Origin: Cellvibrio sp. OA-2007
GTDB lineage: Bacteria > Pseudomonadota > Gammaproteobacteria > Pseudomonadales > Cellvibrionaceae
DNA: 64,000 nucleotides
Direction of reading: 5' to 3'
Assembly: GCF_000953825.1 (NCBI RefSeq)
Contig: NZ_BBUL01000097.1
Span: 248,001 to 312,000, forward strand
A model generated the notes under the pieces. That model did not search any database. It was not told the DNA's origin and was given only the letters and a program-made list of their open reading frames with translations. Both the position numbers and the translations under genes were made by a program. This document shows positions 1 through 64,000 of the stretch, piece by piece. How positions within the stretch are numbered: position 1 is the first letter of the stretch; every line of letters starts with the position of its first letter.

Positions 1-908
1 ACATGGCTTGGCAAACCGGCATAAAACACTTTTTCTACTTTAGGGTGACCATTCAACCACTGCGCCAATGCCAATGCATTGCGCGAATGCGCCTCCATCC
101 GTAAACGCAAAGTCTCCAAACCTTTTAAGAATATCCACGCATTAAAAGGGCTAAGGCTTGGGCCAGCGCTGCGAATAAAACCGAGCACTTCATCGACATA
201 TTTTTTTGCACCGGCAACCACACCACCGAGGCAGCGGCCTTGGCCGTCTATGTACTTGGTAGCAGAATGGATAATTAAATCTGCGCCCAGCTCTAGTGGT
301 TTTTGCAGCGCAGGCGTACAGAAACAATTATCGACAGCCAATAACGCGCCGCGTGCATGGGTTAAATCTGCAAGGCGCTGGATATCAATCACATCGCATA
401 AAGGATTCGACGGCGTCTCAACAAAAACCAGTTTGGTATTAGCCGTAAAACCTGCTTCCCACTCGGTGTAATTGGTCGGATTAACAAAAGTGGTAGTCAC
501 ACCAAACTTTTGCAAGTATTTAGTGAACAACACAGTTGTTGTACCAAATACGCTGCGCGAACAAAGAATGTGATCCCCCGATTGCAGTAAGGCAATGCAG
601 GTAGACAAAATGGCCGCCATGCCCGATGAAGTGCCGACGGCAGATTCAGCACCTTCGAGCGCCGCAATACGCTCTTCGAACATGCGCACAGTAGGATTGG
701 TATAACGCGAGTAAACATTGCCGGGTTGATTGCCCGCAAACCGGTCGGCCGCTTCTTGCGCACTGGCAAAGACATAGCTTGAAGTGAGAAACAGCGCTTC
801 ACTGTGCTCACCTTCATGGGAACGCGACTGCCCTGCGCGAATGGCCAGCGTATCCAGAGCAGCGCCGAACAGTGGATCTTCAGCTAAATGTTCGTCGTAA
901 TTTTCCAT
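1..908 (-). CDS. metZ: O-succinylhomoserine sulfhydrylase MetZ (partial, C-terminus outside window)
   Basis: A PLP enzyme of the Cys/Met metabolism family that makes homocysteine from O-succinylhomoserine and sulfide in methionine synthesis. I translated it by hand from the ATG at 908 leftwards; the frame stays open to the window edge, so about 300 N-terminal residues are present and the C-terminus is missing. The PLP lysine is K218 in the SATKYIDGQGR motif, and AVDNCF and SGMAA motifs are also visible. The call of MetZ over cystathionine gamma-synthase rests on gene order: it follows purF by 25 bp on the same strand, as in Pseudomonas, where purF-metZ are neighbours. It is probably the last gene of the folC-dedD-cvpA-purF transcript. 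Confidence 0.93.
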   Translation of the reverse strand, partial: MENYDEHLAEDPLFGAALDTLAIRAGQSRSHEGEHSEALFLTSSYVFASAQEAADRFAGNQPGNVYSRYTNPTVRMFEERIAALEGAESAVGTSSGMAAILSTCIALLQSGDHILCSRSVFGTTTVLFTKYLQKFGVTTTFVNPTNYTEWEAGFTANTKLVFVETPSNPLCDVIDIQRLADLTHARGALLAVDNCFCTPALQKPLELGADLIIHSATKYIDGQGRCLGGVVAGAKKYVDEVLGFIRSAGPSLSPFNAWIFLKGLETLRLRMEAHSRNALALAQWLNGHPKVEKVFYAGLPSH

Positions 909-933
909 AGAAATTCACTCAATAACTTATGCG

Positions 934-2463
934 TTAAACGCTCGCGGCTCCGTTGTGCAAACCTATCGGCAACTCCATTTGTTTAACCGATTTTTTACCT
1001 GATTTTGCACTGTCATTACGCGCTGCCGCGACTTTTTCTAAATATTCTGCTGTTACATCACCGGCACAATATTCTCCGTTAAATACCGCGCAATCAAATT
1101 CTGTTACGTTGCTATTTCCTTCTGCAGAGGCGGCAATTAAATCTTCCAGATCTTGATAGATCAGCCAATCAGCGCCTATATCACTACACACTTCATCGTC
1201 GGTGCGGCCATGTGCAATTAATTCATCGGTTGTCGGCATATCGATACCGTACACATTGGGGTATTTCACCGCGGGCGCCGCTGAGGCGAAATATACTTTC
1301 TTGGCACCAACATCGCGCACCATTTGAATAATTTGCTGGCAAGTAGTACCGCGCACGATGGAGTCATCGACCAGTAGCACCACCTTATCTCTAAACTCCA
1401 ACTCAATCGGATTCAATTTTTGGCGAACAGATTTTTTGCGTTGCTGCTGACCGGGCATAATAAATGTGCGCCCGATGTAGCGATTTTTTACCAAACCTTC
1501 ACGGAATTTTACGCCCAGCTTTTGCGCAAGCGCCTGGCCTGCCACGCGGCTGGTATCCGGAATTGGAATAACAACGTCAATATCGTGATCAGGGCGTTCG
1601 CGCAGAATTTTTTCTGCCAACTTTTCACCCTGACGCAAGCGTGCTTTGTAAACCGAAATGCCGTCCATAATAGAATCGGGGCGCGCGAAATAGACATGCT
1701 CAAAAATACAGGGGGTTAAGCGTGGCGATTTAGCGCATTGGCGACGATGCAGTTCGCCATCTTCGGTAATATAAATTGCTTCACCGGGTGCGACATCGGC
1801 AATCAACTCAAAGCCTAATACGTCGAGCGCAACGCTTTCAGACGCCACCATATATTCGACACCGCCCTCTTCCGAGGGACGCTTGCCATATACTAATGGA
1901 CGAATGCCGTTTGGATCGCGAAATGCAACCAAACCATAATTGGCGATAAGCGCCACTACAGCATAACCGCCGGTTACACGGTTGTGTACACCAGCAACTG
2001 CAGCAAACATATCATCGGCAGTCGGGCTCAGCTTTCCCTGCATCTGCAATTCATGGGCAAATACGTTGAGTAATACTTCTGAGTCCGAATCTGTATTTAC
2101 GTGGCGCAAATCAGTTTTGAAAATATCTTCGCTCAGTTTATCGGCATTGGTTAGATTGCCGTTGTGCGCCAGCGCGATACCATAGGGTGAGTTGACATAA
2201 AACGGTTGTGCCAACGCTGGACCGGAACTACCTGCGGTTGGGTAACGCACATGGCCAATCCCCATGGTACCCAGCAATCGCTGCATATGACGAGTTCTAA
2301 ATACGTCTTGCACCAGACCATTTGCCTTTTGTTGGCTCATGCGGCCATCCTGACAAGTCACCATACCAGCGGCGTCCTGCCCACGGTGCTGCAAGATGGT
2401 CAACGCATCGTAAAGCTGCACATTCACATCGCGTTTACTCACAATACCTACAATACCGCACAT
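934..2463 (-). CDS. purF: Amidophosphoribosyltransferase PurF
   Basis: First committed step of purine synthesis: PRPP plus glutamine gives phosphoribosylamine. The 509-residue length is normal. After Met removal the N-terminal CGIVGIV exposes Cys2, the Ntn-hydrolase nucleophile of the class II glutaminase domain (about residues 1-230). The phosphoribosyltransferase domain follows, with the PRPP loop [14 protein letters not shown] near residues 361-374. The gene starts 28 bp after cvpA and ends 25 bp before metZ, the usual gammaproteobacterial arrangement. In Enterobacteria cvpA-purF is controlled by PurR; I saw no clear operator here, so control is unresolved. Confidence 0.98.
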
Positions 2464-2491
2464 AAGATTGCCTCAATAACAGTTATCAACT

Positions 2492-3025
2492 TTAAACTTT
2501 TTGACCGCTTTCAACACTGCCAAACAGTGCTGTTAGCCATTGGGCGACTTGTTCATAAGCCGCCCTGACCCACTCTTCACACGCGAGAAAGTGGGGGATG
2601 AATTGCGCCTGTGACCACCACTGATCTTCATTCACCGGAATGAAACCGGGTAACAGGATCAGTAGCGCCATCACAATTATAAAGGCGCGCGCTGCACCAA
2701 ACACCATTCCAAGAAGACGATCAGTACCGGATAAGCCGGTGGCACGCACCAATGCGCCAATGAGATAACTCAACATCGCACCTAGCAGTAGCGTAACGAT
2801 AAATAACACCGCATAGGCGGTCATGAGCCGAACAGAAGGTGTTTCAATTTGGTCGATCAGCAGAATTTCAAGCTGGCCACCGAAGACTCTGGCTACCAGC
2901 ACTGCAGCAACCCAGATTATTAGCGAAAGGGCTTCGCGCACAAAACCACGAATCAAACCGATCAAACAGGACAGGGAAAAAATCCCGATTATGGCCCAAT
3001 CAGCCCAATTCATTCGCGCGCCCAC
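2492..3025 (-). CDS. cvpA: CvpA family inner-membrane protein
   Basis: A 177-residue polytopic membrane protein with four hydrophobic segments: near residues 5-25, 28-47, 60-95 (with the conserved Gly-rich stretch) and 105-125. The start MNWADWAIIGI is typical, and the listed ATG gives MGARMNWAD, so the true start may be the second Met (3013). CvpA was named for colicin V production in E. coli. Its biochemical role is not settled, though it has been linked to envelope and bile-salt tolerance. It sits directly upstream of purF as in most gammaproteobacteria, which supports the call as much as the sequence does. Confidence 0.93.
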   Translation of the reverse strand: MGARMNWADWAIIGIFSLSCLIGLIRGFVREALSLIIWVAAVLVARVFGGQLEILLIDQIETPSVRLMTAYAVLFIVTLLLGAMLSYLIGALVRATGLSGTDRLLGMVFGAARAFIIVMALLILLPGFIPVNEDQWWSQAQFIPHFLACEEWVRAAYEQVAQWLTALFGSVESGQKV

Positions 3026-3089
3026 TCCAATATCATTGATGGGAGGTTTACAGAGGCGCGCATTCTAACAGAGGTGCAGGATTATGGCT

Positions 3090-3701
3090 TTAGGGTTTAA
3101 AGGGTAAAACGAGGGAATTCACTTTCAACTGTTTGTCTAATTGCGACTTAATCGCAAGCGCTTGGGCTTTATCTTGCTTGGGTCCGATAAATACGCGGTA
3201 AATAGTCGCATTAGCGGTCGCAACTGAACGCACATAGGCTTTATGCCCCTCAGCCTGTAGTTGATCACGCAACTTATTCGCTGAAGCTTGCACACTGAGA
3301 CTTGCCACCTGAATCACCCATGTGTCAGGCAAACCTTGTTCATTCAACGGCATATCCGGCACCGATGTTTCCGCTTTTGCCGCTGCAGATGAAACTGACT
3401 GCCCGGACGACGAGACAACCGCAGCAGTTACTGCTGGCTCAGCAGGAGGAATTTGCGCAACCGCAACGGCTTCAGCTTCATCCGGGACAAACATTGTTTC
3501 CGGTGCTGGTGCTGGCTCAATGCCATCTGGCCGAGTGGGCTCATTAAAATCCACCGCAGTGATGCTCGGACGCCCCGGGATGTGGGAGCTAGTATCCACT
3601 TGATACTGTTGGCGATCCTTAAAAAAACTGGGCAGAAACAATACAGCAATAGCCGCAAGCACTGCAGCGCCAATCAATCGATGTTTTACGGATTCTCTCA
3701 C
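3090..3701 (-). CDS. dedD: SPOR-domain cell-division protein (DedD-like)
   Basis: A 203-residue bitopic protein. It has a short cytoplasmic start, one membrane segment at about residues 10-26, a long Pro/Ala/Glu-rich periplasmic linker (about 30-120) and a C-terminal SPOR domain (about 125-200) containing WVIQVASL and YRVFIGP. SPOR domains bind denuded glycan strands of septal peptidoglycan, so the protein is expected at the division site. The position between folC and cvpA matches dedD of E. coli. The linker is low in sequence complexity, which is normal for this family and makes the SPOR domain the only firm evidence. Confidence 0.9.
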   Translation of the reverse strand: MRESVKHRLIGAAVLAAIAVLFLPSFFKDRQQYQVDTSSHIPGRPSITAVDFNEPTRPDGIEPAPAPETMFVPDEAEAVAVAQIPPAEPAVTAAVVSSSGQSVSSAAAKAETSVPDMPLNEQGLPDTWVIQVASLSVQASANKLRDQLQAEGHKAYVRSVATANATIYRVFIGPKQDKAQALAIKSQLDKQLKVNSLVLPFKP

Positions 3702-3745
3702 CTAAAACCTCTACGCCAAAACCATGGGATAACAATGCAGTCTAA

Positions 3746-5038
3746 CTAGTATTGCTCCGCGCAGCCTGCGAGCGCTTGCAAACCGGCCGCAACCGTATAA
3801 AAAGATCCAAAAATAAGAATGCGATCGCCTGGTGCCGAGTTGTTGAAGGCCGCTTGCAAGCAATCGGCCACACCACCTGAAAATGCTACCGTCACACCCA
3901 AATCGACCAAATTCTGGCGCAATTGTTCAACACTGGCTGCGCGCGGGATAGGTGACAAATCAGCCACATACCAGGAACTGACCAATCCTTTGAGATTGCC
4001 CAAGCTTTGAGCGCGATCCTTATCTGCCATCATCGCCACTATGCCATGTATTGTTGAGCCGGGTGCCGACACTTGCTCCAAACGCTCAGCCAAATAAGCA
4101 GTCGCTGCTGGATTGTGAGCCACATCGAGAATGACTTGTCGCTCGCGCCACTGCAAGGTTTGAAAGCGCCCTGGAACGCGCAATGCAGCTATACGTGTAA
4201 ATGCATCCAGAGTCAGCAAATCCAAACCAAGAATAGACATTACTTGCAATGCAGCGGCAAGGCTGGGCAACGGTAGCTGAGGAAGAGGCTGAGAGGAAAA
4301 CTGAAGGTGGTTGTTCCACCAATTCCAAGTGGCGTTATCCGTGACAGAATAACCAAAGTCGCGCGAAATCAAGTGTAGTGAAGCAGAGAGATTGCTCGCG
4401 TGATCTAACAGCGATTGAGGCGGAGAAAGATCAGCGCACACCACCGGTCTTTCTGTGCGCATAATGCCTGCTTTTTCATAGCCAATGGCTTCGCGGTTAT
4501 CGCCTAACCAGTCCGTATGATCAAGCGCAATACTGGTGATTACCGCCACATCGGCATCAATAATATTGATTGCATCCAAACGTCCACCCAACCCCACCTC
4601 AAGCACCATTGCAGTCACTTGTTTGCGGCGGAAAATTTCCAGCGCAGCTAAAGTACCGTACTCAAAATAAGTGAGGGAAATAGGCGCGGGATAATCCGCA
4701 GAGGTTTGTTGACACGCATTGAATATAGCTTCAAACGCGGAGCAGATTTCATCATCTGCAACTGCATTGCCATTAACGACAATGCGTTCGTTATAGTGTA
4801 CTAAGTGTGGAGAGGTGTAGACACCAACCGAATAGCCCGCAGCATTTAACAGCGCTGCAGTAGCAGTAACGCAAGAGCCTTTTCCATTGGTACCAGCAAC
4901 AGTAATAATTTTTGCCGCTGGTTTTAATAAATCCATTCGCTGCGCAACACGGGTAATCCGCTCAAGACCGAGATCAATCTCGGTTGGATGATTTTTTTCC
5001 AACCAGTCCAACCAAGCAGGTAGCGAATTAAATTGCAT
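3746..5038 (-). CDS. folC: Bifunctional folylpolyglutamate synthase / dihydrofolate synthase FolC
   Basis: Mur-ligase family enzyme that adds glutamate to dihydropteroate and to folates using ATP. At 430 residues the length is normal. The P-loop is GTNGKGS at residues 49-55. The central ATPase domain contains LEVGLGGRLDAIN and ITSIALDHTDWLGD, and the C-terminal domain carries the DVAHNP motif (near residue 305). The gene is 25 bp downstream of accD and 44 bp upstream of the SPOR gene, all in one direction, the standard accD-folC-dedD order. No truncation or unusual residue seen. Confidence 0.97.
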   Translation of the reverse strand: MQFNSLPAWLDWLEKNHPTEIDLGLERITRVAQRMDLLKPAAKIITVAGTNGKGSCVTATAALLNAAGYSVGVYTSPHLVHYNERIVVNGNAVADDEICSAFEAIFNACQQTSADYPAPISLTYFEYGTLAALEIFRRKQVTAMVLEVGLGGRLDAINIIDADVAVITSIALDHTDWLGDNREAIGYEKAGIMRTERPVVCADLSPPQSLLDHASNLSASLHLISRDFGYSVTDNATWNWWNNHLQFSSQPLPQLPLPSLAAALQVMSILGLDLLTLDAFTRIAALRVPGRFQTLQWRERQVILDVAHNPAATAYLAERLEQVSAPGSTIHGIVAMMADKDRAQSLGNLKGLVSSWYVADLSPIPRAASVEQLRQNLVDLGVTVAFSGGVADCLQAAFNNSAPGDRILIFGSFYTVAAGLQALAGCAEQY

Positions 5039-5063
5039 AGCAGCGACTAATTAAAAGAATCAA

Positions 5064-5924
5064 TTACACAGCTGCTTTGCGGGTAAATTTTGCCAATAGC
5101 GAGGCCAACTTATCGCGCATATCACGGCGATGGATGATCATATCGATCGCACCGTGTTCCAGCAAAAACTCTGCACGCTGAAAACCTTTGGGTAATTTTT
5201 GACGGATAGTTTGTTCAATAATGCTGGGGCCAGCAAAACCAGCGCGGGAGCCAGGTTCACAGATATTCAAATCACCTAACAGTGCGAGACTAGCAGAAAC
5301 ACCACCATACACTGGGTCGGTCATTACTGAAATATAGGGGGTCCCCTGCATTTTCAAGCGCTCAATAACAGCACTGGTTTTAGCCATTTGCATTAATGAA
5401 ATCAATGCTTCCTGCATACGTGCACCGCCAGTAGCAGAGAAACAAACAAAAGGAATATTTTCTTTTAGTGCGATAGTTGCCGCACGAGTAAAACGTTCAC
5501 CCACCACATAACCCATAGAGCCGCCGTGGAATGCAAATTCAAAAGCGACAGCAACAATCGGCATACCTTTTAACTCGCCACGCATAGCTACCAACGCATC
5601 TTTTTCGCCGGTTTCTTTTTGCGCCGCAGTTAAACGGTCTTTGTATTTTTTCACATCTTTAAATTTCAGGCGATCAATTGGCTCAACTTCGGTGGCCAAT
5701 TCCTGACGATTCTGCGGATCCAAAAACATTCCCAAACGTGCACGCGCGCCAACACGCATGTGATGATCGCACTTGGGGCAAACATCGAGCGTTTTTTCCA
5801 TTTCCGGCTTATACAGCACCGCATCACACTTAACACACTTTTCCCACAGACCTTCAGGCACCTTATTGCTGCGCTTGGTATCAGTGCGGGAAATACTTGG
5901 AATAATTTTATCTAACCAACTCAT
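5064..5924 (-). CDS. accD: Acetyl-CoA carboxylase carboxyltransferase subunit beta AccD
   Basis: Beta subunit of the carboxyltransferase that moves the carboxyl group from carboxybiotin to acetyl-CoA, giving malonyl-CoA for fatty acid synthesis; it works as an alpha2-beta2 complex with AccA. The N-terminal zinc ribbon uses C30, C33, C49 and C52 (CVKC and CPKC). The crotonase-like carboxyltransferase fold follows, with [11 protein letters not shown] and [12 protein letters not shown]. At 286 residues it is close to the family norm. The gene lies between trpA (77 bp) and folC (25 bp); trp-accD-folC linkage is common in gamma- and betaproteobacteria. Confidence 0.98.
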
Positions 5925-6001
5925 GGTCGCTTCTCTGTACTCGATGTCAATTTAGTTGATTGGCTTTACCCGGCGCGCGAGTTACCAACGTTTTTTTGCT
6001 A

Positions 6002-6817
6002 TCAAATAGAATCTATTGCTACGCGAATGCTGCCGACAATATCACCTACTGCTGCAGCAATGTCAGTGGCGCTCTTATCAGCCATGCTGCCCATTTTTTC
6101 AACCAGAACACTGCCAACCACGACTCCGTCGGCCAATACAGCAACCGCTTTAGCGGTTTCAGGGTCTTTAATACCAAAGCCTACACAAACGGGCAAATCT
6201 GTTAACTGACCAAATCCGGCTAACTTTTCTTTAACTGCATTTACATCTAAATGGCCTGCACCCGTTACACCCTTCAGTGAAACGTAGTAAAGAAAACCAC
6301 TGGCATAGGCTGCGATCTTTTGTGCGCGCTCGAGCGTGGTAGTGGGTGCAAGCAAGAAGATATTATCTAACCCATTAGCATCAAGCTCACCCTTGAGCAC
6401 CACAACTTCTTCCGGCGGCAAATCTACCGTGAGCAATCCGTCAACACCGGCATCAGCCGCTGCTTTCGCAAATTCAGCATAGCCAAAACGTTCAACAGGG
6501 TTAGCGTAACCCATCAATACCACAGGTGTAGTGTTGTTGGTGGTGCGAAACTGCTTAACCAGTTCAAGCGTGCCACGCAAACTGATGTGATGCTCAAGTG
6601 CACGCTCGTGACCTTTTTGAATCACTGGACCTTCGGCCATAGGGTCGGAGAAAGGCACGCCTAGTTCAATTACATCCACCCCCTGCTCCACCATGGCGTG
6701 CAAGGTTGGCAAGGTTGCTTGTGGATAAGGGTCACCATTAACTACATAGGCAACTAAGATTTTTTTGCCCGCCGTTTTGGCCTGACTCAAGTGCTGGGAA
6801 ATACGACTCATCGACAA
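6002..6817 (-). CDS. trpA: Tryptophan synthase alpha subunit TrpA (catalytic Asp replaced by Glu)
   Basis: Cleaves indole-3-glycerol phosphate to indole and glyceraldehyde-3-phosphate and channels indole to TrpB. It is a 271-residue TIM barrel. The first catalytic acid is present as E51 in ELGVPFSDPM, matching Glu49 of E. coli. The second, Asp60 in E. coli (DPLADGP), is E62 here (DPMAEGP); the codon is GAA on the minus strand near 6634. This is a conservative change but at a catalytic position. Other hallmarks look normal: YYVSLKGVTGA, VGFGI and GVVVGS. The gene follows trpB by 62 bp and precedes accD. Confidence 0.97.
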   Translation of the reverse strand: MSMSRISQHLSQAKTAGKKILVAYVVNGDPYPQATLPTLHAMVEQGVDVIELGVPFSDPMAEGPVIQKGHERALEHHISLRGTLELVKQFRTTNNTTPVVLMGYANPVERFGYAEFAKAAADAGVDGLLTVDLPPEEVVVLKGELDANGLDNIFLLAPTTTLERAQKIAAYASGFLYYVSLKGVTGAGHLDVNAVKEKLAGFGQLTDLPVCVGFGIKDPETAKAVAVLADGVVVGSVLVEKMGSMADKSATDIAAAVGDIVGSIRVAIDSI

Positions 6818-6879
6818 TTCCTGATTTTTTATTCACCGCCTATTGGGCGATATTTCAAATTAGCTGTTGACCCACAAGA

Positions 6880-8106
6880 TTAAACAGTGATGCCGTCTAA
6901 GCCTGCGACAGTCAAAATGTCTTTATCGCCACGACCAGAAAGGTTGGCAATGATGATTTGATCTTTGCTCATAGTCGGCGCTAATTTTTCCACATATGCC
7001 AGCGCATGACTGGATTCCAATGCCGGCATAATGCCTTCCGTCTTGGTGACTTTGCGGAACGCGGCCAAAGCTTCGTCATCGTTAATGGCAACGTAATTAA
7101 CACGACCTATATCTTTTAACCAAGAATGCTCAGGACCTACACCGGGATAATCCAAACCAGCTGAAACCGAGTGAGTCTCGATAATCTGACCGTTCTCATC
7201 TTCCATCAAATAAGTGCGATTGCCGTGCAATACACCGGGGATACCTTTATTCAAAGGCGCAGCATGTTTACCGGTTTCGATCCCCAAACCACCTGCTTCA
7301 ACACCGTACATTTTGACTGATTCATCAGTAAGGAATGGATGAAACAGACCGATTGCATTTGATCCACCACCGACACAAGCGACCAACGCATCGGGCAAAC
7401 GACCGGCCTGCTCCAGACACTGACGGCGTGCTTCACGGCCGATAATCGATTGAAAATCACGCACTAGTTGTGGGTAGGGATGAGGCCCAGCAACGGTACC
7501 AATAATGTAGAAGGTATCATCAACGTTAGTAGCCCAATCACGCATAGCTTCATTCATCGCATCTTTCAACGTGCGCGAACCTGAAGTCACCGGAAATACT
7601 TCTGCTCCCAGTAATTTCATCCGATATACGTTGAGCGCTTGACGCTTAACATCTTCAGCACCCATGTAAACGCGGCACTTTAAGCCTAAACGAGCAGCAA
7701 CAGTCGCCGTAGCAACGCCGTGCTGACCAGCGCCCGTCTCAGCAATAACACGAGATTTGCCGGTAAATTTTGCCAGTAAGGCTTGACCAATAGTGTTGTT
7801 AACCTTGTGCGCACCGGTGTGATTAAGGTCTTCGCGCTTTAAGTAAATCTGTGCGCCACCCAATTCACGAGTCCAACGCTCGGCAAGGTAAAGTGGCGAA
7901 GGACGGCCAACATAGTGCGCCATATCCTTGTCGAATTCTGCTTGAAAGCCAGGATCATCTTTCAATTTGAAATAAATAGACTCAAGTTCATCGAGCGCGT
8001 AAATCAGTGTCTCGGAAACAAAGCGACCGCCGTAAGGGCCAAAGTGACCTTCCGCATTGGGGAAAGCACTGTAATCAATAGCTGAAAACTGCTCAGTGTT
8101 ACTCAC
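6880..8106 (-). CDS. trpB: Tryptophan synthase beta subunit TrpB
   Basis: PLP-dependent beta subunit that condenses indole and serine to tryptophan. The 408-residue length is that of the classic TrpB1 type. The PLP lysine is K101 in [14 protein letters not shown], and the phosphate-binding GGGSNAIG loop is intact, as are ETGAGQHG and the C-terminal LSGRGDKD. The gene lies 38 bp after trpF and 62 bp before trpA. The remaining trp genes (trpE, G, D, C) are not in this window, so the pathway is split, as is usual in pseudomonads and relatives. No leader-peptide attenuator was visible. Confidence 0.98.
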
Positions 8107-8144
8107 CGTTTAATCACCTGTAAGAAGCCGACAATAAACTGCAT

Positions 8145-8786
8145 TTAAGCTGCAGCATGTCGTGCATTATGGATAAAAGAGGTTATTTTGCCGTGATCTT
8201 TTTTACCGGGTGCCGATTCTACACCACCGCTCACATCAACCCCATAGACTTGGGTTGCCTGAATTGCGCTGGCAACATTAGCGGAGGTTAAGCCCCCAGC
8301 CAAGACCAAAGGTGTTGTCGAAAACTGAGGCACTCGCGCCCAATCGAAGGTTTCACCCGTGCCACCGGGTACACCAGCGCGATAAGCATCCAATAAAATA
8401 CCTGATGCGCTGGGGTACTGCGCGATGGCAGCGGCCACATCCAATTCTGGCCGCATCCGAATGGCCTTCATGTAAGGGCGCGCAAAGGATTCGCAATAAG
8501 CCAGATCTTCATCGCCGTGAAACTGTAAAAGCTGCAGCGGCACTTGATTCAATACGGCAGTCACAAATTCTGGATCAGCATTGACGAACAAACCCGTCAC
8601 CACTGTAAACGGCCCTGCAGCCAAAGCTATCGCACGCGCCTGTTCAATACCCACTGCCCGAGGACTGGCAGCGTAAAACACCAACCCCAAGGCCTCAGCG
8701 CCAGCTGCAACCACAGCGTTAGCATCCTCTAAGTTAGTAATACCGCAAATTTTGACACGCGCTCTGGACAAGCTCTGACTCTCCAA
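8145..8786 (-). CDS. trpF: Phosphoribosylanthranilate isomerase TrpF
   Basis: Amadori rearrangement of phosphoribosylanthranilate in tryptophan synthesis. It is a stand-alone 213-residue TIM barrel, not fused to TrpC. The catalytic cysteine lies in VKICGITN (near residue 14) and the catalytic aspartate in LLDAY. The C-terminal phosphate site has LAGGLTSANV and GVDVSGGVE. It starts 106 bp after truA and ends 38 bp before trpB, and so is probably cotranscribed with trpBA. The start at 8786 gives a short lead MESQSLSRARVKICG; a later start is not available without losing the barrel. Confidence 0.97.
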   Translation of the reverse strand: MESQSLSRARVKICGITNLEDANAVVAAGAEALGLVFYAASPRAVGIEQARAIALAAGPFTVVTGLFVNADPEFVTAVLNQVPLQLLQFHGDEDLAYCESFARPYMKAIRMRPELDVAAAIAQYPSASGILLDAYRAGVPGGTGETFDWARVPQFSTTPLVLAGGLTSANVASAIQATQVYGVDVSGGVESAPGKKDHGKITSFIHNARHAAA

Positions 8787-8892
8787 TCGCTATTCGCGAA
8801 CAACCAGAATGAAGGACTTGGCAAAAAATAAGGCGGGGATATTAACAGAATTAACAGCGAAAAGCCGCAAACTGCAAGGCTTCATTTTACGC

Positions 8893-9786
8893 TCAAGGTG
8901 CAAAGCCACCTAAAGGTTCAGTAAAAAACAATGGCCCCGGCAGGCAGGATGACAAACCAAAATGCTCAGGATAGTCAACACCAACGAGATAGAGACCAAA
9001 GGGTTTGGCAGTAACGCCGGCAGCACTGCGATTTCGCGCCGCTAAAACCTCCGCAACCCAGCTCGATCGCTTATCGCCTGCCCCCACAGCCATCAACACT
9101 CCGACAATATTGCGCACCATGTGATGCAGAAAAGCATTGGCCTGCACCTCCAAAATAATTAACTCCCCTCGCCGCGCCAGATGTATGTATTCAATCCGTC
9201 GCACTGGGCTTTTTGCCTGGCACTGAGTTGCGCGAAAAGAAGTGAAGTCATGCTGACCAATCAGATGTGCCGCGGCCTCGCACATCGCTTCAACATTCAG
9301 CGGACGCGACGACCATGTCACTTGGTCATGCAACAAACCTGAGGGGGTTTTCGCATCGCTTATTAAATAACGATAGGTACGATTGAGGGCACTAAAACGC
9401 GCATGAAACTGTGGCACCACCTCTCGCGCCCAACGCACCGTCACAGAATCTGGCAAGTGCGGCCGCACACCGCGCAACCAGGCTTTTTCAGGGCGAACAG
9501 CTAGAGTATCAAAATGGATTACCTGATTAGTGGCGTGCACACCCGCGTCCGTCCTGCCTGCACAAACCAGACTCACAGGCTCATTAGCGACAACAGATAA
9601 GGCCTTTTCCAAGGCCTGCTGCACGGTTTTTACCCCGTTTGGCTGCACCTGAAAACCGTGATAATCAGTTCCTTTATATTCAATCCCCAAAGCAATGCGA
9701 TGCATCCCGTCCGGCCAAATAGTATCGGCTACCACCTCACCATTGCGGGCATAAGGCTTGGAACTGGGAACGTAGTTTTCACTCAT
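8893..9786 (-). CDS. truA: tRNA pseudouridine(38-40) synthase TruA
   Basis: Makes pseudouridine at positions 38-40 of the tRNA anticodon arm. The catalytic aspartate is D80 in CAGRTDAGVHA. HARFSALNRTYRYLI and FLHHMVRNIVGVL are also typical. At 297 residues it has an N-terminal tail of about 28 residues before the usual start (MHRIALGIEYKG); the Met at residue 28 is an alternative start that I cannot exclude. The gene sits between fimV and trpF, the same order as in Pseudomonas aeruginosa. A fimV terminator lies just upstream, so truA probably has its own promoter in the short gap. Confidence 0.96.
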   Translation of the reverse strand: MSENYVPSSKPYARNGEVVADTIWPDGMHRIALGIEYKGTDYHGFQVQPNGVKTVQQALEKALSVVANEPVSLVCAGRTDAGVHATNQVIHFDTLAVRPEKAWLRGVRPHLPDSVTVRWAREVVPQFHARFSALNRTYRYLISDAKTPSGLLHDQVTWSSRPLNVEAMCEAAAHLIGQHDFTSFRATQCQAKSPVRRIEYIHLARRGELIILEVQANAFLHHMVRNIVGVLMAVGAGDKRSSWVAEVLAARNRSAAGVTAKPFGLYLVGVDYPEHFGLSSCLPGPLFFTEPLGGFAP

Positions 9787-9828
9787 TAGAAAGCAGCCAT
9801 CACACTAAAACCAAATTGCACAAAATAA

Positions 9829-9858
9829 AAAAGCCTTGCACCGAAATGCAAGGCTTTT
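9829..9858 (-). terminator. Terminator after fimV
   Basis: Perfect 12-bp arms (9829-9840 and 9847-9858) with a 6-nt loop. The arm ends in a run of T in either direction, so it can work both ways. It lies 15 bp past the fimV stop, just upstream of truA. Confidence 0.85.
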
Positions 9859-9872
9859 GCGATCCACAAAAA

Positions 9873-12800
9873 TTACCCTATACGGCCAAGCAACTCATTT
9901 GCTTCTTTACGCTGCTCATCATTACCCTCACCCAAGACCTCAGAAAGGATATCTTTAGCGCCTTCACTATCACCCATGTCAATATAAGCACGCGCCAAAT
10001 CAAGCTTAGTCGCGGCCTCATCGGCATCCGCCAGGAAGTCCAATTCAGCATCCATGTCGTCATCAGACAAGTCTGCAAGAGCAGTTTCATCGCTGGAAAA
10101 CTCATTCAAGTCAATATCATCAGACTCACCAGAAAAATCCGACAAGGCTTGTGCAAACAAATCCTCGTCATGCTCTTCTTCAGTATCAACCAAGGCCGAG
10201 TCGCCAGGCATTGACACAGTAGAGTCCTGCACAGGCTCTGGTTGCGCAGGAATTTCATCCTGCAACTCCAGATCAACCATATCATCTTCAACAGCAAGCT
10301 CAGTGTCGGCAAGTTCTGCGGACTCAGATAGTTCGCCCAGATCCGCATCAAGCTCAGCAAGATCAATATCATCTTCAGCCAGATCAAAATCCGGCATTAA
10401 ATCATCAGGATCAACCGCAGGCGCTTCAGCTACAGCCGTGAGCTCCTCCTCAATACCAAGATCAGCCAAGTCTTCGTCCAGCTCAAAATCCATTGACGCA
10501 TCAGAATTATCCAAATCGTCGGTCAGACTCAGATTAGCGACGGACAAATCCCCGGGCGTTGAACCAGCACCTGAAAGATCAAGATCCTCAAGGTCAAAAT
10601 CATCTTCTAAATCCAGATCAAGCTCAACGGCTGCTGATTCAAGTGCCGCCTCCGCCCCACTCTCAACCACTAAGTCTTCATCAAACTCAACATCCAGACT
10701 TTCCATTTCATGATCAAGTGCTGCCAAGTCGACATCTTCAACATTCATATCCAAGTTGAAATCATCTGGTAGCACATCAAGTGATTCCGGAGCCTCAGTA
10801 ACAAGCTCAGCAGACTCTTCTAATGAAGACTCAGTCAACTCAAGATCATCATCCAAGTCAAAATTGAACTCGTCTTCAATGGATGATGCCTTAACTTCCA
10901 GATCCTCCGGCAGAGTATCGACATCCATATTATCGAGCGCTAATGACAACTCGGATAAGTCATCGACCTCGTCAGAACCCGCTAGATCATCACTTAAATC
11001 CAAATCGAACTCTGTTGCCACTTCGGTGGGCGCACCTGAGCCTGACGAGGCAAGGTTAGACTCGTCATCATCTAAATCCAGATCAAAATCAAAACTGGTT
11101 GATTCACTTGCAGCAACCGGAGCAACTGACAAATCCTCATCGAGCTCCAGATCATCGAGCGAAAACTGATCCAGATCTTCAGTCTGGGAATCGCCGGAAG
11201 CCGAAACCCCGGGATCAAACTCATTTGCACCTGAGATCCCGTCACGCAACTCTGACGCACGCGCCAGCAAAGCACTGCCCGCAACAGGCAATAATGCAGC
11301 ATAGTGTTTATCGAAAGCAGGAGCATTTTGCTGCTGGGAATAAACTTCGAGCAATTTCATGCGAATATCAGCAGAGTCTGGATCTTTCTGCAGCGCATTG
11401 AGGAGCATTTCTTCAGCTTGATCTAATTTTCCATAAGCGATGTAAATATCAGCCTCACCAACTACATCGCCAGTTTCAGCAACCGCCGGAGCTTCACTGC
11501 CCTCATCAAATAACGACGCCTCATCAATTTCATTAACCTGATCAATTTCATCAGCGGCCTCTTCATACTCACCGGCTGAATCGTCCATAGCAAATACATC
11601 ATCCTGCTCTTCCGCCGCTTGCTCCTCAGCTTGCTTGCGCCGACGATAAGCAAAGTAGCCAGCGCCCGCTAACCCCAGGACACCCAAACCAATCCAAGGG
11701 GCATTTTCGATTGCAGTATCAACAAAGGTTGGTTGTGGCTTAGGCGGCACAATTACCTTCTTCGGAGGGGCTGGTTGTGGTGGCACTACTGCAGCAACAC
11801 TGGATGCAGCCGCCTCGGAGCTGGCAACAGCTGCCACCTCTGGGGTGGATTCTGTTATTGCGGGCTCTATAGCTGTTTGGCCCGAGGATTGTTCGGCAGA
11901 ATTCTGGCCAGCAGCAACTTGTAGAGCGCGCAATTTCTCATTGCTCACCTCAACCAAACGCTCCATGGTTTGAATTTGCGCTTCAAGATCCTTTACCCGT
12001 GAGCTTAATTCTGTATTTTCAGCCTTCGACTTATCCAGCTCTTCCAATGTTACTGCGAGCTCAGACTCCAACGCCTTGCCCGCACCATCATTGGCACCAC
12101 TACCCTGACCCGCACCGGTTGCACCAGAGGATGGAGCCGCCAATTTGACTCTGCCGCTAGCTTCAGCAGACTCAGTGCGCGCAGTACTGGTACGACGCGA
12201 TGCGTTTAACTGAGCACCAGACTCAGAATCACCTGTTGCCTGTGCAAATTGGCTCACTGCATCAGATTTATTAAGCGACTTCATCTCGCTGGCATCGGGA
12301 ATACGCAACACTTGCCCGCGGCGCAAGCGATTGATATTGCCATTGATAAACGCTTCGGGGTTGGCACGGTAGAGTGCCATCATACTTTGATGGACGGAGA
12401 CACTAGAGTCAGGACGCGCGCGCAACGCTATTTCCCACAATGTATCGTTACTGCGGACCTCGTATTGATCGCCACTCAAGCTGGGCTGACGGGATACAGA
12501 AGCCTGACGTGTTTCAGCAGAGCCGGAGGCAGCCCTAGGTATGGAGGAGGTTGTACGCGGTTGCTGCCGGGGGGTACTGGTTACAGCTGCCTGTACGGCT
12601 TGCGTAGAACCTGATTCGTCGAAAGTAGGCAGATCCATCAACAAGGTGTATTCACGCAACAGGCGACCAGCAGTCCAACGCGCCTCAATTAAGAAATTCA
12701 AATAGGGTTCACGCACAGGGTTGCGCGAAGTAATGACCACCTTTGGTCCATCGGCAGCGGCAAGATCAACTTGGAATTGAAACTCAGTGTAGAAAAACAA

Positions 12801-13019
12801 GCGATCCACGCCATTGCGTTCAAAGTCAGCAGGAGACGCCAAAGCAACTAAAATCTGCTCTGCCGTAAGGTCGCGAGTATCAAGCAGCTTAACCTCAGCC
12901 TCCAACGGCTGATTCAGCGTTGACTTGAGTTTAACCTCACCTAACCCCAAGGCACTGGCGTAGGGCGACAGCACAATGGATGTAAGACCACAGGCTAAAA
13001 CCAACTGACGAAGACGCAT
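9873..13019 (-). CDS. fimV: FimV-like peptidoglycan-binding polar hub protein
   Basis: A 1048-residue FimV. It has a signal peptide (about 1-23), the FimV N-terminal domain, a LysM domain at about 186-241 (YEVRSNDTLWEIA), a coiled coil at about 317-370, a Pro-rich stretch, and one membrane segment at 441-458 followed by RRRK. A very long cytoplasmic part, rich in Asp, Glu and Leu, follows, and the conserved FimV C-terminal TPR motif (KLDLARAYIDMGD) ends the protein. In Pseudomonas FimV organises the pole, activates adenylate cyclase CyaB and supports type IV pilus assembly. The acidic region is repetitive and likely variable between strains. fimV next to truA is the Pseudomonas order. Confidence 0.95.
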   Translation of the reverse strand: MRLRQLVLACGLTSIVLSPYASALGLGEVKLKSTLNQPLEAEVKLLDTRDLTAEQILVALASPADFERNGVDRLFFYTEFQFQVDLAAADGPKVVITSRNPVREPYLNFLIEARWTAGRLLREYTLLMDLPTFDESGSTQAVQAAVTSTPRQQPRTTSSIPRAASGSAETRQASVSRQPSLSGDQYEVRSNDTLWEIALRARPDSSVSVHQSMMALYRANPEAFINGNINRLRRGQVLRIPDASEMKSLNKSDAVSQFAQATGDSESGAQLNASRRTSTARTESAEASGRVKLAAPSSGATGAGQGSGANDGAGKALESELAVTLEELDKSKAENTELSSRVKDLEAQIQTMERLVEVSNEKLRALQVAAGQNSAEQSSGQTAIEPAITESTPEVAAVASSEAAASSVAAVVPPQPAPPKKVIVPPKPQPTFVDTAIENAPWIGLGVLGLAGAGYFAYRRRKQAEEQAAEEQDDVFAMDDSAGEYEEAADEIDQVNEIDEASLFDEGSEAPAVAETGDVVGEADIYIAYGKLDQAEEMLLNALQKDPDSADIRMKLLEVYSQQQNAPAFDKHYAALLPVAGSALLARASELRDGISGANEFDPGVSASGDSQTEDLDQFSLDDLELDEDLSVAPVAASESTSFDFDLDLDDDESNLASSGSGAPTEVATEFDLDLSDDLAGSDEVDDLSELSLALDNMDVDTLPEDLEVKASSIEDEFNFDLDDDLELTESSLEESAELVTEAPESLDVLPDDFNLDMNVEDVDLAALDHEMESLDVEFDEDLVVESGAEAALESAAVELDLDLEDDFDLEDLDLSGAGSTPGDLSVANLSLTDDLDNSDASMDFELDEDLADLGIEEELTAVAEAPAVDPDDLMPDFDLAEDDIDLAELDADLGELSESAELADTELAVEDDMVDLELQDEIPAQPEPVQDSTVSMPGDSALVDTEEEHDEDLFAQALSDFSGESDDIDLNEFSSDETALADLSDDDMDAELDFLADADEAATKLDLARAYIDMGDSEGAKDILSEVLGEGNDEQRKEANELLGRIG

Positions 13020-13385
13020 AGCGCTATCCTTTTATTATTCCACGGCTGAACCAAACACAATTAGCCAGACATATTAGTTGATTAACACAGTTTGAAGAGT
13101 AGATGAAAAACTGTGCCGGCGAGGTAAAAAACCTCGAATGAATCTTCAGTATCGTTCGTAAGTATTCATTATAAATAGGTTTTTATCAATACTTGGGGTC
13201 TTGACAAAGACCTAACAAAACGACTTTTTGGGTGATTTTTTGCCGTGTTTTTGTAAAAGTGTGAAAAACAACTGACATTTAAATCCTTATTCACCCCCAA
13301 ATTGGTTATAAAAAGCAAAAACCCCAAGATTATATTCAATCTTGGGGTTTTGATTTTTACCTAACCGACAAACAAAAAGAACCGC
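13020..13385. other. Intergenic region upstream of fimV
   Basis: 366 bp without a gene. It holds the asd terminator at its right end and, on the fimV side, a short inverted repeat CGAGGT/ACCTCG (13120-13125 and 13131-13136) about 100 bp upstream of the fimV start, which could be a leader hairpin or an operator. The region is AT-rich. I did not find a convincing -35/-10 pair for fimV. Confidence 0.5.
13318..13351 (-). terminator. Terminator after asd
   Basis: Perfect 13-bp arms (13318-13330 and 13339-13351) around an 8-nt loop, 35 bp past the asd stop. The T/A-rich ends fit an intrinsic terminator of the leuCDB-asd transcript. Confidence 0.9.
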
Positions 13386-14492
13386 TTATTTAGCTTCTTT
13401 GAGGATACGTAGCATACGGCGCAAAGGCTCAGCAGCACCCCACAACAGTTGGTCGCCGATCACAAAGGCAGAGACATACTCCGGCCCCATATTCAGCTTA
13501 CGCACACGGCCAACACCAATATTCAAACCACCAGTGATAGACGCTGGAGTCAACTCTTGCTCAGTAATGCTGCGATCGTTTGGCACAAACTTCACCCAGT
13601 CATTACCTGACTTAATGATGGACTCGATCTCGCTGAGCGGCAGATCTTTCTTGAGTTTGATGGTCAAAGCCAAGCTATGGCAACGCATTGCACCAATACG
13701 CACGCAAAGACCATCAACAGGGATAGTCGTGTCAGTACCCAAAATTTTGTTCACTTCAGCCTGACCTTTCCACTCCTCTTTGGATTGACCATTGTCCAAT
13801 TGCTTATCGATCCAGGGGATCAGACCACCAGCCAGAGGTGCCGGGAAGAACTCACGAGGCACATCATTGCGAATAGTGTTAGCTACTTTTCTATCGATAT
13901 CCAAAATCGCCGATGAAGGGGTTGCCAACTCATCAGCGACCGCATCATGAATCACACCCATGCCTTTCAACAGTTCACGCATGTGATTTGCACCACCGCC
14001 CGAGGCTGCTTGATAGGTCATGGAGCTAACCCAATCCACCAAACCAGCATGAAACAGACCGCCCACACCCATCAACATGATGGAGTTAGTGCAGTTGCCG
14101 CCAATGAAGTTTTTAACACCCTTTTTCAGGGCAGAATCAATAACAGCACGGTTCACTGGATCGAGAACAATAACCGCATCATCTTCCATGCGCAGACTGG
14201 AAGCTGCATCAATCCAATAGCCATCCCAACCAGCAGCGCGCAGCTTTGGGAAAACCTCATTGGTATAGTCGCCACCCTGACAGGTAATGATTGCATCCAA
14301 CTGCTTCAACTCTTCAACGGAATAAGCATCTTTCAATGGGGGCAAACCAGCCGCTACCGCTGGCGCAGCGCCACCTACGTTTGAGGTGGTAAAAAATACG
14401 GGCTCGATATCCGCAAAATCATTCTCTGATTGCATACGCTCCATCAATACGGAGCCCACCATACCGCGCCAACCTACAAAACCTACTTTCAT
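13386..14492 (-). CDS. asd: Aspartate-semialdehyde dehydrogenase
   Basis: Reduces aspartyl phosphate to aspartate semialdehyde, the branch point for lysine, diaminopimelate, methionine and threonine. At 368 residues it is the E. coli-type enzyme. The NADP-binding start is [12 protein letters not shown], and the catalytic cysteine is C134 in GGNCTNSIM. The second active-site region [13 protein letters not shown] is intact, as are RIGAMRCHS and the C-terminal [10 protein letters not shown]. The gene is 31 bp downstream of leuB and is followed by a strong hairpin, so leuC-leuD-leuB-asd looks like one operon, as in pseudomonads. Confidence 0.98.
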
Positions 14493-14523
14493 CTCAGTCT
14501 CTCTTTATTTCACAAGCGAAAAT

Positions 14524-15606
14524 TTAAGCCAATGCTGCCACAACAGCATCGCCCATTTGCGAGGTAGATACTTTGGTCTTACCTTCGGTATAAATATCAG
14601 CAGTGCGGAACCCCTGATCCAACACCTTGCCGACTGCCACTTCAATGGCATCCGCCACCTGCGGATAACCGAGCGAATAACGCAACATCATAGATACCGA
14701 CAAAATCGTCGCCAGCGGATTGGCGATACCTTGACCGGCGATGTCAGGGGCAGAACCATGACAAGGCTCGTACATACCGCGACCATTTTTATCTAATGAG
14801 GCTGAAGGCAACATTCCGATCGAACCGGTTAACATAGCAGCTGCATCGGACAAAATATCACCAAACATGTTGCCCGTCACCAATACGTCGAACTGTTTTG
14901 GCGCACGCACCAACTGCATAGCAGCGTTATCGACATACATATGCGACAACTCTACATCAGGATACTCTTTATGCAGCGTATCCATCACTTCGCGCCACAG
15001 GATAGTCGCTTCCAGCACGTTTGCTTTGTCCACTGAACAGAGCTTTCCATTGCGCTTGCGCGCCATTTCAAAGGCTGTCCGGCCGATACGGATAATCTCG
15101 CTTTCGGAGTATTTATAGGTGTTGTAACCCTCGCGCTCGCCGTTTTCCAAGACACGAATACCGCGCGGCTCACCGAAGTAAATACCGCCAGCCAGTTCGC
15201 GCACGATCAGAATATCCAAACCGGAAACCACTTCAGGCTTCAGCGATGAAGCCTCAACCAATTGCGGATACAACAGCGCCGGGCGCAGGTTTGCATACAA
15301 GCCCAATTGCGAACGGATTTTTAGCAGGCCTCTTTCCGGGCGAATTGAGCGATCCAGCTTATCCCATTTAGGACCACCTACTGCGCCTAACAAAATAGCA
15401 TCCGCTTGACGCGCGCGCTCCAGCGTTGAATCAGCCAAGGGAACGCCGTGCACATCAATCGCACAGCCGCCCATCAGTTCATTTTCAAAGGTCAAACCCA
15501 AGTCGAATTTAGCATTAACTACATCCAACACTTTACGAGCTTCGCGCACGATTTCTGGACCTATACCATCGCCTTCCAGAATTAAAATATGTTTGCCCAC
15601 AAGCAT
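14524..15606 (-). CDS. leuB: 3-isopropylmalate dehydrogenase LeuB
   Basis: NAD-dependent oxidative decarboxylation of 3-isopropylmalate in leucine synthesis. At 360 residues the length is normal. Visible hallmarks are the start [13 protein letters not shown], the substrate site [21 protein letters not shown], the NAD-proximal region [25 protein letters not shown] and [18 protein letters not shown]. It lies 30 bp after leuD and 31 bp before asd, all on the minus strand. Confidence 0.98.
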
Positions 15607-15636
15607 TCTCCAATTAAAAAATTCTTATTTCGCTAC

Positions 15637-16284
15637 TCATTTAACTACATCAAACAACCAAGGCGCCTCAATACGCTTTTTCGCTTCATAGGCGCGAATC
15701 GCATCGGTATGCTCAAGGGTTAACCCTATATCGTCCAAACCATTTAACAAGCAGTGCTTGCGGAATTCATCGACCTCAAACGCAAAGCTCTCACCGCTTG
15801 GGGTTTTAACTCGCTGCGCTGGCAAATCAATGGTTAATTGATAGCCTTCTGTCGCGTACATCTCTTTAAATAACTGCTCAACGCTTTCATCACTTAACAC
15901 AATGGGCAATAAACCGTTTTTAAAGCAGTTGTTATAAAAGATATCGGCAAAACTAGGAGCGATAACACAGCGAAAACCGTAATCATCCAGCGCCCAAGGG
16001 GCGTGCTCACGGCTTGAACCACAACCGAAATTTTCACGCGACAAGAGTACTGTAGCACCCTGATAGCGCGGAAAATTCAAAGGGAATTCTGCGTTGACTG
16101 GACGACCTTCGCAACTTTGATCCGGCTTGCCTTCATCGAGGTAACGCAATTCATCAAACAGGTTTTTGCCGAAGCCAGTGCGCTTGATCGACTTCAAAAA
16201 TTGCTTGGGGATAATCATATCCGTATCGACATTGGCGCGATCCATCGGAGCCGCCAAACCTTGTAATACAGTAAAACTTTTCAT
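15637..16284 (-). CDS. leuD: 3-isopropylmalate dehydratase small subunit LeuD
   Basis: Small subunit of isopropylmalate isomerase, which forms the swivelling domain that completes the LeuC active site. At 215 residues it is the gammaproteobacterial length. Motifs include [19 protein letters not shown] near the start and [14 protein letters not shown]. It starts 12 bp after the leuC stop, so translation of the two subunits is closely linked. Confidence 0.98.
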
Positions 16285-16296
16285 GTTCGGCTCCTA

Positions 16297-17721
16297 TTAA
16301 TTAACAAAAGTACGCACATCGACAAAATGGCCAGCAATCGCTGCAGCTGCCGCCATAGCCGGGCTGACCAAGTGCGTTCTGCCACCATAGCCCTGACGAC
16401 CTTCAAAGTTGCGATTTGAAGTAGATGCACAGTGCTCTCCGTTACCTAACTTATCGGCATTCATCGCCAAGCACATCGAGCAACCTGGCTCGCGCCACTC
16501 CAAACCGGCGGCGATGAAAATCTCGTGCAGCCCCTCCGCTTCGGCTTGTGCTTTAACCGCACCAGAACCGGGAACCACAATCGCCTCTTTTACGGATGAT
16601 GCTTTAGTGCGACCTTTAACAACGGCAGCTGCCGCGCGCATATCTTCTATACGCGAGTTGGTGCAAGAACCAATAAACACGCGATCCAACTTGATTGAAG
16701 TAATCGCTTGATTGGCTTGTAAGCCCATATATTGCAAGGCGCGCAACATACCTTCGCGTTTTACTGGATCAGTCTCTTGCGCCGGATCTGGCACCTTATC
16801 TTCAACTGAAACCACCATTTCTGGTGATGTGCCCCAGCTCACTTGCGGCTTGATATCAGCGCCATTGAGTTCAACTACCACATCAAAATGAGCACCTTCG
16901 TCACTTACATAGTTGCGCCAGTCGGCAACCGCCTTTTCCCACAAGTCGCCTTTAGGGGCATAGGTTCTGTCTTTTACATAATCGATAGTTGTTTGATCCA
17001 CCGCGACCATACCGGCACGTGCGCCCGCTTCAATCGCCATGTTACACACGGTCATACGCCCTTCCATGCTCATGTCGCGGAAGACCTGACCGCCAAACTC
17101 CATCGCACAGCCGTTACCGCCAGCAGTGCCAATTTTGGCGATGATGGCAAGCACCACGTCTTTTGGCGTCACACCCAAACCGAGCTTGCCATCCACTTTG
17201 ACCAGCATGTTTTTCATCTTTTTGGCGACCAAACACTGAGTCGCCATTACATGCTCTACTTCACTGGTGCCGATACCATGAGCCAAAGCACCCAAAGCGC
17301 CATTGGTTGCGGTGTGAGAGTCGCCGCAAACCACTGTCATACCCGGCAAACAGGCGCCGGTTTCCGGGCCGACGACGTGCACAATTCCTTGGCGATGGTC
17401 ATTGATCTTGAACTCGACGATACCAAACTCATCGCAGTTATCATCAAGGGTTTGCACCTGAATTAATGACACTGGGTCTTCAATCCCTTTAACGCCATGG
17501 GCGCGCTCTTTTTGCGTAGTTGGAACATTGTGATCGGGCGTAGCCAAAATGGAGTCCACTCGCCAAGGCTTGCGGCCAGCCAAACGTAAACCATCAAATG
17601 CCTGCGGCGATGTCACCTCATGAACAATATGGCGATCTATATAGATAAGGGCTGAGCCATCATCGCGCTGCTGCACCAGATGGGCATCCCAAAGTTTGTC
17701 GTAAAGCGTTTTAACGGCCAT
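16297..17721 (-). CDS. leuC: 3-isopropylmalate dehydratase large subunit LeuC
   Basis: Aconitase-family [4Fe-4S] enzyme that isomerises 2- to 3-isopropylmalate. The Fe-S cysteines are in [11 protein letters not shown] and GCSMCLAMN, and [17 protein letters not shown] is the third hallmark. An open frame continues 17 codons further upstream, but I chose the ATG at 17,721 ([11 protein letters not shown]). It has a good GGAG Shine-Dalgarno just upstream, and the resulting 474 residues match the family. First gene of leuCDB-asd, divergent from a LysR-type regulator. Confidence 0.97.
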
Positions 17722-17898
17722 GGTGAATCTCCAAAAGATCGGCTTACACGGTATTTGTTCTGGATCAGTCAAAATTCCCGATACAGGAACCTCGAAGATC
17801 GTTTAGTAGAAAGCGATGGTACGGCCACACAACCCATAAAACAAATTTATCTTTTTTATAGTTTGCATTCCCAACAGGAATAATAAGAAAATAAAGCG
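17722..17898. promoter_or_regulatory. Divergent leuC / LysR promoter region
   Basis: 177 bp separating leuC (leftward) from a LysR-type gene (rightward). By analogy with other LysR-type systems the regulator probably binds here and controls leuC and itself. The region is AT-rich near the LysR start. I did not identify a clear T-N11-A box. Confidence 0.55.
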
Positions 17899-18777
17899 AT
17901 GGATACCCAACATTTACACGCATTTGTAGCAATTGCCGAACAGGGCTCATTCTCTGCAGCCGCTGAGCGCTTACACCTGACCCAGCCCGCGATTAGCAAA
18001 CGCATTGCGTTACTGGAAGATCAGCTCAATGCATCTTTATTTGACCGTATGGGGCGACAAGTGGTGCTGACCCAAGCAGGTCAGCTTCTGTTAAGCAAAG
18101 CCAAGTTAATCTTGGGTGAAGTGGCTGCAACACAGCGTGCAATCGCCGATTTGCAAGGTGATATCCAGGGCAAACTGAGCATCGCTACCAGCCACCATGT
18201 AGGGCTACATTATTTGCCACCCTATTTGCGGGACTTCTCAACACGTTATCCGCAAGTAAAACTGGATTTACACTTTCTCGATTCGGAGCAGGCTTACCAT
18301 GAAATACTCCAAGGCAGATACGACATCGCCATTATTACGCTCGCGCTTCAACAAGACTCGCGCCTCCACAGTGAAACGCTCTGGCACGACCAACTCCACT
18401 TCGTCGTCGCACCCACCCATGCACTTGCAGCGCAATCGCATCTTCAGCTGGCCGATTTAAGCCTCTATCCATCAATAATGCCCGATACCAACACCTATAC
18501 AACGCAACTCATTAAAAACCTGTTTGACTTACAACAGTTACCACTGGCTACCGGCATGGTATCCAACCATCTAGATACGATTAAAATGCTGTTAAGTATC
18601 GGATTTGGTTGGGGCGTTTTACCCCAGCGTATTATTGATGAGAGCTTGCATATTTTGGATGTAAATCAACCACCCATCATGCGCCCGCTAGGCTATATCC
18701 ATCACAGCCAACGAACCCTGAATAATGCTGCACGGGTCTTTTTGGATTTATTACAACAAAAAGCCATTGAGGCCTAG
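17899..18777 (+). CDS. LysR-type transcriptional regulator, likely of leuCDB
   Basis: A 292-residue LysR-family activator. The N-terminal winged helix (about residues 1-60) reads MDTQHLHAFVAIAEQGSFSAAAERLHLTQPAISKRI and is a full match to the family. The substrate-binding domain follows (about 90-290). It is divergent from leuC. LysR genes facing leuC are common in pseudomonads and relatives, so control of leucine synthesis is the natural inference, but the ligand is unknown. A weaker alternative is control of the following outer-membrane gene, 103 bp downstream. Confidence 0.88.
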   Translation: MDTQHLHAFVAIAEQGSFSAAAERLHLTQPAISKRIALLEDQLNASLFDRMGRQVVLTQAGQLLLSKAKLILGEVAATQRAIADLQGDIQGKLSIATSHHVGLHYLPPYLRDFSTRYPQVKLDLHFLDSEQAYHEILQGRYDIAIITLALQQDSRLHSETLWHDQLHFVVAPTHALAAQSHLQLADLSLYPSIMPDTNTYTTQLIKNLFDLQQLPLATGMVSNHLDTIKMLLSIGFGWGVLPQRIIDESLHILDVNQPPIMRPLGYIHHSQRTLNNAARVFLDLLQQKAIEA

Positions 18778-18880
18778 CCGTCAAACCGACAACTTGTCAC
18801 AGAGTTTTCATCAGCCTCGATTTACACTGCACCATAAAACTTCAATTCAAGCCTTTCCAATTCAAGCCAAAGGATACCCT

Positions 18881-19633
18881 ATGAAGCCACGCTCGTTTTT
18901 AATCAGATTATCACTCAGCTCGCTCGCATTTACTGCAGCACACCAAGGGCATGCGGATACCGTCTTTGGCGTTTATGCTGGCGCAGGCATATGGCAGAGT
19001 GAATACACAGGTGATATGGGCAACCCTGCAACATCCGCCGATGACTTGGGTATGAGCGATAACAATAACAACTTCTATTACATTGCCGTCGAACATCCCG
19101 TGCCATTTCTTCCGAATATTAAAGTTCAGCAAAACAACATCACCAGCAAACAGAGCAGCGTGCTTGAAAACAACTTAAGCATTGGGACTATCACCTACCC
19201 CAGCGGCACCACTGTCGCGACGGATTTTGATTTGAGCTATACCGATGCAGCCCTTTATTACGAGCTGCTCGATAACTGGCTAACACTCGATCTTGGCGTC
19301 ACGTTAAGAAAATACTCCGGCTACTTAAAAGCGGAAAGTTCCGGGTTAAGCGACAACACCGATATTGATCTTGCACTCCCCCTCGCCTACGGACATATGC
19401 AGTTTGACTTACCATTGACCGGCTTTTTTGCAGGATTTGAAGGCAATTACATCAGTTACGATGGCAATGACTTAGCCGACTACAGCGCAAAAATAGGCTA
19501 TTCATTTGATTCAGCGTTAGATATTGGCGTTGAAGTGGGATATCGCGCACTGACTGTCAATATTGACGATGATGAAGTGCAAACAAATTTAGATATAAAA
19601 GGACCCTACGCGGCAGCCATTTTTCATTTTTAA
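18881..19633 (+). CDS. Outer-membrane beta-barrel protein (TIGR04219-like)
   Basis: A 250-residue secreted protein. The signal peptide ends near residue 26 (HQGHA before DTVFGVYAG). The rest shows alternating beta strands with short turns and a C-terminal Phe (AAIFHF), the usual signal for outer-membrane barrel assembly. The start VFGVYAGAGIWQSEYTGDMG resembles the TIGR04219 family of outer-membrane proteins, recognised from memory. An open frame begins upstream inside the LysR gene, but the ATG at 18,881 follows AAAGGA and gives a proper signal peptide. Function unknown; no neighbour suggests a substrate. Confidence 0.8.
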   Translation: MKPRSFLIRLSLSSLAFTAAHQGHADTVFGVYAGAGIWQSEYTGDMGNPATSADDLGMSDNNNNFYYIAVEHPVPFLPNIKVQQNNITSKQSSVLENNLSIGTITYPSGTTVATDFDLSYTDAALYYELLDNWLTLDLGVTLRKYSGYLKAESSGLSDNTDIDLALPLAYGHMQFDLPLTGFFAGFEGNYISYDGNDLADYSAKIGYSFDSALDIGVEVGYRALTVNIDDDEVQTNLDIKGPYAAAIFHF

Positions 19634-19641
19634 GCAATCAT

Positions 19642-19672
19642 TGCGATAAGCCTCATTGCGAGGCTTATCGCA
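19642..19672. terminator. Bidirectional hairpin between convergent genes
   Basis: Perfect 13-bp arms (19642-19654 and 19660-19672) with a 5-nt loop, between the barrel gene and the convergent patatin gene. There is no strong T run, so termination is inferred from position. Confidence 0.75.
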
Positions 19673-19683
19673 TACTCCAATTA

Positions 19684-21861
19684 TTAAAAAGCGCCCAGCT
19701 TAAAATACAAATTGTAGTCGCCACTAAATGTGAATCCGTACCCTAAATATAAGGGTCCCAATGGCGTCTCCCCACCTAAATAAAGCACCCCGGAATCCAA
19801 CCACCTATCTGTTTGAGTCATAGTGTAAATCGTTTGCAGTTTGGCCGCCTCTAACGCAAACCCCATACGCAAGTCACCGTTTAATCCCAATGGCATGCGC
19901 CCAATAATACGCTCCGCGCGCAGGTGGGAATAAAATGCATCGTCGCCAATGATTTGATTGCTGGCATACCCAGACAAATTCAGAAATCCGCCTAACATCA
20001 CCGCATCATAAAACGGCAGTTCATCCTCTAGTGAAGCCACATAGAGCCCACGCACGGCAAAAACAAAATCATTGAGTTTATAGGCCTGCCCAACATCAAC
20101 TGAAAGCTTTTTATAGCCTTCATGATGGGCATCAAAAAAAGTAATCTCGCTACGCCAGCCATGGGAAGGGAAATAGATACGGTTACGTCGATCCAAATTT
20201 AACGAAAACTCAACGCCGCCATAACGCTCATCTACATCCGGCAATGTTACTGCGCTTATATCGGCAGTGCCTTTGATTCGGTATTCGCGCCACCCTATTG
20301 AAGACTGACCATAAACACCCAGATTGGTCCCCAACAACAACTCAGAATAGGATGTATCTAGCTGATACTCTGCAATCTCCATATCATCGGCAAACAGGCC
20401 AATTATTTCACGCTCTTTAAAATAACGCGGCTCGATAAAAAAATGGTGCCGGTAATCGACTGGTTGGTAAAAGTCCAGCTCAAGAGCCGACTCGGTGCCC
20501 ACATCTATGGCTGCAAAAAATTCTCCGCCGTAATCATTCATCCAGGTGTTGCGATAAGCGCTGCGCAAATTAAAATTGGAACCCTTGCGATACTCATTAT
20601 CGATAGAAAAACCAAAGGTCAAATAATCCGAACTCCATGCTTTTTCAGCAGCGGTAATTTCAAGAATATTTTTTCCCTCTTGCGCAACGATACGGTAATC
20701 CACTCCATCGTAAAAACCGTCGCCATAAGCGCGCACCAAATCCTGTTCCAATTGAGCGCGATTCAGTAGCTGCCCCTCTTGCTGCTGAATTTGTCGCGCA
20801 ACATATTGAGGATGAACCCGTCGCAAGGGTGAAATAACAACTTGATCGATATAGATTTCTTTTTTACGGCCATCTTTATTTTTCAGCTGCCATGCGGCGT
20901 AAGTCTTTTGGTCAACAGACAGTTCGCGCAAGGTCAAAACCTGCCGCTGCGCAGCGGCTCTTCCTATATCAGCCGCCTCCTCATAACGGGCAAAATCAGT
21001 GGCTTTAATATCACCCAGCTCAGGAGCAATATAAATGTCGCGCCCGGTCAGACTTGCAAGCGAGCGCTCCACATTTTGCTTGGTTAAAATCCCAATCATT
21101 TGCGCCGTTACACTTAACAGTGAACCAATACTTTCCGGTGGCTTTAGCGGAGAACCCACATTGACGGCGATAACCCGATCCGCTTTGCACAAATCCCGAG
21201 CCACCTCGATAGGCAGGTTATCGACCAAACCGCCGTCAACCAATTTCCGGTTTTCATACTCTACCGGCGCCATCAACCCGGGAACCGACATGCTGGCTCG
21301 CATGGCTTGAGTCAAACTGCCACTGCGGAAAACAACACGCTCCCCCGTACCTATATCGGTTGCGACTATGGCAAGTGGTAAACTCAGTTCTTGAATTTCA
21401 CGCTCCCCTAAGTCTGCATCCACCAGTTGATTAAAAAATAGTTTTATTTTTTCACCGGCAACAACACCCGGTTGGATTTGCACACCATTTTTGGTCAACC
21501 CCAGTTCGGTACCGGCAAGGTAACGTTTGCTGACCTTTTTCTTGCGATAACTAAGCTGGGAAAAATCCGCCACATCAAGGAACATATCCGTCCAATCTGC
21601 TACCGCTAGCTTATCGCGCATAGTTTGCGGTGATAATCCCGCTGCATAAGAGCCCGCAACTAAACCACCCATACTGGTTCCCACCACACAGTCAACAGGA
21701 ATTCGCTCGCGCTCTAATACTTCCAGAACCCCAATATGGGCCGCACCGCGAGCGCCGCCACCGCCCAGCACCAATGCAATACGCCCGGAATCACTTGCAT
21801 TAACCCAAGGTGACAAGATGCCGATCAGTACCGCAGCAATCGTCTTTCTATTCAACTGCAC
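19684..21861 (-). CDS. Patatin-like phospholipase with Omp85-type barrel (PlpD-like, type Vd)
   Basis: A 725-residue self-secreted lipase. A signal peptide (about 1-22) leads into a patatin domain with the oxyanion loop GGGARG (33-38), nucleophile S63 in GTSMGG, and the partner aspartate D209 in VDGG. A POTRA-like segment (about 315-390) is followed by a 16-strand Omp85-like barrel ending in Phe. The layout and length match PlpD of P. aeruginosa, the type Vd autotransporter prototype; the lipase is predicted to cross the outer membrane. All catalytic residues are present. The E. coli relative RssA lacks the barrel, so this is not a simple cytosolic patatin. Confidence 0.93.
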   Translation of the reverse strand: MQLNRKTIAAVLIGILSPWVNASDSGRIALVLGGGGARGAAHIGVLEVLERERIPVDCVVGTSMGGLVAGSYAAGLSPQTMRDKLAVADWTDMFLDVADFSQLSYRKKKVSKRYLAGTELGLTKNGVQIQPGVVAGEKIKLFFNQLVDADLGEREIQELSLPLAIVATDIGTGERVVFRSGSLTQAMRASMSVPGLMAPVEYENRKLVDGGLVDNLPIEVARDLCKADRVIAVNVGSPLKPPESIGSLLSVTAQMIGILTKQNVERSLASLTGRDIYIAPELGDIKATDFARYEEAADIGRAAAQRQVLTLRELSVDQKTYAAWQLKNKDGRKKEIYIDQVVISPLRRVHPQYVARQIQQQEGQLLNRAQLEQDLVRAYGDGFYDGVDYRIVAQEGKNILEITAAEKAWSSDYLTFGFSIDNEYRKGSNFNLRSAYRNTWMNDYGGEFFAAIDVGTESALELDFYQPVDYRHHFFIEPRYFKEREIIGLFADDMEIAEYQLDTSYSELLLGTNLGVYGQSSIGWREYRIKGTADISAVTLPDVDERYGGVEFSLNLDRRNRIYFPSHGWRSEITFFDAHHEGYKKLSVDVGQAYKLNDFVFAVRGLYVASLEDELPFYDAVMLGGFLNLSGYASNQIIGDDAFYSHLRAERIIGRMPLGLNGDLRMGFALEAAKLQTIYTMTQTDRWLDSGVLYLGGETPLGPLYLGYGFTFSGDYNLYFKLGAF

Positions 21862-22230
21862 AGAATCATCCTTTTAAGGAAAAAGTAATTTTTCATGTAT
21901 AGCAAAACTTGCCAACCAACAATAAGCCCTATTTGTTACCTATCAGATAAAAAGCTGATCAAACGTTGGCCTGAAAAATCCCCAAAACTGCCCAAATAGA
22001 TACAATATGATCAACTTTAAGAGGATGAGTATTTCAAAAAATGCATTTTTTGGCGGATCAAAAAAAGACTAACCGCAAAAACCTTAAAACAGGAAAACAA
22101 AAAACCTAAAATATCGCAACAATATAGTTTATTCTCCCTTATTTTAGCATTTTATTAAAATACCATCCCACTTTTTCAATTATTATAGGTAGAATGAACC
22201 ACGTTTTTACATTTCTCAGGAAGCAATACC
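21862..22230. other. Intergenic region upstream of DAHP synthase and patatin
   Basis: 369 bp, strongly AT-rich, between the divergent patatin and DAHP synthase genes, so it must hold both promoters. It includes a perfect 18-bp palindrome at 22035-22052 (CAAAAAATGCATTTTTTG). Two TGATCAA boxes lie on its left side. An AT-rich patch near 22180-22195 could be the -10 region of DAHP synthase, but no clear hexamer pair was found. No gene seen. Confidence 0.5.
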
Positions 22231-23307
22231 ATGACTAACGCCCAAGTCGATGACCTGAATGTGGTCTCGCAAGAACTGTTGATATCCCCAGCAGAACTTA
22301 AGAAAAAAATCCCGCTCACAGATAAAGCTCGCGATGCGGTCACCCAAGGTCGCGAAGTAGTACGCAATATTCTCGACCGCAAAGATCATCGCATCTTTGT
22401 AGTGATTGGACCCTGCTCCATTCACGATGTAGCCGCCGCTAAAGACTACGCCCAACGCCTGAAAAAATTAGCTGACGAAGTAAGCGATACAATCTACGTA
22501 GTAATGCGCGTCTATTTTGAAAAACCACGCACAACCGTCGGTTGGAAAGGTTTAATTAACGATCCTTACCTGGATGACTCCTTCAAAATTGAAGAAGGGC
22601 TGCATATCGGCCGTCAATTATTGCTGGATATATCAGAAATGGGCTTGCCGACAGCCACTGAAGCGCTCGATCCTATTTCACCTCAATACCTGCATGATTT
22701 AATTAGTTGGTCAGCCATCGGCGCGCGCACAACGGAATCGCAAACCCATCGCGAAATGGCGAGCGGACTTTCTTCTGCTGTAGGCTTCAAAAATGGTACC
22801 GACGGTGGCTTGACCGTCGCCATCAATGCACTGCAATCCGTCTCCAAGCCACACCGTTTTCTTGGCATCAATACCGAAGGCCAGGTAGCTATTATTCACA
22901 CGCGCGGCAATGGTTACGGCCATGTTGTGTTACGTGGCGGCAACGGCAAGCCCAACTATGATTCAGTCAGTGTTGCATTGTGTGAGCAAGAATTGGCTAA
23001 GGCAAAAGTGGTTCCCAACATCATGGTTGACTGTAGCCATGCCAATTCCAATAAAAACCACGAGCTTCAAACACTGGTTATGGAAAATGTGGCCAGCCAA
23101 ATTGTTGAAGGCAACCAATCTATTATCGGATTGATGGTGGAGAGCAATATAGGCGCAGGCAATCAAAGTATTCCTGCCAACCTCTGCGACCTGAAATACG
23201 GTGTATCTGTAACCGATGCGTGCATTGATTGGGAGACAACCGAACGAACCTTGCGCTCAATGCGCGAAACGATCAAAACAGCCTTGGTAAACAGAGCAAA
23301 AGCTTAG
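22231..23307 (+). CDS. 3-deoxy-7-phosphoheptulonate (DAHP) synthase, type I (AroF/G/H family)
   Basis: First step of the shikimate pathway: phosphoenolpyruvate plus erythrose-4-phosphate gives DAHP. The 358-residue protein is the E. coli AroG/F/H type, with FVVIGPCSIHD, MRVYFEKPRTTVGWKG, IGARTTESQTHREMASGLSS and MVDCSHANSNK. The N-terminal 40 residues needed for feedback inhibition are present. I cannot say from the sequence whether Phe, Tyr or Trp is the inhibitor, so no gene letter is given. AGGAAG lies 8 bp before the ATG. It is monocistronic, followed by a strong terminator. Confidence 0.96.
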   Translation: MTNAQVDDLNVVSQELLISPAELKKKIPLTDKARDAVTQGREVVRNILDRKDHRIFVVIGPCSIHDVAAAKDYAQRLKKLADEVSDTIYVVMRVYFEKPRTTVGWKGLINDPYLDDSFKIEEGLHIGRQLLLDISEMGLPTATEALDPISPQYLHDLISWSAIGARTTESQTHREMASGLSSAVGFKNGTDGGLTVAINALQSVSKPHRFLGINTEGQVAIIHTRGNGYGHVVLRGGNGKPNYDSVSVALCEQELAKAKVVPNIMVDCSHANSNKNHELQTLVMENVASQIVEGNQSIIGLMVESNIGAGNQSIPANLCDLKYGVSVTDACIDWETTERTLRSMRETIKTALVNRAKA

Positions 23308-23348
23308 CGAAAGAATTAACTACCACTCATAAACCATTGATATAAAAT

Positions 23349-23375
23349 AAAAAAGCGACATTTTGTCGCTTTTTT
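23349..23375 (+). terminator. Terminator after DAHP synthase
   Basis: Perfect 12-bp arms (23349-23360 and 23364-23375) with a 3-nt loop and a T run, 41 bp past the stop. Confidence 0.92.
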
Positions 23376-23541
23376 ATTTTCAAGATGCGAACCAGACCAC
23401 CTAACAACTGTTAAATTAATCGACATTTTTTAAGGTTAAACTCTAGCCTTTTAACGACGTGACTGTTAGATTCTAACCACTCAGGAAAGCCTGTTGCCGG
23501 ACGCAAAAGAAGAATAACCTTACCTAACTGCGGAGCAAGAC

Positions 23542-23940
23542 ATGGCACTCACCCAATCAGTTCAACAATTTGTTTCCCGAACGAACGATGCGCACGATTT
23601 CGACGTAGCTCAAGCCGTTGAACGCGGTGAATTCGTTCTTAGCCTCAGCACTATGCTCGGCTGTGACTACATCTTTTTAAGTCACAAGGGTGACCACCCA
23701 CTACTTGAACTAAATCGAATCGACACAACTATCCGAGAGCTGCTGGATATATTGGACACTTCCCCCCACCAAAGTATGGTGGTTAGCGCCGATGAAAACA
23801 CCACTGGTGCATTAACCTTTACTCGCTACGATTACACTTGGGACAATCGACAAGTTTCAAATGTTATTCCCACGCGAGTAACTCACGCAGACCAAGCAGA
23901 CTTCATGCAAATGATGTTTGATTGCAGTACAACCTGTTAA
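23542..23940 (+). CDS. Small conserved-looking protein of unknown function (132 aa)
   Basis: I do not recognise this protein. It is 132 residues, soluble, slightly acidic, without signal peptide or membrane segment. It starts 9-12 bp after a GGAG ribosome site and is flanked by terminators on both sides, so it is a single-gene unit. Codon use looks like that of its neighbours. The sequence mixes a helical N-terminal half (SVQQFVSRTNDAHDFDVAQAV) with a beta-rich second half (MVVSADENTTGALTFTRYDY). It contains three Cys (C48, C127, C132), two of them in the C-terminal DCSTTC. Confidence 0.75.
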   Translation: MALTQSVQQFVSRTNDAHDFDVAQAVERGEFVLSLSTMLGCDYIFLSHKGDHPLLELNRIDTTIRELLDILDTSPHQSMVVSADENTTGALTFTRYDYTWDNRQVSNVIPTRVTHADQADFMQMMFDCSTTC

Positions 23941-23970
23941 GACAAATCCGTCACCGCCGTCTCATTCTCT

Positions 23971-24000
23971 AAAAAGCCACAATTAACCTTGTGGCTTTTT
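23971..24000 (+). terminator. Terminator after the 132-aa gene
   Basis: Perfect 12-bp arms (23971-23982 and 23989-24000), 6-nt loop, T run in the right arm, 30 bp past the stop. Confidence 0.9.
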
Positions 24001-24097
24001 AGCTCAATAAACCCTTTTATTTCTTACTACCAAGCTGATGATGCTGTGCTACTTTTAAGTCTATAACCTCAAGACCAACAACAGATAGAGACGTCCT

Positions 24098-25030
24098 ATG
24101 TGGATCAAACCCAAACTGAGACAAATCCTGCTGTACGGGGCACTAGCCTTAATCGCTGCAACAACACAACCGCTGGCAGCGGCAACCAAAACTGTCACTA
24201 CCAACATGAAATCCAATGTGCAAACTGATTACATGAATGGTCTACTCAAGCTGGCGCTTTCTTATTCAGACAAAAGTTATGTTTTCTCCACCACAAGCGA
24301 GGTTTATTCACGCCCGCGCGTTATGGAATCCGTCAAATCTGGTGAAATTTCAGTGATGTGGGGGGGAACCTCTGACGAGATGGAGCGCGACTTTATCCCC
24401 ATTAGAATTGATGCATATCGCGGATTAATGAACCATCGGTTATTTTTTATTCGTCAAGGAGATCAAGCACGCTTCGACAATATCAAAACCTTGGAAGACC
24501 TCAAGCAAATACGCTTTGGTCAGGGACGCAGCTGGCAAGATGCCTCTATTTTAGAGAGCGCAGGGCTTACCGTAGTAAAAACCACTAAAAAACCCGGCTT
24601 GTACCATATGCTGGACGGCGGGCGATTCGACGCCTTCCCCCGAGGAGCCAACGAAGTTTGGACAGAGCTATCCGCATTCCCTGAGTTAAAGCTCACGGTA
24701 GAAAAAAACCTGGTATTAATTTATCCCCTACCGACCTACTTCTTTGTAAGCCACAAAGATCCCGAACTGGCCAAAGACATCGAACATGGGCTTGAAGCAG
24801 CTATCAAAGATGGCGCTTTCAACAAATACTTTTACGGCAGCCCCGAGGTACAGGAGGCATTAGGGAAAGCGGATTTGGGTAACCGTCGCGCCATTCGAAT
24901 CGACAACCCCTATTTACCCAAAGCAACTCCGCTAGATCGCAAAGAGTTATGGCTGGATTTAACGGCGACCGCCTCCACTGCAGATATAAGCATTAGCTCC
25001 AATGACAAATCATTACCAATTCCGGAATAA
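24098..25030 (+). CDS. Periplasmic solute-binding-protein-like protein
   Basis: A 310-residue exported protein with a signal peptide to about residue 28 (LAAATK). The fold resembles family 3 extracellular solute-binding proteins: short strand-helix units, a YRGLMNHRLFFIRQGD segment, and a second lobe with GQGRSWQDASILESAGL. No permease or ATPase gene is adjacent, so it is either an orphan binding protein or a sensor partner. It has its own gap on both sides (terminator upstream, about 208 bp downstream to prc). The ligand cannot be read from the sequence. Many such orphans occur in marine and soil gammaproteobacteria. Confidence 0.7.
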   Translation: MWIKPKLRQILLYGALALIAATTQPLAAATKTVTTNMKSNVQTDYMNGLLKLALSYSDKSYVFSTTSEVYSRPRVMESVKSGEISVMWGGTSDEMERDFIPIRIDAYRGLMNHRLFFIRQGDQARFDNIKTLEDLKQIRFGQGRSWQDASILESAGLTVVKTTKKPGLYHMLDGGRFDAFPRGANEVWTELSAFPELKLTVEKNLVLIYPLPTYFFVSHKDPELAKDIEHGLEAAIKDGAFNKYFYGSPEVQEALGKADLGNRRAIRIDNPYLPKATPLDRKELWLDLTATASTADISISSNDKSLPIPE

Positions 25031-25238
25031 CAGGAGGAAACTTTTAGCAAATCCCAGAATCCCACTAGTGCACATTAGACCAACTGCAAAACTAGCACCT
25101 GCCTTTAAGTGTGCAATTCCGTTATAGTAAGCCCTGTTAACATGGCTCTTCGTAATAGCGGGTGCGCAGGTCACACTGCTTGAAACTGCCGCATATTGAC
25201 GCGCCCAGATACGCGCTTTGACTTTTTGAGACCCCCCT

Positions 25239-27350
25239 ATGCAAATTGTTGTTGTAAGATCGCTAAAACTCGCACTGTTTAGCCTTGTTATCAGCCTGTC
25301 CTCTCTGAGCATGGCTGACAAAATAGAAGCCCTCAAGCCTACCTCGGAACAAAATAAAGCCGCGATCGATCTGGTGCAAAAGCTGGATAGCGAACATTAT
25401 CGCGATCAAGAATTTAACGATGCGCTATCCTCCCGCTACTTTGATGAATACTTAAAGTCACTGGATAGCGCCAAAAACTTCTTCATCCAATCTGATATCG
25501 CCGAATTCGAAAAATACCGTAAAACGTTTGACGACGATTACAAAAAAGGCAAGCTCAACAACAGCTTCACTATTTTCAATCGCTTTAATGAACGCATGAT
25601 TGCACGCCTCGAAAAAGTCGTAAAAACACTGGACGACCCCAAAACAAAATTCGATTTCGATGTGGAAGAATCAATAGTAATTGACCGTAAAAAGGCATCT
25701 TGGCCTGCGAACGAGGCAGAAGCCGATAAACTTTGGCAACAATATATAAAATCCAATTTGCTCAACTCCATGTTATCGGGCAAAAAACTCGACGAAAGCA
25801 AAACCACACTGCGCAAGCGTTACGCCAATCAATTACGCCGCATAAAACAACAAACCAGTGAAGAAGCATTCAGTGTGATGATGAACTCACTCACCATGCT
25901 TTACGATCCGCACACCAACTATTTATCGCCCGAAAATGCTGAAAACTTCGACATCAGCATGTCGCTTGAATTACAGGGCATCGGCGCCGTATTGCAAAGC
26001 GATGAAGACTACACCAAAGTCAGTAGCTTGGTATTCGGCGGCCCAGCACAAAAACAGGGTCAGTTAAAACCTAACGATAAAATCGTCTCGATTGCACAGG
26101 GAATTGACGGAGAATTTGTCGATGTGGTCGGCTGGCGTCTTGATGAAGTAGTGAAACTTATCCGCGGCCCTAAAGGTACCATTGTACGTCTGGAAGTTAT
26201 TCCATCAGATCCAACGGCAACCGCCAATAAAAATATTACGATTAAACGCGAGACAGTCAAACTCGAAGATCAGGCGGCCAAAAAAGCAGTTTTTGAAGTG
26301 AAAGATGGCGATAAAACCTTCAAGTTAGGCGTAATCGACATACCGACGTTTTATATGAATTTTGAGGCCTACCAAAAAGGTGACCCCAATTATAAAAGTA
26401 CCACCCGCGATGTATTTAACCTGCTCAATGAATTAAACAAAGAAAAAGTAGACGGCATTATTATTGACCTGCGTGACAACGGCGGCGGCTCACTACCAGA
26501 AGCAGCCATGTTGACCGATCTGTTTGTCGATCCGGGCCCTGTAGTACAAATTCGTCAAAGTGACAACACTATTTCACGTAACTACCGCGCTTATCAACCA
26601 GCGGTATATCACGCCCCTATCGCGGTATTGATTAACCGTTTAAGCGCTTCAGCATCCGAAATTTTTGCCGGTGCGATTCAAGATTACGGCCGCGGCATTA
26701 TTATTGGCTCCACCACCTTCGGCAAAGGCTCGGTACAAAATCTGGTCGAGCTAAAACATGGTCGCCTGAAGATTACCGAAGCAAAATTTTATCGCATCTC
26801 TGGCGATAGCACCCAACACCGCGGTGTGATCCCAGATGTCACGCTGCCAAGCCTGTTAGATCCAGATGAAATTGGTGAAAGTAGTTATGACAACGCTCTA
26901 CCATGGGATCGTATTCACCCTGCGCCACATCAAAATTACTACAACATTAAAAAATATTTACCCACCATAGAAACGGACCATCAAGAACGTATGGCGCAAG
27001 ATCCAGACTTTGTCTTTTTAAACCAGCAAAGTGCTATGTTTAAAGAAGCAGCAGCTAAAAAAGAGGTATCGTTGCGTCTGGCAACTCGTCAGGAAGAGCA
27101 AAAACAAATGGAAAAACGTGCTCTGGAAATGGAAAATCAAAAACGCACTGCAAAGGGTGAAAAACCTTATGCTGACTATGCCGCGCTGAAAGCAGCTAAT
27201 GGTGACGATGAGGATGAGAACGCCCCCCCCAAAGAAGCCGACAAAGAGATCAACCCCAAAGAAGACCCTTACTTGATGGAAGCGGGTCATATTTTGGCAG
27301 ATTTTATCGACCAAATTCAAAAACCCATGAAGAAAGTCGCAACACAATAA
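25239..27350 (+). CDS. prc: Tail-specific (carboxy-terminal processing) protease Prc
   Basis: Periplasmic S41-family protease that trims peptidoglycan hydrolases, FtsI and tagged proteins. The 703-residue protein has a signal peptide to about residue 26, an N-terminal helical domain, a PDZ domain (about 235-330), the S41 protease core and the Prc C-terminal domain with a charged tail. Catalytic residues align with E. coli Prc: S471 in SASASEIF, D482, and K496 in FGKGSVQ, with the same spacing (11 and 25) as Ser430/Asp441/Lys455. The first ATG gives a good signal peptide, so it is taken as the start. A terminator follows. Confidence 0.96.
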   Translation: MQIVVVRSLKLALFSLVISLSSLSMADKIEALKPTSEQNKAAIDLVQKLDSEHYRDQEFNDALSSRYFDEYLKSLDSAKNFFIQSDIAEFEKYRKTFDDDYKKGKLNNSFTIFNRFNERMIARLEKVVKTLDDPKTKFDFDVEESIVIDRKKASWPANEAEADKLWQQYIKSNLLNSMLSGKKLDESKTTLRKRYANQLRRIKQQTSEEAFSVMMNSLTMLYDPHTNYLSPENAENFDISMSLELQGIGAVLQSDEDYTKVSSLVFGGPAQKQGQLKPNDKIVSIAQGIDGEFVDVVGWRLDEVVKLIRGPKGTIVRLEVIPSDPTATANKNITIKRETVKLEDQAAKKAVFEVKDGDKTFKLGVIDIPTFYMNFEAYQKGDPNYKSTTRDVFNLLNELNKEKVDGIIIDLRDNGGGSLPEAAMLTDLFVDPGPVVQIRQSDNTISRNYRAYQPAVYHAPIAVLINRLSASASEIFAGAIQDYGRGIIIGSTTFGKGSVQNLVELKHGRLKITEAKFYRISGDSTQHRGVIPDVTLPSLLDPDEIGESSYDNALPWDRIHPAPHQNYYNIKKYLPTIETDHQERMAQDPDFVFLNQQSAMFKEAAAKKEVSLRLATRQEEQKQMEKRALEMENQKRTAKGEKPYADYAALKAANGDDEDENAPPKEADKEINPKEDPYLMEAGHILADFIDQIQKPMKKVATQ

Positions 27351-27382
27351 TCTTTCGCGCACTATCATTTTGATTACCGCAT

Positions 27383-27416
27383 AAAACACCTGACCAGAAA
27401 TGTTCAGGTGTTTTTT
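27383..27416 (+). terminator. Terminator after prc
   Basis: 11-bp arms (27383-27393 and 27404-27414) with a 10-nt loop and a T run. It sits just 20 bp before the xthA start. Confidence 0.88.
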
Positions 27417-27436
27417 CATTACCGAGTTTATATCTT

Positions 27437-28249
27437 ATGAAAGCCATTTCATTTAATGCCAACAGCATCAGAATCCGCATGCATCAACTAGAAGCCATGA
27501 TTGATAAGCACAGCCCGGATTTTATTGGCCTGCAAGAAACCAAAGTAAACGATCCGGATTTTCCACTCGATGCAATCAACACGCTGGGTTATCAGGTCGA
27601 ATTTTTTGGCCAAAAAACTCACTATGGTGTGGCGATTCTGTCCAAGCACCCGTTCAAAAAAGTCATTAAGGGCTTCGCCGGTGATGATGAAAACGCCCAA
27701 CGTCGTTTCATCGGTGGTGTATTTGATACCCCTATCGGAGAAGTTACCCTGCTCAATGGGTATTTCCCTCAAGGCGAGAGCCGCGATCACGCGGTAAAGT
27801 TTCCGGCAAAACAAAAATTTTATGCGGATCTCATCAACCACTTAAAAACAAGTGAAGACCCAAGCAAACAAGTGATTGTGATGGGCGACATGAATATCTC
27901 CCATCAAGATATGGATATTGGCATCGGCGAAGTCAATCGCAAGCGCTGGCTCAAAACTGGAAAATGCAGTTTTTTACCGGAAGAGCGTGAGTGGTTAAAT
28001 GAATTATTAGCCTGGGGTTTGAAAGATAGCTACCGCGAACAGAATCCTGATAGCAATGAATTGTTTAGCTGGTTTGATTATCGCAGCGGCGGTTTTGAGG
28101 ACAACCCCAAACGCGGTCTGCGCATCGATTTAATTTTAATGACACAGAGTCTACTGGAAAAATGTGTAGCTACGGGTATCGATTACGATATTCGCGGTAT
28201 GGATAAGCCCTCTGATCACTGCCCTATTTGGGCTGAATTTAAACAGTAA
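27437..28249 (+). CDS. xthA: Exodeoxyribonuclease III (AP endonuclease)
   Basis: Class II AP endonuclease and 3'-5' exonuclease of base-excision repair. The 270 residues match E. coli exonuclease III over the full length. Metal-ligand Glu is in IGLQETKV, the catalytic Asp/Asn pair is in [15 protein letters not shown], and the C-terminal SDHCPIW carries the active-site Asp-His. The gene has its own short promoter gap after the prc terminator and ends in a hairpin shared with a convergent LysR gene. Confidence 0.97.
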
Positions 28250-28259
28250 TCGCCATTCG

Positions 28260-28292
28260 ATTGCCCGCAAAACGGATAAGTATGCGGGCAAT
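28260..28292. terminator. Hairpin between xthA and convergent LysR gene
   Basis: Perfect 10-bp arms (28260-28269 and 28283-28292) with a 13-nt loop, between convergent genes. No long T run; bidirectional use is inferred from position. Confidence 0.7.
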
Positions 28293-28307
28293 TCCCTACA
28301 TGATTTT

Positions 28308-29249
28308 TTAAGCGCTATAACCGCACATGGTGGGTAAATGTTCTTTTAAAATCTCCGCCAATCGGCGAGTTGCCGGCCCTGCAAAATCGCGATCGGCAAA
28401 GGTCAGGTAAGTCGTCACTTCACGCACAGAGCCAATTTCAACTGGCAAATATTTCAAGCGTCCAGCCTCGATATCCTCATGGGTATACGCGTCCGGCAAC
28501 CAAGCGTAACCTAGCCCTAAACGAATAGCATCCAAAGAAGTCTTGATATGGCTTACCGTCCAACGCTGATCCGCTTCCTGCCAACCTTCGGTATGCCGGC
28601 GATATTGTCCAGAGTCACGCACAATAATTTGGCGATACTGACGCATGTCCTCAGTATTAATTGGCCGCCCCAATAACTGCAGTGGATGATCGGCGCTGGA
28701 TACACCATGCATCGCTACAGTCACTAACTTTTCCCCCATAAAACCCATTGGCACCCGGCCACCAATGGCTAAGTCCACCTGCCGCTGTATGAGGGCATCT
28801 TCGGTTCCGCTCAGTACAGATTCAAATACCTCTACGCGGGTATCGGGAAAATCCTTGGCGAAAATCGCCAAACACTGCAATACCCGCGCCGGAGGAATAA
28901 TAATATCAGCAGCAATTTTCACCAGTGGCTCTACATGAACTGACAAGCATCCCGCCGACTTTTCCAACCGCTCCGCTTGCTCCAATAATTGTTTCGCCCG
29001 GCGATACAACAATTCACCCGCTGGCGATGCCACCGCTTTACGCCCTTGCAGTTGAAACACTTTAACGCCCAGCGCCGTCTCCAATTGCGAAATCGCGTAA
29101 GAAACAGCTGACTGGCTTTTATTGAGCAGCTCAGCCGCTCTAGCGTAACCACCAGCGTCGATGACGGCGAGCAGTGCACGCCACTGTTCCAAGGTTACTT
29201 TGTTTTCAGTGATACTCGCCGTTACTGGTGAAACTTTTTCCTGAGCCAT
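28308..29249 (-). CDS. LysR-type regulator divergent from azoR-pirin
   Basis: A 313-residue LysR-family protein. The winged helix lies at about residues 18-78 (VTLEQWRALLAVIDAGGYARAAELLNKSQSAVSYAISQLE), after an N-terminal tail of about 17 residues. The C-terminal effector domain is normal. It is divergent from azoR, 139 bp apart, and LysR-azoR-pirin is a recurrent arrangement in proteobacteria. It is therefore inferred to control those two genes, probably in response to quinones or other electrophiles; the ligand is not known from sequence. Confidence 0.88.
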   Translation of the reverse strand: MAQEKVSPVTASITENKVTLEQWRALLAVIDAGGYARAAELLNKSQSAVSYAISQLETALGVKVFQLQGRKAVASPAGELLYRRAKQLLEQAERLEKSAGCLSVHVEPLVKIAADIIIPPARVLQCLAIFAKDFPDTRVEVFESVLSGTEDALIQRQVDLAIGGRVPMGFMGEKLVTVAMHGVSSADHPLQLLGRPINTEDMRQYRQIIVRDSGQYRRHTEGWQEADQRWTVSHIKTSLDAIRLGLGYAWLPDAYTHEDIEAGRLKYLPVEIGSVREVTTYLTFADRDFAGPATRRLAEILKEHLPTMCGYSA

Positions 29250-29388
29250 AGCTAGCTAATCCAATGAAAGAAGAAACCAATCCAATTATTCGATGATATA
29301 CAACCAAATATCGCTATTTATCATTCGCTCGTCAAATCATTTAATGAGCCCATGGCAATCACGCCACTCACACGAAGAGGATTTAACC

Positions 29389-29988
29389 ATGGCAACTCTG
29401 TTACAAATCAATAGCAGCTTATTTGGCGACAATGGCAACTCCAGTGTATTGACACAAGAGTTTGTGCAGCGCTGGAAAGAGAAAAATCCGACTGGCGATG
29501 TAATCGTCCGGGATTTTGCCAAAGAAGATGTACCCCATTTGGATGCAGCACGAGTACAAGCGTTATTTAGCCCGGCTGAGGGTCGCACTCCAGCACAACA
29601 AGCCGTGCTGGATTACTCAGATAAAATTATCGCGGAAATAGCAGCGGCCGATGTCATTGTGATTGGTGTGCCCCTGTACAACTTTGGTGTGCCATCTACG
29701 CTGAAAGCTTATTTCGACCATATAGCCCGCGCCGGAGTTACCTTTAAATATACTGAAACAGGTCCGGTTGGCTTACTCAACAACAAACCCGTGTATATCA
29801 TCGCCACCCGCGGCGGCGTTCACAAAGGTCAACCAAGCGATACCCAAAGCCAGTTCCTTACCAATTTTTTAAGCTTTGTGGGATTGAAAGATGTGCACTT
29901 TATTTATGCGGAAGGCCTCAACATGGGCCAAAAAGAACAAGCCTTTGCCTCGGCAAAAACTGAAATCGAACAAGGTGTAGCTGCATAA
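29389..29988 (+). CDS. azoR: FMN-dependent NADH:quinone reductase / azoreductase AzoR
   Basis: Flavodoxin-fold enzyme that reduces quinones and azo compounds by two electrons, protecting against electrophilic stress. The 199 residues start at MATLLQINSS, with the FMN phosphate loop SSLFGDNGNSS. GVPLYNFGVPSTLKAYFDHIARAG and the ATRGGVHKG loop are typical. An open frame continues 32 codons upstream, but the ATG at 29,389 has GAAGAGG in front and matches the family start. It is followed by pirin 46 bp on. Confidence 0.95.
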   Translation: MATLLQINSSLFGDNGNSSVLTQEFVQRWKEKNPTGDVIVRDFAKEDVPHLDAARVQALFSPAEGRTPAQQAVLDYSDKIIAEIAAADVIVIGVPLYNFGVPSTLKAYFDHIARAGVTFKYTETGPVGLLNNKPVYIIATRGGVHKGQPSDTQSQFLTNFLSFVGLKDVHFIYAEGLNMGQKEQAFASAKTEIEQGVAA

Positions 29989-30034
29989 ACAACGTGCAGT
30001 TGAAGATTACACATTCATTACAGGAGTGGATTTT

Positions 30035-30889
30035 ATGCAACGCCAGTTACAACAAATAGTACAAGGCCGCGACACCAGCGACGGTGCTGGTGTGCGCATA
30101 AAACGCAGCCTTGGCCAGCACCAACACGCGCGTTTTGATCCTTTTTTAATGTTGGATGAATTTGGTAGTAATAGCGCCGATGATTACATCGCCGGTTTTC
30201 CCGCACATCCACATCGCGGTTTTGAAACAGTAACCTACATGCTCGAAGGCCATATGCTGCATGAAGACCACATGGGCAACAAAGGCCATTTGCGCAACGG
30301 CGATGTGCAATGGATGACCGCAGGCCGGGGGATTATCCATTCAGAAATGCCGCAACAAGAGCATGGAGTAATGCGCGGGTTTCAGTTATGGCTAAACCTG
30401 CCCGCTGCAGAAAAAATGAAGCCCGCCAGTTATCGCGATATTGCCGCCACTGACATACCCGTTGCCAACTTACCGAATGGCGGCAGCATCAAAGTTATTG
30501 CCAATAGCGCGTTTGTGAATGGAAAAATTATCAGCGGGCCGATTCAAGGACTAACCACTGAAGCCATTTATTGGGATGTCCAACTTCCCGAGCACATTGA
30601 ATTTCATCATGCACTGCCAGAAGATCACAACACGTTTCTGTATGTGTATGAGGGTGAAATAGCCATAGGAGAAGATAAACGCAAACTGACCAAAGGTAAT
30701 GCAGGGCTATTAGGAAAAGGCGATCAATTGAGCGTGCAAGCACTCAGTGCAGACACCCGATTTTTGGTGATTTCAGGTAAACCGATAAGAGAGCCTATTG
30801 TCCAGTACGGCCCTTTTGTCATGAACACTAGCGATGAAATTGAACAAGCCATTCAAGACTATCGCGCCGGCACTCTTGCAGAAAATTAA
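30035..30889 (+). CDS. Pirin family protein (quercetinase-like)
   Basis: Bicupin iron protein, 284 residues. The metal site in the N-terminal cupin is complete: HPHRGFETVTYM gives two His, and HSEMP near residue 105 gives His and Glu. Bacterial pirins include YhhW, which has quercetin dioxygenase activity in vitro; the physiological role is uncertain. A GTG at 30,026 would add three residues but overlaps the AGGAG ribosome site at 30,022-30,026, so the ATG at 30,035 is chosen. It is probably cotranscribed with azoR and ends in a strong hairpin. Confidence 0.93.
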   Translation: MQRQLQQIVQGRDTSDGAGVRIKRSLGQHQHARFDPFLMLDEFGSNSADDYIAGFPAHPHRGFETVTYMLEGHMLHEDHMGNKGHLRNGDVQWMTAGRGIIHSEMPQQEHGVMRGFQLWLNLPAAEKMKPASYRDIAATDIPVANLPNGGSIKVIANSAFVNGKIISGPIQGLTTEAIYWDVQLPEHIEFHHALPEDHNTFLYVYEGEIAIGEDKRKLTKGNAGLLGKGDQLSVQALSADTRFLVISGKPIREPIVQYGPFVMNTSDEIEQAIQDYRAGTLAEN

Positions 30890-30907
30890 ACATTTCATTC
30901 ACTTAAT

Positions 30908-30934
30908 AAAAGCAGGCAACTTTTGCCTGCTTTT
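30908..30934. terminator. Bidirectional terminator between pirin and aldehyde dehydrogenase genes
   Basis: Perfect 12-bp arms (30908-30919 and 30923-30934) with a 3-nt loop, A and T runs on the two sides, between convergent genes. Confidence 0.9.
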
Positions 30935-30979
30935 ATCGCTGCTAAAAAATAAAACACAATCTGACTATTCCACGGAACC

Positions 30980-32005
30980 TTAGTACTCCAACTGCAAATT
31001 GCGATGATATTGCACAAGCGGTCGTTTGGTTTGACGCGACGCCAGTACAGCCTGCGCATAGTGCTCAGCCACAGCAATAGCCGCACAATTAATAATATCG
31101 AGATTGCCTGCATACTTAGGCAAGTAATCCCCTAGCCCCTCAACACTGAGATCAATCCGCACACCGCCATCAATTAACACGGGCGCTGATTCCATCTTAT
31201 AACCTGGAACATAAGCTTGAATCTGTTGCAGCATTGCCATTAATGGCTGCCATAATGCATCCAGATCCACCGCATCAGAATAAGCCGTCACACTGGTGAG
31301 CATGCGAGTTTCAGGGTTAACTTCATCGACTAATAACTCAACATCAAAAGCATTGATGCCGGTATATTTTTTCAACCCGGCCTTGGTATTGTGATAATAC
31401 TCATCCAGATTCGCGAGTGTTCCTGGGCCGATGGAGTTCGGCGACACTATCGATTTGACCGCAATTTTTTGCACATTGGGAATCACCTTGGCCAACACCT
31501 GTGCAACAGGAATAGAAGACTGGCCACCACAAGAAATCATGCTGATGTTTTTGTTTTCCAATACTTCCTTCATGCCCAAGGCTGGCACACAACATTCACC
31601 AATTTGGGATGGAGTCATATCAATTGCAAGAATGCCAAGCTTGTCGAAAACTTGAGCATGCTCAATATGATTAGCCGCGGATGTCGCATCAAACACTATA
31701 TCGCAGCGATAGCGGGGCTCAAAAAAAGCGTTAATGCCTTGATCTGATACAGGCACACCCAATTCGGCGGCGTAACACATACCTACCGATTGCAAATTTC
31801 TACCAGAGAAGATGACGCAATCCATCCATGGCGAGCGCCGCACTTTTACCAGCAAGTCTACTCCGATTTTTCCTGTCCCTATAATCCCAACCCGCAAACG
31901 ACCAGGCAATGAACCAACCTGCTCCTTGTTTACCTCTAAGGCATTTTTATGCGAAAAATTCCGCTGTAAAAAATCACCACTCAACAACGCTTTAATGAAC
32001 TGCAT
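30980..32005 (-). CDS. CoA-acylating acetaldehyde dehydrogenase homologue, stand-alone
   Basis: Homologous to the acylating aldehyde dehydrogenases MhpF/DmpF, which convert acetaldehyde, NAD and CoA to acetyl-CoA. The 341-residue protein has the NAD-binding VGIIGTGKIGVDLL (39-52) and the catalytic C159 in SCGGQSSIPVAQ; VDEVNPETRMLTSVTAYSD and GGVRIDLSVEGLGDYLPKYAGNLDI are recognisable. It has a 38-residue N-terminal tail not expected in the family, with AAGGA upstream of the ATG. DmpF normally channels from an adjacent aldolase (DmpG/MhpE). No aldolase, hydratase or aromatic pathway gene is near, so its substrate and partner here are unknown. Confidence 0.85.
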   Translation of the reverse strand: MQFIKALLSGDFLQRNFSHKNALEVNKEQVGSLPGRLRVGIIGTGKIGVDLLVKVRRSPWMDCVIFSGRNLQSVGMCYAAELGVPVSDQGINAFFEPRYRCDIVFDATSAANHIEHAQVFDKLGILAIDMTPSQIGECCVPALGMKEVLENKNISMISCGGQSSIPVAQVLAKVIPNVQKIAVKSIVSPNSIGPGTLANLDEYYHNTKAGLKKYTGINAFDVELLVDEVNPETRMLTSVTAYSDAVDLDALWQPLMAMLQQIQAYVPGYKMESAPVLIDGGVRIDLSVEGLGDYLPKYAGNLDIINCAAIAVAEHYAQAVLASRQTKRPLVQYHRNLQLEY

Positions 32006-32609
32006 AATTTAATCCTTGGCAAATTATCTCATTAACCGATTTACATCTCGGTGATCAGCATACGCCTCAAAGATTTCACAATCATTTTTCTATTGAAATA
32101 ACATTTTTTGTTTTTCGAGAACTGGCTCGCATAAAAAACAATAAACCGAAACGTGAAATTTCCCAAACAGAACAACTCTCCATCTTGTGCACCAAAACCA
32201 AACAAGAAAGACTTTTTCTGATCCGATAAATATACGACCCACAAAAAACAAGATTGTTTTTTGGTCAAAAAAGAACAAACAAAGGAAAAGGAAACTTTAA
32301 GCGACATATTTTTTTATGTCGCCCCAAAAAACCTATTAAAAAAATAACGATATCGTCATAATCCTCTGCCCGTTAACAATTATTAACGCATGACTACAAC
32401 ATGAGAGTTGAAGCGACCGCCTCTTTGCCGTGAGCAACCTTGTTATCACTGCTCATTGCTACTGTTAATACAATTTAAATTTGATAGCTAACATAATTAT
32501 TGTTAAGCAATCAATCACGGCTTTGAATAATAGTAAACGATACTTTGATCTGAGGTTTTGTCGAAGTAATAGATAAATTTCTGACAGCTGACAGCCAAAG
32601 GAGCATCAA
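32006..32609. promoter_or_regulatory. 604-bp divergent intergenic region with dyad repeats
   Basis: AT-rich DNA between the aldehyde dehydrogenase gene (leftward) and the unassigned 416-residue gene (rightward). It holds a stem GCGACATA/TATGTCGC (32301-32308 and 32315-32322), a perfect 10-bp palindrome ACGATATCGT (32347-32356), an 18-bp dyad CGTTAACAATTATTAACG (32371-32388) and a tandem CTGACAG pair (32581-32594) just before the ribosome site. These look like operator elements for one or both flanking genes. An 88-codon leftward frame inside it is judged spurious. Confidence 0.5.
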
Positions 32610-33860
32610 GTGGTTAAACAACCAAAATATTATTTTGAGGCCATTTTGGGAATTAATGCGCCTTGGTCAATACAAGATGTAAATGTGGATGAAAAGAATA
32701 AAATAATCCAAGTAACACTTTCACATCATACAGAAAAAACACGCTTTTCATTTTTCTCAAAAGGCAATGAAACTGAAAGCAATAAAATAGTTGACACTGG
32801 TTTGGGCAAACGTTGGTTGCACAGCAGTATCGGTTATTACAACTGCCACATAGTCTCTTCTGCTTATGACCCCAACATTTCCAGTGCCGGAATTAGCAGA
32901 GCTGCACTCTTACAGCCTAACTTTTTAGGCGATCCAAACCGTAATTACACTCATCAATTACGCCAGGAAGTAGCACTTGCCTATCTTCGCAATCTTTCAC
33001 CCGATGCAATTGCCAACATATTGCGCATCGATCAGGCAATTGTTGATGATATTTTAAGTGATATTGAAAAAACGCCTGAATCCTATCGCTTGGCTACTTG
33101 TTTACCCTGTGAATCAGACCCCATCTGGGAGAATATGATTTATGACAAATTTCATTTAAAAACCCAGTTGTTTCCTTTGAAGCTAATGCTATCAAAGCTA
33201 AAACTCAGCATGATTGATCCAAAAGTTGATGTTAAATTATCAGACTCAGTCACTGAATTACGTAAATTTTTTATCTCACATATCAACGCACTGGATTCAG
33301 AAGTTAGCCAAATAACTGCGCTCTCGATGAAGAAACAATCAGTAGAAGAAAGGCGCAATGTCACCACTAAATTAGTATTGCCAGCATTAAAAAATGGTAT
33401 CTGGTTAAAATTAATTACCGGAAAAATTGATCTTAACTCTACCAACATGCCACTAAACCTGTTTTTAGTGCGCTTGCGCCATGCGTTTCAAAATACCGAA
33501 GACAACAATATCCGTGTATCCGCACTTAATTCCCTGCGTGAATTTTTCCGCAAAAATGTTCGGAGTTTGAAAAAAGAACTGGTACTGATTAATCAGTTAA
33601 TGAACGCACCAGAAGAAGCACAATACTCACTACCTGACGAGCGCAGTGAAATCTGGAAACGCATATTAAAAGACGATACTTTCATCCCAAGTTCACACAT
33701 TGCTTATAAGCTCTTACTGTCTAATCTGCGCTCACAAATTCTGATGAATCCAGATCCAGTAGTCGAACTCAATGCCGTAAGACGAGTCAGAGACTTCATT
33801 AAACACAATCAGCGCTTCATGCAACAAGAACTACGCATGGTTTTAAGTAATAGCCGCTAA
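32610..33860 (+). CDS. Unassigned protein: ISL3-like N-terminus, HTH-like segment, three C-terminal repeats
   Basis: I cannot name this 416-residue protein. Residues 8-85 (ILGINAPWSIQDVNVD, then RWLHSSIGYYNCHI) resemble the N-terminal domain of ISL3-family transposases, but the zinc-binding Cys pairs are gone. Residues 115-152 (VALAYLRNLSPDAIANILRI) look like a helix-turn-helix. There is no DDE nuclease domain. Residues 172-410 hold three diverged repeats of 84-92 residues, each opening with a Trp (W173, W265, W349) and closing on a helix with LR-x-F and a C-terminal E(L/V). It starts with GTG after AAAGGAG. The gene pairs with the next one (30 bp). Inference: a DNA-binding protein built from a transposase N-terminus. 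Confidence 0.7.
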   Translation: MVKQPKYYFEAILGINAPWSIQDVNVDEKNKIIQVTLSHHTEKTRFSFFSKGNETESNKIVDTGLGKRWLHSSIGYYNCHIVSSAYDPNISSAGISRAALLQPNFLGDPNRNYTHQLRQEVALAYLRNLSPDAIANILRIDQAIVDDILSDIEKTPESYRLATCLPCESDPIWENMIYDKFHLKTQLFPLKLMLSKLKLSMIDPKVDVKLSDSVTELRKFFISHINALDSEVSQITALSMKKQSVEERRNVTTKLVLPALKNGIWLKLITGKIDLNSTNMPLNLFLVRLRHAFQNTEDNNIRVSALNSLREFFRKNVRSLKKELVLINQLMNAPEEAQYSLPDERSEIWKRILKDDTFIPSSHIAYKLLLSNLRSQILMNPDPVVELNAVRRVRDFIKHNQRFMQQELRMVLSNSR

Positions 33861-33890
33861 ATATTCATAGTATCGATCAGGAGATCTTGC

Positions 33891-34919
33891 ATGGCACAAG
33901 ACGCCGACATCAGCATTCGCAGTGCGCTCATTAACCGCGAACAGCTTATTGAAAAAATTAACAAAGGCGAATACCTGGTAATCGCTGCCGATGAATCTGT
34001 ATTAACCGACTTACCTTCCGGTAATTGGATTGCAGGAACCATTCCCTACTTCATGACCACCGAAGGCGGAACAGTTGATCGCGAGAAAATTTTCGTTAAC
34101 ACCATAGAAGGTGTACAACCGAGTAACGCACCGCGCATTACCCTTTACGATGGCAACTCCATTTCGCGCATTGCGCAAGAAGCACCAGAACATGGTTTTA
34201 CCATTGTTATTTTGCCTGCAATGTCAGAGGTGCATTCATCCTATGCGCAAAATGCACCCGACTACGCCAATATGTATTTCTCACCTATTGTTGGTTGGAT
34301 TTCCGGGGTCCATCTGGAAGATATAGGTAGCCGCACAGCCAAAGTCGGCTTTGGCCCTGCCCGTGGAATGCTATTTGATCAACAAGCGGTGGCGATGCAC
34401 ATTCCATTACCAAGTAATCAATTAGCCAATATCAATATCGTCAATTTGTTTACTCAAGGTGACGGCCCTGAGATTAAATTTAAGAACACCGGCTTTAGCG
34501 TAAGTGATTGCACCATTAACGGCGAAGAGGCAAATCTTGCCGACTACATTAAATATTCCAAAATCGACACGCGCTTGCCATTAGTCGCCAATTATTCGGG
34601 CGTGATGATTAACGTGAGCATTCAGCAAGTCGATGAAAGTAATAACAAGGTAGATCTCTATGCCCCAGTATTTGCCGACATCAGCTACCGCTTTGCAAAA
34701 CCGGTTGATAATTACATTGAGAGTTTCAATAAAGAACTTTCTGCATCAGCAAGCGAGGGAATTTCTTTCTCTTGCAACTGTATTCTGAATTATCTTTATT
34801 CAGAATTGGAGGGGAAAAAGACGCGCGATTTAACCGGGCCAATTACCTTTGGTGAAGTGGCTTATCAGCTATTAAATCAAACACTTGTGTATCTCAGCAT
34901 CAGTGGCGGCTCCCGCTAA
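33891..34919 (+). CDS. Unassigned protein with FIST-like C-terminus (possibly DUF6976)
   Basis: A 342-residue soluble protein without signal peptide or membrane segments. The C-terminal part (about 290-338: SFSCNCILNYLY, then GPITFGEVAYQLLNQTLVYL) resembles the FIST C-terminal signature of a Cys-containing stretch, a GE pair and a final hydrophobic NxT strand. FIST domains are thought to be ligand-sensing signalling modules. The N-terminal half (NWIAGTIPYFMTTEGG and GFGPARGMLFDQQAVAMHI) could be the FIST N-terminal region. From memory it may belong to DUF6976; I could not check. AGGAG precedes the ATG. It lies 30 bp after the ISL3-like gene and ends in a strong terminator, so the two form a bicistron. 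Confidence 0.7.
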   Translation: MAQDADISIRSALINREQLIEKINKGEYLVIAADESVLTDLPSGNWIAGTIPYFMTTEGGTVDREKIFVNTIEGVQPSNAPRITLYDGNSISRIAQEAPEHGFTIVILPAMSEVHSSYAQNAPDYANMYFSPIVGWISGVHLEDIGSRTAKVGFGPARGMLFDQQAVAMHIPLPSNQLANINIVNLFTQGDGPEIKFKNTGFSVSDCTINGEEANLADYIKYSKIDTRLPLVANYSGVMINVSIQQVDESNNKVDLYAPVFADISYRFAKPVDNYIESFNKELSASASEGISFSCNCILNYLYSELEGKKTRDLTGPITFGEVAYQLLNQTLVYLSISGGSR

Positions 34920-34932
34920 AACCGAAACAAAC

Positions 34933-34966
34933 AAAAAAGGCGGATGCATACACATCCGCCTTTTTT
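34933..34966. terminator. Terminator after the unassigned bicistron
   Basis: Perfect 14-bp arms (34933-34946 and 34953-34966) with a 6-nt loop, A and T runs, 14 bp past the stop and before a convergent gene. Confidence 0.93.
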
Positions 34967-34988
34967 GTCACCTCTGAAAAAACCGTTA

Positions 34989-35513
34989 TTAACGCCCTGC
35001 TCCATAAGCCTGAATATATTTTTGCAATACCTTTTCATTTTTCTTAATAAATTCAATATCGCTTTTGGGCACCGCCAGAACAGCGGGATCGGCCTTTTCT
35101 TTTAATTGTTGCGCCTGCTCTTCGGTAACCTTACCTAAATCGCCAAACAAAAAATACGCAGCTATCGCATTGCCCAGTTTAGTGCTCAAACGCATATATT
35201 CGCCGACGGATTTCCAGCCGTGTTTTTGCGTAATCTGATTTGCACTGCCCAGTAGATTATTGGATTTTAATACGGCGTTAATTTTTTTATCTTGCTCTGC
35301 GGGCGGCAAAGCTTCAAAAACCTTAAGCTCTGCTTCGGTAGTATTCATGGAATCCACCAATTGCACGATGGGCGCAATATCGCGATTAGTTTGCATCCAG
35401 CGTGTAACCGACTGGGAATTCAAATTCTTATTGTCCGGCAGCAACTGCGCGCTGACCGATGCGCAACACACTACCAACATCCACACCACTAGATTTAACA
35501 ATACTGTTTTCAT
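34989..35513 (-). CDS. Exported helical protein of unknown function
   Basis: A protein of 174 residues from the second Met (35,513); the track of codons allows three more. A signal peptide (MKTVLLNLVVWMLVVCCASVSA) precedes a mostly helical, charged mature part. It has no lipobox, so a soluble periplasmic protein is expected. I do not recognise the family. It is 4 bp after the 129-residue membrane protein, so the pair is likely cotranscribed and may act together at the envelope. Confidence 0.72.
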   Translation of the reverse strand: MKTVLLNLVVWMLVVCCASVSAQLLPDNKNLNSQSVTRWMQTNRDIAPIVQLVDSMNTTEAELKVFEALPPAEQDKKINAVLKSNNLLGSANQITQKHGWKSVGEYMRLSTKLGNAIAAYFLFGDLGKVTEEQAQQLKEKADPAVLAVPKSDIEFIKKNEKVLQKYIQAYGAGR

Positions 35514-35526
35514 CACTATCACAAAC

Positions 35527-35916
35527 TCACGATAATCTCAGCGTAACCGCTGTGGTTAATGACCAAACCCAAAAGAAGAAGAACACTAGGAATGGCGTCA
35601 ATAAGCCAAGCGACAAGCCCGCAACACCTTTACCTTCATAGAATGGATAAAACACAAATAACTGAATTAATGTGGGAATTAATGCAATCACAAAACTGCG
35701 CGCAAACAAACTGCTGGCAAAAATCGGCAACAAAAATAATAAACCCCAGAGCCCACCCCATACAATACGCGGGTACATCCAATGCGGCGATACCGATCCC
35801 GCCAACTTCACATTTAAAGATTGGGTAATTCCATAATAGGAAAATAACCACATCACCACACACATCACCAAGCCACCCAGACAGCCAGCGGCAAACACAA
35901 CCAAGGAATTCTTCAT
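35527..35916 (-). CDS. Small polytopic membrane protein (129 aa)
   Basis: Four predicted membrane segments at about residues 5-27, 48-68, 73-92 and 100-124, with few charges. It is not recognised. Codon use and the ribosome-site spacing are consistent with a real gene. The end lies 4-13 bp before the exported helical protein, a tight pair in the same direction. Opposite to the ABC exporter, with about 180 bp between, so the two share a divergent promoter region. Confidence 0.72.
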   Translation of the reverse strand: MKNSLVVFAAGCLGGLVMCVVMWLFSYYGITQSLNVKLAGSVSPHWMYPRIVWGGLWGLLFLLPIFASSLFARSFVIALIPTLIQLFVFYPFYEGKGVAGLSLGLLTPFLVFFFFWVWSLTTAVTLRLS

Positions 35917-36095
35917 AATTTTTACCCCAACAAAAATGCTACTGCCAAGGGTTGGCAGTTATTTTATCGATACTAGGCGGCAGTTTATCACTCTGGCTTA
36001 ACACTTGGTTACACGAATAAACCACGTTGAGCTGCTACAATATTGGCTCAGAATTTAGCCAGCCCCCCCATTTATATATTACCGGCGATTGCATT

Positions 36096-37925
36096 ATGTT
36101 CCGTTTTTTTGAAAGCCTGATAAAACCTTTCCCTCCGCAAGATCCCACTGAACCGCCCAAAACCCTTTATGCGTTTTGCCGCCATTACAGCCGTGGCGCA
36201 GAGTGGTATTTAATCGGCATGGCAATTTTTACAGGTTTAATTGCAGTAATGGAGGTGTCTTTATTTGGATTTCTTGGCGATCTGGTTGACTCGCTCAATA
36301 AACATACACCCAATACCTTTTGGGATGAGTCCCAGACACAGCTAATCTGGATGGGTTGTATTCTACTTATCGCCCTGCCCCTGTGTGTACTACTGCACTC
36401 GCTGTTAATGCACCAAACCCTTTTGGGAAATTTCCCAATGCGTATTCGCTGGATGGCGCACCGCTATTTACTCGGTCAAAGCTACCAGTTTTATCAAAAT
36501 GAATTTGCCGGTCGCGTCGCCACAAAAGTCATGCAAACCGCGTTGGCAGTGCGTGAAACCATTATGAAATTACTCGATGTACTCTTGTATGTCATGGTGT
36601 ATTTCACGGGAATTCTCGTCTTATCCGCATCGCTCGATTGGCGCTTGGCCATGCCACTGGTTGCATGGTTCTTTGCCTACTCGGCACTGCTGTATTATTT
36701 TTTACCGCGCCTTGCAAAAATTTCCGCAGCGCAAGCCCATGCGCGCTCGGATATGACCGGCCGCTTGGTGGATACCTATACCAATATCTCTACCGTGAAA
36801 TTATTTTCACACTCCAATCGCGAAGCCGATTACGCCAAAACCGGCATGGAATCTTTTTTAGCAACCGTGCATCCGCAAATGCGTTTGGCGACTTTATTGG
36901 GCAGCGGCGTTTGGGCGATTAATGCATTGTTAATTTTTGCCATCGCCGCTGTTTCACTCTGGCTTTGGTCAAGCGCAGCTATTACAACCGGTGCGATTGC
37001 CGCTGCGGTCGGGTTGGTGCTGCGCCTGAATGGTATGGCGCAGTGGATCATGTGGGAAGTCTCTGCTCTGTTTGAAAATATCGGCACCGCGCGCGATGGA
37101 CTAAATACTTTATCTATTCCGCGGGAAGTACAGGACAAACCCGAAGCACAGCCCTTGCTGATCCAAAAAAGCCAAATCGATTTTAAATCCGTGCGTTTTA
37201 ACTACGGCAAAACCGAAGGACTATTACAAGAATTTGATTTGCATATTAATGCCGGTGAAAAAATTGGTTTGGTTGGCCGCTCGGGCGCGGGCAAATCTAC
37301 ACTGGTAAATTTGTTATTGCGTTTTTACGATGTGGATGACGGAGCTATTTTGATCGACGGACAAAATATCGCGAACATAAAACAGGAAAGTTTGCGCGCA
37401 CAAATCGGCATGGTGACGCAAGACACATCACTACTACACCGCTCCATTCGCGAAAACCTGCTCTACGGCAAACCTGATGCGACAGAAGAAGAAATGATCC
37501 GCGCCGCACAACAAGCCGAAGCCCATGAATTTATTTTAGGGCTCAGCGATAACGAAGGTCGCACAGGATATGACGCACACGTAGGCGAACGCGGCGTAAA
37601 ATTATCCGGCGGCCAGCGTCAACGCATCGCCATTGCCCGCGTATTGATCAAAAACGCGCCGATTTTAATAATGGATGAAGCAACATCGGCGCTGGACTCC
37701 GAAGTAGAAGCCGCCATCCAAACCAACCTCAACACCTTGATGCAAGGCAAAACCGTGATCGCTATTGCACACCGCTTATCTACCATCGCCGCGCTGGATC
37801 GTTTGATCGTATTGGATAAAGGCCAGATTATCGAACAGGGTACACACAATGAATTAATCGCACTGGGCGGTGTATATGCGCACTTGTGGGCGCATCAATC
37901 AGGCGGTTTTTTGGGGGAGTTTTAA
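36096..37925 (+). CDS. ABC transporter, fused permease and ATPase (exporter type)
   Basis: A 609-residue half-transporter, probably a homodimer. An N-terminal domain with six membrane segments (about residues 40-330) is followed by the ATPase: Walker A GRSGAGKST, Q-loop MVTQDTSLLHRSIREN, signature LSGGQRQR, Walker B ILIMDEATSALDSE and the H-loop AHRLST are all intact. The frame extends 23 codons further upstream from a TTG, but the ATG at 36,096 gives the more usual MFRFFESLIKPF start. The exporter type (MsbA-like/multidrug) is recognised; the substrate is not. No partner gene is adjacent. Confidence 0.9.
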   Translation: MFRFFESLIKPFPPQDPTEPPKTLYAFCRHYSRGAEWYLIGMAIFTGLIAVMEVSLFGFLGDLVDSLNKHTPNTFWDESQTQLIWMGCILLIALPLCVLLHSLLMHQTLLGNFPMRIRWMAHRYLLGQSYQFYQNEFAGRVATKVMQTALAVRETIMKLLDVLLYVMVYFTGILVLSASLDWRLAMPLVAWFFAYSALLYYFLPRLAKISAAQAHARSDMTGRLVDTYTNISTVKLFSHSNREADYAKTGMESFLATVHPQMRLATLLGSGVWAINALLIFAIAAVSLWLWSSAAITTGAIAAAVGLVLRLNGMAQWIMWEVSALFENIGTARDGLNTLSIPREVQDKPEAQPLLIQKSQIDFKSVRFNYGKTEGLLQEFDLHINAGEKIGLVGRSGAGKSTLVNLLLRFYDVDDGAILIDGQNIANIKQESLRAQIGMVTQDTSLLHRSIRENLLYGKPDATEEEMIRAAQQAEAHEFILGLSDNEGRTGYDAHVGERGVKLSGGQRQRIAIARVLIKNAPILIMDEATSALDSEVEAAIQTNLNTLMQGKTVIAIAHRLSTIAALDRLIVLDKGQIIEQGTHNELIALGGVYAHLWAHQSGGFLGEF

Positions 37926-37936
37926 AAGCTCATAAT

Positions 37937-37957
37937 GCGGGTACACTAGGTACCCGC
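37937..37957. terminator. Hairpin between ABC exporter and XRE gene
   Basis: Perfect 8-bp arms GCGGGTAC/GTACCCGC (37937-37944 and 37950-37957) with a 5-nt loop, between convergent genes. Only a weak T tract follows, so it is either a terminator or an operator. Confidence 0.6.
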
Positions 37958-37970
37958 GTTTGTATGTAAC

Positions 37971-38438
37971 TTAACTATCTTCGCCATCAACAGCATCATA
38001 CCAAACACCGTATTTATCCCCCTGCCATACCAACAGGTGAAAAAAATAGGCTGTTAGTAAAAATGCCAAGCCACCGGGCAATGCTTTTGGATCAGTCCAC
38101 GCAAAGGCACAGAGTGCAAAGCCAAAGGCATGGCAAAAAAATAGACCTCGCAATGCGGATTTACGTAAGGGTTTAAAACTGAAGTAATTTAAAAAAAACC
38201 ACCACTTCAACCAAAACGGTGAGTTGCGCCAAATATCGGATTTTTTATCTACCATCATTCGCTCCTGGGTTAGGGTTGCTACATCCACTTCTAGCACAGA
38301 GGCGAGGCATTTAAGTGATTCCACACTGGCATTGTTGCCGCTTTCAATTCGCTGAATGGTTCTGACATTCAAACCAGACATTTGCGCTAACTGCTCTTGA
38401 GAAAGATGGCGACTAATGCGCAGCTCTTTAAGAATCAT
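37971..38438 (-). CDS. Membrane-anchored XRE-family regulator
   Basis: A 155-residue protein. The N-terminal Cro/CI-type helix-turn-helix (about 1-60) reads MILKELRISRHLSQEQLAQMSGLNVRTIQRIESGNNASVESL, a clear XRE match. The C-terminal part has two membrane segments at about residues 97-115 and 121-138, preceded by a basic stretch (KPLRKSALRG). Such HTH-plus-2TM proteins are found scattered in bacteria; their ligands are not known. It ends 46 bp from the convergent ABC gene. A perfect GTCGGGTA inverted repeat lies 52 bp upstream, a likely autoregulatory operator. Confidence 0.88.
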   Translation of the reverse strand: MILKELRISRHLSQEQLAQMSGLNVRTIQRIESGNNASVESLKCLASVLEVDVATLTQERMMVDKKSDIWRNSPFWLKWWFFLNYFSFKPLRKSALRGLFFCHAFGFALCAFAWTDPKALPGGLAFLLTAYFFHLLVWQGDKYGVWYDAVDGEDS

Positions 38439-38488
38439 TTATCTACTCCAACCTGTGTGAACCCAGAGTATTACTAAAAATACATTCA

Positions 38489-38511
38489 GTCGGGTACGGC
38501 ACCTACCCGAC
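38489..38511. promoter_or_regulatory. Inverted repeat upstream of the XRE gene
   Basis: Perfect 8-bp arms GTCGGGTA/TACCCGAC (38489-38496 and 38504-38511) with a 7-nt spacer, in the 137-bp gap between the 81-residue membrane gene and the XRE gene. It could be an operator for the XRE protein or a weak terminator for the photolyase operon. There is no T run on the XRE side, which favours the operator reading. Confidence 0.5.
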
Positions 38512-38575
38512 TTTCACCCGACAGATGCGAAATGGTTGATTTTACGGTAGTTTTTTATTGCGGGCATTTTCAACA

Positions 38576-38821
38576 TTATTTTTTAGTGAAATACATATCG
38601 CGCAGAATTAATAAAATTCCCACTAAAAATCCCACATGCGCAAGCACCGCGCCTGCGGCAAACAGCCAGCCTAGAATGATTGGAGCATCATCGTTAGGAG
38701 CCAAAAGGCTAAACAACATAATAGGTAATGCAGAGGCGAGAACCAGCATTAGGCTTAGTGCAATTATTTTTATACCGCGCGGGGATTTACTGCCTAACAC
38801 CGCGCGGATCGGGTTCCACAT
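38576..38821 (-). CDS. Small two-segment membrane protein (81 aa)
   Basis: Two hydrophobic segments at about residues 19-40 and 47-72, with a basic start and end (GSKSPRGIK, DMYFTKK). Not recognised. It begins 4 bp after the DUF2058 stop and so belongs to the photolyase operon transcript. Function cannot be inferred from the sequence. Confidence 0.7.
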   Translation of the reverse strand: MWNPIRAVLGSKSPRGIKIIALSLMLVLASALPIMLFSLLAPNDDAPIILGWLFAAGAVLAHVGFLVGILLILRDMYFTKK

Positions 38822-38825
38822 AGGG

Positions 38826-39371
38826 CTACCACATCAAATCGTCAGGGATAACGTAATCTTTGTAGGGATCATCTTCATCTACTTTGTTGTCGGCTTTGGT
38901 GTTGGCAACTACCACAAATTTTTCGTCGCGCTGGGCAATTTTGTCGGCGACTATACGCGGCACGACTTCATAGCCATCACCCAGTTTTACAACCCCCAGC
39001 AAACCGCGCGCTATTTGTTCCAACACCAGCGGTGATACGCGCATTTTTTTGATGAGCTTGCCATCGGTAAAGTTGTATTCCACATCGCCGTTGCCAGCGC
39101 CTTTTGGCTGGCGATGGTTTTCAATCAGTTGTTTGATTTGCGCGGCTATGGCTTTTTGTTGCAGTTCTGAATCGCGCTGGCGATTTAATTCGCGGTCGCG
39201 CTCCACTTTTGCTAAACGTGCCTGCTCCGCAGATTGTTTGACCTCATCGACCACTTCTTCACTGGAGCGCCGCGCAACATTGGTTTCTTTACGCTTTTCT
39301 TTTTTCGCTTGTTTGACTTTTTTGTTGTCGATCAAACCGGCTTTGAGGAGCTGATCTTGCAGGGATGCCAT
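38826..39371 (-). CDS. DUF2058 (YaiL-type) protein
   Basis: A 181-residue hydrophilic protein of the DUF2058 family, represented by E. coli YaiL. It starts with MASLQDQLLKAGLIDNKKVKQAKKEKR, has a long charged coiled-coil region (about 25-80), then YNFTDGKLIKKMRVS and ends in DDPYKDYVIPDDLMW, a typical tail for the family. It has been described as nucleoprotein or polynucleotide-associated, but its activity is unknown. It starts 12 bp after the photolyase-like gene and is followed after 4 bp by a small membrane protein. Confidence 0.93.
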   Translation of the reverse strand: MASLQDQLLKAGLIDNKKVKQAKKEKRKETNVARRSSEEVVDEVKQSAEQARLAKVERDRELNRQRDSELQQKAIAAQIKQLIENHRQPKGAGNGDVEYNFTDGKLIKKMRVSPLVLEQIARGLLGVVKLGDGYEVVPRIVADKIAQRDEKFVVVANTKADNKVDEDDPYKDYVIPDDLMW

Positions 39372-39383
39372 AGTAAATTCCGA

Positions 39384-40934
39384 TCATGTGTAGTGATTAG
39401 CTGGGTAATGCGCCCTTACCCATTGCGCACGTTTGGCAATCGCCGCGCGTTTTTCTTCGCTCTGGTTGTCCAAATGCTTAACTTGCAAAGCCAAACGCGG
39501 ATGCTGTTGAAAGCGCGCGCGATGTTTCCGCAAAAACTCCCAATACAAGGTGGTAAATGGGCAGGCATTTTCCGTTTCAGCTTCGTCTGGCTTATAACGG
39601 CAGTGATCGCAATAATTGCTCATTTTGGCAATGTAGCGACCCGTGGCAATGTAGGGCTTGGAGGCCATTATGCCACCATCGGCGTATTGGCTCATCCCTA
39701 ATACGTTAGGCAATTCAACCCACTCGACGGCATCGACATACATGGCCAAATACCAGGCATGTATTTGTTCAGGATGGGTTTGCCACAACTGGGCAAAGAG
39801 GCCGGTCACCATCAACCGTTGAATATGATGACCATAACCCGTATCCAGCACTTGTTGGATACTTTGACTCAAGCAGGTCATATCCACATCGCCGGTCCAA
39901 TAAAAGTCTGGCAGGTTGTGCTGTGCATCCAATGCATTCATCGCCTTCCACTCTGGCATCAGACTCCAATACAGACCGCGCACGTATTCACGCCAACCGA
40001 GGATCTGGCGAACAAATCCCTCTACAGCATTGAGCGGGGCTTGCCCAGTTGTATACGCCTGCTCGGCTGCCTGCACCACTTCCATTGGCGATAACAACTT
40101 AATGTTCAGCGCAGCGGATAGGCGCGAATGATAGAGCCAAGGTTCGTTGGTCCACATGGCATCTTGATATTCACCAAACAGCGGTAAATTTTTCTCGATA
40201 AAAAAATCCAGTAGTGCAAGCGCCTGCGCGCGGGTCACTGGCCAGCCGAAACTCACTAAACTGCCGGGATTATTGGGAAAGAACGTTTCAACAGAACGGA
40301 TCGCACCTTGGGTGATTTCATCGCATGGAAAAGTCAGCGCGCTATCTAATAGACCCGGCCCTGCTTTGCCAAAAGTACCGCGATTGTCTTTATCATAATT
40401 CCAATCGCCACCGACCGGTGCATCGCGATTCATTAAGATGCCGGTACGTTTGCGCAATTGGCGATACCAATACTCCATGCGCAATTGTTTTTTGCCTTTT
40501 TTCCAGGCCGTAAATTCACCCGGCTTGGCGATAAAGTGATTATCGGCCAGCACCTCAATAACAACTTGGTGCTCAGCGCAACACTGCTTTAATACTTGCA
40601 AAACCCGATAGTCACCGGGTAATACAACCCGCAACTGAGCAACCTTGTAGTGCTGCAAGGTGTTTGATATCGCAGCGGTAAAATCCGGCTGCGCCTGCTC
40701 ATCTAATGAAAAGTACAACAGCGGTAACTGTTCGTCACGCAGTGCTTGGGCGAAGTGACGCATAGCGGCGATAAACATCGCACTGCGCTGTTTACTTGAG
40801 GGAACATGAGTACTTTCAGCGAGGGTCTCCGCCATCCACAACACATCGTATGCTGGGTCAAAATCAGCAAATAACACACTGTCGCGATTGAGTTGATCGC
40901 CCAAAATTACACAAAGGTTACGTATCTTTTTCAT
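39384..40934 (-). CDS. Photolyase-related protein with Fe-S cysteines (PhrB/FeS-BCP type)
   Basis: A 516-residue cryptochrome/photolyase-family flavoprotein of the bacterial FeS group, for which Agrobacterium PhrB (a (6-4) photolyase) is the prototype. It starts MKKIRNLCVILGDQLN. The C-terminal half binds FAD (LPDFYWTGDVDMTCLSQSI, YGHHIQRLMVTGLFAQL, YVDAVEWVELPNVLGMSQYADGG). The Fe-S cysteines are C-D-H-C near residues 439-442, another near 455, and one in the DMTCLSQSI segment. An upstream frame continues 14 codons but would overlap the previous gene, so the ATG at 40,934 is chosen. It overlaps the stop of the DUF2256 gene by one base (TGATG). Confidence 0.93.
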   Translation of the reverse strand: MKKIRNLCVILGDQLNRDSVLFADFDPAYDVLWMAETLAESTHVPSSKQRSAMFIAAMRHFAQALRDEQLPLLYFSLDEQAQPDFTAAISNTLQHYKVAQLRVVLPGDYRVLQVLKQCCAEHQVVIEVLADNHFIAKPGEFTAWKKGKKQLRMEYWYRQLRKRTGILMNRDAPVGGDWNYDKDNRGTFGKAGPGLLDSALTFPCDEITQGAIRSVETFFPNNPGSLVSFGWPVTRAQALALLDFFIEKNLPLFGEYQDAMWTNEPWLYHSRLSAALNIKLLSPMEVVQAAEQAYTTGQAPLNAVEGFVRQILGWREYVRGLYWSLMPEWKAMNALDAQHNLPDFYWTGDVDMTCLSQSIQQVLDTGYGHHIQRLMVTGLFAQLWQTHPEQIHAWYLAMYVDAVEWVELPNVLGMSQYADGGIMASKPYIATGRYIAKMSNYCDHCRYKPDEAETENACPFTTLYWEFLRKHRARFQQHPRLALQVKHLDNQSEEKRAAIAKRAQWVRAHYPANHYT

Positions 40935-41086
40935 CAGTGGGATTGCTTCCTGGAGCGACGGGCAGCATTGCTGCAAGCGGTAGAGCAGAATTTAACCTCA
41001 AGCCACACCTTCTCCCATTTTTTTCGCCAGGTATATGGCCGCTGGCAGTGCAGGCAAGTTTTTTGCGGCAGATGTTGTTTTTTCAT
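40934..41086 (-). CDS. DUF2256 small zinc-finger-like protein (50 aa)
   Basis: A short gene read by hand: ATG at 41,086 to TGA ending at 40,934. The 50 residues start MKKQHLPQKTCLHCQRP, contain RKKWEKVW, and end FCSTACSNAARRSRKQSH. Two pairs of Cys (CLHC and C-x3-C) in an otherwise basic protein look like a zinc-binding fold. This is the DUF2256 family, which is often next to, or fused with, photolyase-related genes. The stop codon overlaps the photolyase start, so the two are translationally coupled. Only a weak ribosome site is visible. Confidence 0.88.
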   Translation of the reverse strand: MKKQHLPQKTCLHCQRPYTWRKKWEKVWLEVKFCSTACSNAARRSRKQSH

Positions 41087-41192
41087 GGTGGCAGATTCTT
41101 AGCGCGATCATTTTTTGATTCCAGCCTAGAGATACGAAAAACAATTGCGCTGGTATCATTCGCAGCCACACTCACTCGATCTGATATTCAAC

Positions 41193-42335
41193 ATGCAATC
41201 TATCGCTGTAAAAAACTGGGATATCTTCTGCCGTGTTATCGACAACTTTGGCGATATAGGCGTGTGTTGGCGCTTGGCGCGGCAGCTAGCTGCCGAGCAC
41301 AATCAGCAAGTGCGCCTGTGGGTAGATGACGTGGATTCGCTGATACGCATTTGGCCGCAAGCCCAATCATTAGATCAACAGCTCATCGCAGGGGTCAATG
41401 TCTGCCGCTGGCACAGTGAATTGGCTCAAGACGAGCAAGTCGCCGATGTGGTGATCGAAGCGTTTGCCTGTGAAATCCCTGCTATTTATATCGATAAAAT
41501 GGCGGAGCTCAAACAGCGAGGTCGAGCGCCGGTATGGATCAATCTGGACTACCTGAGTGCCGAAAGCTGGGTTGAAGACTGCCACCGCATGCCATCCACT
41601 CACCCCAGCACCGGTTTGCGCAAAACCTTTTTCTTCCCAGGATTCACACCGCGCACCGGTGGTTTGTTGCGCGAGCAGTCACTGATTAGCGCACGCGATA
41701 ACTTTCACATCGCCCCTTGGCTGAACACTATTGGCGTTGCGCCACAGCCCGATGCCCTACTCGTATCGCTCTTTGCCTACGAAAACCCTGCCATTGGCAG
41801 CCTGCTCTCCACTTGGGTCAACTCAAGCACACCGGTGCACTGTTTGGTTCCCAACGGCAAAATCCTGAGCAGTATCAATCGTGCAACCGAACAAGCGCTA
41901 AAAGTTGGCGATAGCTACACCCTGGGAAATCTGCATTTGCAGGTCATCCCCTTTATTACCCAAACCGAGTATGACCAGCTGCTGTGGGCCTGCGACATCA
42001 ACTTTGTGCGCGGCGAGGATTCCTTTGTACGGGCGCAATGGGCAGGCAAACCTATGGTTTGGCATATCTATCCGCAGGATGAGGAGGCGCATATCACCAA
42101 ACTCACTGCGTTTCTCGATCTCTACACCCAGTCTAACCAATCGCACTTTGAGGCCAGCCTGCGCCAGCTGTGGTTGGTTTGGAACAGAGGGGAGAATATG
42201 GCAGCAGCATGGCAAGAACTGCTGACGCAGCGCGATAAATGGCAGCGTCACAGCCGCGATTGGTGCAATGCACTCTGCCAACAGCCTGATTTAGCGAAAC
42301 AATTAGTCGATTTCTGCACCAACCAGCCCGGCTAA
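41193..42335 (+). CDS. earP: EF-P arginine rhamnosyltransferase EarP
   Basis: Transfers rhamnose from dTDP-rhamnose to Arg32 of elongation factor P, which is needed to relieve ribosome stalling at polyproline stretches. The 380-residue GT-B enzyme starts MQSIAVKNWDIFCRVIDNFGDIGVCWRLARQLA, with the family's DNFGDIGVCWRL motif, and has FVRGEDSFVRAQWAGKPMVWHIYPQDEEAH near the C-terminus. Sixteen upstream codons are open, but the ATG at 41,193 gives the usual family start. It is followed by efp, 143 bp downstream, the standard gene pair. Confidence 0.95.
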   Translation: MQSIAVKNWDIFCRVIDNFGDIGVCWRLARQLAAEHNQQVRLWVDDVDSLIRIWPQAQSLDQQLIAGVNVCRWHSELAQDEQVADVVIEAFACEIPAIYIDKMAELKQRGRAPVWINLDYLSAESWVEDCHRMPSTHPSTGLRKTFFFPGFTPRTGGLLREQSLISARDNFHIAPWLNTIGVAPQPDALLVSLFAYENPAIGSLLSTWVNSSTPVHCLVPNGKILSSINRATEQALKVGDSYTLGNLHLQVIPFITQTEYDQLLWACDINFVRGEDSFVRAQWAGKPMVWHIYPQDEEAHITKLTAFLDLYTQSNQSHFEASLRQLWLVWNRGENMAAAWQELLTQRDKWQRHSRDWCNALCQQPDLAKQLVDFCTNQPG

Positions 42336-42478
42336 AAAAGCACTACAGAAAAGCGGCAAAGAACTGTATAGTAGCGCGCCGATTTCAAACTCGGGACGCC
42401 TGAGGGCTAAATTGCCCGCGCGCCATGCGCATCAAGGCCTCCTCTATTCGTTAACCTCTGCAAAGAATGGGATTTACC

Positions 42479-43039
42479 ATGAAAAATGCTCAAGAATGCC
42501 GCGCTGGCAACGTTCTGATGATCGACGGCTCACCCTGGGTTGTTCAAAAAGCGGAATACAACAAATCAGGCCGTAACTCTGCGGTTGTAAAAATGAAGTT
42601 GAAAAACCTGCTGAACGGCATGAACACTGAAACCGTTTATCGCGCAGACGACAAATTCGAAGACATCCAATTGGATCGCAAAGAAGTAACCTACTCTTAC
42701 TACGCCGACCCAATGTACGTATTTATGGACCCAGAGTTCAACCAATACGAAGTAACTGCAGAAGAGTTGGGCGACCTGTTGCCCTGGATGGAAGACGGCA
42801 TGGAAGACATCTGTGATGCCGTATTCTACGAAGGCAAAGTAATCTCTGTAACTCCACCAAACGCTATCACTCGTGAAGTGGCTTACACTGAGCCAGCCGT
42901 TCGTGGCGACACTTCTGGTAAAGTGATGAAGACCGCTAAACTCAACAACGGCACTGAATTGCAAGTTGCTGCGTTTGTTGAGATTGGTCAGAAGATCATC
43001 ATCGACACCCGCACTGGTGAATACAAATCGCGCGCTTAA
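42479..43039 (+). CDS. efp: Elongation factor P (EarP-type, Arg32)
   Basis: Translation factor that binds the ribosomal E site and rescues polyproline stalls. The 186 residues start [17 protein letters not shown]. The loop tip is [10 protein letters not shown] with R32, the rhamnosylated residue in Pseudomonas and Shewanella; E. coli-type EF-P has Lys here. All three beta-barrel domains are present. An in-frame ATG four codons upstream exists (42,467), but the residue numbering and family start favour 42,479. A strong terminator follows. Confidence 0.97.
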
Positions 43040-43060
43040 TTGCCGATTGGTAATCCAGCT

Positions 43061-43090
43061 AAATGGCGCTCTCGTAGCGCCATTTTTTTT
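43061..43090 (+). terminator. Terminator after efp
   Basis: Perfect 10-bp arms (43061-43070 and 43076-43085), 5-nt loop, followed by a T run. It lies 22 bp past the stop. Confidence 0.93.
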
Positions 43091-43261
43091 GCCCGAATGA
43101 AATACACACGATATTTGAAACTTTAATTTACGCCACTCACCCATGGGCGACATAATTTGCCGCTTATCACGTTGCGCCACCACTTAGCACCTAATCCACA
43201 CCCGCGCATCACATTGAAGGATGATAGTTACAATCACCATAAAACTTGAAAGGAATGAGAT

Positions 43262-45127
43262 ATGCGCTTTCTGACTGCACTGCTATCAATCATTATCACT
43301 TGCTCTTCACTGGCCCACGCCGATGCTGACACGCCACCGCAAACACTGGAAGAACTTAAAACGGCCATTGAAAAAATCCGCACCGAAACCAACACGCCTG
43401 CCGTGGGTATAGCACTAGTGAATAAAGATGGACCTTTGTGGATGGCAGGGCTGGGCGAAGCGAATATTGCGCAGCATACACCGGCCGATGAGAACACCCT
43501 TTTTCGTATCGGATCTGTTTCAAAAATGTTTGCCGCGCTCGCCGTACTGAAACTGCAAGAAGAAGGAAAATTAAACTTGAATGATAAGGTACGCGATTTA
43601 GTGCCAGAGATTCAGTTTGAAAACCAGTGGGAAGAAACACATCCGGTAAGAATTGCTCACCTACTGGAACACACAACTGGCTGGGATGATATTCACCTTG
43701 CGGAATACGCCTATTCCGCACCGGATAGCATGAGCACAAAAGAAGGGCTGGATTATCACCCTGATTCGCGCAAATCCCGCTGGATTCCCGGCACGCGCCA
43801 CGCCTATTGCAATTCAGGTTCAGCCGTGGTCGCTTATATCGTAGAAAAAATCAGCGGCAAAAAATATGAAGACTATATTGCAGAGACTTTTTTTAAACCG
43901 CTGGATATGCCATCCACCAGTTATTTTCAAACAGAATTGTATAAACAGAAAGGTGCGACACTTTACACCAATGGCAAACCAGAAAATTATTGGCATATTA
44001 TTCACCGAGCAGCAGGTTCTATTAATTCATCGCCAAAAGATATGGCCAACTTTATGCAATTTTTGTTGCAGCGCGGCGCAACGCAAAACCAACAATTAAT
44101 TCCCCGCGCTGCGTTTGATCGCATGGAAATTCCTACAACAACACTGGGCAGCACCGCACAACTCACCGGCGGTTATGGGTTGGCGAATTACACCAGTGGT
44201 TACAAGGATTTTAATATGGCTTTTCACGGCCATAATGGCGGGGTATTTGGTGGGCTCACAGAATTAAGTTACAACCAGCAACTGGAAACCGGTTATGTAT
44301 TTATGATCAATGCGGGTAACGGGCAGGCATTTGATAAAATATCCAAAACCATTCGCGCTTATTTGCTTAAGAATCACCAGATTAATAAACCACAACCTAT
44401 AGTGCTTCCAGAAAAGTTTAAAGCACTGAATGGATATTACGTGCCCATTAATGATCGCCAACAGTTAACCCGTTTCATGAACAGGGTTTTTGGCGTAATG
44501 AAATTTCACACAGATGATACCTATCTCTATCGCCAGCCACTGCTCGGAGGATGGGACGCCCCCAGTAAAGACTTCGCAATTAACGATGATTATTTAATTG
44601 ATCAATGGACAGGCTTACCGAGCATCGCACTGGTGAATGATCCAATCGCAGGTAACAGCGTGCAGGCAAGTACGGATCTATTTAAGCCTGTATCTGCATT
44701 CAGCGTATTCAGCCTGCTGGGCCTCTATGTATCACTTGGCACAATCAGCCTGTTAAGCTTGCTGGCCATTATTGTGTGGGGATGTCGTCGCCTAGCGAAA
44801 AAAATTCCCGCCGAAGCCAGTGTCTGGATTCGCATTTGGCCGCTGCTGACCAGCGTTGTATTGCTGGGTTCAATCATGAGCTTGTCTATGGTTGGCTTAT
44901 TTATGCAAGCGGCCGCGAGCGTATCACTGCTTTCTATCACTGTTTATCTGTTGAGTATTGCCTATCCATTATGTGCGCTCGCCAGTGCTTTCGTGCTCAT
45001 CAAGTACAGAAATCAAGTAATATCAAGGTGGATATACGGGTACGCATTAATTTATACGGGCTTGCATTTATTGATGGCGGCTCACTTGGTTTACTACGGA
45101 ATATTTGCACTAAAACTCTGGGCATAA
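43262..45127 (+). CDS. Membrane-anchored serine hydrolase, beta-lactamase (class C/AmpH) fold
   Basis: A 621-residue exported enzyme. A signal peptide (about 1-20) precedes a beta-lactamase-fold domain (about 25-370) with the S-x-x-K box S85-V-S-K88 in FRIGSVSKMF, the Y-x-N box Y182-C-N184, and the third motif H325-N-G in FHGHNGGVFGG. The C-terminal region (about 485-620) has four membrane segments, so the catalytic domain is tethered to the inner membrane and faces the periplasm. Relatives include peptidases, esterases and peptidoglycan-acting enzymes; the substrate is not predictable. It is 3 bp before the sensor kinase and opens this three-gene operon. Confidence 0.88.
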   Translation: MRFLTALLSIIITCSSLAHADADTPPQTLEELKTAIEKIRTETNTPAVGIALVNKDGPLWMAGLGEANIAQHTPADENTLFRIGSVSKMFAALAVLKLQEEGKLNLNDKVRDLVPEIQFENQWEETHPVRIAHLLEHTTGWDDIHLAEYAYSAPDSMSTKEGLDYHPDSRKSRWIPGTRHAYCNSGSAVVAYIVEKISGKKYEDYIAETFFKPLDMPSTSYFQTELYKQKGATLYTNGKPENYWHIIHRAAGSINSSPKDMANFMQFLLQRGATQNQQLIPRAAFDRMEIPTTTLGSTAQLTGGYGLANYTSGYKDFNMAFHGHNGGVFGGLTELSYNQQLETGYVFMINAGNGQAFDKISKTIRAYLLKNHQINKPQPIVLPEKFKALNGYYVPINDRQQLTRFMNRVFGVMKFHTDDTYLYRQPLLGGWDAPSKDFAINDDYLIDQWTGLPSIALVNDPIAGNSVQASTDLFKPVSAFSVFSLLGLYVSLGTISLLSLLAIIVWGCRRLAKKIPAEASVWIRIWPLLTSVVLLGSIMSLSMVGLFMQAAASVSLLSITVYLLSIAYPLCALASAFVLIKYRNQVISRWIYGYALIYTGLHLLMAAHLVYYGIFALKLWA

Positions 45128-45130
45128 TCG

Positions 45131-46219
45131 ATGAATGTTTCTTTCTTCCCCCACAACAAAACTTTTTGGGTATACCACGGGTCAATTTTATTGCTCATGA
45201 CCCTGATCCAAAGCCTAATTATTTTGTTATGGCGGGAAGAGGTACTGTTTAACTTTATGGGTGGACTGCTATGGCTACCGCTGTTTACCCTCGCCGCACT
45301 CTATTATCGGCACCTGTATAAAACACACCAATGGCATGATTTAAACACCGCCAAAAATATTCTAGTGGTAACCGGGTATAGCTTAGCGAGTAGCTTTATT
45401 GTTACTTTTATTATGCTGGGTTCGATTATTCCTTTTTTCTGGAGTGATATTGAAAATGCGGTTACCAAACATGAAGCAACTGCTTCTACAATCATTACCC
45501 AAATGTTTATCGGCAACTGGCTGCAGACCCAGCTCTTTATTGGCGGCTGGATTTTTGTGTACATTAGCATTACTACCAAGCAGCGCATTAAAGAAACGGA
45601 AGTGGCCAACTTAAGGTTGCAAAACAGCCTCAAAGAGGCACAGCTCACCAATCTAACCAATCAACTTAACCCTCATTTTCTATTTAACACACTGAACAAC
45701 ATTAAATTTACCGTACGCAAGGACCCGCTAAAAGCCGAAAAAATGATTACGGACCTTTCGGACATTTTGCGCTATTCATTGGAATCCAGCAGAAGTGAAA
45801 AAGTACAACTATTAGAGGAGCTGGAAATTGTTGATCGCTACATCAGCATAATAAAAGTTCATATGGAAGATCGATTGCACTTTGAAAGCGTCATTCCAGA
45901 AAATGTAGCATCGGCTCTGATTCCGCCGATGGTTTTGCAAATGCTAATAGAAAACTCTATTAAACACGGCATTGAAAATTTGCGTCATGGCGGCAAGGTA
46001 CAACTATTGGCAGAGGCGGAATCACAGCACATTAGGTTTACCATAACCAATGATATACCGCACACCGAAACACCAAACATGCAAAGTATAGGAATAGGCT
46101 TACGCAACATAGAACAACGGCTTAAATTACTCTACAGCAGCTCCGCAAGCATAGATGCCAAACAACAAGCGCAACAATTTATCGTCACACTGACTCTTCC
46201 GCGAGAAACAAACCAATGA
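45131..46219 (+). CDS. LytS/YehU-type sensor histidine kinase
   Basis: A 362-residue sensor with four membrane segments at about residues 15-34, 42-60, 78-104 and 130-148, and little periplasmic sequence. It then has the His_kinase (LytS) domain with phospho-acceptor H182 in NQLNPHFLFNTLNN, and an HATPase domain with PPMVLQMLIENSIKHGIE and SIGIGLRNIEQRL. This is not the classical 5TM-Lyt sensor of true LytS. It overlaps its response regulator by 4 bp (ATGA) and follows the serine hydrolase by 3 bp, which argues for one operon with a shared signal. Confidence 0.92.
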   Translation: MNVSFFPHNKTFWVYHGSILLLMTLIQSLIILLWREEVLFNFMGGLLWLPLFTLAALYYRHLYKTHQWHDLNTAKNILVVTGYSLASSFIVTFIMLGSIIPFFWSDIENAVTKHEATASTIITQMFIGNWLQTQLFIGGWIFVYISITTKQRIKETEVANLRLQNSLKEAQLTNLTNQLNPHFLFNTLNNIKFTVRKDPLKAEKMITDLSDILRYSLESSRSEKVQLLEELEIVDRYISIIKVHMEDRLHFESVIPENVASALIPPMVLQMLIENSIKHGIENLRHGGKVQLLAEAESQHIRFTITNDIPHTETPNMQSIGIGLRNIEQRLKLLYSSSASIDAKQQAQQFIVTLTLPRETNQ

Positions 46220-46929
46220 AAGCGATAGTAGTTGAAGATTCACGCATCGCCCGCGAAGGGCTGATCGGCATGTTAAGTGAATTCTCCGATGTGGAAATTG
46301 TTGGCCAAGCTGAACACCCTGCCCCGGCACTGGAACTGATTCGGGAAAAACGCCCCGATGTTATTTTTTTAGATATACATATGCCGGGTGAAACCGGTTT
46401 TGATCTGCTGGAAAAGTTGGACTACATGCCACGTATTATCTTTACCACGGCTTATTCAGAATACGCGATCAAATCGTTTGACTATCACACTATTGATTAT
46501 CTATTAAAACCAATTAGTCAGGAGCGGCTGGCACTGGCTATTGCAAAATTACACACCCAGGCTGATGAGCTATCAACCCACGCCAAACCAGCGCTGGAAA
46601 TGAACAACAAGATATTTGTAAAAGACGATGACAAATGCCATTTGGTGACACTGGAATCTATCCGCTATTTTGAAAGTTGTAAAAACCACGTGCGGATATT
46701 TTTCAATCAGGAGTCAGCGTTTGTTAAAAAAACCTTGAGCCAACTTGAAGAGCGATTACCCAAACGATTCTTCTTTCGCGCCAATCGCCAATTTATTATT
46801 AATCTGCATGCGATATCGGCAATCGAAGATGCGATTAGCGATGGCTATGAAGTGACGATGGAGGATGGTATGAAAATCGCAATTTCGCGGCGCCAGGCCT
46901 GTGAATTAAAAGAATTATTAAGCCTCTAG
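46216..46929 (+). CDS. LytTR-family response regulator
   Basis: A 237-residue regulator. The receiver domain (about 1-120) has the acidic pocket E7 and D8, the phospho-acceptor D53 in IFLDIHMPGETG, and the switch lysine in YLLKPISQERL. The LytTR DNA-binding domain (about 135-235) has KIFVKDDDKCHLVTLESIRYFES and FFRANRQFIINLHAI. LytTR proteins usually bind direct repeats upstream of their own operon. It overlaps the kinase by 4 bp. A convergent TonB receptor gene follows after 50 bp. Confidence 0.95.
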   Translation: MKAIVVEDSRIAREGLIGMLSEFSDVEIVGQAEHPAPALELIREKRPDVIFLDIHMPGETGFDLLEKLDYMPRIIFTTAYSEYAIKSFDYHTIDYLLKPISQERLALAIAKLHTQADELSTHAKPALEMNNKIFVKDDDKCHLVTLESIRYFESCKNHVRIFFNQESAFVKKTLSQLEERLPKRFFFRANRQFIINLHAISAIEDAISDGYEVTMEDGMKIAISRRQACELKELLSL

Positions 46930-46979
46930 CGAATGAAAAATCAACAGTATAAAGCTCAGCAACCTTGCTACCGTAAACT

Positions 46980-48977
46980 TTAATATTGCCAACGAACACC
47001 CATATTCACACTGCGCCCTTCACCTGGAACCCCCACATAATTTTCGCGGCGTGCCGCGGGGTTGAGATAAGACTTATCCAGCAGGTTATTAGCCTGCAAA
47101 AATAACTCCCAGTCTGGCATCAGCTGATAAGACATATGCACATTCCACAGACTGCGGGCACTTAACCGGGTTTGTTCAACTGTGTGAATGTTTGCAGGAA
47201 AATCCTGTTCGTTCGCATCTATTTTATCGCCCTGATAATTTAGTAATAACGAACCGGCAAACGCGCCCCGCAGGTAACTCAGGCTGGCACCGAGCAGATT
47301 ATTGGAATCGCGACTTGTATCATCACCTGGGTGAAAAATATGGCTGAGCGCCACCCGGCTCTGCCAGTGCTCGGCCCAGCGCCACTGCCACTCAAACTCA
47401 ATACCGCTAATGTACAGCGAACTATTCATCCAAGAGCGGCGCTGATCTTGAGTAATCATATCGACCACCGCATCATCCAAGCGGCTATCAAACAAAGTCG
47501 CCGACCAGTAGCCATGATCAATAAGCTGCACCCAAACTAACTCGGTAGTTTTAGCCGTTTCAGGAGCGAGATCAGGATTCGATACCGCTACCAAGCTGCT
47601 GGTCAGGCGAGTCTCTGAAGGACTCGGCGCACGATAGGCTTCTGAATACAACAATTTAAGACTATCCATCTGCCCTAGTTCCTTCACCAAAGCAAAGCGT
47701 GGGCTAGTGTGGCCGCCAAAATCTGAATAATTATCATGGCGTACCCCCATGGTCAGCTCTAATGATTCCTGTAGAGGGTACTGATATTGACCAAAAAAAC
47801 TGCGCGCGATGCGCTCGCCTTCCATCCCATTGGGCTGATCGCGTAAAACGCTGCCATCACTGGCGCGGGTTAGCTGACTGCGCGCCGCATCAACTGTAGC
47901 TCGTCGCCACTCACCCCCCAACAGCCAATTACCCTTAGCTCGCTCGCCAAATACTATCCACTGGCTACCCAGCTCCTGATCATCAGACACACCTGAGCTA
48001 AGCAACACCGGCGTAAAAACCTGAGCTGGAGCAATAGAAGTCGCTACATCCATCGCCATAAAATCACGGTCGCTCGCAAACACTCGCGCTTCCAACCTCA
48101 ATGAATCGCTTAGGCGAGGCCGCCAATCCAATGCTGCATAGCGGCTTTCGCGCTCTACAAAACCAGAGTCTGCTGGAAGATATCCAGTGACATAAAATTC
48201 TTCGGCTCGGTTTTGTGCTGAACGCAGACTCAGTGTCCAATCACCCATACCAGCTCTCACATAGAGCTGCTGATAGGACCAGGGATCACGAACATCCACA
48301 GTTTGCGGCGTAGCAGGCTCCGGGCTGGGCTCAAATACCGTTAGGGATTCACCTTGAGACTCGCGCTGCTGCCAATGTAGTTCAAGCCAACCAACTTCAT
48401 TTTGACCGCGCCACTGCACACTGGCATCTTGCTGGCCATGATTACCCAGCGCCAATTTCGCCTCCGGCTGGCTGCCGGTCACTATATTGATAATTCCAGT
48501 CATGGCATTACTGCCATAGATGGCAGAGCCTGGACCGCGTATAAACTCAACACGCGCCACATTATCCAAACTGATTAGCCCGTCCTTCTGCGCTGTGCCG
48601 CCACTCACCTCATCATTGAGGCGTTGACCATCCCAGAGAATAAGCAGCTCCCGACCACCCGAGCCAACTCGCCGTCCACGATTGGAGAGCGTGTAATTTG
48701 CACTGCTATCGTCCCCCCTAAAACTTTGAAAACCCGGCACAAAATTCACCAGTTCGCTCAAGGTTTCTATGCCCATAAGGCGGATATCCGCACGGGTAAA
48801 GACGGTAATTGAGGAAGGTACGGATTTGATGTTTTCAGCGGTACGAGTCGATGAATAGATATTTTGTTGCAGCAGCTCTTCCAGACTTAATGAAAAATAA
48901 TCTGGCGCTACTGAAGTCGCATGGGCCGCTGCACAAGTGTTAAAAAAAAGCGCCAAAAATCGCGTGCAAAATCTCAT
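46980..48977 (-). CDS. TonB-dependent outer-membrane receptor
   Basis: A 665-residue receptor. A signal peptide (about 1-20) precedes a plug domain (about 30-170) with PSSITVFTRADIRLMGIETLSELVNFVPGFQ and EFIRGPGSAIYGSNAMTGIINIVT, then a barrel that ends VNMGVRWQY. The sequence DYFSLSLEELLQQNIYSSTRTAENI at the start is the usual FecA/CirA-like lead. Substrate is not predictable; the plug looks like a siderophore or vitamin B12 type, but no transport or regulatory gene is adjacent. It is convergent with the LytTR regulator, so it is not cotranscribed with it. Confidence 0.92.
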   Translation of the reverse strand: MRFCTRFLALFFNTCAAAHATSVAPDYFSLSLEELLQQNIYSSTRTAENIKSVPSSITVFTRADIRLMGIETLSELVNFVPGFQSFRGDDSSANYTLSNRGRRVGSGGRELLILWDGQRLNDEVSGGTAQKDGLISLDNVARVEFIRGPGSAIYGSNAMTGIINIVTGSQPEAKLALGNHGQQDASVQWRGQNEVGWLELHWQQRESQGESLTVFEPSPEPATPQTVDVRDPWSYQQLYVRAGMGDWTLSLRSAQNRAEEFYVTGYLPADSGFVERESRYAALDWRPRLSDSLRLEARVFASDRDFMAMDVATSIAPAQVFTPVLLSSGVSDDQELGSQWIVFGERAKGNWLLGGEWRRATVDAARSQLTRASDGSVLRDQPNGMEGERIARSFFGQYQYPLQESLELTMGVRHDNYSDFGGHTSPRFALVKELGQMDSLKLLYSEAYRAPSPSETRLTSSLVAVSNPDLAPETAKTTELVWVQLIDHGYWSATLFDSRLDDAVVDMITQDQRRSWMNSSLYISGIEFEWQWRWAEHWQSRVALSHIFHPGDDTSRDSNNLLGASLSYLRGAFAGSLLLNYQGDKIDANEQDFPANIHTVEQTRLSARSLWNVHMSYQLMPDWELFLQANNLLDKSYLNPAARRENYVGVPGEGRSVNMGVRWQY

Positions 48978-49133
48978 CTAATTGCCTGACCTGAAGGATG
49001 ATCTTTATAACTATCGCGTACCCAGGCAAAGCCACGGTAGACGTCATTGAAAGATATTATTCAGTAAGCTTAGTAGAGACTGGTCAAATTCCCAGCGGTT
49101 GCTAGTGAGAATGCTTTCGGAGTTGCGGTTGGA

Positions 49134-49736
49134 TCAGCCCCTGCCCGGTTTTTGCCAATACCAATACCACCGCACCCCCAGCAGCAGCACACCAATAACC
49201 CCAAACAAAACAGCCTCAAAATAACTGGAGCGCACCTGCATAAACACATGCAGCCAAGCCAGAATAGCGATCAGATAAATGCTCTTATGCAGGCGAAGCC
49301 AGTTTTTACCTAGCCGCCGCATCATTCCCTTGGTAGACGTAACCCCCAACACAACTAATAAAATAACCGCAGGAATTGTGACCAGAATATAGGGGCGCTC
49401 AACTAGCTCTTTGGCGAAGCGCGAAAAATCCAAACCTAAAATAAAAACCAAAAACGCGGTCACATGCAACAATGCATAAAACAATACAAATAAACCCAGC
49501 ATACGCCGATGAGTTTGCAACCAGCGGAAATGAACTTGCTTAAAATTAACTAAGCGCCGCAAGGGTGTGACCGCAAGCGTGATAAACAAAAAATAAATAG
49601 TCCATTCACCGGTAAATAACACAATCGTTTTAGCAGGATCAGCGCCCAGCTGATTAGTGATGGTTTGATAAATAATAAAAGCCAATGGAATTAATGAGAG
49701 AAAAAAAATTAGCACCCTGCGCCATAAAACCGGCAT
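49134..49736 (-). CDS. msrQ: MsrQ heme-binding membrane subunit
   Basis: Ferric-reductase-like membrane b-type cytochrome that passes electrons from the quinone pool to MsrP for repair of periplasmic methionine sulfoxide. The 200 residues span six membrane segments; histidines H71 (RWLQTHRRMLGLF), near H90 (LLHVTAF) and near H150 (LHKSIY) and H163 (LHVFMQ) can ligate heme. It starts 11 bp after msrP, as in E. coli (yedYZ). Confidence 0.95.
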   Translation of the reverse strand: MPVLWRRVLIFFLSLIPLAFIIYQTITNQLGADPAKTIVLFTGEWTIYFLFITLAVTPLRRLVNFKQVHFRWLQTHRRMLGLFVLFYALLHVTAFLVFILGLDFSRFAKELVERPYILVTIPAVILLVVLGVTSTKGMMRRLGKNWLRLHKSIYLIAILAWLHVFMQVRSSYFEAVLFGVIGVLLLGVRWYWYWQKPGRG

Positions 49737-49747
49737 CGCTATACCTC

Positions 49748-50752
49748 TTAATAAAATTTGCGTAAATCCAACTCTTTATACAGATGCGCCACCTGTTCGG
49801 CATAACCATTAAATAATTGCGTAGGAATAATATTCGGGCGCAGCAATCCACTCGGTAACCGCCGCTCTTCCGCCTGACTCCAACGGGGGTGACTTACTTG
49901 AGGATTTACGTTGGCATAAAAACCGTATTCGTCTGGCGCGATCATGCTCCAGGTCGTTTTGGGCTGTTTTTCGGTAAATTCAATTTTCACAATTGACTTG
50001 ATGTATTTAAATCCATATTTCCATGGCACCACCAAACGCAGCGGTGCGCCATTTTGATTGGGCAATACTTTGCCATACAAACCCACCGCTAATGTTGTTA
50101 GGGGATGCATAGCTTCATCCATACGCAGACCTTCGCGATAAGGCCAATCAATTGTACTGAAGCGGCTTTTTTGCCCAGGCATTTCTGACGGGCGCTCAAG
50201 CGTGGTAAATGCAACATATTTTGCTTTGCTAGTCGGCTCTACACGCTTGATTAAATCGGCCAGTGAAAAACCCACCCAAGGCACCACCATCGACCAGGCT
50301 TCAACACAGCGCAGGCGATAAATTCGCTCTTCTAACGTCACACCTCTTAATAAATCTTCCAGTGCAAACGTGCCCGGTTTATTAACCTCACCGGCGATTT
50401 CAACTGTCCAAGGGTGGGGTTTTAATACATGCGCTTTAGCAGCCGGATCAGTTTTGTCGTAGCCGTATTCGTAAAAGTTGTTATAGCCAGCAACATGTTC
50501 ATAAGGTGTCAGCGCTTCACTGATTTTTTCCTGATTGGCGTTAGCGCCCGCAATCTGCTGTTTTAACCAATTCGGGCCGGGTAAATCCTTATCGGCAACC
50601 TGAGTGGGCGCGGCCAATACGCTTGTCGCGCTTGCGCCAACGCCCAGAGCGGCAACACTCATCGCACCCCGCATAAAGTCGCGGCGCGCGTTGTAAATAG
50701 ATTCAGGGGTAATTTCAGATGATGGAATATCGCTGGGCTTTTTGATCAACAT
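49748..50752 (-). CDS. msrP: MsrP protein-methionine-sulfoxide reductase catalytic subunit
   Basis: Periplasmic molybdopterin enzyme that repairs oxidised methionine. The 334 residues begin with a Tat signal (RRDFMRG at 23-29, twin Arg at 23-24). The Mo-ligand cysteine is C149 in YRLRCVEAWSM, in a sulfite-oxidase-type fold. RLVVPWKYGFKYIKSIVKI and KTTWSMIAPDEYGFYANVNP are typical. An open frame extends 42 codons further, overlapping the upstream gene, but the ATG at 50,752 has GAGG in front and gives the Tat start. Followed by msrQ. Confidence 0.96.
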   Translation of the reverse strand: MLIKKPSDIPSSEITPESIYNARRDFMRGAMSVAALGVGASATSVLAAPTQVADKDLPGPNWLKQQIAGANANQEKISEALTPYEHVAGYNNFYEYGYDKTDPAAKAHVLKPHPWTVEIAGEVNKPGTFALEDLLRGVTLEERIYRLRCVEAWSMVVPWVGFSLADLIKRVEPTSKAKYVAFTTLERPSEMPGQKSRFSTIDWPYREGLRMDEAMHPLTTLAVGLYGKVLPNQNGAPLRLVVPWKYGFKYIKSIVKIEFTEKQPKTTWSMIAPDEYGFYANVNPQVSHPRWSQAEERRLPSGLLRPNIIPTQLFNGYAEQVAHLYKELDLRKFY

Positions 50753-50807
50753 ACAGACCTCGCGGAAACAAAATGGTTGGGCTATAGACTGGTGCGAAGC
50801 AGATTTG

Positions 50808-51659
50808 TTACTGCAATTCAAAAATATAATTTCTGCCCTGATAGTCGCATACATATCGCTGCGCAGTGAGCATGGCACAGTTTTGTAGCGATATTCCCTG
50901 CAGAACGCTGGATGACTCGCTCACCCCCATATTCGCTTTATCTTTCTTAAGAAAGCCATACATGATTTCAAAGCGCTGGGGAAAATCCAAACCTTTGGCC
51001 TGTAAATCCTGATAAAGATAAGCAAACTTGCCATACGTCATAGTCACGCCGCACAGACCGATTTCACACATCTTAGCAATGTACTGATCGTAGGCTTGGG
51101 TGAGATACTGGCTCAATGCACCGCCCTGATAACCTGGTAGGTTCATTTTGTTGTCGGGCGATAGTGAACCACTCGCCAAACGATGATTAGCCCTGTTGCC
51201 CACCAGCTTAAATAAATAGTTGCCACAGCGGATTTGATTACCAGCCAAATTACATTCGGCAGAATGCTTCACACCATCAAGCTCTTTACGCGTTAACTCA
51301 GCAAGTGGTTCACGCCTAACAGTTTCCGTCACACTAAGCTGCGGATTTTTAACCACCGGAGAAACTGGAGCAGGCATTATTAATGCTGGCGTTAGCATGG
51401 GTGTTTGCGTCTTGCGCGTCGGTGCAGGCAATTTAATGCCATTGCGCTCCGCTGGCCGCTTTAGTAAAGAGGCCTGCACAATTTCATTATTTTTTTTGAA
51501 TTGATTAAACGGCGGCAAACCTTTGGTCTGCGCTTTAGCTTGTAGTTGACAATAGACTTGTTCGTAATAGGTTGCGGCGAGGGCGAAACAGAATTGATCA
51601 GCCATAACTGACGGTGTAACAAAAAATATTGCAACGAAAACACATCGTAATATTTTCAT
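50808..51659 (-). CDS. Exported cysteine-containing protein of unknown function
   Basis: A 283-residue secreted protein, not recognised. The signal peptide ends near residue 20 (VTPSVMA before DQFCFALAATYYEQVYC). A Pro/Lys/Thr-rich linker (about 60-110) separates two parts; the C-terminal part holds Cys pairs such as CNLAGNQIRC, CEIGLC and CAMLTAQRYVC, likely disulfides in the periplasm. It ends 56 bp before msrP in the same direction, so it may be cotranscribed with msrPQ. Confidence 0.75.
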   Translation of the reverse strand: MKILRCVFVAIFFVTPSVMADQFCFALAATYYEQVYCQLQAKAQTKGLPPFNQFKKNNEIVQASLLKRPAERNGIKLPAPTRKTQTPMLTPALIMPAPVSPVVKNPQLSVTETVRREPLAELTRKELDGVKHSAECNLAGNQIRCGNYLFKLVGNRANHRLASGSLSPDNKMNLPGYQGGALSQYLTQAYDQYIAKMCEIGLCGVTMTYGKFAYLYQDLQAKGLDFPQRFEIMYGFLKKDKANMGVSESSSVLQGISLQNCAMLTAQRYVCDYQGRNYIFELQ

Positions 51660-51681
51660 CGCAGGTCACCTGATCTAATTA

Positions 51682-51978
51682 TTAGTATTCAGAAAAATAA
51701 TGCATCACATCCATTTCTTGATGTAACACACCAATGATTTCAATCACTTCCAACCCGCATCGATAAAACACAACATGCTCTGCCTGGGGAAAGGAATAGA
51801 AACCTGCGCCAATATCCGATCTATTTCTACCCAATAGCGGATTTTCCGCCAGCCATTCAAAGCGCTGTTCAAGCTGTTTGAGATATTTATTGCGCTGCAA
51901 CCTACCCCATTTTTGCTGTGTATAAAGGCCAATGCTTTTTAAGTCATCCCTGGCACGGGGAGTTACCCGATATTTCAT
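51682..51978 (-). CDS. parE: ParE/RelE-family toxin
   Basis: Toxin of a type II pair. ParE proteins poison DNA gyrase; the fold is shared with RelE. The 98 residues show MKYRVTPRARDDLKSIGLYTQQKWG, a short RNKYLKQLEQRFEWLAENPLLGR helix pair and HVVFYRCGLEVIEIIGVLHQEMD, the usual ParE pattern. It starts 2 bp after the antitoxin stop. The ParE rather than RelE assignment rests on the ParD-type antitoxin next to it. Confidence 0.9.
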   Translation of the reverse strand: MKYRVTPRARDDLKSIGLYTQQKWGRLQRNKYLKQLEQRFEWLAENPLLGRNRSDIGAGFYSFPQAEHVVFYRCGLEVIEIIGVLHQEMDVMHYFSEY

Positions 51979-51980
51979 GG

Positions 51981-52229
51981 TTAGGCGTCCTTATCCAGCT
52001 CCTCGATCAGACTATCCATAGAGAAATTGTCAACAAATTGCCCCTGGTCTGCCTGTTGTACACCTTGAGAGAGATGCGCTCTCAAGGCCTCCAGTTTATG
52101 CTTACGCTCTTCCAGTGTGCGCAACGCATCGCGTACCACTTCACTTGCAGAGCCATAGCGACCACTGGAAATTTCGTTTTTGATAAACGCCTCCCAATGA
52201 TCGCCCAAACTAAGACTTGTCGTGGCCAT
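51981..52229 (-). CDS. parD: ParD-family antitoxin
   Basis: 82-residue ribbon-helix-helix antitoxin. It starts MATTSLSLGDHWEAFIKNEISSGRYGSASEVVRDALRTLEER, the CopG/ParD DNA-binding lead, and has an acidic toxin-binding C-terminus. The ATG at 52,229 follows a strong GGGAGGGG ribosome site, whereas the longer frame adds 11 residues without one. It is transcribed first, before parE, as in known parDE. Autoregulation through the inverted repeat just upstream is expected. Confidence 0.93.
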   Translation of the reverse strand: MATTSLSLGDHWEAFIKNEISSGRYGSASEVVRDALRTLEERKHKLEALRAHLSQGVQQADQGQFVDNFSMDSLIEELDKDA

Positions 52230-52243
52230 ACCCCCTCCCGAAC

Positions 52244-52274
52244 CTATATTCATATTTAACAATAATGAATATAG
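52244..52274. promoter_or_regulatory. Probable parDE operator (inverted repeat)
   Basis: Perfect 10-bp arms CTATATTCAT/ATGAATATAG (52244-52253 and 52265-52274) with an 11-nt spacer, about 15 bp upstream of the parD start. The place, the symmetry and the AT-rich nature fit an autoregulatory site for the ribbon-helix-helix antitoxin, and the arms overlap where the -10 box should be. Confidence 0.7.
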
Positions 52275-52310
52275 TCCGCTTGAGGTGGGATGGCAATACC
52301 GCTGTTTTGA

Positions 52311-54569
52311 TTAATGGGTAATCACCCAGCACTGATGAATTTTAGGGTTGCGTTTGAAATCTTCATCAATGGTTTGGGCGCTAATGTCTTTGATGGTGTA
52401 AGCACTTAATGCCTCTGCATCCAATTTAAAACTGCGCAGGTTGTTGGAGAAAATTAAGGTGCCGCCTTCGGCCAGTGAGCGCATCGCATTGTTGATCATG
52501 CTGACATGATCGCGCTGTACGTCCAGCACATCTTCCATGCGTTTGGAGTTGGAGAAGCTCGGCGGGTCAAGCAGAATTAAATCGAACTGTTGATCGTTTT
52601 CTTCCAACCACTTTAAACAATCCGCCTGCTCTAATCGGTTGCGCGATTCACTCAACCCATTTAACGCATAATTTTTACGCGCCCAGTTCAGGTAAGTGTT
52701 AGACATATCCACACTCACTGTATAACGCGCACCGGCCATAGCCGCGTGCACACTGGCCGTTGCGGTATAACAAAACAGATTTAAGAAACGCTTGTCTTTA
52801 GCGAGGTCGGCAATCATCAAGCGCACTGGGCGATGATCCAAAAACAACCCTGTGTCCAAATACTGCCACATATTAATATGCAGCTTGGCCTGCCCCTCTT
52901 GCACGCTGAACAGATCACCGGTTGGCCGCTCGCTGACTTTTTCGTATTGGCTAGTGCCCTTGGTGCGGCGACGCTGTTTGTAGCTAATATTGGATGCAAG
53001 TAGATCCAGCGCAAAAGGAACAGCTTGTTCAATTTCCATAAAACGCGCAGCGGCTTTATCTTCATCAACCGATTTTGGCGCAGCATATTCCTGCACGTGA
53101 GCATAGAGTTGCGGTGCGCGGTTGGGCTGAGTTTGACCGCGATAAATATCAATCGCAGCCGAATATTCCGGCATGTCGGCATCGTATAAACGATAACAAC
53201 TGATATCGTTTTTCTTCGCCCACTTTTCCAATTGTTTAAGATTTTTTTGCAGGCGATTCACTAACATCTGCGCGCCGTTACTCAACGCATTGGCCTGCTC
53301 TTGTTTGTTTTCGATTTTTACCCGCGCCTCAGCGGCTTTGCGCTCTTCATCATCTTTACTGAAGCGTGCATCCTGCTCGACCCGGCTTTGCACAAAGGCT
53401 TCAGTGCTGATGCTGAACATCAACAATTCGCTCGCGATGGTGCCATTAAAAAATTTGTATTTTTTATCCGCACGCAAGCCCATTTGTTTACCCAACTCAG
53501 GGTTGCCGGTAAACACACCCGCGCGCCAGCCTTGAAACTCATTGCGCAACCGCTCGCCCAAATGGGCATAGAGTAATTTCAGCGATTCAATTTCGCCCAA
53601 GCGCTCACCATAGGGCGGGTTGCTGATGACCAAACCAAATGCCATCGCTTGATTGTGGGTGGGCTTTACAAAATCCTTTAATTCCTTGCGACTCACACGC
53701 AACCAGTGATCCAACTCGGCGCTGACAATATTGTCTTCCGCCGCGCGGATCACATTCACATCCGCATCATAACCGCGAATTTCCGGTAGATTCTCGCGGG
53801 CGAGTCCGGCTTTTTTGCGCGCAAACGCCTCTTCGCGCAACTCCAACCAAATGTCATTGCGATGGTTGAGCCAGCGCTCAAAACCAAAACTGCCGCGCAA
53901 CAAGCCTGGCGCTATATCCGCCGCGATTAATGCGGCTTCCACCAAGATGGTTCCCGAACCACACATAGGGTCGAGCAATGCACCGCCCTGCGCCGCGATT
54001 TCCGGCCAGCCAGCGCGAATCAGAATCCCCGCCGCCAAGTTCTCTTTCATCGGCGCACTACCCTGCTTAACCCTATAGCCACGGCGATGCAGGCTATCGC
54101 CTGAGAGATCGATACTGACAATTACTTTGCTTTTGGATAAACGCACATTCACCCGCAGATCCGGGTCGCGCTTGGCCACTGAGGGACGCTCACCGCTGAA
54201 ATCGCGCAGGCAATCCACAATGGCATCTTTGACTTTCACTGCGCCGAATTGGGTATTACGAATGGTGTCGTTAGTGCCAATAAAATCCACCAACAAGGTG
54301 CCATTAGGGCTTAGGTGTTCTTCCCAGCGCAATTCGCGCACGCCATCGTAGAGTTCTTCCTGGCTATTGGCCTCAAAACTGGCCAGCGGCAATAACACCT
54401 TATTCGCCAAACGCGACCAAAGGCAGACGCGGTAAGCCATGGCGATATCACCCGAGAAGTAAATACCGGCGACCGTCTCGCGCAAGTCGTCTGCACCCAA
54501 ACCTTGTAGTTCGGTGTAGAGCAAGCCTTCCAAGCCCTTGGGGCAGGTTGCAAAATATTGATATGTCAT
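52311..54569 (-). CDS. rlmKL: Bifunctional 23S rRNA methyltransferase RlmKL
   Basis: Fused enzyme that makes m2G2445 (RlmL part) and m7G2069 (RlmK part) in 23S rRNA. The 752 residues start MTYQYFATCPKGLEGLLYTEL, followed by a THUMP domain (about 40-160), an RlmL methyltransferase with LLDPMCGSGTILVEAAL and VISNPPYGERLG, and the C-terminal RlmK domain with FCYTATASVHAAMAGA and LILLDPPSFSNSKRM. The upstream frame extends 24 codons, but the ATG at 54,569 has GGAAAG in front and the family's start. The whole gene is intact. Confidence 0.96.
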   Translation of the reverse strand: MTYQYFATCPKGLEGLLYTELQGLGADDLRETVAGIYFSGDIAMAYRVCLWSRLANKVLLPLASFEANSQEELYDGVRELRWEEHLSPNGTLLVDFIGTNDTIRNTQFGAVKVKDAIVDCLRDFSGERPSVAKRDPDLRVNVRLSKSKVIVSIDLSGDSLHRRGYRVKQGSAPMKENLAAGILIRAGWPEIAAQGGALLDPMCGSGTILVEAALIAADIAPGLLRGSFGFERWLNHRNDIWLELREEAFARKKAGLARENLPEIRGYDADVNVIRAAEDNIVSAELDHWLRVSRKELKDFVKPTHNQAMAFGLVISNPPYGERLGEIESLKLLYAHLGERLRNEFQGWRAGVFTGNPELGKQMGLRADKKYKFFNGTIASELLMFSISTEAFVQSRVEQDARFSKDDEERKAAEARVKIENKQEQANALSNGAQMLVNRLQKNLKQLEKWAKKNDISCYRLYDADMPEYSAAIDIYRGQTQPNRAPQLYAHVQEYAAPKSVDEDKAAARFMEIEQAVPFALDLLASNISYKQRRRTKGTSQYEKVSERPTGDLFSVQEGQAKLHINMWQYLDTGLFLDHRPVRLMIADLAKDKRFLNLFCYTATASVHAAMAGARYTVSVDMSNTYLNWARKNYALNGLSESRNRLEQADCLKWLEENDQQFDLILLDPPSFSNSKRMEDVLDVQRDHVSMINNAMRSLAEGGTLIFSNNLRSFKLDAEALSAYTIKDISAQTIDEDFKRNPKIHQCWVITH

Positions 54570-54864
54570 TAATCTTTCCAAAAAGAGGCTATCAGGATGA
54601 ACTTTTCTGAACCGCACCTGACTAAACAAGGTGACTGTCATTAAGCTGTCAAATACTTTTGCTAGGCCGTTATGCCATATAGAACGGCTTATGTATAAAA
54701 ATCTATTCTTTCACGGCACCGGATAAATCTGGTGTACTCACCGAACCTGTCAACGCAAGGAGATTCGAAAAACCAGTCAGACATGCAAACGAAACACCGC
54801 AAGACCGCTTCCGTCGATAAGTATGATTCTATCGACAAACCAAAATATAGAGGTGCAATAACTG

Positions 54865-55089
54865 ATGAAACGTCAAAAACGTGACCAAACAGAACGCGCA
54901 TTTGTTAAAGGGTATCAAGCAGGTATTGATGGGCGTTCTAAAAGCCTTTGTCCCCATGAAACCGGTCAAGCTCGCCAGCAATGGCTAAATGGCTGGCGCG
55001 AGTCGCGCATCGATCAGTGGGACGGATATAGTCGTTTGGCACAGGTTCAAAAAGTTAACAACATTCAACCCATGGCCATGAGTGGCTGA
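54865..55089 (+). CDS. rmf: Ribosome modulation factor Rmf
   Basis: A 74-residue basic protein that dimerises 70S ribosomes to 100S hibernating particles in stationary phase. It starts MKRQKRDQTERAFVKGYQAG, then RSKSLCPHETGQARQQWLNGWRESR, a full match to Rmf; it has a slightly longer C-terminal tail than E. coli (55 residues). AGAGG lies upstream of the ATG. It diverges from rlmKL across a 295-bp gap and is followed by a strong hairpin. Confidence 0.95.
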   Translation: MKRQKRDQTERAFVKGYQAGIDGRSKSLCPHETGQARQQWLNGWRESRIDQWDGYSRLAQVQKVNNIQPMAMSG

Positions 55090-55140
55090 CTTTCAGTAAG
55101 ACCTACAGAATGTTTCCAACCTAATCATTTTTGATTCTAT

Positions 55141-55160
55141 AAGCCCGCTCTCGCGGGCTT
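55141..55160. terminator. Terminator between rmf and pyrD
   Basis: 8-bp arms AAGCCCGC/GCGGGCTT (55141-55148 and 55153-55160), 4-nt loop, with a short T-rich tract, between convergent genes. Confidence 0.8.
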
Positions 55161-55195
55161 CGCTATTTTAGCGCGCCAGGTTTAGACGCTCAGAC

Positions 55196-56224
55196 TTAAA
55201 GACCTTTTTGATAGCTGGCGATACCCGCTGCCGCTTGCGCGATCAATGCTGGCCCTTCGTAAATAAAGCCGCTGTATACCTGTACCAAACTAGCGCCCGC
55301 ACGGATTTTATCGGCAGCACTGGCTGCATCAAAAATCCCGCCGACACCAATAATGGGCAACTTGCCGCCCAAACAAGCACTCAAGGTTTTAATCACATAG
55401 GTGCTCTTGTCCCGCACCGGCAAACCGCTTAAACCACCCGCTTCACTGCCATTCTCATATTCTTCTACGCCGACACGGGTGATGGTGGTATTGGTAGCAA
55501 TCACGCCATCCATACCCTCTTGCAGCAAAATACCGGCAACTTGATGGATCTCGCTCTCATCCATATCCGGCGCAATTTTTACCGCGATAGGCACATAGCG
55601 GCCAGTGGCTTGTTGCAATATCGCCTGCTCTTTTTTCAGCGGTGCCAACAGCTGTGACAGCGAATCACCAAATTGCAGATTGCGCAGCCCTGGGGTATTG
55701 GGCGATGAAATATTCACGGTGATGTAATCAGCGTGGTCATAAACTTTGCGCAGACAGATCAAATAATCATCGACAGCATTCTCAACTGGCGTCGTTGCGT
55801 TTTTGCCTATATTGATTCCCAACACGCCTTGATAGCGACGGTTTTTAACCTGTGCAACCAGATGATCTACACCCTTGTTGTTAAACCCCATGCGATTGAT
55901 GATCGCCTGCGCTTCCGGCACACGGAACAAGCGCGGTTGTGGGTTGCCCGGCTGAGGCCGTGGCGTAATGGTGCCTATCTCTACAAAACCAAAACCCAAA
56001 CTGCCCAACGCGTTGAAATAATCGCCGTTTTTATCCAGCCCTGCAGCCATACCAACGGGATTGTCGAAGGTCAGTCCCATTACCTCGACTGGTGCGCTAG
56101 GGATAGTCGGGGCAAATAAGCCCAGCAGGCGCAAACGCTCTGCAGCTCCCAGTAAATCCAGGCTAAGTTCATGGGAGGTTTCAGCATCAAGGCGGAACAA
56201 AAGATCGCGAATAGTGTGATACAT
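55196..56224 (-). CDS. pyrD: Dihydroorotate dehydrogenase (quinone), class 2
   Basis: Membrane-associated FMN enzyme that oxidises dihydroorotate to orotate in pyrimidine synthesis, passing electrons to quinone. The 342 residues start [25 protein letters not shown], the N-terminal helix pair that forms the quinone tunnel. The FMN barrel shows [14 protein letters not shown], the catalytic Ser in [14 protein letters not shown], and the C-terminal [34 protein letters not shown]. It has a promoter region with tandem 12-bp repeats just upstream. Confidence 0.97.
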
Positions 56225-56248
56225 AACTGGCCCTTCGGCGGTCTGAAT

Positions 56249-56284
56249 GAGTGACTATATAAGTGACTATCTGAGTGACGATAA
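56249..56284. repeat. Tandem 12-bp repeat upstream of pyrD
   Basis: Three imperfect copies of a 12-bp unit on the plus strand, GAGTGACTATAT, AAGTGACTATCT and GAGTGACGATAA, end to end, about 25-60 bp upstream of the pyrD start. Helical-turn spacing (12 bp) and promoter position suggest a regulator binding site. Confidence 0.55.
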
Positions 56285-56367
56285 ATAAGGCGGCAAGGAT
56301 ACTGGATTAGCAGGTTTGACGCACCCCAAACCTTGCCAATTTCCTACTCCAGCGACTACACCAATGA

Positions 56368-56589
56368 CTAGGCCAATCGCTGTATGGACTGAAAGCGATT
56401 GTCATCATCAAAATCAATTTGAAAAGTGCCACGAATACCATTGTGTAATACAAATGGCCGCAGAATCCCCGCGGGAAAGCGAATACTGCGGCCATCAATA
56501 CTGCGCGCAAAAACGTTCTTGACGCTGCCTTCATACAAACGCTGAAATTCTTCAGCAGAAATCGCCAGATTGACAATGATACTTTTCAA
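56368..56589 (-). CDS. DUF2835 family small protein
   Basis: A 73-residue protein of DUF2835. It starts (TTG) MKSIIVNLAISAEEFQRLYEGSVKNVFARS, then RFPAGILRPFVLHNGIRGTFQIDFD, the compact beta-rich pattern of this family. The TTG start is inferred because no ATG or GTG lies upstream in frame at a usable place and the family begins with MK-S/T. It lies between pyrD and the glutamate dehydrogenase, 20 bp after the stop of the latter. Function unknown. Confidence 0.85.
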   Translation of the reverse strand: MKSIIVNLAISAEEFQRLYEGSVKNVFARSIDGRSIRFPAGILRPFVLHNGIRGTFQIDFDDDNRFQSIQRLA

Positions 56590-56609
56590 ACAATATTCTC
56601 TAGATAGAT

Positions 56610-59600
56610 TTATTCAGCTGCAGGACAAAAGTCCAAACTTTCACAATGTTGGCTGGCCTGCGCCAAATCGAGCAAATCGCGCAACGCAACCGCCACCATC
56701 GCAAAATCAGTACCATTTACTGCCTGCAATTCATTCACCATGGACTTCCAGCGGGCGATTAACAAGCGATGTTGATTACTCCAACGCTGGATTAATTGCT
56801 CCAAAGGTAATTGATCATCGTAAAAGCGCATGAGCGATATGCTCAAACTGCGCAACTGCGATTCCAAATCACCCAAATAAGTCTCGCGCGCCATAGCTTG
56901 CCAGAAATTATCGACCGGCAAACTGGAAATTTGTGCAGAGAACCAAGGCAAACTTAAATAATTGCCCAAGGCAAAATACATTTTGGCAAGCTCACCTATA
57001 TCCTGATTCGCAATACGTGCCGCCTCCACCACACTCAAGCCGGAATATAAATCTGCCGGGCGTGCAACACAGCTAACCAGATTGTCGGACAAACCAAACG
57101 CGCGCAATTTTTGTACGGATTCCTGCCATTCCGCCAAGGCATCACCCACTAACAATTCGGGCAATTGCGCATTGATGGTTTGCATTCCTGCGGCAAATAA
57201 TTCCACCTCACTCGCGGGCAGCAAATAACTGCGGCGATTGCGCAAAAACCAGCGCGCTGCGCGCCGGATTTTACGCATCATCATATTGATTAATTGTAAT
57301 TGGCGCTCCGCCGGAACCTTAGTGCCCGCCGCATCCAACGCGGCTAAAAATTCCGGCATCGCGTAAATATCCCGCGCAATAATATACGCCTTAGCCACAT
57401 CGCCCACACTCGCGCCGGTAGATTCCATCAAGCGCTGCGCAAAACTAATGCCCATGGTGTTGACCATATCATTGGCAATTTGGGTGGCGACAATTTCGCG
57501 GCGCAGGCGATGATTGCGCAACGCGAGCGGAAACAATTGCGCAATTTTATGTGGAAATGCGGTTTCGATAAATTTCGCCAGATATTCATCATCGACAATA
57601 TTTGTCGCGGCCAAATCTTCTTTTAGTACCGCCTTGGCATAGGAAATTAAAATCGATAATTCCGGGCGGGTGAGTGACTTACCGTGAGTTTGGCGCTCCA
57701 ACAACTGCTCATCGGTAGGTAAAAATTCGAGTTTGCGATCCAACCGACCAGCAGTTTGCAGTGCGTTCATAAAACGGCGATATTCCGCACTGCGCTGCAA
57801 TGCTTCTGACTGCGCGATACTGATAGCCTGTGTCTGCCGCGTATTATTGTGCAGCACTAATTGCGCAACATTATCGGTCATATCCACCAACAATTGATTG
57901 CGCTGCTTTTGGGTAAGATCGCCGTTAGCGACAATTTCATTTAGTAAAATTTTGATATTCACTTCATGGTCGGAGCAATCCACACCACCGGCATTATCGA
58001 TAAAATCAGTGTTACACGCGCCGCCATGCAAACAATATTCAATGCGCCCGCGCTGGGTCATGCCCAAATTACCGCCCTCACCAAATACTTTACAGCGCAG
58101 CTCGTCACCATTTACCCGCAGACCATCGTTAGCTTTATCGCCTGCGTCCGCATGGGTTTCTGTACTGGCTTTTACATAGGTGCCAATACCACCATTCCAA
58201 ATCAAATCTACCGGCGATTTTAATAACGCATTAATTAATTCCATGGGCGTGAGGCTAGCCGCATCCAGCGCAAAACGCGTGCGCATTTGCGCAGAAATCG
58301 GAATGGATTTTGCGCTGCGATTAAACACACCACCACCTTCGCTGATTAAACTTTTGTCGTAATCATCCCACGTGGTTTTGGGGGTAGTAAATAACCGCTG
58401 CCGCTCGGTAAAACTGCGCGCCGCATCCGGATTAGGGTCGATAAAAATATGCTGATGATTAAAAGCTGCGACCATCAGAATGGATTGCGATAACAACATG
58501 CCGTTGCCAAATACATCGCCCGCCATATCGCCAATACCCAACACGGTGACGGGCTCATTTTGCACATCAACATCTTTTTCGCGGAAGTGCCGCTGCACCG
58601 AAATCCACGCACCGCGTGCGGTAATGCCCATACCTTTGTGGTCGTACCCCTGGCTGCCGCCCGATGCAAACGCATCGCCCAACCAGTGATTGTATTCAGC
58701 AGAAATAGCATTGGCGATGTCGGAAAAACTCGCCGTGCCTTTATCGGCAGCAACCACTAAATAAGGATCGTCTTCATCGTAGCGCACCACATTTTTAGGC
58801 GCGCAAATGCTGCCATCAACAAGGTTATCGGTTAAATCCAACAGGCCGCGAATAAACCACTGGTAACAGGCAATACCCTCTTGCATTTGCTGTTCGCGGC
58901 TGGCATTTGTGGGCATTTTTTTACAGACAAAACCACCCTTAGCGCCACTGGGTACGATCACCGCATTTTTAACTTGTTGCGCTTTTACCAAACCCAATAC
59001 TTCGGTGCGATAATCTTGTAACCGATCAGACCAGCGCAAACCGCCGCGCGCTACTTTGCTGGTGCGCAAATGCAAACCTTCCATTCGCGGCGAATAGACA
59101 AAAATTTCATAGAGCGGACGCGGTGCCGGAATATCCTGCAATTTACGTGGTGAAAACTTGAATGAAAGATACGGTTTGTTATTGCCCTGCGCATCCAGTT
59201 GGTAAAAATTGGTGCGCAGGGTGTTATCAATTAAGGCGAGAAAACGGCGAATAATGCGGTCGTCATTTAAATTTTGTACCGCGTCTAATTGCGCAAGAAT
59301 ATCTGCATGCAGCATATTTCTGCGCTCTGGAGTATTTTCACTCACCAATTCCGGATCAAATTTTAGGGTAAAAAAATCCACCAACTTATGCGTAATCGCC
59401 GCCTGATTAACAAGCGCGGAAGCCATATAGCTGGCACTAAACGGAAATAAAGTTTGGTGCATATAGCCGGAATAGGCGCGTAACATGACAGCTTCGCGCC
59501 AATCCAAGCCCGCCGTGGTAATCAACGCATTAAACGCGTCACTATCAGCCAAACCGTGCCAAATAGCGGCAAAGGCATTGGTGAAATTTTCTTTGAGTGA

Positions 59601-61553
59601 AGGCAAGTCGATAATGCTGGAGAATTGATGCGCAAGTTTAAAATCGTGCAACCAAAACAGTGTTCCAGTGCTGGTTTGAATATCGTAAGTGCTTTCACTG
59701 ACGACACGAAAACCCAAATTCTCCAGCACCGGAATCACATCAGATAAAGCTAAGGTTTTATCGCGCAGATAAATTTTAAACTGCACAAACGCCCCCGGTT
59801 CTCCCAATTGCGAATGGTACAGTCGCATGGCGATATTTTTTGCTGCAGAACCGGCATCGTCCGTCTGCATACTCTGAGTTAATTCGTGAATCGATTGAAT
59901 ATCCTGCACCGCTGTGGGCGCATCATATTCCTCTTGATACGCCGCCGAAAATGCATCGCGATACTCGCGCAATAAGCGCGCACTCGCTTCTTCACCATGG
60001 GTTTCTAGTAGCGCCGTGTGCAAATAGTCTTCCCATGAGCGGGTAATGTTGACAATACCCGCCTGTAAGGTAGCCACATCGACTTGCACAGGTGTCGAGC
60101 TATTGACTTTAAATACTAAATAAACTCGCGCGAGGATTGATTCAGAAAAGTACGTGGTAAATTCACTTTCGTGTGAATCAATAGCATTACCAATCAATTC
60201 CTGAATGGCCAGCCGAACCTTGGTACTAAAATAATCCCGCGGCACATACACCAGAAAATTCATAAACTTGCCAAACGGATCATTCCGCATAAATAAACGC
60301 ACCATCGAGCGCTCATTGATTTGCGCAATACCCATCAGCGTATCGTAAAGTTCAGTGCCGCTACTTAAAAAAAGTTCATTGCGCGGAAAAGTTTCCAACA
60401 ACTGACGAAAGTTTTTTCCATAGTGGCTGCTGGGCTCGAGCCCGGTGCGCTCAAACACTTTGGCCACTTTTGTGGAGATAAGCGGAATCTCGGTGGGGCT
60501 CATCAGATAGACAATGGAGGTGTACAACCCGAGAAAACGCACCTCGCCAATCACCTCGCCCTGCGGATTAAAGCGTTTGACGATCACATAGTCAGAATAG
60601 GCATTGCGATGTACCCGCGCCCGCGCTGAGGATTTAGAGAAGGTAATCACTTGTGGCACTAGATGAAAGCGCGCCATGCCTTCATTAAAGTCATCCACCG
60701 GCAACTCTGTGGACGCATTCTGGGAGTCATCGCGCAAGCGAAACAAGCCGAGGCGTTGCGCTGGAATTTCACACAAGGTTTTTTTGCCGTTTATCTCTTT
60801 AAATTCATATTCTGCATAGCCCAGAAATGTAAATTTATCTTCCGTTAACCACTGCACAAAGGCTTTGGATTGCTGAATGTTGGCAGCGGCCACAGCATCG
60901 CTAGCGAAATTGAGGTTTTGCTCTGTCGCCAATGCGGCAGCGCGCATAGGGTGATAATCTTTCACCACAAATTCAACTTCCGCCAAAATGCGGTGCAAAC
61001 TCTGGGCAATATCGTCTAATACGGTTTGATCGGTGTGGGCGCTGATTTCCATCACAATCAAGGCTTCTTTACGGTGCTCACCGAGGCTCTGCTGCACCGC
61101 CTGCCCATTCTCCCCCTCGATTAACTCGACGAGCTGATCACTATCATCGCGCACCAAACTAAGCACCGTGCTTTTAATGGTGTAGATGGCGATATTGCGG
61201 CGGTTTAGTTCGATACGAATTGAATCCACCAGAAACGGCATATCTTTTTGCAGCACCACCAGTGCAGTGTGAGGGCACGTCCAACCATCTTCGATGAGGT
61301 TGGGATTAAACAAGCGTATTTTCGGCTGCTGCCGATCATAACTCTGAATAAATTGCGACCACTGATAGAGACTGCCAAACACATCGCTCAGGCGCCGCCC
61401 AACTAGTTCCTCCAGGGGATAATGGCTAAAGAACTTATTTGCCAGCCGCTGCAATAGCTCAAGTTCAGCACCCGTCAATTTGGATGCGGCGTAATGATTA
61501 AATTCTTCTAAAAATTCAACGAGCTTGCGCTGGCTAACCAAAGGGCTGTTCAC
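56610..61553 (-). CDS. NAD-specific glutamate dehydrogenase, large (180 kDa) type
   Basis: Very large NAD-dependent glutamate dehydrogenase of the P. aeruginosa GdhB / Streptomyces type, which makes 2-oxoglutarate from glutamate in catabolism. It has 1647 residues from the GTG start at 61,553, with ACAGGAG correctly placed before it; a TTG further upstream would add six residues but lies over that ribosome site. ACT-like regulatory domains fill the N-terminal half. The catalytic core has RTSKVARGGLRWSDR, VIVPSGAKGGFVCKK, MGITARGAWISVQRHFRE and KVFGEGGNLGMTQRGRIEY. No truncation. It ends 20 bp before the DUF2835 gene and is divergent from a moxR gene. Confidence 0.93.
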   Translation of the reverse strand: MNSPLVSQRKLVEFLEEFNHYAASKLTGAELELLQRLANKFFSHYPLEELVGRRLSDVFGSLYQWSQFIQSYDRQQPKIRLFNPNLIEDGWTCPHTALVVLQKDMPFLVDSIRIELNRRNIAIYTIKSTVLSLVRDDSDQLVELIEGENGQAVQQSLGEHRKEALIVMEISAHTDQTVLDDIAQSLHRILAEVEFVVKDYHPMRAAALATEQNLNFASDAVAAANIQQSKAFVQWLTEDKFTFLGYAEYEFKEINGKKTLCEIPAQRLGLFRLRDDSQNASTELPVDDFNEGMARFHLVPQVITFSKSSARARVHRNAYSDYVIVKRFNPQGEVIGEVRFLGLYTSIVYLMSPTEIPLISTKVAKVFERTGLEPSSHYGKNFRQLLETFPRNELFLSSGTELYDTLMGIAQINERSMVRLFMRNDPFGKFMNFLVYVPRDYFSTKVRLAIQELIGNAIDSHESEFTTYFSESILARVYLVFKVNSSTPVQVDVATLQAGIVNITRSWEDYLHTALLETHGEEASARLLREYRDAFSAAYQEEYDAPTAVQDIQSIHELTQSMQTDDAGSAAKNIAMRLYHSQLGEPGAFVQFKIYLRDKTLALSDVIPVLENLGFRVVSESTYDIQTSTGTLFWLHDFKLAHQFSSIIDLPSLKENFTNAFAAIWHGLADSDAFNALITTAGLDWREAVMLRAYSGYMHQTLFPFSASYMASALVNQAAITHKLVDFFTLKFDPELVSENTPERRNMLHADILAQLDAVQNLNDDRIIRRFLALIDNTLRTNFYQLDAQGNNKPYLSFKFSPRKLQDIPAPRPLYEIFVYSPRMEGLHLRTSKVARGGLRWSDRLQDYRTEVLGLVKAQQVKNAVIVPSGAKGGFVCKKMPTNASREQQMQEGIACYQWFIRGLLDLTDNLVDGSICAPKNVVRYDEDDPYLVVAADKGTASFSDIANAISAEYNHWLGDAFASGGSQGYDHKGMGITARGAWISVQRHFREKDVDVQNEPVTVLGIGDMAGDVFGNGMLLSQSILMVAAFNHQHIFIDPNPDAARSFTERQRLFTTPKTTWDDYDKSLISEGGGVFNRSAKSIPISAQMRTRFALDAASLTPMELINALLKSPVDLIWNGGIGTYVKASTETHADAGDKANDGLRVNGDELRCKVFGEGGNLGMTQRGRIEYCLHGGACNTDFIDNAGGVDCSDHEVNIKILLNEIVANGDLTQKQRNQLLVDMTDNVAQLVLHNNTRQTQAISIAQSEALQRSAEYRRFMNALQTAGRLDRKLEFLPTDEQLLERQTHGKSLTRPELSILISYAKAVLKEDLAATNIVDDEYLAKFIETAFPHKIAQLFPLALRNHRLRREIVATQIANDMVNTMGISFAQRLMESTGASVGDVAKAYIIARDIYAMPEFLAALDAAGTKVPAERQLQLINMMMRKIRRAARWFLRNRRSYLLPASEVELFAAGMQTINAQLPELLVGDALAEWQESVQKLRAFGLSDNLVSCVARPADLYSGLSVVEAARIANQDIGELAKMYFALGNYLSLPWFSAQISSLPVDNFWQAMARETYLGDLESQLRSLSISLMRFYDDQLPLEQLIQRWSNQHRLLIARWKSMVNELQAVNGTDFAMVAVALRDLLDLAQASQHCESLDFCPAAE

Positions 61554-61756
61554 AGTCTGAACTCCTGTCAAAAGTGAGGCGGGTTTATCTAAGCCTAGCT
61601 GAAAAAATCGTGTAAACAGTTGAAATTGCAGGGAACCGTCACAAACTTGCGCAGTCTATCGAGCACTTTTGCCGTGCTGTGCTGCCCATTTGCGGCTTGC
61701 CAGCGTTGAATCAACCCACAATTGCTAACTACAACAGCGAAAAGGTATTCATCTCC

Positions 61757-62716
<960 letters not shown>

Positions 62717-62731
62717 GTGGAACGCACTGCT

Positions 62732-63700
62732 ATGAGCAATTTGCTGCAAGACCTGAATCCGCGCGGTGCTTACACGGAGCTCGCGGCTTTATTACGCTGC
62801 CGTTTTGCCGCACAAGATTTAAAACTCTTTGCCCACCAACCGGCGCGCAGTTTGTTGTCGGGCGGTGAGCGCACCCGTTTTCGCGGGCGCGGAATGGATT
62901 TTGAAGAAGTGCGACTGTATCAACCGGGCGATGACATCCGCTCGATCGACTGGCGAGTCACGGCGCGCACCCAAGTCGCACATACCAAAATTTTTCGCGA
63001 AGAACGCGAGCGCCCGGTATTTATGTTGGTGGATCAACGCTCGCCATTATTTTTTGGTAGCACGCGCTGTTTTAAATCGGTACTCGCCGCGCACATCGCC
63101 GCACTGCTCGGCTGGGCCGCACTCGCCAACGGCGACCGTTTAGGTGCATTGGTGTTTGGCGACTACAATCAGCGCGATGTTCGCCCGCGCCGCAGTAAAC
63201 ATTCGGTGTTGGAATTATTGCATCAGCTGCAAGATTACAATCACCGCTTAACTTCACCAATCACACCTGCACCCGCACTATCGCCTTCAGGTCAGCCACA
63301 AAAAGCTAATTCATTGCACGATATGTTGAGCGATGCCCGTCGTATCGCCAAACCCGGTTGCGCGCTGTTTATCATCAGTGACTTTCACGATTTGGATAAA
63401 AATGCTGAGCAGCAATTATTTGAATTAGCGCGGCATACCGATGTGACCTTGGTACACCTATACGATCAACTCGAACGGCAATTGATTAGCAACTCGTCAC
63501 TAACTATCAGCAATGGCCGCGAGCGGTTGCAATTAGCCGCAAACGAAAAAGCCTTTCAGCAAGCCTACACCCAGCAGTTTGATCTGCAGTTGGATTTGCT
63601 GACCACTATGTGTAAACGCTTGCGCATTCCTCTACTGAGTTATGCCACCCATGACGATATTCAAGACGGTTTGCGCAAGGCTTTTGGCCGAAAAAAATAA
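62732..63700 (+). CDS. DUF58 domain protein (Bat operon)
   Basis: A 322-residue protein of the DUF58/VWA-like family that follows moxR in Bat (aerotolerance-type) operons. The DUF58 motif LLSGGERTRFRGRGMDFEEVRLYQPGDDIRSIDWRVTART lies at about residues 35-75. A metal-site-like DxSxS is absent, as is usual for DUF58. A GTG at 62,717, directly after the moxR stop, would add five residues; the ATG at 62,732 gives the commoner start, and I cannot decide with certainty. It leads into a DUF4381 gene 25 bp on. Confidence 0.88.
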   Translation: MSNLLQDLNPRGAYTELAALLRCRFAAQDLKLFAHQPARSLLSGGERTRFRGRGMDFEEVRLYQPGDDIRSIDWRVTARTQVAHTKIFREERERPVFMLVDQRSPLFFGSTRCFKSVLAAHIAALLGWAALANGDRLGALVFGDYNQRDVRPRRSKHSVLELLHQLQDYNHRLTSPITPAPALSPSGQPQKANSLHDMLSDARRIAKPGCALFIISDFHDLDKNAEQQLFELARHTDVTLVHLYDQLERQLISNSSLTISNGRERLQLAANEKAFQQAYTQQFDLQLDLLTTMCKRLRIPLLSYATHDDIQDGLRKAFGRKK

Positions 63701-63725
63701 TCCTACTTAATACGATTAACATTCT

Positions 63726-64000
63726 ATGCAAGCACCTTCGATACAATCTCCATCAATACAATCACCGGCGCTGCAAACTCCGGCATCGCCACTGGATCAG
63801 CTGGCCGATATCCATTTGCCCGATAGCGTCAGTTGGTGGCCGCTTGCACCCGGCTGGTGGGCACTGCTCGCGCTTGTCATTATTGTGTTGGTTGGATTTT
63901 TTATCTGGCGCCATCGCAAAACACAAAATGCATATCGCGATATAGCACAACACCAGCTCGATAGCATTTATGCCGATTATCAACAAACCCAAAATGCCGC
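63726..64000 (+). CDS. DUF4381 domain protein (partial, runs off window)
   Basis: The start of a membrane protein read by hand from the ATG at 63,726. The 92 or so residues in the window have a Gln/Pro/Ser-rich lead, then DQLADIHLPDSVSWWPLAPGWWALLALVIIVLVGF, the DUF4381 signature: a short WWPLAPGWW turn and one membrane segment, followed by a charged helix. The frame stays open to the edge. It is the third gene of the MoxR-DUF58-DUF4381 operon, which usually continues with VWA-domain proteins beyond this window. Confidence 0.85.
   Translation, partial: MQAPSIQSPSIQSPALQTPASPLDQLADIHLPDSVSWWPLAPGWWALLALVIIVLVGFFIWRHRKTQNAYRDIAQHQLDSIYADYQQTQNA

Follow-up and report, generated by a model that had tools for sequence, protein, structure and literature searches.

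Introduction

Transposases of the ISL3 family (IS204/IS1001/IS1096/IS1165) combine a zinc ribbon (PF14690, Zn_ribbon_ISL3) with a helix-turn-helix (HTH; PF13542, HTH_Tnp_ISL3) and a DDE catalytic domain (PF01610, DDE_Tnp_ISL3). To our knowledge, the reuse of DNA-binding domains from bacterial insertion sequences as host regulators has rarely been traced step by step. A second group of relevance here is formed by the FIST sensors. One of them, NosP, is reported to serve a neighboring kinase as an auxiliary heme sensor (PMC12570481). The gene nosP lies within an alcohol-oxidation cluster of Pseudomonas, the ped/erc cluster (nosP-pedS1, ercA-kinase), in which it occurs together with an ErcA-type alcohol dehydrogenase and kinases in one alcohol/aldehyde cluster (PMC12997753, as far as the available text goes). 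No mention of DUF6976 was found in the literature searched, and searches on ISL3 domestication, on Pil-Chp systems with FIST and on exaptation in bacteria gave nothing recognized as the family described here.

The stretch of DNA analyzed, hereafter the window, comprises 64,000 nt from Cellvibrio sp. OA-2007. At 32610..33860 on its + strand it contains a gene, termed gene 1, for a 416-aa protein with an ISL3-like N-terminal module, an HTH and three 67-aa helical repeats. A first-pass annotation had described the protein as a captured DNA-binding module but missed the three tandem repeats and the pairing with a DUF6976 gene. Computation supports ISL3 homology, a single origin, cysteine loss, the repeats, the pairing, a FIST resemblance of DUF6976, selection, an inverted repeat and a recurrent dehydrogenase neighbor.

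Results and Discussion

Gene 1 is a conserved gene under purifying selection

The open reading frame 32610-33860 is a genuine gene with its own ribosome-binding site. It starts with GTG, and the preceding AGGAG (32599..32603, + strand), assigned by sequence, is conserved among related loci. Gene 1 is conserved end to end in eight close loci (75-89% identity; by title six Cellvibrio, one Cellvibrionaceae and one Gammaproteobacteria), and relatives also occur in distant genera (26-39% identity). Within the order, a search with the window protein matched 10 of 293 genomes. Eight of these contain full-length relatives, G084 having two, and in G274 the copy is partial and lies where a contig ends. 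The match in G013 (E 1.7e-4, with the window protein alone as query) is an 84-aa ORF close to a contig end, which, judged by eye, is an ISL3-type fragment and not a member of the gene 1 family.

The window protein matched nothing in Pfam, NCBIfam, PADLOC or PHROG that passed a cut-off or E 0.05 and had no match on plasmids, and in the phage collection neither gene 1 nor DUF6976 was matched. Sequence searches against solved structures gave nothing convincing for the gene 1 protein, the repeats or DUF6976; matches of the gene 1 family profile to 3n26/3qax (E 0.016-0.017) were dismissed as chance.

Gene 1 is under purifying selection. Compared with four orthologues (L001-L004), dN/dS is 0.025-0.028, a rough value because dS is saturated (2.1-2.9). 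The N-terminal 165 residues give 0.04-0.07 in the same comparisons and the remainder of the gene 0-0.02; hence, the head evolves faster than the repeats. Against L006, the N-terminal value is 0.21, with a saturated, infinite dS for the whole gene. The partner gene DUF6976 shows 0.02-0.04.

The head is related to the N-terminus of ISL3 transposases

Residues 8-85 (32631..32864, + strand) form an ISL3 zinc-ribbon-like region that lacks the cysteine pairs, as judged from hhalign with ISL3 N-termini and from the cysteine positions. A putative HTH follows at residues 108-158 (32931..33083, + strand), which is assigned from collinearity with HTH_Tnp_ISL3 of relatives (sub-cut-off Pfam matches), an AF2 model and VIA-align. 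On its own, the window protein gives little: residues 1-165 match nothing in Pfam at E up to 10, and the HTH has no direct Pfam match but is collinear in the profile alignment and the AF2 model. Among 16 family members searched with Pfam, Zn_ribbon_ISL3 was obtained from one only (E 0.079); trimming L013 to 165 residues gave E 0.028.

A family profile built from residues 1-165 of 12 members without paired cysteines was aligned with six ISL3-type N-termini, four from transposases (L035, L039, L028 and L078) and two from near-identical orphan N-domains (L037 and L038). The result was a probability of 97.95 and an E-value of 2e-12 over 156 columns, and the match is collinear and takes in the PW and RWxH motifs. 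Its score of 67.1 was reached by none of 200 column shuffles (maximum 11.9), and the reversed profile gave 5.05. A more distant ISL3 set (n=12) yielded a probability of only 27.6 (E 1.2e-4), with a score of 24.5 above all 200 shuffles (maximum 9.7). For the pooled set the score was 50.6, with one of 200 shuffles higher, an outlier of 127.8. The C-terminal half gave a probability of 0.09 against the close ISL3 profile. Thus, the ISL3-like N-terminus that the first-pass annotation had placed at residues 8-85 is borne out by the family profile (E 2e-12, 0/200 shuffles), whereas the profile check suggested there yields nothing for the window protein alone. In the structure prediction, the HTH was modeled, but the AF2 model of the full protein has a mean pLDDT of 42 and is usable for the HTH only (the alignment consisted of nine close sequences); VIA-align rows outside the HTH resemble helical-bundle noise.

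The cysteine pairs are indeed missing, as the first-pass annotation had noticed. The only cysteines in residues 1-165 of the window protein are C79 and C164, and there is no CxxC. However, CxxC...CxC is retained in two relatives, L084 and L085, whose genes precede DUF6976 in other families of the class. With Zn_ribbon_ISL3, L085 (30.8 bits, 4e-7) scores above the cut-off of 25.5 and L084 (23.7 bits, 6e-5) below it, while HTH_Tnp_ISL3 stays under its cut-off of 27.4 in both (L084 20.5 bits, 3e-4; L085 14.3 bits, 0.029). In both proteins the zinc ribbon precedes the HTH, which is the ISL3 order. L086 has a sub-cut-off HTH_Tnp_ISL3 match (E 0.012), and L058 matched neither ISL3 Pfam domain. The first-pass statement that there is no nuclease domain also stands: with E values up to 1 allowed, the window protein matched neither PF01610 nor any other Pfam DDE domain.

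Could the likeness be convergence on a small β-hairpin plus HTH instead of descent from ISL3? Zinc ribbon and HTH are common folds, and the single sequence has no Pfam match. The collinear 156-column match with its PW and RWxH motifs, the correct succession of the two Pfam domains in cysteine-bearing members and the shuffle controls, however, make convergence very improbable. Common ancestry of the head with the ISL3 N-terminal module is very likely.

A tree of 28 N-domains places the 16 repeat-bearing proteins on one side of a branch (support 100/98; 100% of 200 bootstrap trees) and splits L084 and L085 from the 14 members without paired cysteines (96/89). This tree is midpoint-rooted and has long branches, four end branches, including that of L058, being flagged as long. 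The simplest history, with which the tree fits, would be a single capture followed by loss of the cysteines. We infer that the transposase was the source of the head and not its sink.

An ISL3 transposase on a Caballeronia plasmid (L078:92-1318) has an intact DDE domain (220 bits) and is also without paired zinc-ribbon cysteines. Consequently, cysteine loss alone says little about function. A stand-alone protein of ISL3 ribbon plus HTH was found in two genomes of one genus (L037 in G034 and L038 in G100). Its 149-aa ORF, at about 1366-1812 of L037, leaves no room for a DDE domain and, by eye, has a TPR gene on one side and an FlhA-type export gene on the other. The two copies differ at 63 of 441 nt with a dN/dS of 0.016, and this is perhaps a second ISL3 head under selection.

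Helical repeats occupy the place of the catalytic domain

Where the DDE domain would be, residues 169-411 consist of three tandem 67-aa helical repeats. The repeat HMM places them at residues 169-235 (33114..33314), 262-327 (33393..33590) and 347-411 (33648..33842), all on the + strand. With a seed profile built solely from L084 and L085 (nine repeats), the three repeats are delimited as residues 168-237, 263-327 and 344-414 and have domain E-values of 1.6e-10 (27.2 bits), 5e-13 (35.2 bits) and 1.4e-11 (30.6 bits), respectively; the best of 1000 shuffled window proteins reached 10.3 bits. No Pfam family matches the repeat above cut-off.

An iterated profile, whose E-values come from a profile that already contains the same proteins, gives a copy number of three for those long order members that were tested, two for L058, five for L084 and four for L085. 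It finds a single repeat in L086, L083, L087, L059 and L060. In L083, L087, L059, L060 and G007 the repeat makes up nearly the entire protein. By itself, the seed profile scores the single copies at 55.1 (L086), 25.7 (L083), 22.8 (L059) and 16.2 bits (L060); G007 (9.8 bits) and L087 (8.2 bits) lie inside the range of the shuffles (maximum 10.3). Some second and third copies in distant order members are weak (6.5-17.9 bits, seed only). When 229 genomes of the class were searched with the repeat profile, three were matched (G000, G395 and G712), all donors of profile rows, and there was no match in any genome without DUF6976.

Repeat proteins are paired with DUF6976

Downstream of gene 1, at 33891..34919 on the + strand, lies a gene for a 342-aa protein of family DUF6976 (Pfam PF22396, E 1.1e-142, 475 bits against a gathering score of 27). 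Of 293 genomes of the order, 10 contain DUF6976, at 11 places in total, and of 369 genomes of the class, 6 contain it, the window's own included. Three further copies are on plasmids, one of them beside ccdAB. A phylum sample of 299 genomes showed one further weak, sub-cut-off match (G381). Apart from this match, 19 places were located via DUF6976 itself (11 in the order, five more in the class and three on plasmids). The eight close loci are also paired with DUF6976 and are excluded from this number since they were located via gene 1.

A clear repeat protein is encoded directly upstream of DUF6976 at 16 of the 19 places. At two others, G395 and G007, the small upstream protein has a weak single repeat. 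The last place, G093, is decayed, with a remnant of an ISL3-like N-terminus and a DUF6976 in pieces (L112; internal TGA, frame changes); three table rows, being pieces of this broken gene, were counted as one place. In G084, the entire pair of gene 1 and DUF6976 occurs twice in tandem (L092:6237-10970). The distance correlation between gene 1 and DUF6976 (r 0.84, 28 pairs) was not used because shared ancestry alone yields it.

Repeat protein and DUF6976 probably form one functional unit; our confidence was lowered a little because two partners show a weak single repeat. Five partners of DUF6976 (L059, L060, L083, L087 and G007) are repeats without the ISL3 head, and a search of all six frames of L059, L060, L083, L087 and L109 (G007) found no ISL3-like head at E up to 0.1. 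Hence, the pair must have a core function other than DNA binding. Its core is repeat plus DUF6976, and the head may be an optional tether.

A patchy distribution, with DUF6976 in 10 of 293 order genomes, and three plasmid copies, one next to ccdAB, would also suit a two-gene defense or stress module such as a toxin-antitoxin-like pair. Since PADLOC and the phage collection gave no match, and since DUF6976 resembles FIST and the neighboring genes are metabolic or signaling genes, we consider such a module very unlikely.

DUF6976 resembles FIST sensors

By hmmscan, DUF6976 has no match to a FIST family (PF08495/PF10442) at E up to 1. A profile comparison of 16 DUF6976 sequences with FIST, however, gave a probability of 94.3 and an E-value of 1e-7 over 221 columns, running C-terminus to C-terminus. 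The FIST profile was made from 29 of 34 fetched loci, five having been dropped by a length filter. The aligned part of DUF6976 comprises residues 99-338 (about 34185-34904). Restricted to dense columns, the comparison gave a probability of 81.8 and a score of 47.4, which none of 200 shuffles reached (maximum 32.0). Against only five FIST sequences the match was weak (probability 11.7), with a score of 31.7 compared with a shuffle maximum of 26.0. From these profiles, DUF6976 is probably FIST-related. Elsewhere in the genome of the window (L097, contig C8 94530-94901), a FIST domain is fused to an MCP-like C-terminus, the MCP part being assigned by eye.

The leader contains a conserved inverted repeat

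Upstream of gene 1, at 32541..32568, conservation reveals a 28-bp inverted repeat, TACTTTGA-N12-TCGAAGTA, as a candidate operator or promoter element. In an alignment of the window with seven related loci (L005 was left out as it has no upstream DNA), 26 of the 28 columns are invariant, compared with a mean of 8.2 per 28 columns. The 8-nt arms are invariant and include one G-T pair. An RNA structure at this site was rejected (z-score 0.04 over an 80-nt stretch). The pattern of arms and spacer has its sole exact match in the genome at 32541-32568; allowing two mismatches, the scan returned this site again on the opposite strand and a further two locations, and a control pattern had one match. 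The single exact match leaves a wider regulon without support. The inverted repeat was found in none of eight stretches of 300 nt before distant family genes, with up to three substitutions allowed. It may be an operator of the gene 1 protein or an ordinary promoter element. Downstream of the pair, a perfect 16-bp hairpin (34931..34968, scored on the - strand) is a possible terminator.

Between 31900 and 35100 there are eight inverted pairs of at least 11 nt, none of which brackets the two-gene unit. The first-pass annotation had seen no terminal inverted repeats around the gene; one 19-nt inverted pair (84% complementary) brackets gene 1 alone. Its right arm lies within the DUF6976 coding sequence, and it is thus not a convincing terminus. 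This imperfect pair, the homology at the N-terminus only and the one broken pair known (G093) are what a truncated ISL3 transposase would leave, its frame kept by chance or its product serving transposition in trans. Such a relic is extremely unlikely given a dN/dS of about 0.03 against four orthologues, the position of the right arm inside DUF6976, repeats in place of the DDE domain, a recurrent partner gene, relatives across genera, and a genome of the window in which Zn_ribbon_ISL3 has no match. An active transposase is disfavored along with the relic by the missing DDE match, the lack of convincing inverted repeats and purifying selection. The view in the first-pass annotation of a captured module with a new job rather than a relic is therefore supported, with DNA binding itself a presumed part of that job.

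Aldehyde dehydrogenase and signaling genes adjoin the pair

Divergent from gene 1 lies a gene of the acetylating acetaldehyde dehydrogenase type (30980..32005, - strand; PF09290, PRK08300), a candidate target. With NCBIfam, PRK08300 scores 324 bits (cut-off 166) and TIGR03215 275 bits, under its cut-off of 282. An MhpF-type dehydrogenase is divergent in all seven close loci that have upstream DNA (L005 has none), and an MhpF-like divergent neighbor is also present in G209 and G288, besides G000. In G162, G075 and G259, the product of the divergent gene is a cNMP-binding domain fused to an AdhE/EutE-like aldehyde dehydrogenase. These fusion genes (L090:6080-7867, L091:5161-6966 and L093:5354-7108) are 42-53% identical to each other, and their best NCBIfam models are acetylating acetaldehyde dehydrogenases with scores under the cut-offs; BLAST between the MhpF-like and the fusion dehydrogenases found nothing below E 1. 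A divergent neighbor of the acetaldehyde dehydrogenase type accompanies the pair in six of the eight order genomes with an intact long pair; in the other two, G245 and G084, no such dehydrogenase adjoins it. Since the neighbors in G162, G075 and G259 are homologous and G209 and G288 are near copies, the association amounts to approximately two independent events. G162 also has a class III alcohol dehydrogenase and an S-formylglutathione hydrolase downstream. On the other side of the pair in the window, at 34989-35522 on the - strand, a 177-aa protein without a Pfam match above cut-off is encoded; it is present in seven of the eight close loci, L003 being the exception, and was found in none of 16 other loci tested.

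The surroundings differ in other members. By Pfam, the genes after the pair encode a response regulator, CheW, an MCP and a CheA-type kinase in L085, a response regulator and CheW in L084, and CheR and CheB in L087. In L083, two kinases are encoded upstream of the pair. By eye, no chemosensory or kinase gene adjoins the pair in the window or in L088-L093, six loci of the order.

These neighbors would suit a signaling scaffold in place of a transcription factor. The repeat protein would bring several DUF6976 sensors to a chemosensory array or a histidine kinase, and the head would be a protein-interaction or dimerization domain that no longer binds DNA. This fits the chemosensory row headed by the pair in L085, the signaling genes of L084, L087 and L083, the loss of the head cysteines and the reported action of the FIST sensor NosP on a kinase (PMC12570481). 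That five partners have repeats in which no head was found is the strongest objection to a regulator and the reason why we keep the scaffold as a serious, though unlikely, alternative. Against it stand the absence of adjoining chemosensory or kinase genes from the window and L088-L093, the HTH as the best-predicted part of the AF2 model and the conserved inverted repeat before gene 1.

Proposed mechanism

As the working model we prefer a two-gene regulatory module consisting of a captured DNA-binding head, docking repeats and a FIST-like DUF6976 sensor, to which as a whole we give slightly less than an even chance. In gene 1, a head taken up a single time from an ISL3-family transposase would be fused to a series of 67-aa helical repeats. 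The head would comprise a zinc-ribbon fold, which later lost its cysteines, and the HTH. DUF6976 would act as the FIST-like sensor, and the repeats would presumably contact it as docking sites. Judging from the modeled HTH, the head may bind DNA and so keep the complex there. The probable site in Cellvibrio is the 28-bp inverted repeat, which lies before gene 1, between it and the divergent acetylating acetaldehyde dehydrogenase gene. A small ligand bound to DUF6976, possibly an aldehyde, NO or a heme-type signal, would change the complex and thereby transcription of its own operon and probably also of the dehydrogenase, the presumed target gene. Whether or not all these steps apply, the chances that the module is a transcriptional regulator appear evenly balanced. 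A link to aldehydes is conceivable but rather doubtful.

A more far-reaching idea is that of an undescribed sensory class. Here, a transposase-derived head would be joined to one to five docking repeats, each recruiting one FIST-like DUF6976. The resulting arrays would be tethered to DNA, elsewhere to chemosensory machinery, and would switch acyl-CoA-forming aldehyde dehydrogenases of unrelated families, with the repeat number tuning sensitivity. In this full form, the idea is speculative and probably does not hold.

The relatives of gene 1 show a likely path from a cysteine-bearing ISL3 head through one fusion to repeats to cysteine loss with a recurrent partner. In addition, DUF6976 gains a first functional frame, placed near the FIST sensors, and a 67-aa repeat without a Pfam match above cut-off is defined. 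With the 28-bp element and the divergent dehydrogenase, the regulatory idea can be tested directly.

Comparison with known systems

Compared with ISL3-family transposases, gene 1 is alike in the order and the motifs of zinc-ribbon region and HTH, and one cysteine-bearing relative, L085, passes the Zn_ribbon_ISL3 cut-off. In contrast to the transposases, gene 1 has neither a DDE match nor convincing terminal inverted repeats, and the window protein has no paired-cysteine zinc ribbon (PF14690). Instead, it has helical repeats and a recurrent partner gene.

With FIST/NosP systems, DUF6976 shares a 221-column alignment that takes in the C-terminal GE...NQT motif, and in L083, L084, L085 and L087 it likewise has kinase or chemosensory genes as neighbors. 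It differs in being a separate Pfam family that is paired with a repeat protein. With regard to the ped/erc cluster, the accessible text of PMC12997753 makes no mention of an ISL3-derived repeat protein, but the Sphaerotilus DUF6976 adjoins an iron-containing alcohol dehydrogenase for which NCBIfam gives ErcA as the best model, at a sub-cut-off score. Gene 1 and DUF6976 thus represent known kinds of parts in a new combination.
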